From Thermodesulfovibrionales bacterium (GTDB taxonomy: Bacteria; Nitrospirota; Thermodesulfovibrionia; Thermodesulfovibrionales; UBA9159): a stretch of 51,402 nt of DNA. Each line of letters opens with the position of its first letter. Position 1 is the stretch's first letter. The notes under the pieces were generated by a model. That model was given only the letters and a program-made list of their open reading frames with translations. It ran no database searches and had not been told where the DNA came from. The stretch covers positions 1-51,402 of the forward strand of contig DASRZP010000054.1 of the NCBI GenBank assembly GCA_035686305.1. Reading direction: 5' to 3'. This document shows positions 1 through 51,402 of the stretch, one piece after another. Both the position numbers and the translations under genes were made by a program.

Positions 1-252
1 GTCTCTCACCGCTTCATCCACCGGGAGGAGCATTTTCGACTTGATCTGGATGAGCGTTGCTGCCATGAGGAGAAACTCCCCGGCGATGTCGAGGTCAAGT
101 TCCTTCATGATCTCGATATACTCGAGATACTGGTGGGTAATAAGGGCTATAGGGATGTCATAAATATCGATCTTGTTCTCCCTGATGAGATGGAGGAGGA
201 GATCGAGGGGGCCTTCAAAGACAGGAAGTTTTATGCTGTAAACTTCTTCCAT
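1..252 (-). CDS. scpA: segregation and condensation protein A, N-terminal part (cut by window edge)
   Basis: Reading the minus strand from 252 gives an open frame of 84 codons running off the window. It begins [20 protein letters not shown] and continues with [16 protein letters not shown]. The F-E-G-P-L-D-L-L-L-x-L-I segment followed by K-I-D-I-x-D-I-P is the hallmark N-terminus of ScpA, the kleisin that binds SMC and ScpB in the bacterial condensin. An AGGAG lies 9 bases before the ATG. Only about a third of the protein is present. The identification rests on this strongly conserved N-terminus. Confidence 0.9.
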
Positions 253-586
253 GGCACATTACTCCTGCTATGATAAACCAAGGCCTTTCCAAAAGTCATC
301 AACAGAAAGGAGGTATGAGGTCCGCATCCCTCTCAGCGCTGCTCAATGCAAAGTTGCTCATAGTTGACCTGACGGACAATTTCTAAAGAAGTCGGTATGC
401 AGTGCTCACCGACAAAGTGTGACTGGTACAATTTTTACACAGTAATATTTTCCGATAAAAACCCGCCTTCCATGGCCGAATCAAGGAACGAAGTGTATAT
501 CCAGAAAGTGACCCCGGAAGTCAAGAGCATTGAGGAGACGGCATACGGTGATAGGTTTTTCAACATAGTCTTGGATGGCTTGTTGT
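253..586. other. intergenic stretch without a convincing gene
   Basis: About 330 bases separate the start of scpA from the end of the Met-rich gene. A 72-codon plus-strand frame (397-615) lacks a ribosome site and resembles no family. A run AAGGAGGT at about 307 sits directly against an ATG with no spacer and leads only to a 23-codon frame. The stretch probably holds the scpA promoter, but I could not place one. Confidence 0.4.
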
Positions 587-1057
587 TCATTTGTTCAGCA
601 TCTGCCCTTCTTTAATCATCATTTCGCTCACTTCTCGCAGTGCAACCCCTTCCTTCATAAGCAAAACGCCCTCCTTGATCAGCAACTCGCCTTGTTGCAC
701 CAAAAAATTATTCTCCATCATCTTTAAACCCTCTCTAACCATTGCGTCTCCCTCTTTCCAGACTGTATCGGCTCTGTTTTTAATAAGCCTTCCCTCGTCT
801 TCTAGATTCAGTTCTTCCCCCCACGATCCCCCCTTGCTAATCTTTCCCTCCATCATCTCCGTTCCAATCTTCATCAACTTGTCGCCTTCATCCATCAGAG
901 CCTTGCCATGCTGCGTCATCCTTTTGGCTTTTTCCATCATTACCTTCGCTTGTTCCTCCATCATTCCCTTCCTTGTTAAATCTGTATCCGTTTGAGCATA
1001 GCTATAAGCAGACATAGCGTACGATAAAAGAAAAATCATAAATAATTTTAAAAGCAT
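587..1057 (-). CDS. exported Met-rich protein built of glycine-led heptads
   Basis: 156 residues, family not recognised. Residues 1-21 form a signal peptide ending in A-Y-S-Y-A-Q. The mature part is mostly helical-looking and rich in Met, Glu and Lys. Glycines recur every seven residues, as in GKALMDE-GDKLMKI-GTEMMEG, and again near the C-terminus as GELLIKE-GVLLMKE-GVALREV. The unit is roughly G-x-x-(L/M)-(L/M)-x-E. AAGGAGGT stands 5 bases before the ATG. The same HGxxMMxEGxxL pattern recurs in the Met/His-rich protein at 11596, so the two are probably related. A periplasmic metal-binding or membrane-surface role is a guess. The gene is monocistronic, with its own promoter at 1143-1170. Confidence 0.75.
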   Translation of the reverse strand: MLLKLFMIFLLSYAMSAYSYAQTDTDLTRKGMMEEQAKVMMEKAKRMTQHGKALMDEGDKLMKIGTEMMEGKISKGGSWGEELNLEDEGRLIKNRADTVWKEGDAMVREGLKMMENNFLVQQGELLIKEGVLLMKEGVALREVSEMMIKEGQMLNK

Positions 1058-1142
1058 CGCAAACCTCCTTCCAGCCAGTTTTCTTTACTTCACGCCCATA
1101 GCATATCACAAAATTGGCGTCTTCAGAAGAGGGAGAATGCTC

Positions 1143-1170
1143 ATAATATTTGTGAACATTTGCTTTTCAA
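1143..1170 (-). promoter_or_regulatory. probable sigma-70 promoter of the Met-rich gene
   Basis: On the minus strand TTGAAA (1165-1170) is followed after 16 bases by TATTAT (1143-1148). This would give a leader of about 80 bases before the ATG at 1057. It is a pattern match only. Confidence 0.5.
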
Positions 1171-1328
1171 CTTGAAATAGTGTCCCTGGAAAAGAAGGAA
1201 AGAAGATTGCTTTTCACGGAGAAGTAATTCTCAAGGTGTCGGGATAAGCACTGTGTCAAAATAGTTGACCTGTCACAGGAGATTGTGGAATGCAATCCCG
1301 CGCTCCCTCACTGGTGAGTCGGAACTTC

Positions 1329-2243
1329 TCAGATAAGAATCTTGTCCGTCGTCAAGAGCAGCATGACGAGAAGCATGTAGACATTGATCCTCGTGAACGT
1401 CACGGCGGAGAGGGTACCTCCGCCTCTCCCCTTCAGGAGCCTTACCCCGTACCAGATGATCCATAACGATGCAGCGAAGAGCATACCTCGTATGTGCGGA
1501 ATCTGAACCATACCGGGCATCGATATAAAGAGACAGCTCACTGCCGCTGCTGATATCCAGATAAAGATTATCCTCGTGAGCTGGGGCCTGCTGAAGATCC
1601 GTGTCATGGAGGGAAGCCCAGCCTTCTCATACTCTCCGCCAAAGTCCAGTATAAGCAGCCAGAAGTGCGGGACCTGCCACATAAAGAAGAAGAAACAGAG
1701 CACGAGAAGTCTTGGATCAGAGAGGCTCCCTCCTCCCGTCACCCAACCGATCGCAGGAGGCACGACCCCGATCAACGCCCCCGGCACCACAGCGAAGGCA
1801 CTTCTTCTCTTGAGGTACGTATAGACGCCGTTATACCAGCAGACCGCAACCAACCCGAGGAGGGGAGCAGCAGCATTCGCGGTGAGGAGGAGCGCGGCAA
1901 AACCCGAAAAAAGAAGTACCGCCGAGAACAAGAGGGCGTGTAGGGGGATGATCCTGCCGGAGGGGATAGGCCTTCTCTCCGTCCTCGGCATGCGTGCATC
2001 GATCTCCCTCTCCTGATACTGATTGAGGGCAGAGGAGCCGCAGGCGAGGAGAAAGACCCCGAGAGAGAGGATTACGATCTCCGGCCTCAGTCCCGAAGCC
2101 GCAAGCACAAATCCCGTCGCAGCGGAAAAGGCCGAAAAAAGGGATATCCTTACCTTACAGAGTTCGAGATGGGCTCCTATCCGTTCCTTCAGTCTCGTCA
2201 TCCTAAATTCGGCAGCTGGAAGAGAGAACGTATGCTCTTCCAA
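1329..2243 (-). CDS. ctaB: protoheme IX farnesyltransferase (heme O synthase)
   Basis: UbiA-family prenyltransferase of about 304 residues with seven to nine hydrophobic segments. It transfers farnesyl to haem b to make haem O for the oxidase encoded just upstream. The substrate-binding loop NQYQEREIDARM with RT-x-x-RP following matches the family motif N-x-x-x-D-x-x-x-D-x-x-M-x-R-T. Here the first Asp of the motif is replaced by Glu. The frame opens at a TTG 13 bases after the coxB stop, with GAGAAG before it; an ATG at 2201 (residue 15) is the alternative start. It is the last gene of the oxidase operon. No haem A synthase (ctaA) is seen in the window, so whether the enzyme uses haem O or A cannot be told here. 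Confidence 0.9.
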   Translation of the reverse strand: MEEHTFSLPAAEFRMTRLKERIGAHLELCKVRISLFSAFSAATGFVLAASGLRPEIVILSLGVFLLACGSSALNQYQEREIDARMPRTERRPIPSGRIIPLHALLFSAVLLFSGFAALLLTANAAAPLLGLVAVCWYNGVYTYLKRRSAFAVVPGALIGVVPPAIGWVTGGGSLSDPRLLVLCFFFFMWQVPHFWLLILDFGGEYEKAGLPSMTRIFSRPQLTRIIFIWISAAAVSCLFISMPGMVQIPHIRGMLFAASLWIIWYGVRLLKGRGGGTLSAVTFTRINVYMLLVMLLLTTDKILI

Positions 2244-2258
2244 CTGTATCTTCTCGGT

Positions 2259-3161
2259 TCATTTCAGATTCTTCATATACTCGATTATCACGTCAAGTTC
2301 TTCTTTCGTCACAGGGATAACAGGCATTATGGGAGGATACCCCTTGACGATATCAGCATGTGGCTCAAGGATAGACCTGCGGAGATAAGATTCGTCGACG
2401 ACGATCTTCCTCTCTTTCCCGTCCGTCAGCACATCCTCTGCCCTTCCGTAAACTCCCTTGAATGTCGGGCCGATCTTCTTCGTTCCATCCGTTGTATGGC
2501 ATCCGAGGCAGCCCTTGCCTTCGAGCAGTTTCAGCCCCTCGCTCACCTCTTCTCCCTCCCTTCCTCTGTACCAGTCATGAAAGTCCCTGTCCGACAGGAC
2601 CACGACCTTCGAGAGCATCGCTGAATGGCCGAGACCGCAGTATTCGGTGCAGAAGATATCATAGGAGCCGGCCTCCTTCGCCGTGAACCAGAGATAGGTC
2701 TCCATACCGGGCACGCAGTCTTCCTTGATCCTGAAGGCAGGAACAGAGAAACTGTGGAGGACGTCCTGCGATTTCAGGATCAGTTTCACCGGCCTGTCAA
2801 GGGGGACCCTGAGAGTGTCACTCTGTTTCCCGTTGTCATATCTGAACTGCCACGACCACTGACGTGCCGTGACTCCGATCACAAGCGCATCTTCCGGCAC
2901 CTTCCGTATCTGGACAAAACTCCTCCACCCGAGGTAAAACATGCCCAGGACAAGGAGCGTCGGGATCACGGTCCAGAGGATCTCGAGGAAAATCCCGCCC
3001 TCGACACTTTGGGGGTTCGCGTTCTTCCTCCGGTTATACTTGACCACGAAGAAGATCATGGCGAAGGTCACAAGGGCGAGGAGAATAACCTCTACACTGA
3101 GTATGTAATACAGGGTACTATCTACATTCTGTGCCGAGTTTGAGGCTTTGGGGATCAGCAT
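2259..3161 (-). CDS. coxB: cytochrome c oxidase subunit II with fused cytochrome c (caa3 type)
   Basis: 300 residues: two membrane helices (about 17-40 and 57-78), a cupredoxin domain holding the CuA site, then a C-terminal cytochrome c domain. The CuA ligands are visible as His136 and the CTEYCGLGHSAM block (Cys171, Glu173, Cys175, His179, Met182). The haem site is CLGCH at 218-222, and an axial Met lies in PPIMPVIP near 279. The fused haem domain defines the caa3 class, in which electrons arrive from a soluble or membrane cytochrome c. No clear lipobox or cleavable signal peptide is seen. AAGGA precedes the ATG. It lies 9 bases after coxD and 15 before ctaB, in one operon. Confidence 0.95.
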   Translation of the reverse strand: MLIPKASNSAQNVDSTLYYILSVEVILLALVTFAMIFFVVKYNRRKNANPQSVEGGIFLEILWTVIPTLLVLGMFYLGWRSFVQIRKVPEDALVIGVTARQWSWQFRYDNGKQSDTLRVPLDRPVKLILKSQDVLHSFSVPAFRIKEDCVPGMETYLWFTAKEAGSYDIFCTEYCGLGHSAMLSKVVVLSDRDFHDWYRGREGEEVSEGLKLLEGKGCLGCHTTDGTKKIGPTFKGVYGRAEDVLTDGKERKIVVDESYLRRSILEPHADIVKGYPPIMPVIPVTKEELDVIIEYMKNLK

Positions 3162-3170
3162 TCCTTCAAC

Positions 3171-3461
3171 CTACCGATACCACACGTCCGAGAATGTGAG
3201 CAAGAGGATAAGGGTGAAGGCGACGAGGGCGATCAAGAGCATCAGCTTCAAAATCCTGGGTTCATATCTCAGGTGCATGAAAAACGTAATGACAAGGGCA
3301 GCCTTTGCCGTGGCGATGAGGAGTGCCACGGGCACCGCATAGCCCGTCAGACGGAACTTCGAAACCGCTACGGTCGTGACCGTAAGGAGCAGCAGACCGA
3401 GCCACACAAAAATATAGGTTTTGTACTTCACGGACTGCCCTGTCTGTTCTTTCTCCGCCAC
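3171..3461 (-). CDS. coxD: cytochrome c oxidase subunit IV (prokaryotic COX4 type)
   Basis: 96 residues with three predicted membrane helices, about 17-35, 40-62 and 70-90. The central segment ATAKAALVITFFMHLRYEP is typical of the small fourth subunit of caa3/bo3-type oxidases, where it supports assembly rather than catalysis. It starts at GTG with GGAGGT six bases upstream, and sits between coxC and coxB with gaps of 13 and 9 bases. The position and the F-F-M-H-L motif make the call firm despite the small size. Confidence 0.88.
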   Translation of the reverse strand: MAEKEQTGQSVKYKTYIFVWLGLLLLTVTTVAVSKFRLTGYAVPVALLIATAKAALVITFFMHLRYEPRILKLMLLIALVAFTLILLLTFSDVWYR

Positions 3462-3474
3462 CAGGACCTCCAGT

Positions 3475-4095
3475 CTACGTGATCAGATAAAAGAGGGGGA
3501 AAAGGTAAATCCATATGATATCCACAAAGTGCCAGTAGAGCCCGGTATTTTCAAGCTTCACAAAATTTGACGGACCGATTGTCCGCCTGAAGGTGAAAAT
3601 GACCGTGGCAGAGATCAGCCCAACGCCGACGAGAACATGGAGACCATGAATCCCGGTCATCACATAGTAGAGGCTGTAAAAGATGATCTCTCCCCCGCTC
3701 ATAGCCAGGACCACGGGTGAGTCCGGATAGATCCCCCGTTCGATGTGCGCACTCCACTCGATGAATTTGTTTACGAGAAAGAGGACCCCCGAAAGGATAG
3801 TGACTATCTGAAGAAGAAGGGACAGGTTCGTCTTTTCCTTTTTCATCGCTAAGAGCGAACAGACCATCGACAGGCTGCTCGTGAGAAGTATGACGGTGTT
3901 CGCTGTGCCGAGGAAAATGTCGAGTTCCGCTGCCGACCTGTGGAAATCCGCAGCGTACCTCAAGCGGTAAACGGAATAGAGGAGAAAGAGACCGCCGAAG
4001 AGGAGCAATTCCGTGAAGAGAAAGACCCACATCCCCATCTTCGCCCCGACGTAATCGACGTGATGTTCGGCTGCCGTATCAGAGATCTTTTCCAT
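3475..4095 (-). CDS. coxC: cytochrome c oxidase subunit III
   Basis: About 206 residues from the ATG at 4095, with five hydrophobic helices. The first carries GMWVFLFTELLLFGGLF, the conserved opening of subunit III. GIHGLHVLVGVGLI and a C-terminal YWHFVDIIWIYLFPLFY are the other family signatures. The frame stays open to a TTG at 4128 that overlaps the coxA stop, which would add 11 residues. I prefer the ATG because its product begins like other family members, although its ribosome site (AGGA about 18 bases up) is poor. Subunit III protects and stabilises subunit I and may form the oxygen path. Confidence 0.92.
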   Translation of the reverse strand: MEKISDTAAEHHVDYVGAKMGMWVFLFTELLLFGGLFLLYSVYRLRYAADFHRSAAELDIFLGTANTVILLTSSLSMVCSLLAMKKEKTNLSLLLQIVTILSGVLFLVNKFIEWSAHIERGIYPDSPVVLAMSGGEIIFYSLYYVMTGIHGLHVLVGVGLISATVIFTFRRTIGPSNFVKLENTGLYWHFVDIIWIYLFPLFYLIT

Positions 4096-4124
4096 ACTCA
4101 AGAAAAGTATCGTTCCTGTGTCCC

Positions 4125-5729
4125 TCAATCATACTTGTAGGCCCCGTGTTTGATGACCGGTATCTCTTCGAAGTTCTCCCGGGGAGGAGGCGATGGTATC
4201 TGCCACTCCAGGGTCTTGCCACCCCAGGGGTTGTCAGGCGCCTTTTCTCCTCTGAACATGGACCTGATGAGATTCCCGAACATCATAATGAGTCCAAGAG
4301 CGAGTATCCATGAACCCACGGTCGAGATCACGTGGTTCGTATGGAACTTCGGCAGATAGCTGAAGTATCTCCTCGGCATCCCCTGGAGACCGAGGATGAA
4401 CATGGAGAAATAAAGGATATTAAAGCCGATGAAGAGAACAAGGAGGGAGAGCTTCGCCAGCCTCTCGTTGTACATCTTCCCGAACATCTTCGGAAACCAA
4501 TAGTGAAGTCCCGCAAAGAAGCCGAACCCCGTTCCGCCGAACATGGTGTAATGGAAATGGCCGACAATGAAATAGGTACCGTGGATATAGAGATTCAAGG
4601 AGAGCGTGCCGTTTATCAGCCCTGTCAGCCCGCCGATCGAAAAGAGGAAGATGAAAGCAAGGCAGAAGAGGAGCGGGGAATCGGTCTCCACTGAGCCTTT
4701 GTACATGGTGGCGATCCAGTTGAAGACCTTGACACCGCTTGGCACCGCCACGAGGAACGTGATGAGGGAGAAGATGATCCTTGACGTGTCGCTCATTCCG
4801 CTCGTGAACATGTGGTGGCCCCAGACGAGATATCCGAAAAAAGCGATGCCGAGGCTCGAAAAGGCGATCGCCTTGTAGCCAAAGATGGTCCTCTTCGAGA
4901 AGACGGGAAAGATCTCCGACACAACGCCCATAGCAGGCAGTATCATGATATAGACTGCCGGGTGGGAGTAAATCCAGAAGAGGTGTTCAAAGAGTATCGG
5001 ATCTCCACCTTTCACAGGATCAAAGAACCCTATTCCAAAAAACCGTTCGAGGACGAGGAGGAAGAGCGTGATCCCGAGAATCGGTGTAGCGAGGACCTGT
5101 GTCCATGCCGTCGCATAGAGGGACCAGACAAAAAGGGGCATGCGGAACCATTTCATGCCGGGCGCCCTGAGCCTATGGATGGTCGTGACGAAATTCAGGC
5201 CTGTAAGAATCGATGAGAACCCGAGGATGAAGACGCCGATAAGGGCAACGGAGACATTCGTCGGGGTCCGTATGCTGTAAGGCGCGTAGAACGTCCATCC
5301 CGTGTCAGGGGCCTTTCCGTCGGTAAAGATCGAGAGGACAACGAGGACCCCTCCGATCATATAGAGCCACCATGACATGAGATTGATACGGGGAAAGGCG
5401 ACATCCTTCGCACCGATCAGGATCGGCAGGAAGAAGTTCCCGAGGGATGCAGGGATTCCCGGGATGATAAAGAGGAAGATCTGGATCACTCCGTGAACGG
5501 TAAAGAGCGAATTGTATATTCTCGCCGTGATGAACCTGCCGGGGTCGATGAGGTTGATCCTCATGAGGATACCGAGGGTAACGCCTATCGAAAAGAAGGT
5601 AAGGACACCGGCAAGATACATGAGACCGATCCTCTTGTGGTCCGTCGACAATATCCACGACAGAATGCCCCGGTACCTCCCAGGGGCTTCGTAAAAACTC
5701 TCTCTCTCCACAGAGCCTCCGAAGGCCAT
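4125..5729 (-). CDS. coxA: cytochrome c oxidase subunit I, A2-type haem-copper oxidase
   Basis: 534 residues and twelve membrane helices. It reduces oxygen to water and pumps protons. The low-spin haem His is in FTVHGVIQIF. CuB and haem a3 ligands are in YSHPAVYIMILP, GHHMF and HGTYFIVGHFHYTMFGG. The YSHPAVY block, lacking the Glu of the GHPEVY form, marks the A2 subclass known from caa3 oxidases of Thermus and Rhodothermus. The K-channel region reads SLITFLVAVPSGVKVFNW. AGGAG followed by AGGT precedes the ATG, whose A is shared with the SCO stop codon, so the two genes are translationally coupled. Confidence 0.97.
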   Translation of the reverse strand: MAFGGSVERESFYEAPGRYRGILSWILSTDHKRIGLMYLAGVLTFFSIGVTLGILMRINLIDPGRFITARIYNSLFTVHGVIQIFLFIIPGIPASLGNFFLPILIGAKDVAFPRINLMSWWLYMIGGVLVVLSIFTDGKAPDTGWTFYAPYSIRTPTNVSVALIGVFILGFSSILTGLNFVTTIHRLRAPGMKWFRMPLFVWSLYATAWTQVLATPILGITLFLLVLERFFGIGFFDPVKGGDPILFEHLFWIYSHPAVYIMILPAMGVVSEIFPVFSKRTIFGYKAIAFSSLGIAFFGYLVWGHHMFTSGMSDTSRIIFSLITFLVAVPSGVKVFNWIATMYKGSVETDSPLLFCLAFIFLFSIGGLTGLINGTLSLNLYIHGTYFIVGHFHYTMFGGTGFGFFAGLHYWFPKMFGKMYNERLAKLSLLVLFIGFNILYFSMFILGLQGMPRRYFSYLPKFHTNHVISTVGSWILALGLIMMFGNLIRSMFRGEKAPDNPWGGKTLEWQIPSPPPRENFEEIPVIKHGAYKYD

Positions 5730-6574
5730 TACCTCTCCTCCCTTCTCCTTTTCCTGCCGGTCACTGCGAGGTACGCAAAAAATGAGATGAGGAGAATCAG
5801 CATCACCGTGCCGAAGACCTTGAGGAGATTGAAGACGTACCTCTTCTGTTCAGAGTCATAACTGTAGCAGAAGAGGAAGAGCCTGTTGGTGCTCAAGCCC
5901 ACTTTACCCTTCGACGCCTCGGTGAGGGCCAGCGTCAGGTCGAAAGACGAGAAGGTCTTTCCATAGAGATATCTCGTGATCTTTCCGTCAGGAGAGAGAA
6001 TGATCAGGGCGACGGCATGAGAGAACCCGTCCCTCTCCCGCCTGAAGGAGAAGCCTGCTGCATCGGTGACCTTCTTGATATTCTCCCGGTCTCCGGTTAG
6101 GAACCTCCACGATCCTTCGGGGAAAGGTCGACCCACGGCCCTGATAAAGTCTCTCTTCTTTTCGCGGGCGACGGCGGGCTTATCGAGCTCGTCGAAGCTG
6201 ATCGTCACTACTGAGTAGTCCTTTTCCGGACTGAGTTTGAGCGTGGCGAGGGCTTCCGCGATGCCTCCCAGGAGGAGTGGGCAGGCGTGCGTACAACTCA
6301 GATAGACAAAGGAAAGGATCGTGGGTCTTCCGATGACCTCCCTAAAGGTAATCACGTTGCCCTCTTCATCATGAAACGTTGCGTCGGCAGGCATCTTCTC
6401 TCCCAGTCTCTCCTCTATGCCGATCGTCGTCTCCGACGTGTTCGCTTCGGCAGAAACAGTACCGATGAAGCTCGCGAGGAGAAAGAGGAGCGCAAAAGCA
6501 TTCCGCCTCATAAAGAGTTTAGCAAAAAAATTTGAGAAATGCAGAAAATCTGAGGACCGACCCATCGCGTGCAT
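5729..6574 (-). CDS. SCO1/SenC-type copper chaperone for oxidase assembly, with C-terminal membrane anchor
   Basis: Thioredoxin-fold protein of about 281 residues that delivers copper to the CuA site. The copper ligands are CTHACP and the His of GFSHAVAL. A hydrophobic N-terminal segment (about 23-42 in this frame) acts as signal or anchor, and a second helix near the C-terminus (about 248-272) ends in a basic tail, which is unusual for short SCO proteins. Starts are possible at 6574, at 6565 (GTGAGG 11 bases upstream) and at 6511, which gives the neatest signal peptide but has no ribosome site. It is coupled to coxA by an overlapping TAATG. Confidence 0.9.
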   Translation of the reverse strand: MHAMGRSSDFLHFSNFFAKLFMRRNAFALLFLLASFIGTVSAEANTSETTIGIEERLGEKMPADATFHDEEGNVITFREVIGRPTILSFVYLSCTHACPLLLGGIAEALATLKLSPEKDYSVVTISFDELDKPAVAREKKRDFIRAVGRPFPEGSWRFLTGDRENIKKVTDAAGFSFRRERDGFSHAVALIILSPDGKITRYLYGKTFSSFDLTLALTEASKGKVGLSTNRLFLFCYSYDSEQKRYVFNLLKVFGTVMLILLISFFAYLAVTGRKRRREER

Positions 6575-6578
6575 GTCC

Positions 6579-6785
6579 TCACCCCCTGAGTTTCTTCAAT
6601 CCCCGATAAAAGAAAAACATTCCCACAGCACTCAGGACAATGTCGAGGTAGGGATACAGCCGATAGGTGTACTGATAAAAGACCGGCACGTCGGAGAGAG
6701 GCCTCGCGCTCCCTATGGAACCCCAGTAGTATGCCGAGATGGCGGTCAGAATCGAGCCGATGATAAGTTCCTTACTGATCTTCAT
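6579..6785 (-). CDS. small membrane protein of unknown function, first gene of the oxidase operon
   Basis: 68 residues with two hydrophobic segments (about 8-24 and 47-61), a Tyr-rich link and a basic C-terminus YRGLKKLRG. The family is not recognised. GGGAGGAAC lies just before the ATG, and the stop codon lies only 4 bases from the first possible SCO start. Cotranscription with the oxidase genes therefore looks likely, and a role in oxidase assembly is inferred only from that. Confidence 0.7.
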   Translation of the reverse strand: MKISKELIIGSILTAISAYYWGSIGSARPLSDVPVFYQYTYRLYPYLDIVLSAVGMFFFYRGLKKLRG

Positions 6786-6828
6786 ACGTTCCTCCCACTG
6801 GCCGTCTGCGATAACCGATCATGGACCG

Positions 6829-6866
6829 TATCATAAGGGGGTTTCATATTGCCGTCCCCTATGATA
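6829..6866. repeat. imperfect inverted repeat upstream of the oxidase operon
   Basis: TATCATAAGGGG (6829-6840) pairs with CCCCTATGATA (6856-6866) with one bulged base and a 15-base loop. It lies 44 bases before the first gene of the oxidase operon, so it could be an operator or a leader hairpin. No T-run follows on either side. Confidence 0.4.
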
Positions 6867-6957
6867 ACCGCCGTCAACCTGCCTGACGCTACCATTATAT
6901 CAGAGATTGTCGAAAGGAAAGGCAGCGTATGTCTCCCCATCGTTGCCCGGTTCTCTC

Positions 6958-6986
6958 TTGAAATAGTGTGACAATCCTTCTAAGAT
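6958..6986 (+). promoter_or_regulatory. probable sigma-70 promoter of the glutamate dehydrogenase gene
   Basis: TTGAAA (6958-6963), a 17-base spacer and TAAGAT (6981-6986) precede the GTG start at 7028, giving a leader of about 35 bases. This is a pattern match only. Confidence 0.55.
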
Positions 6987-7027
6987 AAGAAAGCGCTGAA
7001 GATCATGAGGGAAAGGGGGTAGGTTCC

Positions 7028-8302
7028 GTGCCGGACAGACATTATGAGAGGATCCACGCAGATGATGAGAATCTCTGCAAGTTATGCATCAGTGAACTGG
7101 GAGGACTCTACACCGACCTTGGCCTTTCAGCAGACGAATTGGACTTGCTGGACATGCCGAGGCGGTCCTTCACCGTCCATTTCCCTGTCAGAATGGACTC
7201 AGGGAAGACAAGGATGTTCCTTGGCCACAGGATCCAGTACAACGATTCCCGGGGTCCCACGAAGGGGGGCATCAGGTTCCACCCGGACCTGACCATCGAC
7301 CATGTCAGAGACCTCGCCTTCCTCATGGTGCTCAAGTGCGCAGTGGTAAACATCCCCTTCGGCGGATCAAAAGGCGGCGTTGTCGTGAACCCCAAAGAAC
7401 TCAGCAGGAACGAGCTTGAGCAGGTGACGCGCGGATACATCCGTGCCATCGCCAACCACATAGGTCCTTCAAAAGACATTCCCGCCCCGGACGTCTACAC
7501 CGATGAAAAGATCATGGTCTGGATCATGGACGAATATGAGCGCATCAAGGGAAAACATGTCCCGGCTGTGGTGACGGGAAAACCGGCTGAACTGGCAGGA
7601 ATGAAGGCCAGGAGGTACTCAACGTCCCTGGGCGGGATCTATGTCCTTGAAGAAGCAATGGCAAAGATCGGAATGGACAGACACGAAACTCGTGTCGCTG
7701 TCCAGGGCTTTGGCAACGTGGGAGAGAACGCTGCCCGCATTCTTCATGAGGCAGGATACCGGGTGATAGCAGTCAGCGATTCACGGGGTGGCATCAGGGA
7801 TGAGAGGGGCCTCGATATCCACGACGTGATGACCCACAAAGAAAAGACTGGAAGCGTCGTCGGCTTCAGGAACAGCTCATCCATGACGAATGCTGAGCTC
7901 CTCACCTGCGATTGTGATATCCTGATCCCTGCAGCCCTCTCCGACCAGCTCAACGGGAATAACGCCCATGATGTGCGGGCGAAGATTATCGTTGAACTCG
8001 CTAACGCTCCGACAACGCCTGAGGCCGACGAAATACTGTTCGCAAAGGACACGATGCTCATCCCCGATGTCCTTGCCAACGCCGGAGGCGTGGTGGTGAG
8101 TTACTTTGAGTGGATCCAGAACCTCAACAACGATTACTGGGAAGAGGAGAGGGTTCTCCAAAGACTGAAGACAACGATGATCAGCGCTTTCAACGATGTC
8201 CATACGCTCTGCTCTGAAATACACTGCAGGATGAGAAGGGCTGCGTACCAGCTTGCGGTGAAGAGGATACTCCATGCCGAAAGGCTGCGGGGGAACCTGT
8301 AG
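7028..8302 (+). CDS. Glu/Leu/Phe/Val dehydrogenase family protein, probably glutamate dehydrogenase
   Basis: 424 residues, the usual length of hexameric glutamate dehydrogenases, which interconvert glutamate and 2-oxoglutarate plus ammonia. The active-site block IPFGGSKGGVVVNP holds the catalytic Lys. Upstream, GPTKGGIRFHPD binds substrate, and PAPDVYTDEKIM follows. The C-terminal Rossmann domain shows VAVQGFGNVGENAA, then NAGGVVVSYFEWIQN. The start is GTG with AGGGGGTAGG a few bases before it; no upstream in-frame ATG fits. The gene is alone on the plus strand with its own promoter. The exact amino-acid substrate and NAD/NADP choice cannot be told from motifs alone. Confidence 0.93.
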   Translation: MPDRHYERIHADDENLCKLCISELGGLYTDLGLSADELDLLDMPRRSFTVHFPVRMDSGKTRMFLGHRIQYNDSRGPTKGGIRFHPDLTIDHVRDLAFLMVLKCAVVNIPFGGSKGGVVVNPKELSRNELEQVTRGYIRAIANHIGPSKDIPAPDVYTDEKIMVWIMDEYERIKGKHVPAVVTGKPAELAGMKARRYSTSLGGIYVLEEAMAKIGMDRHETRVAVQGFGNVGENAARILHEAGYRVIAVSDSRGGIRDERGLDIHDVMTHKEKTGSVVGFRNSSSMTNAELLTCDCDILIPAALSDQLNGNNAHDVRAKIIVELANAPTTPEADEILFAKDTMLIPDVLANAGGVVVSYFEWIQNLNNDYWEEERVLQRLKTTMISAFNDVHTLCSEIHCRMRRAAYQLAVKRILHAERLRGNL

Positions 8303-8430
8303 TACCTGTCAGCCTATATTATTCGTCCGTTCTCTCGCATGCGCGGACCGGCCAATAACCCCGTCTTTTGCCTTTGAATCGAAAGCCGGTCCCGAAGTTT
8401 ATGAATGATCTCGTGATCTCGGTTTTTCCT

Positions 8431-8967
8431 TCACCGAGGGTCGGTCCGATTCCCGGAGAGCTCAAGAATCCTTCTTACGAGCACCGCCGGCAGTGCATCC
8501 CTATTATCGAGAGTCACCTCATGGATTTCGATATCTCCCCTCTTCTTTATCCCCATGATAAAATCATCACCGCCGAGGGTGATCGTGCCCATGACAATAT
8601 TCGTTGAATTCAGTGCGTCGGTCGCAGCCTTCTTAAAGACTTCTGAAAAGCATTCCATCTTGCCGATCTCATCGAGAATAATGATATGCCTGTTCACGGG
8701 TGTGATTGAAGGTACGGCAACGCCCTCGATATTCTCGATACTCACCCCATATCGTCTTATATGAAATTCGGATTTTATGTCCTGATGAGCAAGGTAGCCT
8801 TTTCTACCATCGAGGGTCTTCATGAGAAAACCGACCCTCCTGCCGCCAACCCTCTCCTCCTCGGTATAGAATCCTCGGACAGGAAGAATGAGATCTCTTA
8901 TCACCTTCTTGATGACCGTTGTCTTCCCCGACGATGGAGCACCTGTCAAAAAAATATTCTTCTTCAT
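8431..8967 (-). CDS. THEP1-type nucleoside-triphosphatase
   Basis: 178-residue P-loop NTPase. Walker A is GAPSSGKTT at residues 9-17, and Walker B is HIIILDEIGKME near 94-105. FLTGAPSSGKTTVI, RGFYTEEERVGGRRVGF and LDEIGKME together are typical of the NTPase family first described in Aquifex (THEP1) and of human NTPCR. These hydrolyse NTPs slowly, and their biological role is unsettled. It follows the PaaK-like gene by 19 bases on the same strand, so they are probably cotranscribed. GGAGCGGG precedes the ATG. Confidence 0.85.
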   Translation of the reverse strand: MKKNIFLTGAPSSGKTTVIKKVIRDLILPVRGFYTEEERVGGRRVGFLMKTLDGRKGYLAHQDIKSEFHIRRYGVSIENIEGVAVPSITPVNRHIIILDEIGKMECFSEVFKKAATDALNSTNIVMGTITLGGDDFIMGIKKRGDIEIHEVTLDNRDALPAVLVRRILELSGNRTDPR

Positions 8968-8986
8968 CCCGCTCCAAATTGCTCAT

Positions 8987-10390
8987 TCATGCGAGAAAGC
9001 TTCTCATATCCAATTGCTGGTCAACGACGCTGTACTTTGTCTGAGCCTTTCTGTTCTCATTTCCCATCGCCACGATCTTATATCCGATGTCCCTGCCAAG
9101 GGGGGATGTGCAGCGCCGTACTTCACGCAACAGTCTGTCGGCATACCCCCGGTCTTTGTCTTTCGTCCATACGCGGAGTTCCACCTCACCGGCCTTCTCC
9201 TGATAGAGCTGAAACCTCTCGATATGCTCCAGCACCTCACGATCGATCGTGAGATGGGCCGAAACAACCCGTCCGTCGGCGGTGACGAGAAAATCACAGA
9301 GCCGACCATCGATGGCAGCAGCCGTATCATAGGGCCTTCCACAAGCCCCGCAGCCCTTCCGCAGACCCCTGCATATGTCGCCCGTTCGGTATCTGATGAG
9401 TGGCATGGTATAATTGATAAATCCTGTTCCGACGAGTTCATGGGATTCATTCCGTAACGGAGCGTATTCCGTGAGCCCATATTGGGGATAGAAGTGGTAT
9501 GCGTCAGCATGCTCGCACCCTCCGCCGTGAATTGCCTTTTCCACCAAACCGTAATCTAAAAAGACCCTTGCCCCCGCGGCGGTCTCAATAAGCTCCTTTT
9601 GCCATGGATAGATCTGCTCGGCAACGGTGATAATACTTTTCAGGCTACCGCACATGGTCCGTTTCCTGTTCTTTACGTACGAAAAAAAAGCGGCAATTGT
9701 ATGGGGAAACCCGACGGCATATTCTGGCCGGAATCTGTTGATCATTTCTATAAACCGGTCGATCCACGGCTCCACAAGGTGACTGCTCGATATGATGAGC
9801 CTGTTCCCGCTCTTCTGCCAGGGGAAGGGCTCTTTGCTGTTCTCTCTGGAAGTACTCTCAAAAAAGACCGTCCTTGCTCCGGGATGATACCCGGTCCTGC
9901 TCCAGAGATGAACGACCGTTGCCCAATGTTTCTCCTCGGTCTCCTTCGTCCCATACAGACAGAGGGGAATCCCTGTGGTGCCGCTCGTCTTTACCGTTAT
10001 GAGTTTGCTCTCCGGTATGTTTTGCGCGATGAACTCGGAGCGCGCCGTCCTCACCGTCTCTTTGTCGAGATAGGGCAGGTCCTTGATATCATCGAGGTTC
10101 TGCACCCTCGCAGGCTCGAATCCATATTCTCTGAACAACTTCATATAATAGGGCACGTTCTTCGCTGTATGGACCAGGAGATCTTTCAGGTGCTCAACCT
10201 GATAGGTCTCGAGTCTTTCCCTGGACCACTGCTCTGATTCTCTAAGGAAGGCGAGCCAGTGCCTGAAGGTCTGACCATAGGAGATGCCATAGCGGAGTCC
10301 CAGGGGGAGCCTTTCCAAGGCCTCCCTCACAAGGCGCTCGATCGCGTGATTAGATTCTACGAACTTCCTGATGATCTCTATGGTCCCCAT
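8987..10390 (-). CDS. PaaK/CapK-like adenylate-forming enzyme (phenylacetate-CoA ligase family)
   Basis: 467 residues. The ATP-binding loop is VKTSGTTGIPLCLYG, and a later block holds GFINYTMPLIRYRTGDIC, followed by CGACGRPYDTAAAIDGR. These match the phenylacetate-CoA ligase / coenzyme F390 synthetase / CapK group of ANL enzymes, which adenylate a carboxylate and pass it to a thiol. The substrate is not evident. Neighbours (a THEP1 NTPase and a tRNA) do not help. The ATG at 10390 lacks a clear ribosome site. Confidence 0.85.
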   Translation of the reverse strand: MGTIEIIRKFVESNHAIERLVREALERLPLGLRYGISYGQTFRHWLAFLRESEQWSRERLETYQVEHLKDLLVHTAKNVPYYMKLFREYGFEPARVQNLDDIKDLPYLDKETVRTARSEFIAQNIPESKLITVKTSGTTGIPLCLYGTKETEEKHWATVVHLWSRTGYHPGARTVFFESTSRENSKEPFPWQKSGNRLIISSSHLVEPWIDRFIEMINRFRPEYAVGFPHTIAAFFSYVKNRKRTMCGSLKSIITVAEQIYPWQKELIETAAGARVFLDYGLVEKAIHGGGCEHADAYHFYPQYGLTEYAPLRNESHELVGTGFINYTMPLIRYRTGDICRGLRKGCGACGRPYDTAAAIDGRLCDFLVTADGRVVSAHLTIDREVLEHIERFQLYQEKAGEVELRVWTKDKDRGYADRLLREVRRCTSPLGRDIGYKIVAMGNENRKAQTKYSVVDQQLDMRSFLA

Positions 10391-10428
10391 GGGCGCGGCT
10401 TCAGAAGACCATTATTTCAGAAAAAAAG

Positions 10429-10501
10429 TGGACGGTAGGGGATTCGAACCCCCGACTTCCACGTTGCGAACGTGGCGCTCTCCCAGCTGAGCTAACCGCC
10501 C
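10429..10501 (-). tRNA. tRNA-Ala (anticodon CGC)
   Basis: The minus strand folds as a full cloverleaf. The acceptor GGGCGGT pairs with ACCGTCC, and the D-arm is GCTC/GAGC. The anticodon stem CCACG/CGTGG encloses TTCGCAA, giving anticodon CGC, which reads GCG. The T-arm is GGGGG-TTCGAAT-CCCCT. The third acceptor pair is G-U, the alanine identity element. The discriminator is A, and CCA is not encoded because CTT follows. Confidence 0.95.
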
Positions 10502-10554
10502 TATCCTTGTAAAATCAGCACTTACAGCTCTTTGCCTCTTCGCCGACAGCTCTA

Positions 10555-10583
10555 ATTGTAGTAGAATTGTAGTAGTTTTTCAA
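10555..10583 (-). promoter_or_regulatory. probable promoter of tRNA-Ala within a tandem 11-mer repeat
   Basis: On the minus strand TTGAAA (10578-10583), a 17-base spacer and TACAAT (10555-10560) form a good sigma-70 promoter about 47 bases ahead of the mature tRNA. The 11-mer AATTGTAGTAG is repeated exactly at 10554-10564 and 10565-10575, so the -10 hexamer is present twice. Confidence 0.6.
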
Positions 10584-11018
10584 CTTATGGACTGCTTCGG
10601 CAAGGGATATGGGTGGAGTCTGAAGAAGGAAAAGGAGCATCGCACCCTCAAAAAGATCTTGGCTGCAAGGCAGGGCTGGATAATATCCCTCACTTTTTTG
10701 AGAGTAAGCACGTTTGCAAATGCAATGTCTTTATCTGTGCGTTGCAGTATGGACCTTATTAGACAATCTTATGATCTGATTATATATTTAAAGTTGACTA
10801 AATCGGACCATTCCAGTACAGTTTAATCAAAAAAGGATGCAGACAAATCAAACCCTTTGTGGAAGGGCGTGGAAAACAGAGGATCTTATGATAAGGCATT
10901 AAGATGGATGAGCTGCCTGAGATGAGAGCTTCGGCGAGCTCGGCTTCTTATCTACTTATTTTTAAGGAGAAAGGCCTTGATACTTAAAAGAGATTTGGAA
11001 TTTCTTCGTGACTGAAAA
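10584..11018. other. intergenic stretch, no gene recognised
   Basis: About 430 bases with only short open frames (for example 79 codons at 10587-10826) that lack ribosome sites and resemble nothing known. Together with the pseudogene that follows, this looks like a decaying region beside a tRNA. I found no integrase or attachment-site repeat. Confidence 0.4.
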
Positions 11019-11419
11019 ATGAGCAGCTTGATTGAGGCGACCATGATTCTTTTCATAGCGAAACGGCCTTCGCCGCAGGTTATGAGGTGAAGAAGGAAGT
11101 AGGCGGACACATTGTAGTAATGCATACCGACAGGAACCAACCACTTGCGGGTGACAACAATGCTTGCTAGTATAGAGGTGACTGACGCAAAAATCTCTGA
11201 GCATGTAAGGCGGATGTGGCAATTGAATATTCGGGACCCGCAATGCCAGAGGATTGAGGCATTACACTATACGGCCAAGACGGAGTTAAGAAGAGGTTAA
11301 GAAGAGGGCTGCATACGGGAAGGTTAAGCCTGTTAACGGCAGGTTCTAGGAATATCGCGGTGAAAATAACAACGGACAATAAGACGTGGACGACAAACTT
11401 CGTCGTGGATGTCGAATAA
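11019..11419 (+). pseudogene. broken FixH/YtkA-like periplasmic protein gene
   Basis: Fragments of one protein lie in order but in alternating frames. A start and hydrophobic leader (11019-11058, frame of 11019) is followed by AGYEVKKEVGGHIVVMHTD and then RNQPLAGDNN in the frame of 11081. Next come SIEVTDAKI and HYTAKTELRRG, back in the first frame. Finally GSRNIAVKITTDNKTW and TTNFVVDVE-stop lie in the frame of 11342. The segments match the usual layout of small FixH/YtkA-like proteins: G-Y-x-V-x-x, then P-x-x-G-D-N, then V-x-D-A, then Y-x-A-x-T-E-L, then W-N-I-A-V-K-I. At least three frame changes are needed, so no intact product is possible. It belongs with the YtkA-like gene at 12474. Confidence 0.65.
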
Positions 11420-11595
11420 CGACGCATTATTCCCTAAGCAGTCTCATCTTAATCATCGAGGCATTGCGAGCCTTCGGAAAGGAGGTATTCGTCGAGAAAC
11501 ACATAACAGCGCCGTTTTAGGGCAGTAATAAGAGGAAAAATTTTGCCGTAATGTCGTGGTGCATTCAATGAATAGGATGAACAGGAGGTATCGCA

Positions 11596-12348
11596 ATGAG
11601 AGTTAAAGTTACGCTGTGTTCTTTTCTGGCATTGGTAGTCTCTCTCGTTTTGGCGGTTTCCGGTCTTGTGTATGCTGAAGAGATGAAACATATGCACGGA
11701 GGGGGGGCTGACATGGGCATGCACCATTTCCATATGCTTATGGATCATGGCCTCACGATGGTTGTTGAGGGTTCCAACATGGTGATGCTGGCGGACATGA
11801 AAATGGCTCCCGCAGTCGACAAGAAGACTCTTGAGCACGGGCAGCACATGATGAAGGAAGGAAAGGACCTCATTACCCGTGCCCTGAACGGACCTGAGAT
11901 GGCGGCCATGATGAAGAAGCATGCCAAGGATCCTCTGATGGACTATACGCATCAACTCGGCGAAGCTATGCTCAAATTTACGGATATCCTTGAGAAGATG
12001 TCAACGGAAGACATGTCATCTCCCGATATGATGACAATGCATCACATGCACATGATGATCAACCATGCAGTTCAAATGGCGGCTGATGGCGCCAATCTGA
12101 TTATGCTCGGCCAGATGGGCATGGCTGCAGACATTGATAAACTCACGACGGACCATGGGAAGACGATGTTGAGTGATGGCAGGTCTATGGTCAATGAGAT
12201 GATGGAGAGCAAGGGAATGAAGGAGATGCATGCAAAAGGGACAACACCTGAGAAATCACCAATGATGGGCATGTCCCACAAGCAGGCTGAAGCTGCAATG
12301 AAAGTCATCGATTTGCTTTCCAAAATGCCCCCGGCGAGTTCTAAATAA
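11596..12348 (+). CDS. exported Met/His-rich protein with a duplicated domain
   Basis: 250 residues, family not recognised. A signal peptide (1-27, ending V-Y-A) is followed by a Met- and His-rich stretch. Two repeats align: residues about 42-100 (MHHFHMLMDHGLTMVVEG to ALNGPEM) and about 148-208 (MHHMHMMINHAVQMAADG to MESKGM). Each has MHH-x-HM, an LADMKMA/LGQMGMA block and an (E/D)HG-x-x-M(M/L)-x-(E/D)G-x-x-(L/M) heptad pair. Clustered Met and His suggest binding of copper or another soft metal in the periplasm; this is inference. AACAGGAGGT precedes the ATG. It lies upstream of the YtkA-like and di-haem cytochrome genes on the same strand. Confidence 0.8.
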   Translation: MRVKVTLCSFLALVVSLVLAVSGLVYAEEMKHMHGGGADMGMHHFHMLMDHGLTMVVEGSNMVMLADMKMAPAVDKKTLEHGQHMMKEGKDLITRALNGPEMAAMMKKHAKDPLMDYTHQLGEAMLKFTDILEKMSTEDMSSPDMMTMHHMHMMINHAVQMAADGANLIMLGQMGMAADIDKLTTDHGKTMLSDGRSMVNEMMESKGMKEMHAKGTTPEKSPMMGMSHKQAEAAMKVIDLLSKMPPASSK

Positions 12349-12473
12349 CATGAATGAATCAGGGTGGGGCTTCCGGGCCCTGCCCTGATGATTAATGAGG
12401 AACTCAAACATCAACAGAATAATGAACGGGAGATAATGATATCTCTTTTTTCTCTTGAATCGAGGTTGTAACC

Positions 12474-13313
12474 ATGAGAGCTGTAACGGTCTTTTTCCTT
12501 GCGTTGCTTATCCCTTCTCCTGGACTTGCCTATCACACAGACCCGTCTGATGCCGGGTCCTATACAAAGCACTATGAGCAAAGCCTCTTTAAGGTCACAG
12601 GAAAAGGTTTGTTCTCTGTAGAAATGATAATCAAGGACAAAGAACTTAAAGTCGGGGTAAACGCTCTCGATATAATCGTGCACGACAAGAACGATAAGGA
12701 TGTGCCTGATGCGATGGTGATAGTGACACCATGGATGCCCGAGATGGGTCATGGCGTTTTTGAAAAACCCGTTGTCAGAGAAAGGGGCGGAGGGCTCTAT
12801 AGTATAGACAATATCATACTCATTATGGGCGGGCGCTGGGAGCTGCGAATAAATATTAGAAAGGGTGACCTGGAAGACAGCGTAGCCTTTGATTTTCCTG
12901 ATGTCAAAATAATCTCCGAAACACCATCATCTGACGAACGTAAGACGATGTATTCTTTAGCTCCTGCCGATGTTGATACCTCTGCTGTCCGGATGTCGGC
13001 AAAGAAACTCTTCAAGCTCTCTTATGCGAGCGAAAATGTGCCGATTCCTATTGGCAGAATCATCACCTGGAAATTACGTCTCGAGGCAGCGGATGGGCGC
13101 CCTGTGAAAGACGCCGTAATTACTGTTAACGGCGGCATGCCCGAGCATGGCCATGGCCTTCCGACTCAACCTGAGGTTACCAAAGGGGCAGGGGACGGAG
13201 ATTATATTGTGCAGGGCCTTAAATTCAGCATGCCCGGATGGTGGGTGATGACGTTTACAATCAAGGCTCAGGACACGGATGACACCGTCACGTTCAATCT
13301 TGTGGTCCAATAG
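12474..13313 (+). CDS. exported protein with two YtkA/FixH-like domains
   Basis: 279 residues with a signal peptide (about 1-19). Two immunoglobulin-like YtkA-type domains follow, at about 38-140 and 178-279. Each has a central proline-Met-His motif, TPWMPEMGHGVFEKP in the first and NGGMPEHGHGLPTQP in the second, and ends in a beta strand (RWELRINIRKGDLEDSVAF; WWVMTFTIKAQDTDDTVTF). YtkA-like domains occur in exported proteins near copper and cytochrome genes, and the MP-x-(M/H)GHG motif could bind metal. The family role is not established. It lies 13 bases before the di-haem cytochrome gene, so the two are probably one operon. A ruined single-domain relative lies at 11019. Confidence 0.8.
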   Translation: MRAVTVFFLALLIPSPGLAYHTDPSDAGSYTKHYEQSLFKVTGKGLFSVEMIIKDKELKVGVNALDIIVHDKNDKDVPDAMVIVTPWMPEMGHGVFEKPVVRERGGGLYSIDNIILIMGGRWELRINIRKGDLEDSVAFDFPDVKIISETPSSDERKTMYSLAPADVDTSAVRMSAKKLFKLSYASENVPIPIGRIITWKLRLEAADGRPVKDAVITVNGGMPEHGHGLPTQPEVTKGAGDGDYIVQGLKFSMPGWWVMTFTIKAQDTDDTVTFNLVVQ

Positions 13314-13326
13314 CAGGAAGATTCAC

Positions 13327-14580
13327 ATGAAAAATTATCTGGATTCGATAATCTTGAGGAGTGCGGTGATCTTGTCTGCTATAGCTTTTATAGCCTTATG
13401 GCCTCATACTGGTGGGTGTGCAGTGGCCGCGGAGACTGCGAACCTCGCGTGGAGCAAAGAGGAAATAGCGGTTATCCGCTCGCTCTGGATAGGGTCTCTT
13501 CCCCCTCTGCCGAAAGACCCATCCAATGCCTTCGCCGATGATCCCAGGGCAAGAGCCCTCGGCAAAAGACTCTTCTTCGATCCTCGGTTCAGTGGAAACC
13601 TGAAAGTTTCCTGTGCCACCTGTCATAGACCCGATATGAATTTTACCGACGACCTCCCCATCGCACATGGTATGGGCTCAACAGCGAGGAGATCAATGCC
13701 TCTTATTGGCGTTGCCTACAACTCGTGGTTTTTCTGGGACGGAAGAAAGGATAGTCTCTGGTCACAAGCTCTGGGGCCTATCGAAAGCACCGTAGAGCAT
13801 GGATTTACCAGAACGGCATGCGCTTTTTTGATCAGTAAGAATTATCGGAGCGAATATGAAGAAATTTTCGGTAAATTGCCGGACATTACCAATGCAGTAG
13901 CAACTCCCGCAACTGAGGACGTTGCTGTTCTGAAGACATGGGTATCAATGCCCCAGGACAAAAGGGATGAGGTGAATCGCATCTATGCAAACATGGGTAA
14001 GGCGATCGCCGCTTACGTGCGGACAATTGTGCCGGGGCCTTCACGCTTTGACAGATATGCTGAGGCCCTTCTCAAGAAAGATACCGCTGCAATGGCAATA
14101 TCTCTAAGCCCTCAGGAAGTGAATGGTCTCAGGCTTTTTATCGGTAAAGCAAAATGCACCAATTGTCATAGCGGACCTCTCTTTACCAACGGCGACTTTC
14201 ACAATACTGGTGTGCCCACGCCTGCAAAAATGTCTTACGATAAGGGACGCGCAGATTGCATAAGAAAGGTTCTTTCTGATGAGTTCAATTGTCTTGGCAG
14301 GTATAGTGATGCCGGCCCTCGGGATTGCGCCGAATTGCGGTTCTCGGATACCAAGACAGAAAAATATGACGGGGCCTTCAAAACGCCAACGCTAAGAAAT
14401 GTTGCTGAAAGGGCCCCCTACATGCATGCGGGGCAATTCGCGACTCTGAGGGAAGTCCTGGAGTTTTATCGTCGCTCGAAAAGCCATGAACTTGATCACA
14501 GCACGCTGAGTGACGAAGAATTGAGGCAGCTTGAGGCATTTCTTCGTTCCTTGAGCGGCCCCATAGTAACGATATATTAA
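13327..14580 (+). CDS. di-haem cytochrome c peroxidase / MauG-like protein
   Basis: 417 residues from the ATG at 13327, chosen because CAGGAAG precedes it and a signal peptide follows directly; the frame is open 16 codons further up. The haem sites are CATCH at 96-100 and CTNCH in the second half. Other family marks are RRSMPLIGVAYNSWFFWDGR, FKTPTLRNVAERAPYMHAGQ and an insert with three further Cys (DCIRKV, FNCLG, RDCAEL). Members reduce hydrogen peroxide or oxidise protein residues, as MauG does. Pairing with a YtkA-like protein suggests a partner substrate, which is inference. Confidence 0.9.
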   Translation: MKNYLDSIILRSAVILSAIAFIALWPHTGGCAVAAETANLAWSKEEIAVIRSLWIGSLPPLPKDPSNAFADDPRARALGKRLFFDPRFSGNLKVSCATCHRPDMNFTDDLPIAHGMGSTARRSMPLIGVAYNSWFFWDGRKDSLWSQALGPIESTVEHGFTRTACAFLISKNYRSEYEEIFGKLPDITNAVATPATEDVAVLKTWVSMPQDKRDEVNRIYANMGKAIAAYVRTIVPGPSRFDRYAEALLKKDTAAMAISLSPQEVNGLRLFIGKAKCTNCHSGPLFTNGDFHNTGVPTPAKMSYDKGRADCIRKVLSDEFNCLGRYSDAGPRDCAELRFSDTKTEKYDGAFKTPTLRNVAERAPYMHAGQFATLREVLEFYRRSKSHELDHSTLSDEELRQLEAFLRSLSGPIVTIY

Positions 14581-14676
14581 TGAACAAGCACTTGATTTCC
14601 ATTTAATCCAACGTGTCAAAGTGTATTGAATATTAGGAGCAAGCGACGGTGGCTAAGGCTTAAATGCCAAAGAGGG

Positions 14677-15219
14677 CTATATATGCATCTTTCTCAGCCT
14701 GGCATACCTCGTAAACAGACCATGACGGCTGACCTCTCTCACAAAACCCAGGGCCTCAAAAGCCGCGATGGTCTTTTCCATCGCTCTCCTGTCCACCTCG
14801 ACCGTAGGTTCGTAGATCGATAGGAGCCCTTTCGTCTTCACCGCCCTGCTGATATTCCACGCCGCGTCATCCTTACTGCTCACCTCATGGAAACTGTAAT
14901 ACATGAGGCAGACATCAGCGACCTCTTCCCCCATGTCATACGTTGCCATGTCAGCGGCAATGATATCGATCTTGTCTCCAAAGCGCCGAACCCTCTCTAC
15001 CAGTCTGTCCACCATGCCTTTCTGCAATTCCACCGCATAGACCTTTTTCGCACGTGCAGCAAGGACCTCGGTAAAGAAGCCGTTTCCCGACCCCACCTCA
15101 AGGACCACAGAGTCAGGGGTAACCCCGGACTCCTCGAGGATCTTCATCCGGTCTGTCAACACCTTCCTGAGAGGATTGTAGAGGATAAACGAAAGCGATG
15201 GGGGACAAACATGTGACAT
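14677..15219 (-). CDS. class I SAM-dependent methyltransferase
   Basis: 180 residues. Motif I is VVLEVGSGNGFFTEVLA, followed by the acidic strand end VYAVELQKGMVDRL, then DIIAADM and CLMYYSFHEV. These are the standard SAM-binding elements of the Rossmann methyltransferases. The substrate is not evident; the layout is closest to small-molecule (UbiE/methyltransferase 11) types. It stands alone on the minus strand, convergent with the cytochrome gene. Confidence 0.8.
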   Translation of the reverse strand: MSHVCPPSLSFILYNPLRKVLTDRMKILEESGVTPDSVVLEVGSGNGFFTEVLAARAKKVYAVELQKGMVDRLVERVRRFGDKIDIIAADMATYDMGEEVADVCLMYYSFHEVSSKDDAAWNISRAVKTKGLLSIYEPTVEVDRRAMEKTIAAFEALGFVREVSRHGLFTRYARLRKMHI

Positions 15220-15309
15220 GCTAACCTGCGGGGATGCCGGATCTGTCTTCGCTCCAGATCGTAACAGCTTCTGACTCAGGGGCTGCCGGTCTCCCGGGAC
15301 AGACCTTTT

Positions 15310-16674
15310 TCACTTCGGCCCTTGTGCTTCTACCTTTGCCTCGGACTGCTTCGCAACAACAACGAGCACGTAGTTTTCGGGATCGAGATATTTTCTGGCA
15401 GCCCTGAGCACGTCATCCTTCGTGACCGCCTTTATATACCGGGGATATTTCTCAACATAGTCGTCGCCGAGGCCGTAAAATTCGACGCCGGCCACAAAAT
15501 CGGCAATCTTCCTGTTCGTCTCGAGCCTCCTCGGAAAGCTCCCGGTCATGTACGCCTTTGCGTCATCGAGTTCCTGATCCGAAACCGGTTCGGACCGAAT
15601 CCTTCCGATCTGCTTCAACGCTTCGGAAATGACCATATTCGCCGAGGCATTCTTTGTCTGGACGCCCACTTCAAAGAGACCGGCGTATTTGTCGGGCTGG
15701 AAGAGACTGTGGATATCATAGGCAAGTCCAAGTTCGTCTCGGACAGTCTCCATCAGTCTCGATGAAAACCCTCCACCCCCGAGGATATAGTTCATGACCG
15801 AGACGGCATAGTAGTCAGGATTGTTCCTGCTTATCCCCTCATGCCCGAGGAGGATATTTGCCTGGGTCAGGTCCCTGTCAATGAGGACCGTCTTCTTTTC
15901 GTGCTTCCCTTTCTGGACCGTCACCCCCTGTGGAATTTCGGCAGGCTTCCATTCAGAGAGAAAGCGGTCGATAAGGCCCGTTAACTCGGCATCGCTGATA
16001 TCCCCGACGACAGCGAGGATGGCGTTGTTCGGCCTGTAGAAAAGTCCGTAGAACTTCTCGATATCCCCTTTCCTGATGGCGTCGACGGTTTCAATGCTCC
16101 CTCGCACGAGCCTTCCGTAAGGGAGGTCGCCGAAGACCGCCTTCTTGAAGGCCCGCGACGCGAGGAAGGACGGGTCTTCTTCGCTCTGTCTCAGGGAGCC
16201 CTTCAGGACTTCCTTACTCCGTTTGATCTCTTCTTCAGGGAACGTGGGGTTGAGGAGGACGTCGGACAGGAGTTCGAACCCCTTTTCCACGTCTTTCTTC
16301 AGGACAGAGAGGGTGATGGTGGTAAAATCATCGTCCGTTGACATCCCAAGGGACGCGCCGATGAATTCTATCTCCTCGCTGATTTCATTCGACGTGCGCT
16401 TTTTCGTGCCCTCCGTAAGAAGCTCAGCCGTCAGGTTTGCGAGGCCCGCCTTGTCAGGAGTCTCGTGGAGAGGACTTGCCTTCACGAGAAGCGTGGCCAT
16501 CACGATGGGCAGATTGTGCCGCTCCACATGGAGGACCAACAAGCCGTTCGGAAGCGTCGTCCTCTTCACATCGAGGCCGAAGGCATCGCTCAGAAGGAGC
16601 AGATGAGCAGTGATGAGCAGCGCCACGAAGATGAAGAGTGCGCCCTGCTTCTTTTTCACCTTTTCACTTTTCAC
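15310..16674 (-). CDS. M16-family zinc-protease-like protein without the metal site
   Basis: 454 residues with an N-terminal hydrophobic segment (about 13-33) for export or anchoring. The two-domain insulinase fold is evident, but the H-x-x-E-H site is replaced by ANLTAEL within KAGLANLTAELLTEGT, so this chain cannot bind catalytic zinc. The C-terminal half keeps the substrate-binding R/Y block GGGGFSSRLMETVRDELGLAYDI. Such chains pair with an active partner, as in mitochondrial processing peptidase. The partner is the adjacent gene, whose end overlaps this start by 11 bases. The frame opens at GTG (16674). Confidence 0.9.
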   Translation of the reverse strand: MKSEKVKKKQGALFIFVALLITAHLLLLSDAFGLDVKRTTLPNGLLVLHVERHNLPIVMATLLVKASPLHETPDKAGLANLTAELLTEGTKKRTSNEISEEIEFIGASLGMSTDDDFTTITLSVLKKDVEKGFELLSDVLLNPTFPEEEIKRSKEVLKGSLRQSEEDPSFLASRAFKKAVFGDLPYGRLVRGSIETVDAIRKGDIEKFYGLFYRPNNAILAVVGDISDAELTGLIDRFLSEWKPAEIPQGVTVQKGKHEKKTVLIDRDLTQANILLGHEGISRNNPDYYAVSVMNYILGGGGFSSRLMETVRDELGLAYDIHSLFQPDKYAGLFEVGVQTKNASANMVISEALKQIGRIRSEPVSDQELDDAKAYMTGSFPRRLETNRKIADFVAGVEFYGLGDDYVEKYPRYIKAVTKDDVLRAARKYLDPENYVLVVVAKQSEAKVEAQGPK

Positions 16675-17992
16675 TTTCCCCTTCCTTAAGCGGCACGAGC
16701 ACCCCGACGGTCCTGTTGTCTTCAGTCAGATATTTCTGAGCTACCCTCTGCACGTCAGCAGGCTTCACCTTCCTGATCCCTTCGAGATAGGAATCAATCA
16801 GCTTCCAGCCGCCCAAGACCTCGAACATGCCCAGCTGCATGGCCTGCCGGTAGAGGGAGTCCTGCCCGAAGATAAAGGACGCCTCGATCTGGTTCTTGGC
16901 CTTCTGCACCTCTTTTTCGGAAGGAGGGTTATTCTTGATCTTCTCGATCTCAGCAGTGAGGGCCTGCTCGAGATCCGATATCTCCCTCCCCGGCGCAGCA
17001 GTCCCCCACAACAGAAAAAGGAAGGGGTCTCTGTCCATCCCGCTGTAGTCAGCACCGGCGTTCAGGGCCAGCTTCTTTTCATAGATCAGTTCTCTGTAGA
17101 TCCTTGAACTCTTGCCTCCTGAAAGAATCGTACTCAAGACCTCCAGTCCCGAGCTGTCTCCGTGAGGAAAACTCGGCGTATGATACCCAAGGAGAACATA
17201 GGGCAGTTCCGCCTCTTTCTTGAGATTGATCCTTTTTTCACCCCTCTGGACCGGCTCCTGGGAGACTGTCGGTTCCTGGACACCGCTCTTCTTCATATCT
17301 CCAAAAGCTGCCTTGATCTTCCTCATGATCTCGTCGGCCCTTACATCTCCCGCTACCACGATGAAGGCATTGTCCGGGGCATAGTATTTCTTGTAATGGC
17401 TGTAAAGGTCGTCCCTTTGGAACGACCGGATGTCGGACATCCAGCCGATGACCGGTCTGCGGTAAGGATGGCTCATGAACGCAGTGGCAACGAATTCTTC
17501 ATAGAGGGCGTTCTGGGGATCATCGTCATAGCGGAGCCTCCGCTCTTCCATCACAACATCCCTTTCCGCCAGGGTCTCCTTTGGGTCCAGAATGAGGTTG
17601 ATCATCCTGTCCGATTCAAGGTCGATGGAGAGACCGATCCTGTCCGAGGCGAGGGTCTGGAAATACATGGTGTAATCTTTGGAGGTCATGGCGTTGTCAA
17701 CACCGCCGTTTCTCTGGACGAGCTTGGAAAAGACCTTTGAACCGTACTTTGGAGTCCCCTTGAACATCATGTGTTCGAGGAAGTGGCTTAATCCTGATTT
17801 CCCCGATACTTCATCTCTCGAACCGACCCGGTACCAGATCTGGAAGGTCGCCAGCGGCACCTTATGGTCCTCGCTGACGAGTACCTTCAGGCCGTTATCG
17901 AGGTGATATTCTTCTACGCCGGCAGAGAGGACAGGAGACACCGGGAGAAGGATCGCCACCGTTAAGAGAAGAATCATCATGAATCTTTTCAT
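16664..17992 (-). CDS. M16-family zinc protease, active subunit
   Basis: 442 residues. The signal peptide (1-24) ends V-L-S-A. The inverted zinc motif is SHFLEHMMFKGT with His70, Glu73 and His74, and the distal Glu lies in VVMEERRLRYDDDP. The R/Y-type block GGKSSRIYRELIYEKKLAL follows. The enzyme is likely a periplasmic metallopeptidase working as a heterodimer with the next gene. PqqL/insulinase-type pairs are known, but the substrate here is unknown. No good ribosome site precedes the ATG. Confidence 0.92.
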   Translation of the reverse strand: MKRFMMILLLTVAILLPVSPVLSAGVEEYHLDNGLKVLVSEDHKVPLATFQIWYRVGSRDEVSGKSGLSHFLEHMMFKGTPKYGSKVFSKLVQRNGGVDNAMTSKDYTMYFQTLASDRIGLSIDLESDRMINLILDPKETLAERDVVMEERRLRYDDDPQNALYEEFVATAFMSHPYRRPVIGWMSDIRSFQRDDLYSHYKKYYAPDNAFIVVAGDVRADEIMRKIKAAFGDMKKSGVQEPTVSQEPVQRGEKRINLKKEAELPYVLLGYHTPSFPHGDSSGLEVLSTILSGGKSSRIYRELIYEKKLALNAGADYSGMDRDPFLFLLWGTAAPGREISDLEQALTAEIEKIKNNPPSEKEVQKAKNQIEASFIFGQDSLYRQAMQLGMFEVLGGWKLIDSYLEGIRKVKPADVQRVAQKYLTEDNRTVGVLVPLKEGESEK

Positions 17993-18058
17993 GAATAACT
18001 ATACCAAAAACCGGGGAGTGCTGACAAACATACGAACCCGAAAAAGGGCAGGTCCTTC

Positions 18059-18180
18059 ACCACAGAGAGACTCGGAGATACCAACTATCTGTCGAACACG
18101 TCTCTATTACCACCTGGGTGAATCACACGCTCTGAGCTTTTCTCTTGTTTGTCAGCTCAGTGCCTCTGCGTCTCGGTGGT
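18059..18180. repeat. degenerate palindromic element with ACCAC-type ends
   Basis: The left end ACCACAGAGAGACTCGGAG (18059-18077) is imperfectly inverted at the right end, where CTCAGTGCCTCTGCGTC and TCGGTGGT close the element at 18180. Such short dispersed elements are common in intergenic DNA of Desulfobacterota and Nitrospirota. It lies between the M16 pair and the Slp gene. No coding capacity is seen. Confidence 0.6.
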
Positions 18181-18213
18181 TAATACTCCCTTACGATCAA
18201 TCATCGCCTGAGA

Positions 18214-18762
18214 TCACCACCAATAGGGGTAATAGGGATAGCGATAAAAGGGGTCTCCGTAGTACGGGTAGTAAGGAGCGTAATAATAGTATGGCGGCCA
18301 GGGATAGGAGTACCATTGCGCCCAGAGGTAGAGGTCCTTTATTGCAAAGAAGGGGAAAAGATATGCTGCCTCATCGATTGTGCCCTCTCGCGTTCCGATG
18401 AACTCCGCTGCGAGGGTAACCTCTCTTCCCTGACTGTAGATCAGGGGATCGAGGAATCCCTGTTCCTTTGGATAGAGGGCCAGAAACCTCCCGTCTGAGG
18501 GCCCGAACCCCTTCAGATAGCCCCGTGGATCTACACGAACAGAGAGCGCCTCGATGAGCGACCCTTCAGAAGTGATCTTTGTCTGAGCGATTATTCCGCC
18601 GAAGACAAAAAGCTTCCCCTGATATGGGCCGGGATTCTTCCTCAGCTCGTTCATGGAGAAGTCCCGGATGGCGCTTTCCATAAGGTCCTTTCTCAGGACA
18701 GGGGCACAGGAGAGAAGAGACGCCGAGAGGACGAAGACAATGATGATTAACGGCTTCCTCAT
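18214..18762 (-). CDS. Slp-family outer-membrane lipoprotein
   Basis: 182 residues. The lipobox LLSC puts the lipidated Cys at residue 19. The middle part (FSMNELRKNPGPYQGKLFVFGG, then TREGTIDEAAYLFPFFAIKDLYLW) matches Slp/YeaY lipoproteins, envelope proteins made under starvation or stress in enteric bacteria. The last 35 residues are extremely rich in Tyr and Pro (PYYYYAPYYPYYGDP). Slp proteins often end this way in this kind of genome, but the enteric ones do not. It has no close operon partner. Confidence 0.85.
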   Translation of the reverse strand: MRKPLIIIVFVLSASLLSCAPVLRKDLMESAIRDFSMNELRKNPGPYQGKLFVFGGIIAQTKITSEGSLIEALSVRVDPRGYLKGFGPSDGRFLALYPKEQGFLDPLIYSQGREVTLAAEFIGTREGTIDEAAYLFPFFAIKDLYLWAQWYSYPWPPYYYYAPYYPYYGDPFYRYPYYPYWW

Positions 18763-18850
18763 GATTTCAGTTTACTTCATTGAGGGAAGATGTCAAGGCA
18801 ATTTCCTCTGCAGAGAAGAGATCAGAGACCCTGTCAGGTCTCCCTTGGGA

Positions 18851-18880
18851 TTGAGGCGACGGGCTTGTCCGTGTTATAGT
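18851..18880 (+). promoter_or_regulatory. possible promoter of lysC
   Basis: TTGAGG (18851-18856), an 18-base spacer and TATAGT (18875-18880) lie about 70 bases upstream of the lysC ATG. Confidence 0.45.
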
Positions 18881-18954
18881 ACATTCGCTCTAACCTGATC
18901 CGGCTGCGCAGCAAAAACGAATTTATTCGGCACCGCTAAGGAGGTTCCGGTTCT

Positions 18955-20175
18955 ATGCTGATTGTCCAGAAATACGGCGGCACATCTGTTGCCAATGTGG
19001 AGAGGATAAAAGCCGTTGCGGAACGTGTCGTGGGGACCGCACGGGAGGGGCACAGGATTGTGGTCGTGGTCTCTGCCATGGCCGGCGAGACAGACAAATT
19101 AATCAGCCTTGCCCACCAGGTCTCCTCCAATCCCCCGGAGCGGGAGATGGATCTCCTCCTTTCATCGGGGGAAAGGATCACGAGCGCCCTCACGGCTATG
19201 GCCATTGAGGAACTCGGTCAGAAGGCCATGGCCTTCACCGGCAGACAGGTGGGGATCATAACCGATGCCGTTCATACGAAGGCAAAGATCGAGAAGATAA
19301 CGGGAGAGCGGGTAAAGCAGGCCCTTGACGGAGGATATGTCATTGTTATCGCAGGCTTCCAGGGGATCACCGAGAATGAGGACGTCACGACACTCGGAAG
19401 AGGCGGCTCCGACCTCTCTGCTGTTGCCGTGGCTGCGGCCTTGGATGCGGACGCCTGCGAAATCTATACCGATGTCGACGGAGTCTATACCACAGACCCC
19501 AATATCGTCCCCGAGGCGAGGAAACTGGAGAAGATCTCCTATGAGGAGATGCTCGAACTGGCGAGTCTTGGCGCAAAGGTGCTCCAGACAAGGTCTGTGG
19601 AGTTCGCCATGAAATATGAGGTGCCTGTGGTTGTGAGGTCAAGCTTTAATAATAATCCCGGAACCCTCGTTACCAAGGAGGATGCTGATATGGAAGAGGT
19701 TGTGGTATCAGGAGTTGCATACGACAAAAACCAGGCCAAGATCACGGTGGCAGGGGTTCCCGACAAGCCCGGGATCGCAGCTCAACTCTTCAAGGGGATC
19801 GCCGATGCCGGCATCGTCGTTGATATGATCGTCCAGAATGTGGGCAGCGACGGAAAGGCGACGGACATCTCCTTTACCGTGCCGAAGACGGACAGCAAGA
19901 AGGCGGTAAAACTCAGCGAGGAGATCGGAAAGGGTTTCGGCGCAAAGGGCGTCACCCTGAGAGAAGATATCGCGAAGATATCGATCGTGGGTGTCGGCAT
20001 GAGGACCCATTCCGGTGTCGCCGCAAAGATGTTCGAAACCCTCGCCAGGCACGGAGTGAACATCATGATGATAAGCACCTCTGAGGTCAAGGTGTCGTGC
20101 ATCATAGAGGCGAAATATACCGAGCTTGCCGTAAGGGTCCTGCATGATGCCTTCGGCCTTTCGGCAAAGGGATAA
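18955..20175 (+). CDS. lysC: aspartate kinase
   Basis: 406 residues. It phosphorylates aspartate, the first step to lysine, threonine and methionine. [13 protein letters not shown] opens the kinase domain, with [10 protein letters not shown] and [12 protein letters not shown] later and [14 protein letters not shown] near 175-190. Two ACT domains follow ([28 protein letters not shown]), so feedback inhibition by lysine or threonine is expected. AAGGAGGT precedes the ATG. The citramalate synthase gene follows 8 bases after the stop, linking the aspartate family with isoleucine supply. Confidence 0.97.
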
Positions 20176-20183
20176 GGAAGGCG

Positions 20184-21758
20184 ATGCGTCGTATCGAGAT
20201 CTATGATACAACCCTGAGGGACGGCTCACAGGCAGAGGAGATATCCCTCTCCCTGGAGGACAAGCTGCGGATCACCGAGAAGCTCGACGAGCTCGGAGTG
20301 CACTATATCGAAGGGGGATGGCCCGGCGCCAACCCCAAGGACCTGGAGTATTTCAAGAGGGTCGACAGGTTACGGTTGCGAAATGCGAAGATCGTCGCCT
20401 TTGGTGCAACTCATAAACCGAAAAAGAGACCCGAGAACGATGAGACGCTGAGAGGCCTCATCGACGCCAACACCTCCATAATAACCATATATGGGAAGAC
20501 CTGGGACTTTCATGTCAGAGAGGCGCTGAAGATAGAACTCGAAGAGAACATCGAGATCATACACGACTCTGTAACCTACCTGAAGAGACACGCGGAAAAG
20601 GTCTTCTTTGACGCAGAACATTTCTTTGACGGGTACATAAGAAATCCCGAATACGCCGTCAAGTGTCTTGCCGCTGCCCTCCACGCTGGGGCAGATTGTC
20701 TCGTCCTTTGCGACACGAATGGAGGGATGATGACATCGAGCATCAAGAAGGTCGTAAGAACGGTAACGAAGAAATTCAGCGCGCCCATCGGGATCCACGT
20801 GCATAATGATGGTGATTGCGCTGTGGCAAACTCCGTTGTGGCTGTTGAGGAAGGCGCATCCCAGGTCCAGGGGACGATCAATGGCTTTGGAGAGCGGTGC
20901 GGCAACGCAAATCTCGTCTCAATCATACCGAACCTCCAGCTGAAGTTCGGGATGCAGTGCATCAGCCCTGAACAGTTGAAAAAGCTCAGGGACATCTCGA
21001 GATTTGTTTACGAGATCGCGAACCTGAGGCACTTCAAGCATCAGCCGTACACCGGAGACAGTGCCTTTGCCCACAAGGCAGGGATGCATGTGAGCGCCAT
21101 CAGGAAGCGACCTGAGACATACGAACATATCGTACCCGAACTCGTGGGGAATACCCAGCGGGTCCTTTTATCGGACCAGGCCGGCAAGAGCAATATCCTG
21201 AGGAAGGCTGAGGAATTCGGGATAAAACTGTCGAGCGATTCTCCGCAGCTCCAGGAAATAGTCACGAAGCTGAAGGACCTGGAGAATCAGGGGTATCAGT
21301 TTGAGGGGGCAGAGGCGTCTTTCGAGCTCATCATGAAAAAGGCCCTCGGCCTTCACAGGAGGTTTTTTGACCTTATCGAGTTCAGGGTGATCGTTGAGAA
21401 GAGGACGAAGAAAGAAGAACCGATCAGCGAGGCTACGATAAAACTCAAGATCGCAAATGATATCGAACATACCGTTGCCGAGAGTAAGAAGGGCCCTGTC
21501 AATGCCATTGACAAGGCCCTGAGAAAGGCCCTCGATAAATCGTATTCCCGGCAGCTCAAGGATGTCCGGCTCCTCGATTATAAGGTCCGGGTGTTGACCG
21601 CGGGGAAAGGCACGAGCGCCAAGGTTCGCGTTCTTGTCGAGTCCGGTGACAGAGAGAACCGGTGGGGGACGGTAGGCGTTTCAGAAAATATCATTGAAGC
21701 ATCGTACCAGGCACTCGTTGACAGCATTGAATATAAGCTTCTGAAAGAAGGACTGTAA
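20184..21758 (+). CDS. cimA: citramalate synthase
   Basis: 524 residues. It condenses pyruvate and acetyl-CoA to (R)-citramalate, giving a threonine-independent route to isoleucine. The opening [21 protein letters not shown] and [13 protein letters not shown] distinguish CimA from LeuA, which shows GEQSPGAS at the same place. The metal-binding H-x-H is [13 protein letters not shown], with [15 protein letters not shown] following. A C-terminal LeuA-type regulatory domain (about 400-520) is present. AAGGAAGG precedes the ATG. It is coupled to lysC. Because lysC and cimA form one unit, isoleucine is probably made from pyruvate rather than threonine. Confidence 0.96.
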
Positions 21759-21775
21759 CCAGTTGCATTGAGAAA

Positions 21776-21836
21776 GGAAGGCAGGCACGCCTCAAAGTCT
21801 TTTATAATGCGGTCCCATATTATTACCTGCCTTCCC
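21776..21836. repeat. palindromic element between cimA and ilvC
   Basis: GGAAGGCAGG (21776-21785) is a perfect inverted match to CCTGCCTTCC (21826-21835), with a 40-base loop. No T-run follows, so it is not a classic terminator. The ends AAGGCAGGCA and ACCTGCCTTCCC recur exactly at 50849 and 50998 around a larger spacer, which points to a mobile or dispersed repeat family. A TATAAT (21803-21808) lies in the loop, without a matching -35. Confidence 0.55.
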
Positions 21837-21879
21837 CGGAGCTCGTGTTTTAGGCAAGTTAAAGTAAAGACCGACCTGA

Positions 21880-22920
<1,041 letters not shown>

Positions 22921-23023
22921 AACAGGAGGTTGCGTTTGAGGTAAAGGCCAATGATGGGGTTAAGACCGGACTGATTTCTTTTCAGCCTTCACCATAGCCT
23001 TTGCCCTGAGCTCTTATCGGCAT

Positions 23024-23662
23024 ATGCTTAAATTCGCTCCCGAAGGCTATCCCTTTATTCTGGGGTTCCTCGTTATTACGGTCCTCGTCGCCCTCTTTGC
23101 GCCGTGGGCTGCTGTGCTGCCCCTTCTCCTGACCTTTTTCATGGCCTATTTTTTCAGAGACCCTGAGAGGGCAATTCCTGAAAAGGAGAACGCCCTGGTA
23201 TCTCCTGCAGACGGTAAGGTGATCCTGATTCAGCAGGTGCGTGAAGACCAGTTTCTCAGGGGCGAGGCAGTCGAGATCAGCATCTTTATGTCACCGTTGA
23301 ATGTCCACGTCAACAGGGCGCCATGCGACGGCGTCGTCGAATCCGTGGTGCATACGAGCGGAAGATTCCTTTCTGCCTTCAAGCACGAGGCATCCCTTCA
23401 GAACGAGAATATTGCGATGGTCCTCAGGACGGCCTACGGCGGAATCCTCGTTCGTCAGGTCGCGGGATTCCTTGCCAGACGCGCGGTCTGCAGGGTAAGA
23501 GAAGGGGCCCCCCTCCGGAGGGGTGAACGTTACGGGATCATAAAGTTCAGTTCAAGGCTCGATGTCTACGTTCCGAAGGAGACACGGATCATGGTCACAT
23601 TGGGAGACAGGGTGAAGGCTGGAGAGACGATCTTGGGGGAGATTCCGCAGCGGACCTTCTGA
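23024..23662 (+). CDS. psd: phosphatidylserine decarboxylase proenzyme, short form
   Basis: 212 residues with two N-terminal membrane segments (about 12-45). It makes phosphatidylethanolamine from phosphatidylserine after self-cleavage to form a pyruvoyl group. VSPADGKVILIQQ, FMSPLNVHVNRAPCDGVVE and GERYGIIKFSSRLDVYVP are the family blocks. The cleavage motif reads F-S-S-R with Ser176-Ser177 where short-form enzymes have F-G-S-R, so the conserved Gly is replaced by Ser (codon AGT at 23549). It is followed by pssA, which makes its substrate. The start is the ATG at 23024, with a weak ribosome site. Confidence 0.93.
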   Translation: MLKFAPEGYPFILGFLVITVLVALFAPWAAVLPLLLTFFMAYFFRDPERAIPEKENALVSPADGKVILIQQVREDQFLRGEAVEISIFMSPLNVHVNRAPCDGVVESVVHTSGRFLSAFKHEASLQNENIAMVLRTAYGGILVRQVAGFLARRAVCRVREGAPLRRGERYGIIKFSSRLDVYVPKETRIMVTLGDRVKAGETILGEIPQRTF

Positions 23663-23791
23663 GGAGCAGGGAGACTGGAGAAACCGCCTCCTCCCCCCAG
23701 GCTTATCAACTTCAAGAATATTACCGGTCCGGACATTGAGGTGACTGTGGTACGGAGTTGTCTGTTTCTACTATAATGATGGTAAGGTACG

Positions 23792-24589
23792 ATGGCACCT
23801 GAACAGAGAAAGGATATGACCGAGCGGCCGAAGAAGGGTATTTACCTTCTGCCCAATACCCTCACCCTCTGCGGGATGTTCTGCGGATTCTTTGCCATCA
23901 TGTCTGCCATAAACGGCAACTTCCTCAATGCGGCCTGGGCAGTGCTTCTCGCAAACATCTTTGACGGCCTTGACGGATGGATCGCCCGTTTGACGAACAC
24001 ATCGACAAGATTCGGTATAGAACTCGACTCACTCTCCGATCTCGTAGCCTTCGGTGTGGCTCCTGCTGTCATGATGTACAAATGGGCACTGACCCCTTTC
24101 GGGAGGCTCGGCTGGGGGGCGGCCTTCCTCTTCGTTGCATGCGGCGCACTGAGACTTGCGCGGTTCAATATCCAGACAGGGGCCCCAGGACCGAAGTCTT
24201 TCAAAGGAATGCCGATACCCGCAGCCGCGACAATCCTCTCGACGATCGTCATTTTCTATTACGAGTTCAGGACTGGATTGCCTGAGACGAACATCTTCTA
24301 CCCGATCATTACCATCATCCTCTCGTTGCTCATGGTGAGCACGCTCAGATATCACGGGCTGAAGGAGATCGACTTCAGGGAGAAAAAACCCTTCTGGTTC
24401 CTTATCGTCTTCGTGCTGATCCTCTTCATTATGCTCATTCATCCCTCGACGGCGATCTTCATCTTTGCAATGTCATACCTCCTTTGGGGTATAATCGAAA
24501 ATAGTGTGTTGTTCATGAGGAAGAGAAGGTTGAAGAAGAAAGAACAACTCGAAGGAGCCGAGATCAATGAGACTCGTCAGGATATTTGA
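23792..24589 (+). CDS. pssA: CDP-diacylglycerol--serine O-phosphatidyltransferase
   Basis: 265 residues with about seven membrane helices. The CDP-alcohol motif D-G-x2-A-R-x8-G-x3-D-x3-D is complete in DGWIARLTNTSTRFG followed by IELDSLSDL. It supplies phosphatidylserine to Psd just upstream. The C-terminus is strongly basic and acidic (RKRRLKKKEQ). The stop lies 23 bases inside leuA, so the two genes overlap and are translated together. A second in-frame ATG at 23816 is possible. Confidence 0.95.
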   Translation: MAPEQRKDMTERPKKGIYLLPNTLTLCGMFCGFFAIMSAINGNFLNAAWAVLLANIFDGLDGWIARLTNTSTRFGIELDSLSDLVAFGVAPAVMMYKWALTPFGRLGWGAAFLFVACGALRLARFNIQTGAPGPKSFKGMPIPAAATILSTIVIFYYEFRTGLPETNIFYPIITIILSLLMVSTLRYHGLKEIDFREKKPFWFLIVFVLILFIMLIHPSTAIFIFAMSYLLWGIIENSVLFMRKRRLKKKEQLEGAEINETRQDI

Positions 24590-26069
24590 TACCACCCTCC
24601 GTGACGGCGAACAGTCGCCGGGCGCATCCATGAATGTGGATGAAAAACTTCAGGTGGCAAAGCAGCTCGTGAAATTAGGCGTGGATATCATCGAGGCCGG
24701 CTTTCCCATAGCGTCACCCGGCGATTTTGACGCAGTGAAACGGATTGCCGCAGAGATACGGGGAGCGACCATTGCCGGACTTGCGAGGGCAAAGGAAGAA
24801 GACATCAGGACAGCCTGGGAGGCGATAAAAGATGCCCCTCAGAAGCGCATCCATACGTTTCACTCGACATCGGATATCCACCTGAAATATCAATTCAGGG
24901 TAAGCCGAGAAGAGGCCCTGAAGAGATCCGTCGAGATGGTGAAGCTTGCACGGAGTCTTGCAGAGGATGTCGAGTTTTCTCCCATGGATGCGACGAGAAC
25001 GGAAATACCCTACCTCCTCGATGTTGTCGAGGCAGTAATCGAGGCCGGCGCTTCCACGGTCAATATCCCTGACACCGTCGGATATACCACTCCCGCTGAA
25101 TTCGGCGACATGATCAGGAAGGTTAAGGAACGGATCGGGGACAGGGCGGTAATCTCCGTCCATTGTCATAACGACCTCGGTCTCGCTGTTGCGAATTCAC
25201 TCTCGGCCATCAAGAACGGGGCAGGACAGGTTGAATGTACCATAAACGGCATAGGAGAGCGGGCCGGGAACTGTTCCATGGAAGAGGTCGTGATGAACCT
25301 CGCAACGCGAAAGGACTTTTACCAGGCCAGAACGAATATCAATACGCGAGAGATCATCCGCACGAGCAGGCTTCTCACCAGGATTACGGGGATCACGGTG
25401 CAGCCGAACAAGGCGATTGTGGGAGCAAACGCCTTTTCCCATGAATCAGGCATCCATCAGGACGGGCTTTTGAAGGAGAAGATGACTTACGAGATCATGC
25501 GGCCCGAAGATGTCGGACTGAAACAGACGGAGCTCGTGCTCGGAAAGCATTCAGGCAGGCATGCATTCAAGGAACGGCTCCATGAACTCGGATACGAACT
25601 CAGCACCGAAGAGATAGAGACGGCCTTCAAGAAGTTCAAACACCTTGCGGACCAGAAGAAGGATATCTTTGACGAGGATGTCGCAGCCCTCGTCTCTGAG
25701 GAGGTTTCGAAGATCCCTGAGATCTATGGTCTCGTTGAGCTTTCAATAACAAGCGGTACGACTATAAAGCCGACGGCCTCTCTGAGACTGAAAGTAAACG
25801 GTGAAGTCATAGACAGGATTGAACACGGAGACGGCCCTGTGGATGCGGTGTACAAGGCGATTGCCGCCATCACGAAGACAAAGAGCAGTCTCTTGAAGTT
25901 TGAGGTCAAGGGCATTACCGGCGGGACCGACGCCCTCGGCGAGGTCATGGTCTCTCTCGAGGAAGACGGTGTGAAGGTGAGGGGGCAAGGGGCTGATACC
26001 GATATCCTCGTAGCTTCTGCAAAGGCTTACATCAACGCTTTGAACAAACTGGCCGCTCGGAAGAAATAG
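24567..26069 (+). CDS. leuA: 2-isopropylmalate synthase
   Basis: 500 residues, long form. It makes 2-isopropylmalate from 2-oxoisovalerate and acetyl-CoA, the committed step to leucine. [39 protein letters not shown] (the metal-binding H-x-H) and [11 protein letters not shown] identify LeuA. The regulatory C-terminal domain for leucine feedback occupies about 390-500. AAGGAG lies 10 bases before the ATG, inside the end of pssA. The other leu genes are not in the window. Confidence 0.97.
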
Positions 26070-26265
26070 ACCGACACCTTCGTCGAATCCGGGATCTGAT
26101 GCCTATTTACCCGTTATGAGGCAAAATATAAACTTCGGTACCTAACAGACGCAGAAATCTCGTAAGTAAGAGAACGCGACTTTTTCCTGTATCGCGCAAC
26201 AGTTTCGATGTCCTGAATCTGTTGCTTTCCGGTCGTAGACCCTCAGAATCTGGGAATCAAATCAT

Positions 26266-26673
26266 TCAAAATATTTTTGAAAAATTTCGAACGGCACCAA
26301 CTGGGGCACAATTATTCTGTTGAGGATAGTCAGTGCAGCTTGTTAGTGTCAGACTGGCACTGGTGGGTGATGTCAGGGTGAATGTCCCAGTAAACGACTT
26401 TGCTATATTACCGTTTGCTTCACTAGTGAGTATCAAAGATAACTGAGCAGTCGTGCCATCAAACGGTCCGAAAAGGGGCCACCAATCAGCCATATACCCT
26501 CCCCATAAATCCAACATCGTAAAAAGTATAGCCCCTCCGTTCACTCTTGACATGGCAACCACCGGGCAATTTTGATCCGAACATATCCAGACTCCGTCAG
26601 CATCGGCAGCATGTACGGTGGTAACTACTGACAGCAAACCAAACAGCACTAAGACCAATAATACTTTTTTCAT
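26266..26673 (-). CDS. exported protein of unknown function
   Basis: 135 residues with a clear signal peptide (1-22, ending V-H-A-A). The mature part has Cys pairs in WICSDQNCP and SCTDYPQQNNCAP, which may form disulfides, and an aromatic stretch LWGGYMADWWPLFGPF. The second half is Thr/Ser-rich beta-type sequence (FTGTFTLTSPTSASLTL). No family was recognised. CAGGAGG precedes the ATG. The gene is single, with a long upstream region that contains a possible structured element. Confidence 0.7.
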   Translation of the reverse strand: MKKVLLVLVLFGLLSVVTTVHAADADGVWICSDQNCPVVAMSRVNGGAILFTMLDLWGGYMADWWPLFGPFDGTTAQLSLILTSEANGNIAKSFTGTFTLTSPTSASLTLTSCTDYPQQNNCAPVGAVRNFSKIF

Positions 26674-27503
26674 AACGATTGTGCCCTCCTGAGATATTTT
26701 TTCTTTTACTCCCTAGTCTGCTTGTAAAATAAGCGATAGCCATTTCTGATAAATAAGTTATTCCTACTTTCCCTCCCTTCTCTTAGCAACTATTCAGTGG
26801 TTCCGAGCTTTACACTTACAGGCGGTTTGTTCCTGTCCGAATATCTATCCTTCGGCAGTTATTTTTGGCTTTGTCGGAAACGCCTCTAATTGATCAAGTT
26901 GTACCAGAAAAACATGCCTTTGTCAACTTGAAACTATACCCATCAAAGCTATTTATGATTGTAGTTTTAGCTTAATGAAATGTAAGGAACTCTTATGATG
27001 TTCATCTCGGAAATCGGAAAGAAAGGCTCTACAATCGCAAAGTTATGAGCGCGAAACGAACAATTACATCAACAGTATTCTAAATCTATGAGGATGAGTG
27101 TTTGCGAATATAGCCTTTCTCAGGAGACTTTTTTTCCCGGAACTACTTCGACTAGATTCAGGCAAAGCTACCCGTGCCATGTGTGAGGCAGTCCTTAACG
27201 TCTTTCCCGATTCTCCGAAAGTGTTCAGTTTCGGTGGAAGGAAAGGCTCAATTATTGGAATCTTCTATAATATTCAGAAAGGAGGGTTACGGAGGCCCAA
27301 CTTTTCTTGGGAAGACTTCCGCACCGTAGTACTCACACCTCTTTTAATGTGCATACCAACTGCCCCCACCGCCATGCTTTCAGACCGTCAAGGTTACCGG
27401 TAACAAGATTCCGCAGTGCGGCTACAAATGAGGCTACCCTATTATGTGTCGATGAAGAATCCAATGACACCGTTCCGTAGCAGCCAAGCAGCCATACACA
27501 TAA
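26674..27503. other. long intergenic region with one nested inverted repeat
   Basis: About 830 bases, AT-richer than the surroundings, between divergent genes. A 101-codon frame (27098-27403) lacks a ribosome site and a family resemblance. At 26821-26884, GGCGGTTT and AAACGCC can pair (one bulge) around a hairpin CCGAA/TTCGG, suggesting a folded RNA or an operator on the leader of the 26673 gene. Nothing else was recognised. Confidence 0.4.
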
Positions 27504-27532
27504 TTGACAAAGAGGAAAAAGAGGACTAGAAT
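27504..27532 (+). promoter_or_regulatory. near-consensus sigma-70 promoter of the CHAT-cyclase-DUF928 genes
   Basis: TTGACA (27504-27509), a 17-base spacer and TAGAAT (27527-27532). The expected start lies only about 14 bases before the ATG at 27553, and the leader would consist almost wholly of the AAGGGGGAGGT ribosome site. Confidence 0.65.
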
Positions 27533-27552
27533 ATCGCCAAGGGGGAGGTTAC

Positions 27553-29940
27553 ATGCGCCTTCATGATGCATTTGCCAATCGCATCTTATTATTGCTTTAT
27601 CACCATCCATTCAGTGCTTACAGACGATTTCTCGTAGCTGTTCTGTTACTTTTTGCTGCTTGGTCTCTCCTCCTGTTCTGTCCTCGGTTGTTGTTAGCCG
27701 AGCCTCTTTCAGGGTCACATGATTCTTCGTCGGAAAGATTGATGATGCAGGGCATGAGGTCTTTCGAACGAGGCGCATTTGAAGAGGCTGTTCACTTTTG
27801 GAAAGAAGCTGAAGAATTATACGAAAAGAGAGAGGAGATCGGCAGACAGAGCGAAGCGCTTGTCTTTCTGTCCCAGGCATATCAGTCCCTTGGCCTGACC
27901 CGTGAGGCGCTCAGGTGCCTCGAATCTGCTGAAATCCTTGCACAGAAGTCCGGTGATGCCGTGAGGATAGCCTCTGCCCTCGCCAGCCTCGGTAACGTGT
28001 ATATCGCCACAGGGCCAGAGGACAAGGCCAATGAATATTTGAATAGAAGCCTTGCTATGGCGAAGGAATTGCAGGATTTCAGACTGTCGGCTACAATCCT
28101 GAATAACCTGGGAAACCTTTTTATGACTCAGAAAAAGTATCGTGAAGCCGGCGACGCCTATCAAGAAAGCATAACCTATGCGACGAAGTTCGATAAACGT
28201 TCATTGACTGCCATAGCTGCCACCAATGCCGCAATGGCATTGGTTCAAGAAAGACGGTATTCGGAAGCAAAAACACTTCTCGATGGGACAGCAGACATTA
28301 TCGGGGGGCTCGATGATTCTCATGAGAAGGTATACGCATTGATCAATGCCGGTCTTACCTATGCTGATCTTCGGTCACATCTTCCCGGTGAGAAGGACGT
28401 CCTCTTGCAACGCTCTTCTCAGATGTTTCACTTAGCGGTGAGTTCGGCAGAGGCGATTGGTGATCTCCGTGGGGAGTCGTATGCTTTGGGTTATCTTGGA
28501 AAACTTTACGAGGACGAACGCCAATATGAGGAAGCCCTTGGGCTGACCCATCGGGCAGTATTTACGGCCCAGTTGGTGAACGTACCTGAATCGCTTTATC
28601 TTTGGCAGTGGCAAGCCGGACGTCTGCTCAAGGCGATGGGGAAGATTGATGATGCAATTCCAGCGTATAGAAATGCGCTGCAGACTCTTCAGGCTATTCG
28701 CCAGGAGATGTCACAATGCTATGGAAGGACAAAACTATCATTCCGTGAGTCTGTGGGACCGCTCTATTTTGAGTTCGTTGATCTCCTCCTTCAGCGGGCG
28801 GCCGCGATGCAGGGAAAAGAGGAATATGAGCCTTATCTCCTTGAAGCCAGAGAGACGGTGGAGTCGCTCAAGATTGCAGAATTGCGGGATTATTTTCAAG
28901 ATGATTGCTTCGATGTCGCAAGAACAAGAATTACAAGGCTTGACCTCGTCTCAAAGACGGCGGTCGTGGTCTATCCAATAGTCCTTCAAGACCGGACCGA
29001 GTTGTTGGTGAGCCTTCCGAGCGGCCTGAAGAGGATTTCTGTGGGTGTTGGAGAACGTGCCCTTGCCCAGGAAGTCAGGCAGTTTCGCTCGACACTTGAG
29101 AAGCGTACTACCAGGGAATATCTCCCCCATGCCCAAAGACTTTACGACTTGCTTATCCGGCCTCTCGAGCCAGACCTGCGACAGGTCACTACCGATACCC
29201 TTGTGTTTGTGCCTGATGGTCCACTCCGGACGATTCCGATGGCAGCACTTCATGACGGCAAGGAATTCCTGGTGGAGAAGTATGCGATAGCGGTCACACC
29301 CGGTCTCAATCTCACTGATCCCCGCGCCCTTAATCGTGAGCAGATTAAGATGCTGGCAGCGGGTCTTACGGATGCTGTGCAGGGATTCCCGCCCTTGCCG
29401 GATGTATCTTCGGAACTGCAGGCCCTTCGAGGCATCTACCCGGGTGACATCCTCCTCAATCAGAATTTTCTTATCGCTTCCATGGAGAAGGAACTGAAGG
29501 ATAAGCAGTTCTCGATCGTGCATATCGCCTCCCATGGGCAATTTGAAAGCGAGATCAGTAAGACTTTTCTGCTCACCTTCGACGACAAACTGACTATGGA
29601 CCAACTTGACCGATTTATTGGGTTTTTCCGTTTTCGTAATGAACCGTTGGAATTGTTGACGTTGAGCGCCTGTGAAACGGCCGTAGGCGATGACCGCGCG
29701 GCCCTTGGCCTCGCCGGTGTTGCAGTCAAAGCCGGTGCAAGAAGCGCCCTTGCGACACTCTGGCACATCAATGACCGGGCCGCCTCACTTCTCGTTGATG
29801 AGTTTTATCGACAACTCCAGGATCCATCGGTCTCGAGAACCTCAGCTCTCCGAAATGCGCAGAGAAAACTCCTCGGTCATGCATGGTATCAGCATCCCGG
29901 CTATTGGTCTCCGTTCCTTCTCATCAATAACTGGTTATAG
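27553..29940 (+). CDS. exported TPR protein with C-terminal CHAT (caspase-like) protease domain
   Basis: 795 residues. A long N-terminal leader with a hydrophobic stretch (about 25-49, ending L-L-L-A-E) should send it to the periplasm or anchor it there. Tetratricopeptide repeats run from about 65 to 390 (for example LASLGNVYIATGPEDKANEY, LNNLGNLFMTQKKYREAG). The CHAT domain (about 480-795) keeps both catalytic residues: His661 in HIASHGQF and Cys707 in LSACETAVGDDRA. CHAT proteins are clan CD cysteine peptidases related to caspases and separase. This is the first gene of a three-gene unit with a cyclase and DUF928, facing a TpsA/TpsB pair. It may process the secreted protein, which is inference. 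Confidence 0.92.
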   Translation: MRLHDAFANRILLLLYHHPFSAYRRFLVAVLLLFAAWSLLLFCPRLLLAEPLSGSHDSSSERLMMQGMRSFERGAFEEAVHFWKEAEELYEKREEIGRQSEALVFLSQAYQSLGLTREALRCLESAEILAQKSGDAVRIASALASLGNVYIATGPEDKANEYLNRSLAMAKELQDFRLSATILNNLGNLFMTQKKYREAGDAYQESITYATKFDKRSLTAIAATNAAMALVQERRYSEAKTLLDGTADIIGGLDDSHEKVYALINAGLTYADLRSHLPGEKDVLLQRSSQMFHLAVSSAEAIGDLRGESYALGYLGKLYEDERQYEEALGLTHRAVFTAQLVNVPESLYLWQWQAGRLLKAMGKIDDAIPAYRNALQTLQAIRQEMSQCYGRTKLSFRESVGPLYFEFVDLLLQRAAAMQGKEEYEPYLLEARETVESLKIAELRDYFQDDCFDVARTRITRLDLVSKTAVVVYPIVLQDRTELLVSLPSGLKRISVGVGERALAQEVRQFRSTLEKRTTREYLPHAQRLYDLLIRPLEPDLRQVTTDTLVFVPDGPLRTIPMAALHDGKEFLVEKYAIAVTPGLNLTDPRALNREQIKMLAAGLTDAVQGFPPLPDVSSELQALRGIYPGDILLNQNFLIASMEKELKDKQFSIVHIASHGQFESEISKTFLLTFDDKLTMDQLDRFIGFFRFRNEPLELLTLSACETAVGDDRAALGLAGVAVKAGARSALATLWHINDRAASLLVDEFYRQLQDPSVSRTSALRNAQRKLLGHAWYQHPGYWSPFLLINNWL

Positions 29941-29955
29941 TCGTGGCCATAGGAA

Positions 29956-31917
29956 ATGAACGCACTGCGTAACGTGACCAAATCTCCACTCCTTGTGAGT
30001 CTGATAATCGGGGTAATCATTTCTCTCGGTATTATCGCTTTACGGAATAGCGGTGCCCTGGAATCTATTGAACTCATAGCGTACGACTGGACCCTGAGGT
30101 CGCTGCCGCAGATATCTTCTCAAGAATCCCCTGTTGTCCTCATCAAGGTCACTGAGGATGACATATCTGATCTCGGGCAATGGCCGCTCACCGACGCATC
30201 TGTTGCTCGGGCTCTGGAGATGCTTCTCCGGTGCCGGCCGCGCGTGATAGGGCTGGACATCTACCGGGACATGCCCATTCCACCGGGGACTTCCGAACTG
30301 GAGAGGATCCTGCTCGGGAATGAGAATATCATAACGGTAATGAAATTCGGCGATAAAGAAGAGCATGGGATATTACCCATCGCCGCGCTCAGGGAGACGG
30401 AACGGGTCGGCTTCAATGACATCCTTGTGGACCCCGGAGGCATAGTCCGCCGGGGGCTCCTTTTCCTGGACGATGGTGAGAATACCTTTTACTCCTTCGC
30501 GCTGCGCGTTGCCCTTCTCTATCTCAAGGAAGAAGGGATTCGTCCACAGCCTGACGCATCGAACCCACAGTTTCTCCGGCTCGGGAAAACAACGATTCCA
30601 CCTTTCGGACATGATGAAGGCGCCTATGTGGAATCTGACGCGCGAGGTTATCAGTTTTTGCTCGATTTCCGGGGTGCTCGGTTACCTTTCCGTTCGTTTG
30701 CACTGGCTTCCCTCATCTCAGATAGAGTTCCTGCAGAGGCTCTCAAGGACAAGGTCGTTCTTATCGGAACCGCAACGGAGAGCGTTAAGGATTTCTTCTA
30801 CACACCATACAGCAGGGGACTTCACTTCAGTCAGCAGATCACAGGGATAGAGTTACATGGTTATATCATAAGCCAATTGCTCAGGTTTGCACTGAAGGGG
30901 AGTCGGCCTATCTCGGCGCAGGGGAATTGGTGCGAAGGACTTTGGATCGTCATATGGGGCATCATGGGTGGAGTAATTGGCTCAAGGGTCCGCTCTCCCT
31001 GGAGCTTCTCGATTCTTGCATCGGCGGGCATATTAATTCTCGTGCTTTCAGGGTATCTGGCATTAATGAACAGCTGGTGGATCCCTTTGATACCTCCGGT
31101 CATGGCATGGTTATTCTCCTCCACAGTCGTGACCGCTTATATGTCGAACAAGGAAAAGAGGGAGCGGATTTTCTTGATGCAACTTTTTTCGAAACATGTG
31201 TCACGGGAGGTTGCTGAGACCATCTGGAATGAACGGGAACAATTTCTCGACGGCGGACGGCTCCGTTCTCAAAAGCTGATCGTAACAGTGATATTTACCG
31301 ATCTGAAAGGGTTTACTGCCGTCTCTGAAAAGCTTGACCCTCAGACGCTCATCAATTGGCTCAATACCTATCTGGAGGCTATGGCCCGGTTGGTCATCGA
31401 ACATGGAGGTGTCGTCGATGATTACATCGGAGACGGTCTCAAGGCCGATTTCGGCGTGCCCTTGCCCCGCACTTCTGAGGCTGAAATAGCCAAGGACGCC
31501 CTGAGCGCGGTAAATTGTGCCCTTGCTATGGAAAGAGAGATGAGTCGACTGAATTCTGTCTGGCACCGGGAGAACCTTCCGACGGCGTGCATGCGCATAG
31601 GGATATTTACCGGTCCCGTGGTTGCGGGAAGTTTAGGCAGTTCGGAACGACTGAAATTCACGACCATTGGCGACACGATTAATGTAGCATCTCGGCTTGA
31701 GAATTTCGATAAGGACCATTGCGATTCTGATCCCATAGAGAACCCTTGCCGGATTCTCATCGGAGATTCAACATTACACTATCTCGACAACCGATTCAGA
31801 ACCGAAAAGGTCGGTGACGTGAGTCTTCGGGGCAAGGAACAGAGGATAGCGGTCTTCCGCTTGTTCGGTCGGCCAAACGGGTACCCAGACAGTAACGGTC
31901 AGGAGGGAAGACTATGA
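29956..31917 (+). CDS. CHASE2-domain class III adenylate/guanylate cyclase
   Basis: 653 residues. One helix (about 11-30), an extracytoplasmic CHASE2 sensor (about 35-310), three helices (about 325-400) and a class III cyclase domain (about 440-640). Metal-binding Asp449 is in VIFTDLKGFT and Asp493 is in YIGDGLKADFG. The catalytic Asn/Arg lie in TTIGDTINVASRLE. The position usually held by Lys (V-D-K-Y-I-G-D) is Asp489 here, so base choice or activity may differ from standard adenylate cyclases. It starts 15 bases after the CHAT gene and overlaps DUF928 by four bases. No cyclic-nucleotide receptor is visible nearby. Confidence 0.93.
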   Translation: MNALRNVTKSPLLVSLIIGVIISLGIIALRNSGALESIELIAYDWTLRSLPQISSQESPVVLIKVTEDDISDLGQWPLTDASVARALEMLLRCRPRVIGLDIYRDMPIPPGTSELERILLGNENIITVMKFGDKEEHGILPIAALRETERVGFNDILVDPGGIVRRGLLFLDDGENTFYSFALRVALLYLKEEGIRPQPDASNPQFLRLGKTTIPPFGHDEGAYVESDARGYQFLLDFRGARLPFRSFALASLISDRVPAEALKDKVVLIGTATESVKDFFYTPYSRGLHFSQQITGIELHGYIISQLLRFALKGSRPISAQGNWCEGLWIVIWGIMGGVIGSRVRSPWSFSILASAGILILVLSGYLALMNSWWIPLIPPVMAWLFSSTVVTAYMSNKEKRERIFLMQLFSKHVSREVAETIWNEREQFLDGGRLRSQKLIVTVIFTDLKGFTAVSEKLDPQTLINWLNTYLEAMARLVIEHGGVVDDYIGDGLKADFGVPLPRTSEAEIAKDALSAVNCALAMEREMSRLNSVWHRENLPTACMRIGIFTGPVVAGSLGSSERLKFTTIGDTINVASRLENFDKDHCDSDPIENPCRILIGDSTLHYLDNRFRTEKVGDVSLRGKEQRIAVFRLFGRPNGYPDSNGQEGRL

Positions 31918-32738
31918 GAAAAGGATGTTTCGTGATCTGGACATTGATTGCGGTATTCGTCGTGCTCTTTCCCTTGACGGTATTTGCGACGAACGGTCAG
32001 GAAGAAAAAGATGACGCAGGCACTGCGTCAACGAAGAGAAAAACGGACGACAAGCATGAAAAGACATTCAGGGGAGATTCGGCTCTGCAAGACAAGAAAC
32101 AGCTCGTCTCCGCAAACATGCCGGTATATAAGCCTCCTCTGCGAGGCGCACCGAAAGGGCGTGTCGGAGGAGGAACGCGCGGTATCGGTGATCAATTGGT
32201 CACTCTGTCGGTTTTGGTCCCAGACCATGTAGCACTGACGTCTCAGGAACAGCCGACCCTTTATTGGTATTTGTCAACACTTACTGCCTATCCCGTTGAG
32301 CTGACCGTTATCGAGGAGGAGGCGATATATCCGCTCGCAGAAAAACGCCTGAGCCCTCCCGTCGGGCCTGGCATCCAGCAGATTCGACTGAAGGATTACG
32401 ACGTATATATTGATCCGGGGAAACAATACCGCTGGTTCGTGGCGGTGATCCCTGACGCTGACCGCCGTTCCAAAGACGTTCTCTCCGGAGGCATGATCGA
32501 GCGTGTTGAGCTTTCTGATGCAGTTCGTGTGAAATTGAGACAGGCAAAGAAGGAAGCGGTCCCTTTCATTTATGCCGAGGAAGGGATTTGGTACGATGCG
32601 CTGACAGCGCTTTCAGAACTGATTGACGACAGACCCGATGACCCTGACCTCAGGAATCAGAGGGCTTCCTTACTGGAGCAGGCGGGATTGACGGAAGTCA
32701 CCGAAGATTTGATGAAACAGAGGGTCCAGCCCAAATAA
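31914..32738 (+). CDS. exported DUF928 protein
   Basis: 274 residues. The signal peptide (about 1-26, ending T-V-F-A) is followed by a charged linker. Then comes the DUF928 signature YKPPLRGAPKGRVGGGTRG, with the family's SVLVPDHVALTSQEQPTLYWY and a later block AEEGIWYDALTALSELIDD. DUF928 proteins are best known from cyanobacteria, where they lie near CHAT, CHASE2 and haemagglutinin-like genes. Their function is unknown. ATGA overlap with the cyclase gene indicates coupled translation. It converges on tpsB with a 36-base gap. Confidence 0.88.
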   Translation: MRKGCFVIWTLIAVFVVLFPLTVFATNGQEEKDDAGTASTKRKTDDKHEKTFRGDSALQDKKQLVSANMPVYKPPLRGAPKGRVGGGTRGIGDQLVTLSVLVPDHVALTSQEQPTLYWYLSTLTAYPVELTVIEEEAIYPLAEKRLSPPVGPGIQQIRLKDYDVYIDPGKQYRWFVAVIPDADRRSKDVLSGGMIERVELSDAVRVKLRQAKKEAVPFIYAEEGIWYDALTALSELIDDRPDDPDLRNQRASLLEQAGLTEVTEDLMKQRVQPK

Positions 32739-32774
32739 TGCCTTGAAGGGGAGACGACGGACTAATCCTGTTGG

Positions 32775-34517
32775 CTAAAACACGGCAATGACAAACCGGA
32801 AATGGATCCCGTCATCCTGGATATTGTGATCGGGGTTATGGATCTTCTTCAGGGCGAGGCCCCAATAGAATTCAAATTGGGGCTTCCACGTGAAGGGATA
32901 TTTGACGGTCGATTCCCATCGAAGCCCTAAGCCGACACTGCCGATGGTGCTTGGACTGGGCGTCGGAAAGTCGGTGTTCCACACCCTGCCAAAATCGGCA
33001 AATTGGGCAAACTCAAGGGAGTTTGCCCAGGGTCTGTTTCGAATTATGGGTATGCGGGTTTCCAGGGAGGCGATGAGAGCGTTGTCCGTGACGAGTTGAT
33101 TCTCTCTGTACCCTCTGACGCTGTACCTGCCTCCCACAGCGATCTCTTCAACGGGCAACAGTGACTTGTTGGCCAGTTGCCAGTCAATGCTGACTATCGA
33201 TTGCATATCGAGTATCGGAAGACGTCGTGCCCATTGAAACTGGCCAAGCCATGAAAAAAACTGGGTGTCAGGCAGGTTTGAGGGGCTAGTCGTTGCCCCG
33301 AAGGCATCGATCCCGAGGCTGAACCGGGAACGAAGTGCAATGACTTGAGCCGGTGTGCGGTATATCCACTCCTGGGAAAACCTGAGAGCCGTGACCGTCG
33401 ATTTTCCGTTTTGTGCCCCAAGGTTGAAGGAGAACGGCTCGCCATCTAAGTATGTCTTGTTGCGAATGTATTCACCGGTCAGAGCTAAGGCGATCTCATG
33501 ATTGACCGTTCGGTACACCGGCTGCCTGAGAGTAATTCCGTAAATGTCGGATTTGCTCACGATGTCGAGAGATTTAAAGGGCTCCTGCACTTCGCTAAAA
33601 TTGTTCTTCTTGTAATGCAAGGTCAGGGTCGAATCGTATTCTGTGAAGGGCAGTGTATAACTCGCCTCGATCTGTGGTTCGATCCCGCTTGATCCGCCGT
33701 ACATGAAGCTCAGGATGTCGCCATGGCCGGTCAAATTCTGATGGACAACAGTCGTAAGCCACTGTTCTGCTCCGACGGTGGGGGACTGGTAGTTGTTGTA
33801 TTCGGGAAAGACCTTGAAGGGAGTTTCTTCCTGAATCTCGACCTTGAGCACAGCCTCACCACGCTGAACACCCGGCTTGAGCTCTGCCTTCACATTCTTA
33901 ATGCGGTCATCCTGCTGTAAGATCTGGAGTCCCTCCTGGATATCTGAAATATTGAGAGGCGCTCCGATCCCCAAGAGGAGACGGTTCCTCAGGTAATCGG
34001 AACGAAACCATCTGTTCCCTTCAATCACGACATCCGTCAATTTCCCTTCAACGATCTGCAGAGTGATTATCCCGGCAGTCACGGTTTGATCAGGAATTAC
34101 CGCACCCGAATTGATATAGCCACTGTTGATATATAAGACTGTAAGGGCAAGTCTCAGCGATTCCAGGTCGGTATCGGTCAGTTCCCGATTCAGGTAGGGT
34201 GAGGTGACTTCAGCCAGTCTTTCCTGAGAAAAAACCGTGCTTCCGACTACCCTGATTTCCCGCACAAAGACCCGGGGCAGCATCGACAGCGGCTCTTTTT
34301 CTTGCCCTGGAGTGGAAAGGGGGACCTGAATCTCGGGTGGAAGGGGAGGAAGTTCTTTTGGCAACGGTAAAGGTTTTTCACTCGATCGACCAGTGCGGTC
34401 GACTCCGGGGATCCCCTCTGCGAAACTGGAAGTGGTCGCTACACAAGCGATGAGATAGATAAGACAGTGAAACAAGACAGAATGGTATCGATAGCCCTTA
34501 GCGTGAGAAATCGTCAT
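32775..34517 (-). CDS. TpsB outer-membrane transporter (ShlB/FhaC/HecB family)
   Basis: 580 residues. The signal peptide (about 1-34) is followed by a Pro-rich linker (PLPKELPPLPPEIQVPL). Two POTRA domains (about 85-240; VFVREIRVVGSTVFSQERL, then LQIVEGKLTDVVIEGNRWF) and a 16-strand beta-barrel (about 250-580) come next. The loop motif VRGYRENQLV is the V-R-G-Y tetrad of the family that reaches into the pore. The C-terminus ends in Phe (FVIAVF), as expected for an outer-membrane protein. It lies 52 bases after the TpsA gene and should export it. Confidence 0.95.
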   Translation of the reverse strand: MTISHAKGYRYHSVLFHCLIYLIACVATTSSFAEGIPGVDRTGRSSEKPLPLPKELPPLPPEIQVPLSTPGQEKEPLSMLPRVFVREIRVVGSTVFSQERLAEVTSPYLNRELTDTDLESLRLALTVLYINSGYINSGAVIPDQTVTAGIITLQIVEGKLTDVVIEGNRWFRSDYLRNRLLLGIGAPLNISDIQEGLQILQQDDRIKNVKAELKPGVQRGEAVLKVEIQEETPFKVFPEYNNYQSPTVGAEQWLTTVVHQNLTGHGDILSFMYGGSSGIEPQIEASYTLPFTEYDSTLTLHYKKNNFSEVQEPFKSLDIVSKSDIYGITLRQPVYRTVNHEIALALTGEYIRNKTYLDGEPFSFNLGAQNGKSTVTALRFSQEWIYRTPAQVIALRSRFSLGIDAFGATTSPSNLPDTQFFSWLGQFQWARRLPILDMQSIVSIDWQLANKSLLPVEEIAVGGRYSVRGYRENQLVTDNALIASLETRIPIIRNRPWANSLEFAQFADFGRVWNTDFPTPSPSTIGSVGLGLRWESTVKYPFTWKPQFEFYWGLALKKIHNPDHNIQDDGIHFRFVIAVF

Positions 34518-34569
34518 AGACTCGTCCGGCCGTCCATTACTTCCGGTCTCACAAACCTCCTCCTTCTTG

Positions 34570-37350
34570 TCAGGGAACCGGCTGCACCCCCGTGGGAAGC
34601 TGGTAGAGAGTGCTCGGTAAGACGCTTCCCGGCGATATGGGCATACCGTCGCGGCCGCTCACGATAAGACTGCTCCTTCTCTCTCCGCGGATACGCTCCG
34701 CACACCGGTCACGAAGGAGCGCCTCGTCCCTCAAAAAGCCACTCTGTATAGGTACCAGCGTTCCGCTGATACTCGCAATGGCTGCTTTAATGTCGACTGT
34801 GCCGTTAATCCCCAGGGCCGAGGAAGCATCCACGAGGCTTTCAGGAGAAGCAAGGAACACATCTGCATTGATCCGGATGTTCCCTCCCTTTCCTTCAAAG
34901 GCATTGGCGATGATGCGGCTGTCGTTGAGCACGACGTGGTGTGAGTCGACTACCACATTACCACCGATGGTCTGAGGCCCTCCGCCCACACTCGATGAGA
35001 TTGTACTGTTCACCAGCTCGATCATAGTACCTGCCTCGACCTTAATGTTGCCTCCGTCTGACTTTGCCGCTTCTGTCGTTACGACGCTCTCGATCACCCT
35101 CACCGAGTCGGAAGCCCTGAACGTTATGTCTCCGGCATTGGCTGTGCCAGTGCTTTCTGATGAAATCGTAGATTTTCCGGAAATGGTCACCAGTCCTCCC
35201 TGTAACGTTATATTGCCACCATTGCCGGAAGCCGCTGCTGTCGAAAGAATGCCCGAATTGGCCGAGACATTGACGGTACTGGCACTAACGTCTATATTCC
35301 CACCCTTTCCCGATCCGATCGATGAAGCGCTTATGAGTCCATGGTCCTCAAGGAGAAGACTGCCGGTTTTCAGTCGGATATCTCCACCGGCTCCTGCGTT
35401 GGTAAGAGCGGACAATCCGGTAAAATCCTTTTGGAGGGGGTCAGAGGTCTCTTTCAGACCCGTGATCTTTATGGTTGACGCCGTTATTTCGATGTTCCCG
35501 GCATTCCCTGTGCCGAGGAATCCCGCAGCAGAGATGAAGCCCCTGTTACTGATATCGATGCTGTCTGATGAGATGCGGACATCACCAGCGTTTCCCGGCG
35601 CATTATTCTGGAGGAAACTGCCGATGAATCCGCTGTCCTTTACCTCCAGATTGTGGGAAGTAATCGATACGTCTCCCCCCTTTCCTGATGCCTGCGTGCC
35701 GTCCAGTACGGTGTTAATGTTTGCCCGGTTTCCGTCCGGACTCATCCCTCCAACGACGATCGTATCAGCAGTCACATTGACCGGTAAGCCCTGGCCCGGG
35801 CCCCCCAGAACTGCAGCAGATATCTCCGCGCCATCCAAGACCTGAACTGTCTTTGCCGAGACGCTGAGCGATCCCGCGTTTCCTGCTCCCTGTGTCTGCG
35901 TCGTGAGCCCGGTAAAGCCAACCTGGGCATTCTTGCCCGAGAGAAGAACATCGTCCGCGACTACGGTTAGTTTTCCAGCGTTTCCCTTGAGTTCGTTCCC
36001 CTGGACCTGAAGCGCTGAGGCATCGATGTATCCGCTGTTGAGCACCTCTACGGTATGTGCATGCACCGTGACATCTCCACCATTTCCGGTGCTGACCGTC
36101 CGCGAGCCTATAAAGAAGCCGCTTTGAACAAGGAATTTATCCGTTGCCGTAATCTCTACGTTCGCGGCGTTGCCTGATGCAAAGGCCCGCGAACCAATGT
36201 CGCCGTAAAAATCGTTGCTCGCATAGGGACTCATGGAAGGGTCCTCATCACCGAGGAGCACATTCTTGGCAGTTATTCTGACGCTGCCCGCACGACCACC
36301 GGCAAAGCTTGAAGAGGCTATCTCTGATCCCCTCGTAAAAAGCACGTCGCCTGTCATGGATATGTCAACAGATCTGCCGGGGTGATCAACCGGACCACGA
36401 GTGGCTGCATTTATAAAAGAATCGTCAACCTGGAGCTGCTCCCCGATGATGCTCAGAACTCCTCCCGGGTTTCCCCTCAGGGCGACAGAACTGTCCTTGA
36501 TGAGTATGCTGCCCCCCCTTATCAGGATGGTCCCTGCCTGATCAGTGTCAATGTTGTTCCCCTGAACGTTAAGCCCTTGTATGTTGATCATCGTTATGTT
36601 CCCGAGTTTTGAAAAAGATTCGGTATTCAGATCATTGAGGCTCACTTCTCCGGGAGACGCTACACTCACAAGGTTTATCCTTCCGCTCGGGACCCAGAGA
36701 TAGCCTGGCTTGGGGTCACCCAAATAGGTAAAATCACCTCCTACAAATGACAAGGTCTTACCCGTCGGGATTTGAAGGCCGCTTTGCTGTATTTCGATCG
36801 ACGCCGGCTTTGTGCTGAGAAACCCAAAGGCAGAAGGCGGCGCAGTCGTCAGGACGCTGTTATTTGAGAGGTTTGCATAATAAATCCCCCCGTCCGAAAG
36901 TCGCAAGAGGTCGGCTGTACTAACATGAAATGATCCGCCAACATCGAGGCTCGCCTTGGGACCGAACAAAATGCCGTTCGGGTTTAGCAAAAAGAGGTTT
37001 GCGTCAGGAATGGTTGACCTGATAAGTCCATCAATAGAAGAAAGGCTCCCTCCGGTGACCCGGCTGATGACATTCTTGACTGTCTGGGGACCGCTGAAGG
37101 TCGCACTCTCCCCCGTAAGCACATTGAACTGGCTGAAGCTGTGAAACAGATTATTCCCGTGGATCTGTCCAAGGTCAGAGCCAATGAGATAGTTTGGCCC
37201 GGCAAGAGGGCCCTTCGTTCCTAAGCTTCCGTCGAGGATGATCTCGGCAAAGATCGACGAGCAAAGAGCAGCCACCGACAAGGAGGCAAGAAAGCCCCTG
37301 AGAAACACTACGAACAGAGGACGCTTCGAAAAAATGATTTTCTTATGCAT
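34570..37350 (-). CDS. TpsA filamentous-haemagglutinin-type secreted protein
   Basis: 926 residues. The signal peptide (about 1-35) is followed by a two-partner secretion domain (about 36-290) with NLFHSFSQFNV and NLFLLNPNGILFG, which is the N-P-N-G-I signature. A beta-helix of repeated GNAGDI-type units follows to about 870 (GNAGSVRI, GNAANVEI, GNAGNIEI, GKGGNIDV). The tail CAERIRGERRSSLIVSGRDG resembles the ends of cyanobacterial family members. The protein is likely surface-bound or released through the neighbouring TpsB. A run of G lies before the ATG as ribosome site. Confidence 0.94.
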   Translation of the reverse strand: MHKKIIFSKRPLFVVFLRGFLASLSVAALCSSIFAEIILDGSLGTKGPLAGPNYLIGSDLGQIHGNNLFHSFSQFNVLTGESATFSGPQTVKNVISRVTGGSLSSIDGLIRSTIPDANLFLLNPNGILFGPKASLDVGGSFHVSTADLLRLSDGGIYYANLSNNSVLTTAPPSAFGFLSTKPASIEIQQSGLQIPTGKTLSFVGGDFTYLGDPKPGYLWVPSGRINLVSVASPGEVSLNDLNTESFSKLGNITMINIQGLNVQGNNIDTDQAGTILIRGGSILIKDSSVALRGNPGGVLSIIGEQLQVDDSFINAATRGPVDHPGRSVDISMTGDVLFTRGSEIASSSFAGGRAGSVRITAKNVLLGDEDPSMSPYASNDFYGDIGSRAFASGNAANVEITATDKFLVQSGFFIGSRTVSTGNGGDVTVHAHTVEVLNSGYIDASALQVQGNELKGNAGKLTVVADDVLLSGKNAQVGFTGLTTQTQGAGNAGSLSVSAKTVQVLDGAEISAAVLGGPGQGLPVNVTADTIVVGGMSPDGNRANINTVLDGTQASGKGGDVSITSHNLEVKDSGFIGSFLQNNAPGNAGDVRISSDSIDISNRGFISAAGFLGTGNAGNIEITASTIKITGLKETSDPLQKDFTGLSALTNAGAGGDIRLKTGSLLLEDHGLISASSIGSGKGGNIDVSASTVNVSANSGILSTAAASGNGGNITLQGGLVTISGKSTISSESTGTANAGDITFRASDSVRVIESVVTTEAAKSDGGNIKVEAGTMIELVNSTISSSVGGGPQTIGGNVVVDSHHVVLNDSRIIANAFEGKGGNIRINADVFLASPESLVDASSALGINGTVDIKAAIASISGTLVPIQSGFLRDEALLRDRCAERIRGERRSSLIVSGRDGMPISPGSVLPSTLYQLPTGVQPVP

Positions 37351-37486
37351 GACATTTCCCCCCCTTGCATGACAGAAGAATAGGAAAGACGAGTATACGA
37401 AAGCCTGGATTTCTTGTTTTGAAGATCCGCTGCCTCCACCTCCCCGCGAAGGTGTTCAACTGTCTTTTCACATAGCCTTTTATTGA

Positions 37487-37516
37487 ATTGTTATCACATT
37501 ACCGTTCATTTGTCAA
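37487..37516 (-). promoter_or_regulatory. candidate promoter of the tpsA-tpsB genes
   Basis: On the minus strand TTGACA (37511-37516) is followed after 18 bases by AACAAT (37487-37492). The -35 is perfect and the -10 is poor. The leader would be about 130 bases. Confidence 0.35.
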
Positions 37517-37764
37517 CTTTTTCCAGCATTCTTTCACGGTGGTATTGAAGTTCTGACCAGTCCCTAACCCGGAAGATTCATCCGTGTTTTCTCCCGGGAG
37601 CAACATCCGCTGGGCCTGTCATTGCAGCGTTTGTTTGTGGCTGAAACAAGCTCCGGCAGGCCTTGTTGAAGCTGTCCTATTCTGGTCGCACTCTTCATAG
37701 GGGCGCATTTTGACTGTACACCGCCTTTTTAAATTGATCCAGTCTGTCAATGCCGATTTCTTTC

Positions 37765-37793
37765 TTGATCTGCATTGCAAATAACCCTATAAT
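37765..37793 (+). promoter_or_regulatory. sigma-70 promoter of the spermidine-synthase-like gene
   Basis: TTGATC (37765-37770), a 17-base spacer and a perfect TATAAT (37788-37793), 30 bases before the ATG at 37824. AAGGAG lies in the short leader. Confidence 0.6.
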
Positions 37794-37823
37794 CTAATAA
37801 CATCTCGAAGGAGAAATACCCTG

Positions 37824-40823
37824 ATGGAACAAAGAGGCCCTCGTCTGTTCTTCATAATATTCACTGCATCAGGCTTTGCCGGCCTCATCTATGAATCCAT
37901 TTGGACCCACTATTTAAAGTTGTTTTTGGGCCATGCCGCCTATGCTCAAGCTCTTGTCCTCGCTGTCTTCATGGGAGGTATGGCAATAGGTTCTCTGCTC
38001 TGTTCAAAATATTCTGCTCGTCTGGACAATTTGTTGGTTGGCTATGCCGTTGTTGAGGTGGTTATAGGCATCTGCGCGGTTTTCTTCCATCCCCTCTATG
38101 TCCACTTTATCGATTGCGCGTATACAACGCTTATTCCGGAGATGGGCTCCCCTCTCCTGGTAGCAATTTTCAAATGGACCGCGGCAAGCATATTGATTTT
38201 ACCCCAGTGCATCATGCTCGGCATGACGTTCCCGCTTATGACCGCCGGTCTTATACGGAGAATGCCGCAGCTTCCCGGTTCCATCGTTGCAATGCTTTAT
38301 TTTACCAATAGCATTGGCGCAGCAGTCGGCGTTTTGGCAACAGGGTTTCTCTTCATAGCATGGGTTGGTCTGCCTGGAACGCTGGTCATAGCAGGATGTA
38401 TCAACATCGTTGTGGCAGCTATCGTTTGGCTTGAGGATAGGAAGAGCCGAACCTATCGAACCGAAGCCCGTCCTGCCACAGGCATCTCTCCATCAAGCGC
38501 CATGTCCGTGGTAATGTATACTATTTTTCTTCTGATCGCTTTGTCGACGGGGCTCTCCTCGTTTCTTTATGAAATCGGATGGATCAGAATGCTCAGCCTC
38601 GTGTTGGGCTCTTCTACCCATGCCTTCGAGCTCATGCTGAGCGCATTCATCGCGGGCATTGCCTTCGGCGGTTTATGGATTAAACGACGGATAGATTTAC
38701 TCGATGACCCGCGAAGCTTTCTGGCGCTTGTGCAAATTGCGATGGGCATACTGGCGCTTGCAACCCTTCCTGTCTATGGCAGCACCTTCACCGTGATGGC
38801 ATGGTTGATGAGAAACCTGCCGAAGTCAGATGTGGGGTATATGCTATTCAATATCTCGAGCCACGCCATTGCGCTGGTCGTCATGCTGCCGGCTGCTTTC
38901 TGTGCAGGCATGACCCTTCCCCTTATTACCACGACACTCCTTCGCAACGGCGCAGGTGAACGAAGTATCGGCTCAGTTTATGGATTTAACACGATCGGAT
39001 CCATTCTGGGCGTCTTTATTGCCATCCACCTGGCGATGCCTCTCCTTGGCCTCAAAGGCATGATTATCCTTGGAGCAGGTGTGGATATTGCACTTGGAGT
39101 TGGGCTGGCATGGTGGGTGTCTCCCTCGTGGCGTACCCCCGGAGCATATACGACCGTGGGTGTCGTTGCCCTACTGCTCCCTATGTTCCTTGTGAAGCTC
39201 GATCCCAGAAAAATGGCTTCAGGCGTGTATCAATTTGGGTTGTTGCCCGAACAGACAAAAGAGGAGACCCTCTTCCACCGTGATGGGAAAACAGCCACGG
39301 TATCAGTCACAAAGGACAACAAATACATGGCGATCAAAACCAACGGGAAAACTGATGCGGGCATCCAGGTAATCGGCAGCGGCCATTCGAGGGATGAAGA
39401 AACCATGGCAATGCTGGGTGCTGTCGGTATTATTCTTAGACCTGAAGCTAGAACAGCGGCCATTATCGGATGGGGCTCAGGACTAACAACCCACACTCTT
39501 TTGGCGGCTCCGTACATCGAAAGCGTCGATACCATTGAGATCGAACCTGAGATGATTAAGGGAGCGACTCTCTTCGGCTCGCGTGTGCGTTTTGCTTATG
39601 AGGACCCCCGCAGCCACGTGAAGATCGAAGATGCAAAGTCCTATTTCTCTTTCTATAACAAGAAATATGACCTTATTATCTCTGAGCCTTCCAATCCCTG
39701 GGTCAGCGGTATAGCAAGCCTTTTTACAAAAGAATTTTACTCTCGCGTACGGGCATACTTAAATGAAAACGGTCTGTTCATTCAGTGGCTTCACCTCTAC
39801 GATATTGACATGCCCCTTGTTGCTTCTATAATGAAGGCTCTTTCGCCTTATTTTTCCGATTATGTAATCTATGCGACAAATTCTACCGATGTCCTTATTG
39901 CTGCATGTCCCTCCGGGAATATCCAAGGGCCGATGACTTCGTTCTTAGCCATGAAAGACCTCATGAATGAACTCAATAAACTCGATATAATGGGACTCCC
40001 GGATATTAACGTTCGTGTGATAGGGAATAAGGCGACGCTCTCGCCGTTTTTTGAGAGTTACAATATACCGCCCAATTCCGATTACGCGCCTATCGTCGAC
40101 CTTTACGCAGTAAAGAGTCGATTTTTTGGCTCAAGAGCCTATGATCCGTTTCACAGTATTCAGTTTGATCGACTTCCGATTTTAGAAATGATCGGGAAGC
40201 AACATGTAAATCTCATTACAGCTAATGTGACGTATTCAACCTATCCAAAAGCACTCAGGATTCATTTTGCAGACATGCTTTATCAGTACCTATTGAAGGA
40301 TCAGTTGCAATGGAACCATCCTGAAGCGCCGCTGCATGAGGAGAGCCGGATGGCAATTATACATGCCAAACAGGTCCTCTTAGGAGAGTGTTCGGAAGAT
40401 GTCTTGAAATTAGAATGGTGGCAGGCAATGCTTCATATCATTGCCGATTTCGTCCCCTGCTGGTCACCTGGACAGCTTGCTGAGCTTTTGCATAGCATCG
40501 AAACTTCAGCATGCGCAAAGCACTTTTCTGTTTCTCAACGTGACTTCATTGACCTGATTAAAGCAGTGGGGGAAAAAGACTCCGCACGTATGGCTGGATA
40601 TTCAAAAAAACTGTTGGAACAGAGGGAGAATAATCTGACAGACGCCGATCTTTTAGAATATATACTATCTGCAGGCATCTTGGGAGATTTAGCGGCAGGC
40701 AATATACAGGGAGCCGATCTTCTGTGGCAAAAATACGGCTCTCTCTTGCCCGTTAAAAATGCACAATCTATATCCGTGAGACTCTTAGTGACCCGCCTCT
40801 CTTCCCATAAATCACTTCCCTGA
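37824..40823 (+). CDS. membrane-fused spermidine-synthase-like protein
   Basis: 999 residues in three parts. A polytopic membrane domain (about 10-460, roughly 12-14 helices) has two similar halves: FTASGFAGLIYESIWTHYL, then STGLSSFLYEIGWIRML. A Rossmann domain follows (about 470-740) with AIIGWGSGLTTHTLL, VDTIEIEPEM and YDLIISEPSNPWVSG, as in aminopropyltransferases. Last comes a helical extension of about 250 residues of unknown type. Proteins of this fused kind are widespread but their substrate is not known; the loop GWGSG differs from the G-G-G-D of true spermidine synthases. The 3' end overlaps the DUF488 gene on the other strand by 56 bases. Confidence 0.88.
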   Translation: MEQRGPRLFFIIFTASGFAGLIYESIWTHYLKLFLGHAAYAQALVLAVFMGGMAIGSLLCSKYSARLDNLLVGYAVVEVVIGICAVFFHPLYVHFIDCAYTTLIPEMGSPLLVAIFKWTAASILILPQCIMLGMTFPLMTAGLIRRMPQLPGSIVAMLYFTNSIGAAVGVLATGFLFIAWVGLPGTLVIAGCINIVVAAIVWLEDRKSRTYRTEARPATGISPSSAMSVVMYTIFLLIALSTGLSSFLYEIGWIRMLSLVLGSSTHAFELMLSAFIAGIAFGGLWIKRRIDLLDDPRSFLALVQIAMGILALATLPVYGSTFTVMAWLMRNLPKSDVGYMLFNISSHAIALVVMLPAAFCAGMTLPLITTTLLRNGAGERSIGSVYGFNTIGSILGVFIAIHLAMPLLGLKGMIILGAGVDIALGVGLAWWVSPSWRTPGAYTTVGVVALLLPMFLVKLDPRKMASGVYQFGLLPEQTKEETLFHRDGKTATVSVTKDNKYMAIKTNGKTDAGIQVIGSGHSRDEETMAMLGAVGIILRPEARTAAIIGWGSGLTTHTLLAAPYIESVDTIEIEPEMIKGATLFGSRVRFAYEDPRSHVKIEDAKSYFSFYNKKYDLIISEPSNPWVSGIASLFTKEFYSRVRAYLNENGLFIQWLHLYDIDMPLVASIMKALSPYFSDYVIYATNSTDVLIAACPSGNIQGPMTSFLAMKDLMNELNKLDIMGLPDINVRVIGNKATLSPFFESYNIPPNSDYAPIVDLYAVKSRFFGSRAYDPFHSIQFDRLPILEMIGKQHVNLITANVTYSTYPKALRIHFADMLYQYLLKDQLQWNHPEAPLHEESRMAIIHAKQVLLGECSEDVLKLEWWQAMLHIIADFVPCWSPGQLAELLHSIETSACAKHFSVSQRDFIDLIKAVGEKDSARMAGYSKKLLEQRENNLTDADLLEYILSAGILGDLAAGNIQGADLLWQKYGSLLPVKNAQSISVRLLVTRLSSHKSLP

Positions 40824-41148
40824 CTACGACAGCATTGTTGTGCTCCGTGTCTCGCGCCGCGAAGAGAAGAGTCACTCTTCCCTTTCTTGCCTCGGCCCTC
40901 AGCCTGTCTATTATGTCCTGCTTCTCTCCGAGTTCTTTCGTGTACCTCCTCCTGAACTCCTGCCACCGTGAAGGATCATGGGAAAACCACGTTCGCAGCT
41001 CGTCACTGGGCGCTATCTCCTTCAGCCACTCATCGATGCGCGCACCTTCTTTTTTCACCCCTCGCGGCCAGAGCCGGTCAACAAGGATCCTTTTGCCGTC
41101 CTCCTGAGAAGGAGGATCGTATATCCGCTTTATTCCTATGAGGGGCAT
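40768..41148 (-). CDS. DUF488 family protein
   Basis: 126 residues. IGIKRIYDPPSQEDGKRILVDRLWPRGV, DELRTWFSHDPSRWQEFRRRY and VTLLFAARDTEHNNAVVV are the family's conserved blocks. The function is unknown; the short, soluble form is common in bacteria. The last ten or so residues (KRGGSLRVSRI) extend beyond the usual end and are encoded in DNA shared with the oppositely oriented gene. AGGAT precedes the ATG loosely. Confidence 0.88.
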   Translation of the reverse strand: MPLIGIKRIYDPPSQEDGKRILVDRLWPRGVKKEGARIDEWLKEIAPSDELRTWFSHDPSRWQEFRRRYTKELGEKQDIIDRLRAEARKGRVTLLFAARDTEHNNAVVVREVIYGKRGGSLRVSRI

Positions 41149-41217
41149 GGGCCGTGCATATCCTCAGCCTTCTTCAGGTTGTTCGCTCCACGTCCTTCGG
41201 TTCATGAACGATGACCG

Positions 41218-41550
41218 CTAATTCCCTGTCCCGTAGTTTGCGACAAGATAGTTGATGATCTCTTTTGCATCGTCCTCGCCTATCGGTGCTCCCATGACCT
41301 TTATCATCTTGTTCGTTGTGGCGGTCCATTGAGCCCTCGTGAGCTTCGGCTGCATGGTTATGTAATCAACGCTGTGGCAGATAGCACAGAGAGTCTTGAC
41401 TTTTTCCCTGCCCGGGCCTGCTGTAAGCTCTGTCGGGACCACAGGCATCGTGATGGAACGAACCGTGGTTTGAGAGACACCATAAGCAAATCCTGCAACA
41501 AGACTTAAGGCCAGAATCACTGCCGTTATGATCACGACGATCCTTTTCAT
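41218..41550 (-). CDS. monohaem cytochrome c, probable SorB-like subunit of sulfite dehydrogenase
   Basis: 110 residues with an N-terminal signal segment (1-24). The haem site CAICH lies at residues 55-59, and an axial Met is likely in IKVMGAPI. SVDYITMQPKLTRAQWTATT is typical of the small cytochrome paired with sulfite-oxidising molybdoenzymes. It starts 9 bases after the molybdoenzyme gene, with TAGGAGG in between, so they form one operon. It would accept electrons from sulfite oxidation and pass them to the respiratory chain. Confidence 0.87.
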   Translation of the reverse strand: MKRIVVIITAVILALSLVAGFAYGVSQTTVRSITMPVVPTELTAGPGREKVKTLCAICHSVDYITMQPKLTRAQWTATTNKMIKVMGAPIGEDDAKEIINYLVANYGTGN

Positions 41551-41559
41551 TGCATCCTC

Positions 41560-42750
41560 CTAGGCGACCACGACTCCCGTCTTTTCGATCTTATTCCACA
41601 GATAGCCCGACGGGTTCCAGAGGGTTTCAAAAGGCTGGGACTCGCCGATACTGTTCGTGGCCTTTACCATGATCGTATATTTCCCCGCCTTCTCAGGTTT
41701 CCATTCGTAAAACCACTGTATCCAGGAGTATCGGCCTTTATCCTGACCAAGCCGAGCCTCTCCCCAGCGTTTACCGCTGTCCGTGGATACGATCACATCC
41801 CTGATGCTGTACCCGCCGGAAAAGGCGATCCCCATGATCTCGAGGGGCTTCCCCAGCCTCAGCGTTGTGCCATCAGCAGGCTCAATGACGAGAGACCTCG
41901 TATTCATCCTGTTGAGGGGGACCGTCTTCTTTGGAGGGGTGCCGGCAGGTGTACAGGCACAGGGATTATCAGGGATCCTGTAGGCGGACTTCATCCAGAA
42001 TTCCTCAAAGGGTCTCGGAAGTACCGTAATCTCACTCAATGACTTCACCCAGTACGTCGCGTACCACCCGGGCACAACGATTCTCGCAGGAAAACCATTG
42101 AGCATCGTGAGAGGTTCGCCGTTCATTTCATAGGCGACAATGATGTCATCCTCCAGGGCCATGTCAACGGGAAGGCTCTTCACGAAATCAGGCACGGTCT
42201 GAAGTGGAGGGGTATCAAGACCGTTGAAGGAGACGTCCACTGACCCTGCCTTCATGCCCGCATCATTGAGAATATCCCTGAGGCGGGCGCCGGACCAGAC
42301 AACGTTTCCCATAGCGCCATTCTTCCACTGTCCTCCGGCCACACGGGGCTCGAAGAGGCTCCTGCCGTTCCCGGAACACTGGATCACAGCCGCATAGGTG
42401 ATCTTCTCGTATTTCTTCAGATCTTCCATCGAGAGCCGGAGTTCTTTATCCGCATTACCGCCGACCTTGAGCCTCCATTGGCCCAGATCGACGGATGTCG
42501 GGACATTCGAAATATGCCACCTCACAAAGAGCGCGTTATTCGGCGTAACCAGTTCCTTGAAATATGAGAGAGGGGTTTCGAGCTGGGGCGGTCTCGAGGT
42601 GAGGAGTATGAGATCAGTCTTTTCAGGGAACCTGACCAACCTTCTTTCGTCGGCAAAAAGTGGGGCCGGGACTACTCCGACGGCTGCTACGGCAGACAGG
42701 ACTCCGGTGGTCTTCAAAAAATCCCTTCGGGTATATCTCCTCTGTGTCAT
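41560..42750 (-). CDS. SorA-like periplasmic molybdopterin sulfite oxidoreductase
   Basis: 396 residues. The twin-arginine signal TRRDFLKTTG directs folded export. The molybdenum-ligating Cys125 is in VIQCSGNGRSLFEP. Other cofactor contacts lie in NGFPARIVVPGWYATYWVKS, and a C-terminal dimerisation domain (about 285-390) follows. With its cytochrome partner it should oxidise sulfite to sulfate. Closely related molybdoenzymes act on other substrates (e.g. YedY/MsrP), but the cytochrome pairing and the length favour SorA. GGGAGG precedes the ATG. Confidence 0.87.
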   Translation of the reverse strand: MTQRRYTRRDFLKTTGVLSAVAAVGVVPAPLFADERRLVRFPEKTDLILLTSRPPQLETPLSYFKELVTPNNALFVRWHISNVPTSVDLGQWRLKVGGNADKELRLSMEDLKKYEKITYAAVIQCSGNGRSLFEPRVAGGQWKNGAMGNVVWSGARLRDILNDAGMKAGSVDVSFNGLDTPPLQTVPDFVKSLPVDMALEDDIIVAYEMNGEPLTMLNGFPARIVVPGWYATYWVKSLSEITVLPRPFEEFWMKSAYRIPDNPCACTPAGTPPKKTVPLNRMNTRSLVIEPADGTTLRLGKPLEIMGIAFSGGYSIRDVIVSTDSGKRWGEARLGQDKGRYSWIQWFYEWKPEKAGKYTIMVKATNSIGESQPFETLWNPSGYLWNKIEKTGVVVA

Positions 42751-42870
42751 GCCATACCTCCCTTCATGTTACATACTTACCTAATATCACAAAGGAGAAC
42801 GACATGCAACATATGCAACCAATGAATGTCGGTCACCGGGAAGACGACGGATAATTACCGCTGCTCTCTC

Positions 42871-43725
42871 TCAGCCTTTCTTGAAGAAGGCATAGATCGC
42901 TGAAAAATCCTGTTCACCGATTCCCCGATCAAAGGTCTTCGCATAGAGTTCCTTGACAACAGCTCCGGTAAACAGGGGACTCCTGAGTTCATACGCCAGG
43001 TCCTGAAGACAGTGAAGGTCTTTATAGATGAGGGCATTTGAGAAATGAGGCGAGAAATCTTCTTCAAGGAGTTTCGCCTTTTTTGCGTTCAGGACCATGG
43101 AGTTGCCTGCGCCTGCGGATAATATTTCCACGACATCCCTTCTGTCGATGCCGGCCTTTTCGCCAAGGGCAAGGGCCTCGGCAAGAGTAGCCATAAAGCT
43201 TCCCAGCGTAAGGTTGTTGATGAGTTTCATCTTTGTTGCGAGGGCCGGTTCTCCAAGAAAGAAGAGGTTCTTCCCGATATTTTCGAGAACCGGTTTGACC
43301 TTCTCATACCCTCCCTTACTCCCGCTGATAAGAATGGTGAGAGCTCCCTGGGAAGCAGGGACAACGCTTCCCAAAACCGGTGTCTCAAGATAGATACCGC
43401 CCCGGCTGGAACAGAGCTCATGAAAAGTCTTCACATCTCTGAAGTGGTTTGTCGAGAGATCGACGATAATCTTTCCCGTGATATCGCCGGCAAGAAGTCC
43501 GTCCTCCCGGGTAAAGACTGTATGTACGGCATTGCTGTCAAAAAGGCATAAAAAAATGATTTCCGCTGCTTCCGTCACCGCCTTGGGCGATAGAGCTCTT
43601 TCAACAGATATGTCTTCGGTCTTCCCGGAGGTACGGTTCCAGACCGTCAGAGAGTATCCACATTCCAGGAGTCTCTTCGCAATCGCTTTTCCAAGGTGAC
43701 CGAGTCCGATAAAGCCTATGTTCAT
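42871..43725 (-). CDS. NAD(P)-dependent beta-hydroxyacid dehydrogenase family protein
   Basis: 284 residues from the ATG at 43725, chosen because GGGAGG precedes it and the nucleotide fold begins at once: MNIGFIGLGHLGKAIAKRL. The frame runs 38 codons further up but through repeat DNA. The substrate-binding loop is around TPVLGSVVPASQGALTI, and the catalytic Lys lies in KMKLINNLTLG. This is the 3-hydroxyisobutyrate / glyoxylate reductase (GLYR1-like) group; the substrate is not evident from context. Confidence 0.88.
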   Translation of the reverse strand: MNIGFIGLGHLGKAIAKRLLECGYSLTVWNRTSGKTEDISVERALSPKAVTEAAEIIFLCLFDSNAVHTVFTREDGLLAGDITGKIIVDLSTNHFRDVKTFHELCSSRGGIYLETPVLGSVVPASQGALTILISGSKGGYEKVKPVLENIGKNLFFLGEPALATKMKLINNLTLGSFMATLAEALALGEKAGIDRRDVVEILSAGAGNSMVLNAKKAKLLEEDFSPHFSNALIYKDLHCLQDLAYELRSPLFTGAVVKELYAKTFDRGIGEQDFSAIYAFFKKG

Positions 43726-43792
43726 CTTTTCCTCCCTAGTGTAATGATTCAGAAGTCCCTTTACATAAGAAACGTCGTAAAGTTCCTTGCCC

Positions 43793-43872
43793 GTCATTCC
43801 CGAGGTAGTAATCGGGAATCCATTTTCTTTGGAAAACAAGGGCGCCTGGATTCCCGCCTACGCGGGAATGAC
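43793..43872. repeat. 80-base palindromic intergenic element (GTCATTCCCG ends)
   Basis: GTCATTCCCG (43793-43802) and CGGGAATGAC (43863-43872) are exact inverted ends. Inner parts ATCGGGAATCCA and TGGATTCCCGCC also pair. This kind of element, reading roughly GTCATTCCCG to CGGGAATGAC, is widely scattered in bacterial intergenic DNA and behaves like a REP or MITE. It lies just upstream of the dehydrogenase start. Confidence 0.75.
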
Positions 43873-44108
43873 ACCAAATGCAGTCAAACATATGTAAAGA
43901 AGCGTTAGACTCACTACACTAGATTCTTCAGCCTGAAAAAATTGAGGTGACCCTTGACGGAAGAGTACCAGAAAAGAGTGTTCTCACGCAACCCATCGGG
44001 TTCATCCAGACTTCCTCAGAAACTTTCCCTGCTACCTCGGCGAAGAGATTTCCCCACCGTGGACCGCAACAACGCTTCTCTAAGCATTTGGTAAAATAAC
44101 CATCACCC

Positions 44109-45797
44109 ATGGGACGGCAAATGTTCATAGGAAAGGGATTTGTTGCGATCCTTCTTGTAATATTTCTATGGTGGTGCGTTCAGGACGCTTCTTCAGAGGG
44201 AACGTCAACCTCCAGGGCATCTGATTCAGGACTTGACCTCTCCATTAAGAAGAGGCTAACCGAAGGGAAGACCCCTTCAAGGACTGTTGTCGGAGGAGAG
44301 CAGATCTACTCAACGGTTCTTGTGGAAAGCTTCTATAAGAGAAGAAACTACCAGCCCGCATGGAGCGAGAACGGCCGTTTGCAACAGGTTGACACACTCT
44401 TAAAGGCGATCGGGGAAGCCTACGGCGACGGGCTGACACCTGATTACTATCACTACGGCCCGATACGATCTCTTGTGGCTTCCATAGAAAAGGCATCCTC
44501 TCCTGACCCACCGCGTCTGGCTGACCTCGACATACTCCTCACCGATGCCTTTCTCACGCTCGGTTGTCATCTTTCGGGCGGATGTGTGAACCCGGTGACA
44601 CTTGAAACAGAGTGGTTTGCAAAGCGCCGGGATGTGGATGTGGCCTCTGTCCTTGAGCAGGCGTTGAAGAAGAGACAGCTCAAAGAGGCCCTGGAGAGGT
44701 TCAGGCCGGAAGAGGGATCCTACCTCGGACTCAGACAGGCCCTCGCCCACTACCGTGAGCTGTCGTCAAAGGGTGAATGGTCGCTGGTTCCAGGCGGTCC
44801 CCTCTTGAAAAAGACCTCTCGCTCCGAAAGGGTTGCAGCACTGAGAAGAAGGCTTGCCTCTTCAGGCGACCTTGAACGTAATGATCGAGGAGGAGATTTC
44901 TTTGATGAGACGCTGAGAAAATCGGTAATATCCTTTCAGAAGCGGCATGGGCTCAAGGCCGACGGCATTGTGGGCGTGGAAACACTCGATGCCCTTAACG
45001 TTCCCCTGAAGCAACGGATACGCCAAATGGAGTTGAACATGGAACGGTTGCGCTGGATCCTCAGTAACCGGGAGCAGCGGTCCGTCGTCGTCAATATCGC
45101 CAATTTCCGGCTGGACGTAATCGAAAACGGTCAATCAATCCTCTCAATGAAAGCAGTTGTAGGCAAGCCTTATTGGGACACCCCTGTCTTCACGGCAAAG
45201 ATGACCCACGTCATAATAAATCCTTGTTGGAACGTTCCCGAGAGCATCGCGAGGAAAGAGATTCTGAAGAAGGCCAGGAAGAATCCCCATTATCTCTCAG
45301 AACAGAATATAAAGGTCTTGAAAGGCTGGGGTCCACGGGAAGAGGAAAGAGACCCGGAAACGATTGATTGGTCGAAGATCACTCCGAGCAAGCTCTCGTA
45401 TAGGTTTCGCCAGGAGCCAGGTCCTCTCAATCCCCTTGGCCGTCTCAAGTTTATGTTTCCCAATGCCTTCGACGTCTATCTCCATGACACCCCCGCTAAA
45501 GGTCTCTTTCTGGAGAACGTGAGGACCTTCAGCCATGGTTGCATCCGCATCGAAAGACCCATCGAGTTGGCAGAATACCTCCTGCGGGATGACCCATGGT
45601 GGACGAAGGTAAGATTACTCGCTGCGATAGAGAACGGCGCCGAGCAGAAGGTCTCTATCCCTCATCCGCTCAATGTCCACTTCCATTATCTCACCGCCTG
45701 GGTCGACGAGGCCGGCACCCTTCAGTTCAGAAACGACATCTACGGAAGGGACGTACGCCTCGATGAGGCACTCCGGAAGAAAGCCTCTCTTCCCTGA
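44109..45797 (+). CDS. murein L,D-transpeptidase, YcbB/LdtD type
   Basis: About 562 residues. A signal segment (about 9-29) leads, then a scaffold domain (about 60-250). A peptidoglycan-binding domain follows (about 270-305; SFQKRHGLKADGIVGVETLDALN). The YkuD catalytic domain (about 320-540) has the active Cys478 in TFSHGCIRIE, with His at HDTPAKGLF upstream. It forms 3-3 cross-links in the cell wall. The length and domain order match E. coli YcbB. A second ATG at 44121 is possible; neither has a good ribosome site. Confidence 0.93.
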   Translation: MGRQMFIGKGFVAILLVIFLWWCVQDASSEGTSTSRASDSGLDLSIKKRLTEGKTPSRTVVGGEQIYSTVLVESFYKRRNYQPAWSENGRLQQVDTLLKAIGEAYGDGLTPDYYHYGPIRSLVASIEKASSPDPPRLADLDILLTDAFLTLGCHLSGGCVNPVTLETEWFAKRRDVDVASVLEQALKKRQLKEALERFRPEEGSYLGLRQALAHYRELSSKGEWSLVPGGPLLKKTSRSERVAALRRRLASSGDLERNDRGGDFFDETLRKSVISFQKRHGLKADGIVGVETLDALNVPLKQRIRQMELNMERLRWILSNREQRSVVVNIANFRLDVIENGQSILSMKAVVGKPYWDTPVFTAKMTHVIINPCWNVPESIARKEILKKARKNPHYLSEQNIKVLKGWGPREEERDPETIDWSKITPSKLSYRFRQEPGPLNPLGRLKFMFPNAFDVYLHDTPAKGLFLENVRTFSHGCIRIERPIELAEYLLRDDPWWTKVRLLAAIENGAEQKVSIPHPLNVHFHYLTAWVDEAGTLQFRNDIYGRDVRLDEALRKKASLP

Positions 45798-45937
45798 CTC
45801 TGAAGAATTGTGTTCCCGCTTTCATGATTTCCATCCTCCCGGCATACCATATTCTCATGTCGTTCCGATTTCTCCTTGACTCCTGAGACATCCTGTGATA
45901 AAAGAAAATTAGAGGAAACGTTCTTTCCGATAAAGGG

Positions 45938-46014
45938 GACGGTCGTTCGGGACGGCCGTCAGGGTGTCAAAGAAACAGGACCGGATTCAGCGCTTTTTCT
46001 CCAGCAGAATCCGG
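45938..46014 (+). promoter_or_regulatory. leader with two hairpins before the GYD gene
   Basis: GACGGTCG/CGGCCGTC (45938-45945 and 45953-45960, one G-U pair) and CCGGATTC/GAATCCGG (45981-45988 and 46007-46014, perfect) stand in tandem, ending about 12 bases before the ribosome site. Neither is followed by a T-run. The layout fits a structured leader, but I could not match it to a known riboswitch. Confidence 0.4.
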
Positions 46015-46036
46015 CCAAGAGAGAAAGGAGGATATC

Positions 46037-46321
46037 ATGCCTTATTACGTAATTCTCAGTACGCTGACCGATGAAGGACGGAAGACGATCAAGCAGAACC
46101 CCGAAAGGATCCTCGAGGTTGTCAAGGAACTCGGAGGCATGGGAGTGAAAGTCCATGAACAGTATGCTGTCCTCGGTCCCTATGATTTTGTGAACATTGT
46201 GGAGGCCCCTGACAACGAGACGATCATGAAGGTCTCCATGCATGTCGGTTCGAGAGGGTCGGTCCAGCTCTTAACCCTTGCCGCGTTGCCGGTGGAGGAA
46301 TTCATTAAGAAGATAAAATAG
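46037..46321 (+). CDS. GYD-domain protein
   Basis: 94 residues with a ferredoxin-like fold: YYVILSTLTDEGRKTIKQNP, then VKVHEQYAVLGPYDFVNIVEAPDNE and LLTLAALPVEEF. The central G-P-Y-D-F stands where the family name-giving G-Y-D lies. The function of the family is not established; it is usually cytoplasmic and single-domain. A strong AGAAAGGAGG lies before the ATG, and two hairpins precede it. Confidence 0.88.
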   Translation: MPYYVILSTLTDEGRKTIKQNPERILEVVKELGGMGVKVHEQYAVLGPYDFVNIVEAPDNETIMKVSMHVGSRGSVQLLTLAALPVEEFIKKIK

Positions 46322-46379
46322 GGCTCCGGGGCTTGCTCATGGGCGATGGAAGGCGGTCACCTTCACATTCGCATAAAGA

Positions 46380-46416
46380 GGGAGGCGGGCGCGCTTCAAA
46401 ACCTTTCCCGCCTCCC
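46380..46416. terminator. bidirectional terminator-like hairpin between GYD and apgM genes
   Basis: GGGAGGCGGG (46380-46389) pairs perfectly with CCCGCCTCCC (46407-46416) across a 17-base loop. It stands between two converging genes. There is no long T-run, so termination strength is uncertain. Confidence 0.6.
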
Positions 46417-46439
46417 TACGAATCGAATTTTATGCAACA

Positions 46440-47651
46440 TTAACGGCCCCGAATGAAATAGTCCATAAGCCTATGTCCCTCTTCAACGACCATGGCGTCC
46501 TTCCTCTCCATGAGGGACTCATCGTATGCGGCGCCTTCATTCTTCCTCATCCTTCTGCTGTCATATATCACAAAGGGCACGGGTTCTTCGGTATGAGTTC
46601 TCACCTCTGTCGGCGTCGCGTGGTCCGGCATAAGCAATATCCGGTATTCATCAAAGGCCTTTGCCCCGCTGAGAACCGTGCCGACGACCAGGGCATCAAA
46701 GTCTTCGACGGCCCTTACCTTGTCCCGGCAATTCCCTGAATGCCCCGCCTCATCAGGGGCCTCGACATGGATATAGACAAAATCGACTTCCTCGAGGGCC
46801 TTCAGAGAATACTCGGCCTTTCCGATATAGTTCGTATCGATATAGCCTGTTACGCCAGGGACCCTGAGGATCTCAAACCCTGCGTATACGCCGAGCCCCT
46901 TTGTCAGGTCCACTGCTGAGACGAGTGCGCCGGAAAGGGCATACTTTTCCCTGAAGGTCGGCATCTTCGGTTTTCTCCCCTGTCCCCAGAGCCAGATGCT
47001 GTTGGCGGGCCTCTTTCCTTTGCTTATGCGCTCCTTGTTTATCTGATTGCCTTCGAGGACCCCCACCGACCTTCTCATGAGATCCCGTATGACCTCTTCA
47101 CCTTCTCCACAGGGAAGATAGTCCGAGATCTCTTTCCCGGTTATATCGTGAGGAGGAACACATTCAATGTCCGATGTGCCATGACGCCAGACCATGAGAT
47201 GGCGATAACTGACACCGGGATAGAAAGAGATTGTCTCTGTCCCGAGTTCCCGGTCGATCTCCTTTATCATGGCCCCGGCCTCTTCCGTAGATATATGCCC
47301 TCCGCTGTAATCCTCCATCACCGCATGGTTCTTTTGCCTATCGAATTTCAGGGTGACAAGATTGCACCGGTAAGCCACATCATCTTCTTTCAACTCTATG
47401 CCCATGCTGGCTGCCTCGAGAGGCGCACGGCCGCTGTAGAAGACCTTGGGGTCATACCCGAGGATGCTGAGGTTCGCGACGTCAGATCCCGGATGGAAAC
47501 CAGCAGGAATGGTTCTGACAGAGCCGATAACCCCTTCTCTCGCGAGGCGGTCCATATTCGGGGTGAAGGCAGCCTGAAGGGGTGTCTTGCCGCCCAGTTC
47601 CTTCAATGGCCTGTCGGCCATCCCGTCTCCGATTATGACAATGTATTTCAT
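46440..47651 (-). CDS. ApgM-type phosphoglycerate-mutase-family protein, probable homoserine kinase
   Basis: 403 residues of the alkaline-phosphatase superfamily. Metal ligands lie in VIIGDGMADRP, VHVEAPDEAGHSGN and LMPDHATPTEVRTH. The phosphate-accepting Ser is in AGFHPGSDVANLSILGYDP. The family covers cofactor-independent phosphoglycerate mutases of archaeal type, and a subgroup found next to threonine genes is proposed to be the homoserine kinase where ThrB is missing. Here it starts 2 bases after thrC, and no thrB lies in the window, so the kinase role is favoured. The reaction cannot be settled from sequence alone. Confidence 0.88.
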   Translation of the reverse strand: MKYIVIIGDGMADRPLKELGGKTPLQAAFTPNMDRLAREGVIGSVRTIPAGFHPGSDVANLSILGYDPKVFYSGRAPLEAASMGIELKEDDVAYRCNLVTLKFDRQKNHAVMEDYSGGHISTEEAGAMIKEIDRELGTETISFYPGVSYRHLMVWRHGTSDIECVPPHDITGKEISDYLPCGEGEEVIRDLMRRSVGVLEGNQINKERISKGKRPANSIWLWGQGRKPKMPTFREKYALSGALVSAVDLTKGLGVYAGFEILRVPGVTGYIDTNYIGKAEYSLKALEEVDFVYIHVEAPDEAGHSGNCRDKVRAVEDFDALVVGTVLSGAKAFDEYRILLMPDHATPTEVRTHTEEPVPFVIYDSRRMRKNEGAAYDESLMERKDAMVVEEGHRLMDYFIRGR

Positions 47652-47653
47652 CG

Positions 47654-48751
47654 TTATAAGATCTCTTCAATCACCTTCGAAACAGCCCCGATCTCTGATC
47701 CGACTCTCAAAGGCTCTTTGACGGCCTTAAAGACCGTGTCAGGGTCTTTTAAACCATGCCCCGTCAAGGTGCAGACAACGGTCTCTCCCTTCCTGAAATA
47801 TCCCTCGTTATATAACTTTCTAACACCGGCCACAGAGGCGGCAGACGCCGGTTCGCAGAATATACCTTCTGAGCCGGCGATAAGGCCGTAAGCCTGGAGG
47901 ATCTCTTCGTCGGTGACAGCCTCTATCCTGCCGCCCGATTCGTCCCGTGCTGCCACTGCGCCTCTCCAACTGGCAGGGTTTCCGATCCTGATCGCCGTCG
48001 CAATGGTCTCAGGGTTTTTGACGGGGTGTCCGAGAACGATTGGAGCAGCCCCCTTCGCCTGGAACCCGAGCATCCTGGGGAGACTGCCGATCTTGTTGTT
48101 ATCCCGGTATTCCCGGTAACCCTTCCAGTATGCCGTTATGTTGCCGGCGTTTCCCACGGGAAGGGCATGGAAGGCCGGGGCTGAACCGAGCTGGTCGCAG
48201 ACCTCGAAAGCAGCCGTCTTCTGGCCTTCGATGCGATAGGGGTTAATGGAGTTCACGAGGGTTATGGGATACCGCTCAACGACTGTCTTCACGATGTTCA
48301 GAGCCTCATCGAAGTTCCCTTCGATCTGCAGGACCTGCGCTCCGTGGATCAGCGCCTGAGCGAGCTTGCCCATGGCGATCTTTCCCTCAGGGATTATGAC
48401 GATTGCCTTCATTCCCGCACGTGCGGCGTATGCCGCTGCAGAAGCCGAGGTATTTCCCGTTGACGCGCAGATGACCGCCCTGGAGCCAGTTTCAGCAGCC
48501 TTTGAAATCGCCATGGTCATCCCCCTGTCCTTGAAAGAACCCGTAGGATTTGCGCCATCGAATTTCAGGTAGAGATCGAGATCTGCGCCGATCTTCTCCT
48601 GCAGGTTTGCAGCCCTGATAAGGGGTGTATTTCCCTCCTGCAGGCTCACAACAGGTGTCTTTTGCGAAACGGGCAGGAACGCCCGGTACTCTTCAATGAG
48701 GCCTCTCCACAACATGCCAATGCCTGTGCTGTATGATCCTTCTAAACCCAT
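47654..48751 (-). CDS. thrC: threonine synthase
   Basis: 365 residues, PLP-dependent fold type II. It turns O-phosphohomoserine into threonine. The PLP Lys lies in [30 protein letters not shown] opens the core, [19 protein letters not shown] follows, and the phosphate-binding glycines are in [30 protein letters not shown] precedes the ATG; a second ATG at 48715 is less likely. It is directly followed by the ApgM-like gene. A second, zinc-ribbon paralogue lies upstream at 49497. Confidence 0.93.
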
Positions 48752-48854
48752 ACCATCTCCTGCGATCTTAAATCAACGTCTGTCATAGCTCAATTTCGGG
48801 GACCGGCGAATAGCTCTTGAGGGGTGCCGTCTCTTGATCTCAGGATCGAGAATG

Positions 48855-49091
48855 CTATTCTATGATGTCTCCTTCAACAAGTTCTACGTCCACACCCTGG
48901 TCTTTAAGATACTGGATGCCCTTTCCGAGATTCTCATTGGTCCCTTCCAGTTCAAGGACCATCTCGCCGACGGTCTCGGTGACCCTCGCCCTCCTGATGT
49001 TGGGCATCACGTCGAATTTCTTTGCCATCGTGAAGATAACTGGCTCCTTGATGAGATGCTGTGGGAAGGTCAATCTCACACGTTCTTTCAT
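48855..49091 (-). CDS. NIL-domain protein
   Basis: 78 residues consisting of one NIL domain: VRLTFPQHLIKEPVIFTMAKKFDV, NIRRARVTETVGEMVLELEG and GIQYLKDQGVDVELV. NIL domains occur at the end of methionine ABC transporter ATPases and, fused to ferredoxin, in an alternative homocysteine pathway of methanogens and some bacteria. No ferredoxin part is present here. GGAGG precedes the ATG. The threonine synthase and carrier-protein neighbours make a link to sulfur amino acids plausible. Confidence 0.87.
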   Translation of the reverse strand: MKERVRLTFPQHLIKEPVIFTMAKKFDVMPNIRRARVTETVGEMVLELEGTNENLGKGIQYLKDQGVDVELVEGDIIE

Positions 49092-49157
49092 ATCGCCTCC
49101 GTTTTGAGCAGTCAGCGGTCCCCCGTTGGCTGGTAACCGCTCACAAGAGACTGCCGG

Positions 49158-49439
49158 CTAATTTCGTCCTCCCGCAATCGCAGGGACGATCGAGACCTCA
49201 TCGCCGTCCTTGACGGACGTGCCCTCTGCCTTGAGAAACCTGATATCTTCTTCATTCACGTAGATATTCACAAATCTCCGTATCTTCCCCCCCTCGGAGA
49301 TCCTTTCTCCGATCCCGGGGAATCTCTTGTCGAGGTCCTGTATGAGGTCAATGACCGTTCCCGGAACTCCTTCAACCTCTTCCTTGCCCTGTGTCAATCT
49401 CTGCAGCGGTGTCGGTATTCTTACCTTTACTGCCATCAT
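49158..49439 (-). CDS. MoaD/ThiS-family ubiquitin-like sulfur carrier ending GGRN
   Basis: 93 residues with a beta-grasp fold: VKVRIPTPLQRLTQGKEEVE, then FVNIYVNEEDIRFLKAEGTSV and DGDEVSIVPAIAGGRN. The Gly-Gly that would carry sulfur as thiocarboxylate is followed by two extra residues (Arg-Asn) before the TAG. Trimming would be needed before activation, as for CysO and HcyS, which are processed by JAMM-type peptidases. GAGGAGGTAG precedes the ATG pair. It lies between the zinc-ribbon threonine-synthase-like gene and the NIL gene. Service to molybdopterin synthesis is the alternative; no moaE is nearby. Confidence 0.88.
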   Translation of the reverse strand: MMAVKVRIPTPLQRLTQGKEEVEGVPGTVIDLIQDLDKRFPGIGERISEGGKIRRFVNIYVNEEDIRFLKAEGTSVKDGDEVSIVPAIAGGRN

Positions 49440-49496
49440 CTACCTCCTCTTCAAAAAAGATCCCTATCTCCTCAGCAGCTGGCGACCGTAGGGAGA

Positions 49497-50732
49497 CTAG
49501 TGACCGATAATATTCAGCACCTCTTCGAATGCAGCGAGGTTCGGTTTTATGTAATGGGGCGACAGCGTCTGTCCGGCGAGGGCCTCCTGGGTCTTGAGCC
49601 CATTGCCGGTGATACAGATGACCGTTGTTTCGTCCTTATGAATCCTGCCGGTTTCGATGAGCTTCTTCGCACAGGCGAGGGTGACGCCTCCTGCGGTTTC
49701 GGCGAATATGCCCTCCGTCCTCGCAAGGAGCTTTATACCCTCAATGACCTCGGCGTCGGAGACGTGCTCTCCGTATCCGCCGCTCTCGTTCACCACATGG
49801 AGAGCATAGTACCCGTCCGCAGGATTACCGATGGCAAGTGATTTCGCGATCGTATCGGGCTTGACAGGCCTGATCATGTCGGTCCCCTGCTTGATCGCCG
49901 TCGCTATGGGAGAGCAACCCGTCGCCTGCGCGGCGAAGGCCTTTGTCTGAAGTTCCTTTATGATCCCGATCTCTTTGAATTCCTTGAAGGACTTCCATAT
50001 CTTCGTAAGCAGGGAGCCGCTCGCGCAGGGTACAACGACGTTGTCGGGCGCCCTCCAGCCCAGCTGTTCAATGATCTCGAAGCCCTGGGTCTTCGATCCT
50101 TCGGCATAGAAAGGCCTGATATTGATGTTCACAAAGGCCCACCTATACTTGTTCGCCACCTCACTGCAGAGCCTGTTGACCTCATCATAGTTGCCATCAA
50201 CAGCCACGACATAGGGCTCATAGACAAGGGACGCGACGATCTTGCTCGCTTCGAGGGTTGCAGGGATGAAGACAAACCTCCGGAAACCAGCTTTTGCCCC
50301 ATGGGCTGCCACGGAATGGGCAAGGTTGCCCGTAGAGGCACAGGCGACCGTGTCAAAGCCGAATTCCTTTGCCTTCGTGAGGGCAACGGCAACGACCCTG
50401 TCCTTAAAAGAGAGCGTGGGGTGGACCACCGTGTCGTCCTTTACGAACAACTCCCTGACACCGAGTTCCTTCGCAAGGTTGTCGGCCCTGATAAGAGGAG
50501 TAAAGCCTGACTGCAAGCCGACCTGGGGCTCGCCATCGATGGGCAGAAGTTCCTTGTACCGCCAGAGGTTCTCCTCTCTTTTCTCGATACTCTTTCTTGT
50601 CAAGACCTTCTTTATCTTCTTATAGTCATAGACGACCTCGAGGGGACCAAAACAGAACTCACAGACATATATGGGATCAACAGGGTACTCCCTGCCGCAT
50701 TCTCTGCACTTAAGACCGTTTACATATCCCAT
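49497..50732 (-). CDS. threonine-synthase-like PLP enzyme with N-terminal zinc ribbon
   Basis: 411 residues from the ATG at 50732, chosen because ACAGGAGGT stands before it; a longer frame starts at 50771. A zinc ribbon of four Cys (9, 12, 24, 27) opens the protein. The PLP Lys is in LSFKDRVVAVALTKA, followed by VACASTGNLAHSVAAHGAKA and VVPCASGSLLTKIWKSFKEF. By family it is a threonine synthase. A second such gene (47654) lies in the same cluster, and a sulfur carrier lies next door, so this copy may act on O-phosphohomoserine with a different nucleophile. That is a hypothesis. Confidence 0.88.
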   Translation of the reverse strand: MGYVNGLKCRECGREYPVDPIYVCEFCFGPLEVVYDYKKIKKVLTRKSIEKREENLWRYKELLPIDGEPQVGLQSGFTPLIRADNLAKELGVRELFVKDDTVVHPTLSFKDRVVAVALTKAKEFGFDTVACASTGNLAHSVAAHGAKAGFRRFVFIPATLEASKIVASLVYEPYVVAVDGNYDEVNRLCSEVANKYRWAFVNINIRPFYAEGSKTQGFEIIEQLGWRAPDNVVVPCASGSLLTKIWKSFKEFKEIGIIKELQTKAFAAQATGCSPIATAIKQGTDMIRPVKPDTIAKSLAIGNPADGYYALHVVNESGGYGEHVSDAEVIEGIKLLARTEGIFAETAGGVTLACAKKLIETGRIHKDETTVICITGNGLKTQEALAGQTLSPHYIKPNLAAFEEVLNIIGH

Positions 50733-51171
50733 AGGCACCTCCTGTCCTGCTTCCTGAAATCGACGGCACAAAAAGACCGAGAGGACGTTAAGTTACTATT
50801 TTACTCCAAAGAGTGCATAAAATAAACCCTAACAATGCAAACTATGGCAAGGCAGGCATGGATCGAAGCCCTGTGCATGAGATGGGATTCCGGCAATGAG
50901 GTACTTCGATGACTTCATCGTAAGTGGCCTCCCGCATTGAGCGTACAGCGGCAGTCGGCAACCATCAAAGGTATCGCGATACAAGGCTTCTCACCATACC
51001 TGCCTTCCCGAACAGGATAGTTTTGTGCAACTGGAAGGTTAACAGTCCCGAATTGCCTCATCGAAAATCGAAACGAGAGTGAATCATCCCGCTGACCTGC
51101 CGGGGGAGACTTTATTCATCAGGTCGGCCCGGCAAAGCCGGAGTGAAAGCTAAAAGTAGAAGGTGAAGGGG
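50733..51171. other. intergenic region holding a palindromic element
   Basis: About 440 bases without a convincing gene. It contains the long inverted repeat at 50849-51009 and a short hairpin CCGGC-AAA-GCCGG near 51130-51142, downstream of the Cys-rich gene on the minus strand. No promoter for the threonine-synthase-like gene could be placed with confidence. Confidence 0.45.
50849..51009. repeat. palindromic element sharing its ends with the one before ilvC
   Basis: AAGGCAGGCATGG (50849-50861) inverts to CCATACCTGCCTT (50994-51006) with one G-U-type mismatch, 132 bases apart. The ends AAGGCAGGCA and ACCTGCCTTCCC are identical to those at 21778-21787 and 21825-21836. The spacers share no obvious sequence. 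It could be a non-autonomous mobile repeat. Confidence 0.5.
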
Positions 51172-51402
51172 TTAACGAGAGCCCGAGCCGATCATCTTGC
51201 TCAGCATCGCCCGTATCTCCTGGCACTTCTTCTCTCTGTTCTCAAAGATCGTGTCCTCAATATACAGCTTTTTTCATAAGCCCCTCGATGATGGTATAGC
51301 CGCCGCAGGGCGGAACATCAAGCCCTTCCCTGAAATCACAGCCATCAACGAGGAAATCACATTTCGTGCAGACGGTCTCTCGAATCTCACGGTCACAAGA
51401 AA
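51172..51402 (-). pseudogene. Cys-rich small protein, frameshifted and cut by the window edge
   Basis: The minus strand enters at 51402 reading CDREIRETVCTKCDFLVDGC and DFREGLDVPPCGGYTIIEGL, with Cys spaced C-x2-C-x6-C and a late PPCGG. The in-frame stop is at 51257. At six A (T on the plus strand, 51269-51274) a one-base deletion would continue the protein as LYIEDTIFENREKKCQEIRA and MLSKMIGSGSR to a stop at 51172, which reads like a genuine C-terminus. So the gene is frameshifted by one A, or the assembly is wrong there. The family is not named; metal or iron-sulfur binding is inferred from the Cys. Confidence 0.6.

Follow-up and report, generated by a model that had tools for sequence, protein, structure and literature searches.

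The locus under study consists of five genes, all full-length by an open reading frame and Pfam check of the window (the whole stretch of DNA that was analysed, 51,402 nucleotides), which form two transcription units on opposite strands. On the forward strand, a gene for an exported TPR-CHAT protein (27553..29940; 795 aa, with a signal peptide at residues ~1-50) is followed by genes for a class III nucleotide cyclase with a CHASE2 sensor (29956..31917; 653 aa) and an exported DUF928 protein (31914..32738; 274 aa), with a gap of 15 bp between the first two genes and an ATGA overlap between the second and third. On the reverse strand, tpsA (34570..37350; 926 aa), coding for a beta-helical exoprotein with a two-partner-secretion (TPS) domain at residues 37-280, is followed by tpsB (32775..34517; 580 aa), coding for an outer-membrane transporter composed of POTRA and ShlB barrel domains. 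The DUF928 and tpsB genes are convergent and end 36 bp apart. A sigma-70-like promoter for the CHAT-cyclase-DUF928 run (27504..27532, forward strand; TTGACA-17-TAGAAT, 11 of 12 matches), the best match in the block, is situated 20 bp upstream of the CHAT ATG, and a promoter-like site (37487..37516, reverse strand; TTGACA-18-AACAAT, 10 of 12 matches) lies ahead of tpsA; matches to the promoter pattern are common, with 11 observed vs 6.9 expected by shuffling. The gene order, tight packing, near-consensus promoter and 36-bp distance to tpsB had all been described in an earlier note on this DNA, and were confirmed to the base. Because CHAT, DUF928, CHASE2 and TPS are so sparsely represented in the 3.23-Mb Nitrospirota (Nitrospirae) genome (one CHAT gene, one DUF928 gene, two CHASE2 genes and two TPS-domain matches), chance adjacency is not credible.

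Components of the locus

The features of a type Vb system, among them an N-terminal TPS domain with an NPxG-like motif in TpsA, are satisfied by both partners of the secretion pair. TpsB, whose gene adjoins tpsA, matches ShlB (PF03865, E=3.2e-31) together with POTRA_2 (PF08479), and TpsA possesses a signal peptide, a TPS domain (PF05860, E=2.5e-37; TIGR01901, E=1.7e-21) and a beta-helix, which in an AlphaFold2 model extends to approximately residue 867 and matches EtpA, HxuA and HMW1. Past the helix lies a C-terminal tail of 59 aa (residues 868-926; 34573..34749, reverse strand) that is predicted to be disordered (pLDDT <50). An assignment as a polymorphic toxin or CDI system (CdiA/CdiB) was rejected, as TpsA ends in this tail and TPS is its sole Pfam domain.

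The CHAT protein carries TPR repeats within residues ~60-390 and a CHAT domain (PF12770, E=3.6e-56) at residues 526-791, and a PDB sequence search with it returned TPR proteins only. The intact His/Cys pair ascribed to it earlier was located at His661 (codon 29533..29535, forward strand) and Cys707 (codon 29671..29673, forward strand), and each residue is retained in 83 of the 83 cluster-encoded CHAT domains that cover these positions; that the protein is an active peptidase and cuts TpsA is inferred. Nearly all CHAT proteins encoded in such clusters have an N-terminal signal peptide, and those of the Desulfobacterota have a lipoprotein lipobox (e.g. survey loci L111, L101, L118 and L155), as called by eye and from hydropathy. 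A cytoplasmic CHAT protein would have refuted the earlier note; the signal peptides, the lipoboxes and the TpsA-CHAT fusions behind a TPS secretion domain discussed below support export instead, and on these sequence grounds the protein most likely resides outside the cytoplasm.

The cyclase combines a CHASE2 sensor domain (30022..30972, forward strand; PF05226, E=3e-56, Pfam) with a catalytic domain (31282..31848, forward strand; Guanylate_cyc PF00211, E=1.9e-21) in which the metal-binding Asp pair and the transition-state Asn and Arg residues are kept. Across its relatives, metal Asp residues occur at both sites in 51 of 51 proteins, Asn likewise in 51 of 51 and Arg in 48 of 51, identifying the enzyme by its residues as a class III cyclase. 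The residue before GD at which Lys specifies adenine is Asp in the window protein (VVDDYIGD) and Lys, Asp or Glu in most relatives (20, 17 and 10, respectively; n=51), so the choice between cAMP and cGMP is not decided by sequence. In a PADLOC search the cyclase domain resembled PycC models, as any class III cyclase may, and no effector model matched any of the neighbours tested (PADLOC, Pycsar). A defence island was rejected as an identity for the locus, PADLOC having returned, besides a weak match to BovA, nothing more than generic hits to TPR and cyclase models.

DUF928, mentioned by name in a single paper of the literature that was searched, was identified with PF06051 (E=1.9e-37; 129.2 bits vs a cut-off of 26) and is predicted with good confidence to form an Ig/FN3-like sandwich with TPR-like helices after it. 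A PDB sequence search with DUF928 gave no credible match; of the solved structures, the C-terminal domain of MtxA matches its predicted fold best, at a moderate level (E 1e-5, TM 0.59 by target). MtxA is an Ig-like and TPR protein of magnetotactic bacteria, in which a CHASE2-adenylate cyclase gene comes directly after mtxA (PMC4439547). The two proteins thus resemble one another in signal peptide, Ig-like and TPR fold and the gene next door, whereas the MtxA system differs in that CHAT and TPS are not mentioned in its description (PMC4439547) and no sequence match between DUF928 and MtxA was found. This link, which was not sought beforehand, supports a partnership between DUF928 and CHASE2. 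Of all pairs of components, the cyclase and DUF928 have the best-correlated distances between phyla (r=0.91; other pairs 0.57-0.73). In cyanobacteria, DUF928 most often neighbours a CHASE2 protein (33 of 45 loci), in which CHASE2 is joined to a cyclase, a histidine-kinase-type ATPase, TIR domains or CHAT, the last as a CHAT-CHASE2 fusion in Nostoc. Nitrospirota also have long, MtxA-like DUF928 proteins; at two of their loci, L046 and L051, CHASE2 was absent and the neighbours are TonB-dependent receptors.

Distribution of the gene set across phyla

DUF928, chosen as rare and specific, served as the anchor for a survey of 346 Nitrospirota genomes, a one-genome-per-species scan and cyanobacterial plasmids, for which gene neighbourhoods were fetched. 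An alignment that took in diverse cyanobacterial DUF928 proteins lacked any segment of sufficient conservation to scan with. Within the Nitrospirota, DUF928 was found in 79 of 346 genomes; CHAT is present in 79 of these 79 vs 57 of the 267 genomes lacking DUF928 (Fisher p ~4e-41), and TPS in 74 of 79 vs 43 of 267 (Fisher p ~4e-38), values that are uncorrected for kinship. In the fetched DUF928 neighbourhoods, CHAT, cyclase and TPS genes lie side by side: of 42 DUF928 loci in the Nitrospirota, 33 include CHAT and 31 both CHAT and TPS, and CHAT, CHASE2-cyclase, DUF928 and TPS all occur together in 32 loci from at least eight phyla. Beyond the Nitrospirota, clusters were found in Cyanobacteriota, Desulfobacterota, alpha-, beta- and gammaproteobacteria and Verrucomicrobiota, and further in Acidobacteriota, Planctomycetota (Scalindua) and Methylomirabilota. 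The neighbourhood survey proposed in the earlier note, for which rare adjacency would have been the unfavourable outcome, accordingly found homologues adjacent very often, and the joint occurrence in cyanobacteria mentioned in the note is seen in both clusters and fusions.

The commonest full arrangement is CHAT, cyclase and DUF928 with the TPS genes before or after on either strand, and the commonest Nitrospira form is TpsA-TpsB-CHAT-DUF928 (10 loci) with no cyclase. That one content recurs in many gene orders favours a functional basis over frozen inheritance. As the cyclase is missing beside most Nitrospira clusters, it is an accessory member and signalling is not obligatory; the core is TpsA, TpsB and CHAT, usually with DUF928. 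The block had been read as a self-contained surface system, a reading that holds for the association of the gene set, but a self-contained system of five genes is too strong a description since the cyclase is not constant. The gene set is real and widespread, and is undescribed in the literature searched, where we found no report of a link between CHAT and two-partner secretion.

With respect to shared history, the tree comparison suggested at the outset showed that the CHAT and cyclase trees agree in outline, with Verrucomicrobiota, Desulfobacterota and Nitrospira groups. The window proteins do not group with others of their own order; they are placed among those of Methylomirabilota, Acidobacteriota, Scalindua and Desulfobacterota. 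Transfer of the set between phyla, perhaps as one unit, is therefore probable, with the reservation that deep branches are weakly supported.

A C-terminal TpsA motif that accompanies CHAT

The tail of the window TpsA contains a conserved motif (residues 883-907, CAERIRGERRSSLIVSGRDGMPISP; 34630..34704, reverse strand), outside every Pfam and NCBIfam match of this protein. The form common to TpsAs, C-A-x(n)-SSF-x3-GR[D/G/E]-x-[LIM]-P-x2-P, is placed either at the very C-terminus or ~80 residues before it. The motif occurs in clusters of many phyla; in those other than Nitrospirota it is mostly present in a single copy, with multiple copies in cyanobacteria and Desulfonema (up to 21 motif-bearing TpsAs in the genome of one cyanobacterium and 11 in Desulfonema). 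C883 is the sole Cys of the mature window TpsA, no other Cys lies ahead of the motif Cys in 29 of 44 motif-bearing TpsAs, and the long-tail TpsAs mostly have one more Cys within their last few residues; we infer that in many relatives a disulfide joining the motif Cys to the C-terminal Cys would probably close the tail.

A profile of the motif matched 77 of the 346 Nitrospirota genomes, in one case through a 31-aa frame, and all of the remaining 76 genomes possess TPS and CHAT. Expressed by genome class, the motif is present in 76 of 90 genomes with both TPS and CHAT vs 0 of 27 with TPS and no CHAT; among the 14 genomes that have TPS and CHAT and lack the motif, some carry another kind of CHAT, and others show a divergent form of the motif or have contig breaks. 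Within one genus, the motif was detected in 29 of 32 TPS genomes with DUF928 vs 0 of 6 without, and the complete TpsAs of genomes lacking the cluster, when read directly, have unrelated C-termini. The profile was trained on TpsAs from clusters and the genomes are related, and the Fisher values are therefore too optimistic. In seven genomes the motif and CHAT occur in the absence of DUF928, which rules out DUF928 as the partner of the motif and leaves CHAT as its constant partner. In an example from among these, L174, motif-bearing TpsA and CHAT share one cluster, and they do so again at L175, where the partial DUF928 of the genome sits elsewhere.

The relationship between TpsA and CHAT is also evident in gene fusions. 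At L091 (a Leptolyngbyaceae MAG) and L092 (cyanobacterium FACHB-471), one frame runs from the TPS domain through CHAT, in L092 as a protein of 1560 aa with TPS at residues 101-296 and CHAT at 1212-1558, and the fusion gene is followed by DUF928 and CHASE2-cyclase genes; a further survey locus, L090, resembles a split copy of such a fusion. In the Nitrospirota, L169 codes for a 1358-aa protein with a signal peptide, TPS and CHAT directly behind its tpsB. Fusions in both Cyanobacteria and Nitrospirota imply that the TPS route makes use of CHAT in two phyla at least. They keep the His/Cys pair and lack the tail motif. Because the motif tracks CHAT genomes and is absent from the fusions, its distribution links the tail to CHAT made as a protein of its own.

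The search for a conserved CHAT cleavage site among TpsA homologues that the earlier note recommended therefore yielded a candidate, the C-terminal motif, while cutting itself remains an inference. Arg-specific cutting after GR was rejected as unsupported, since five loci have CHAT and lack GR (L036, L043, L049, L050 and L053) and no acidic CHAT column was found that tracks the presence or absence of the motif Arg. By analogy with HMW1, HxuA, CdrA and FhaB, discussed below, the tail may serve as an anchor in the periplasm and be what CHAT naturally acts on.

A proposed model of protease-coupled two-partner secretion and its alternatives

The locus is best explained as a type Vb (two-partner-secretion) system for an adhesin, equipped with its own exported CHAT protein and a periplasm-facing signalling pair. 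Starting from what can be read from the genes themselves and their comparison across genomes, namely the composition of the set, protein export, the retained catalytic residues and a motif associated with CHAT, the following mechanism can be envisioned. TpsA would be threaded through TpsB and fold as a beta-helix at the surface, while its disordered, motif-bearing C-terminal tail would stay in the periplasm, a location that is inferred, as is the disulfide that in many relatives might close the tail in the manner of the periplasmic plug of HMW1 and HxuA. Exported CHAT would then recognise the tail through its TPR array, and perhaps with DUF928, and either cut it or exchange it for a cell-surface link, such that the fibre is released or fixed. 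Finally, periplasmic DUF928 may relay the condition of TpsA and CHAT to the membrane cyclase by way of its CHASE2 sensor, and the cyclase would make a cyclic nucleotide in response to a signal that probably passes from outside to inside; both the coupling and its direction are inferred, as is the notion that the cyclase senses anything tied to TpsA or CHAT, and the signalling half is the weakest link of the mechanism. We consider it reasonably likely that CHAT acts on the TpsA tail and that DUF928 and CHASE2 report the event. More tentatively, and as a real possibility that we stop short of calling probable, the clusters may represent a widespread and undescribed protease-coupled form of TPS in which a dedicated exported CHAT protein reads a C-terminal sorting or release signal of TpsA and DUF928 reports with a CHASE2 protein, either the cyclase or, in cyanobacteria, another CHASE2 output protein. 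If this is true, one CHAT could serve many TpsAs, in effect an extracytoplasmic processing system with a genome-wide substrate tag.

Several alternatives share parts of this scheme. CHAT might act as a sortase, cutting the C-terminal signal of TpsA and joining the fibre to a surface component, with the Cys and GRxxLP as the sorting signal. PorU, the sortase of the type IX system, is a clan CD cysteine protease whose surface-protein substrates carry a conserved C-terminal signal on which it acts, and CHAT belongs to the same clan, although PorU differs in secretion system and protease family. A short conserved signal on as many TpsAs per genome as were counted in the cyanobacterium and in Desulfonema, which short-tail TpsAs have as their extreme C-terminus, looks like a sorting signal, but the clusters hold no conserved acceptor or surface-modification gene (their neighbours being only partly annotated), and we regard a sortase-like CHAT as unlikely while not dismissing it. 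We give still less credence to the idea that CHAT is a contact-dependent toxic protease effector and DUF928 its periplasmic inhibitor. The TpsA-CHAT fusions are indeed laid out like polymorphic toxins with a C-terminal peptidase, and caspase-like peptidases are known in polymorphic toxins (PMC3482391). Against this, CHAT is mostly a separate exported protein, TpsA ends in a short tail with no toxin domain, and DUF928 is encoded without CHAT beside CHASE2 cyclases, unlike an immunity protein.

The remaining alternatives call into question the unity of the gene set itself. TpsA/TpsB/CHAT and DUF928/CHASE2-cyclase could be two modules joined only by an envelope or biofilm regulon, as the two transcription units in the window, the cyanobacterial DUF928-CHASE2 pairs with no CHAT or TPS nearby, and the TPS-CHAT cluster without DUF928 or cyclase alongside (L175) would each allow. 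DUF928, however, belongs to both halves, since CHAT-DUF928 without a cyclase is the commonest Nitrospira form, and CHAT is fused to CHASE2 in Nostoc; a division into two modules accordingly appears to us a poor prospect. That the clustering is without function, arising from block inheritance or a hot spot for envelope genes, was already disfavoured and seems very improbable. Kinship does inflate the counts, and the distances of all components correlate, but the many orders and orientations in at least eight phyla, the fusions in two phyla and a motif that follows CHAT speak against it. The proposed action of CHAT on the TpsA tail, coupled to DUF928 and CHASE2, thus remains our preferred interpretation, and points to a means, so far undescribed, of anchoring, cutting or sensing an adhesin at the surface.

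Relationship to known systems

A close functional parallel is with CdrA, a TpsA of Pseudomonas aeruginosa whose periplasmic tail is cut by LapG (PMC5422565, PMC6156197). CdrA/CdrB with LapG and LapD likewise comprises a TPS adhesin and a periplasmic protease that cuts its tail under a nucleotide second messenger to control surface release. The locus described here differs in having CHAT and not LapG, a CHASE2 cyclase in place of a c-di-GMP receptor, an additional exported DUF928 protein, clustered genes and a signal that probably runs outside-in. Pfam detected no LapG protease or LapD c-di-GMP receptor domain in the five proteins, and the resemblance is an analogy of function only; the motif and predicted disorder of the TpsA tail would be compatible with periplasmic cleavage of the CdrA kind.

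Other TpsA proteins illustrate what a retained C-terminus might do. In HMW1 and HxuA, a disulfide-closed C-terminal plug kept in the periplasm locks TpsA in TpsB (PMC5422565); the tails considered here are also expected to be periplasmic and many have a Cys pair, yet they differ in their longer conserved motif and linked protease, and the window TpsA has one Cys. The periplasmic C-terminus of Bordetella FhaB is processed by DegP, CtpA and SphB1 (PMC8263021), a comparable example of regulated periplasmic removal of a TpsA C-terminus, albeit by other protease families and from a large prodomain as opposed to a short tail. On the protease side, the TPR-CHAT protein Csx29 of Craspase, which recognises the C-terminal part of a dedicated substrate, Csx30 (PMC10028731, PMC9729208), has the same fusion of a TPR array to a His/Cys CHAT protease, but Csx29 is RNA-guided and intracellular whereas the window CHAT is exported and tied to a secretion system.

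Viewed against these systems, the clusters supply a likely role and a testable set of partners for DUF928 and for exported CHAT proteases. If the tail is cut, the LapG/CdrA problem of keeping or shedding a surface fibre would have been solved here a second time, by a protease unrelated to LapG. The C-terminal tag marks putative TpsA substrates from Nitrospira to cyanobacteria, so that these can be listed by sequence.

TpsA-CHAT fusions and cyclase variation

A TpsA secretion domain, repeats and a CHAT domain are joined within single plus-strand genes in a neighbourhood locus from Nitrospirota (L169:7334-11410) and in two from Cyanobacteria (L092:1924-6606 and L091:101-4234), and another locus, L090, has what looks like a frameshift-split version of the same fusion gene. 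Adjoining tpsA in the window is a plus-strand gene (37824-40823) whose 999-aa product fuses an MFS-like membrane part to a spermidine-synthase domain.

The window's CHASE2-sensor cyclase (29956-31917) carries Asp at the position of the adenine-specifying Lys in adenylate cyclases. Because its relatives divide into three groups at this position, with Lys, Asp or Glu, the cyclase substrate may, judging from sequence, vary between lineages. On a Kovacikia plasmid, TIR domains and CHASE2 are combined in one fusion (L078:8546-11695), encoded divergently from a DUF928 gene.

The organism labels of three loci (L103, L120 and L121) look doubtful; L103, on a contig of a Bacteroidales MAG, is placed within Desulfobacula relatives in both the CHAT and cyclase trees, and the source MAG of L120, labelled 'Akkermansia muciniphila', amounts to 5.9 Mb.

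DUF928 variants and neighbourhoods

Long DUF928 proteins with an additional N-terminal region are encoded at L046:9785-10921, L051:10101-11264 and L056:9689-10855; in L046 and L051 the adjoining gene encodes a TonB-dependent receptor, and neither CHAT nor TPS is encoded nearby. Within the window's order, the DUF928 genes of one genus (L033:9453-10214, L032 and L040) have as neighbours a gene for an NlpC/P60-like protein and one whose 725-aa product matches no Pfam family, again in stretches lacking CHAT and TPS. Elsewhere, three or four DUF928 genes lie side by side (L044:8959-11563 and L098:6835-11382).
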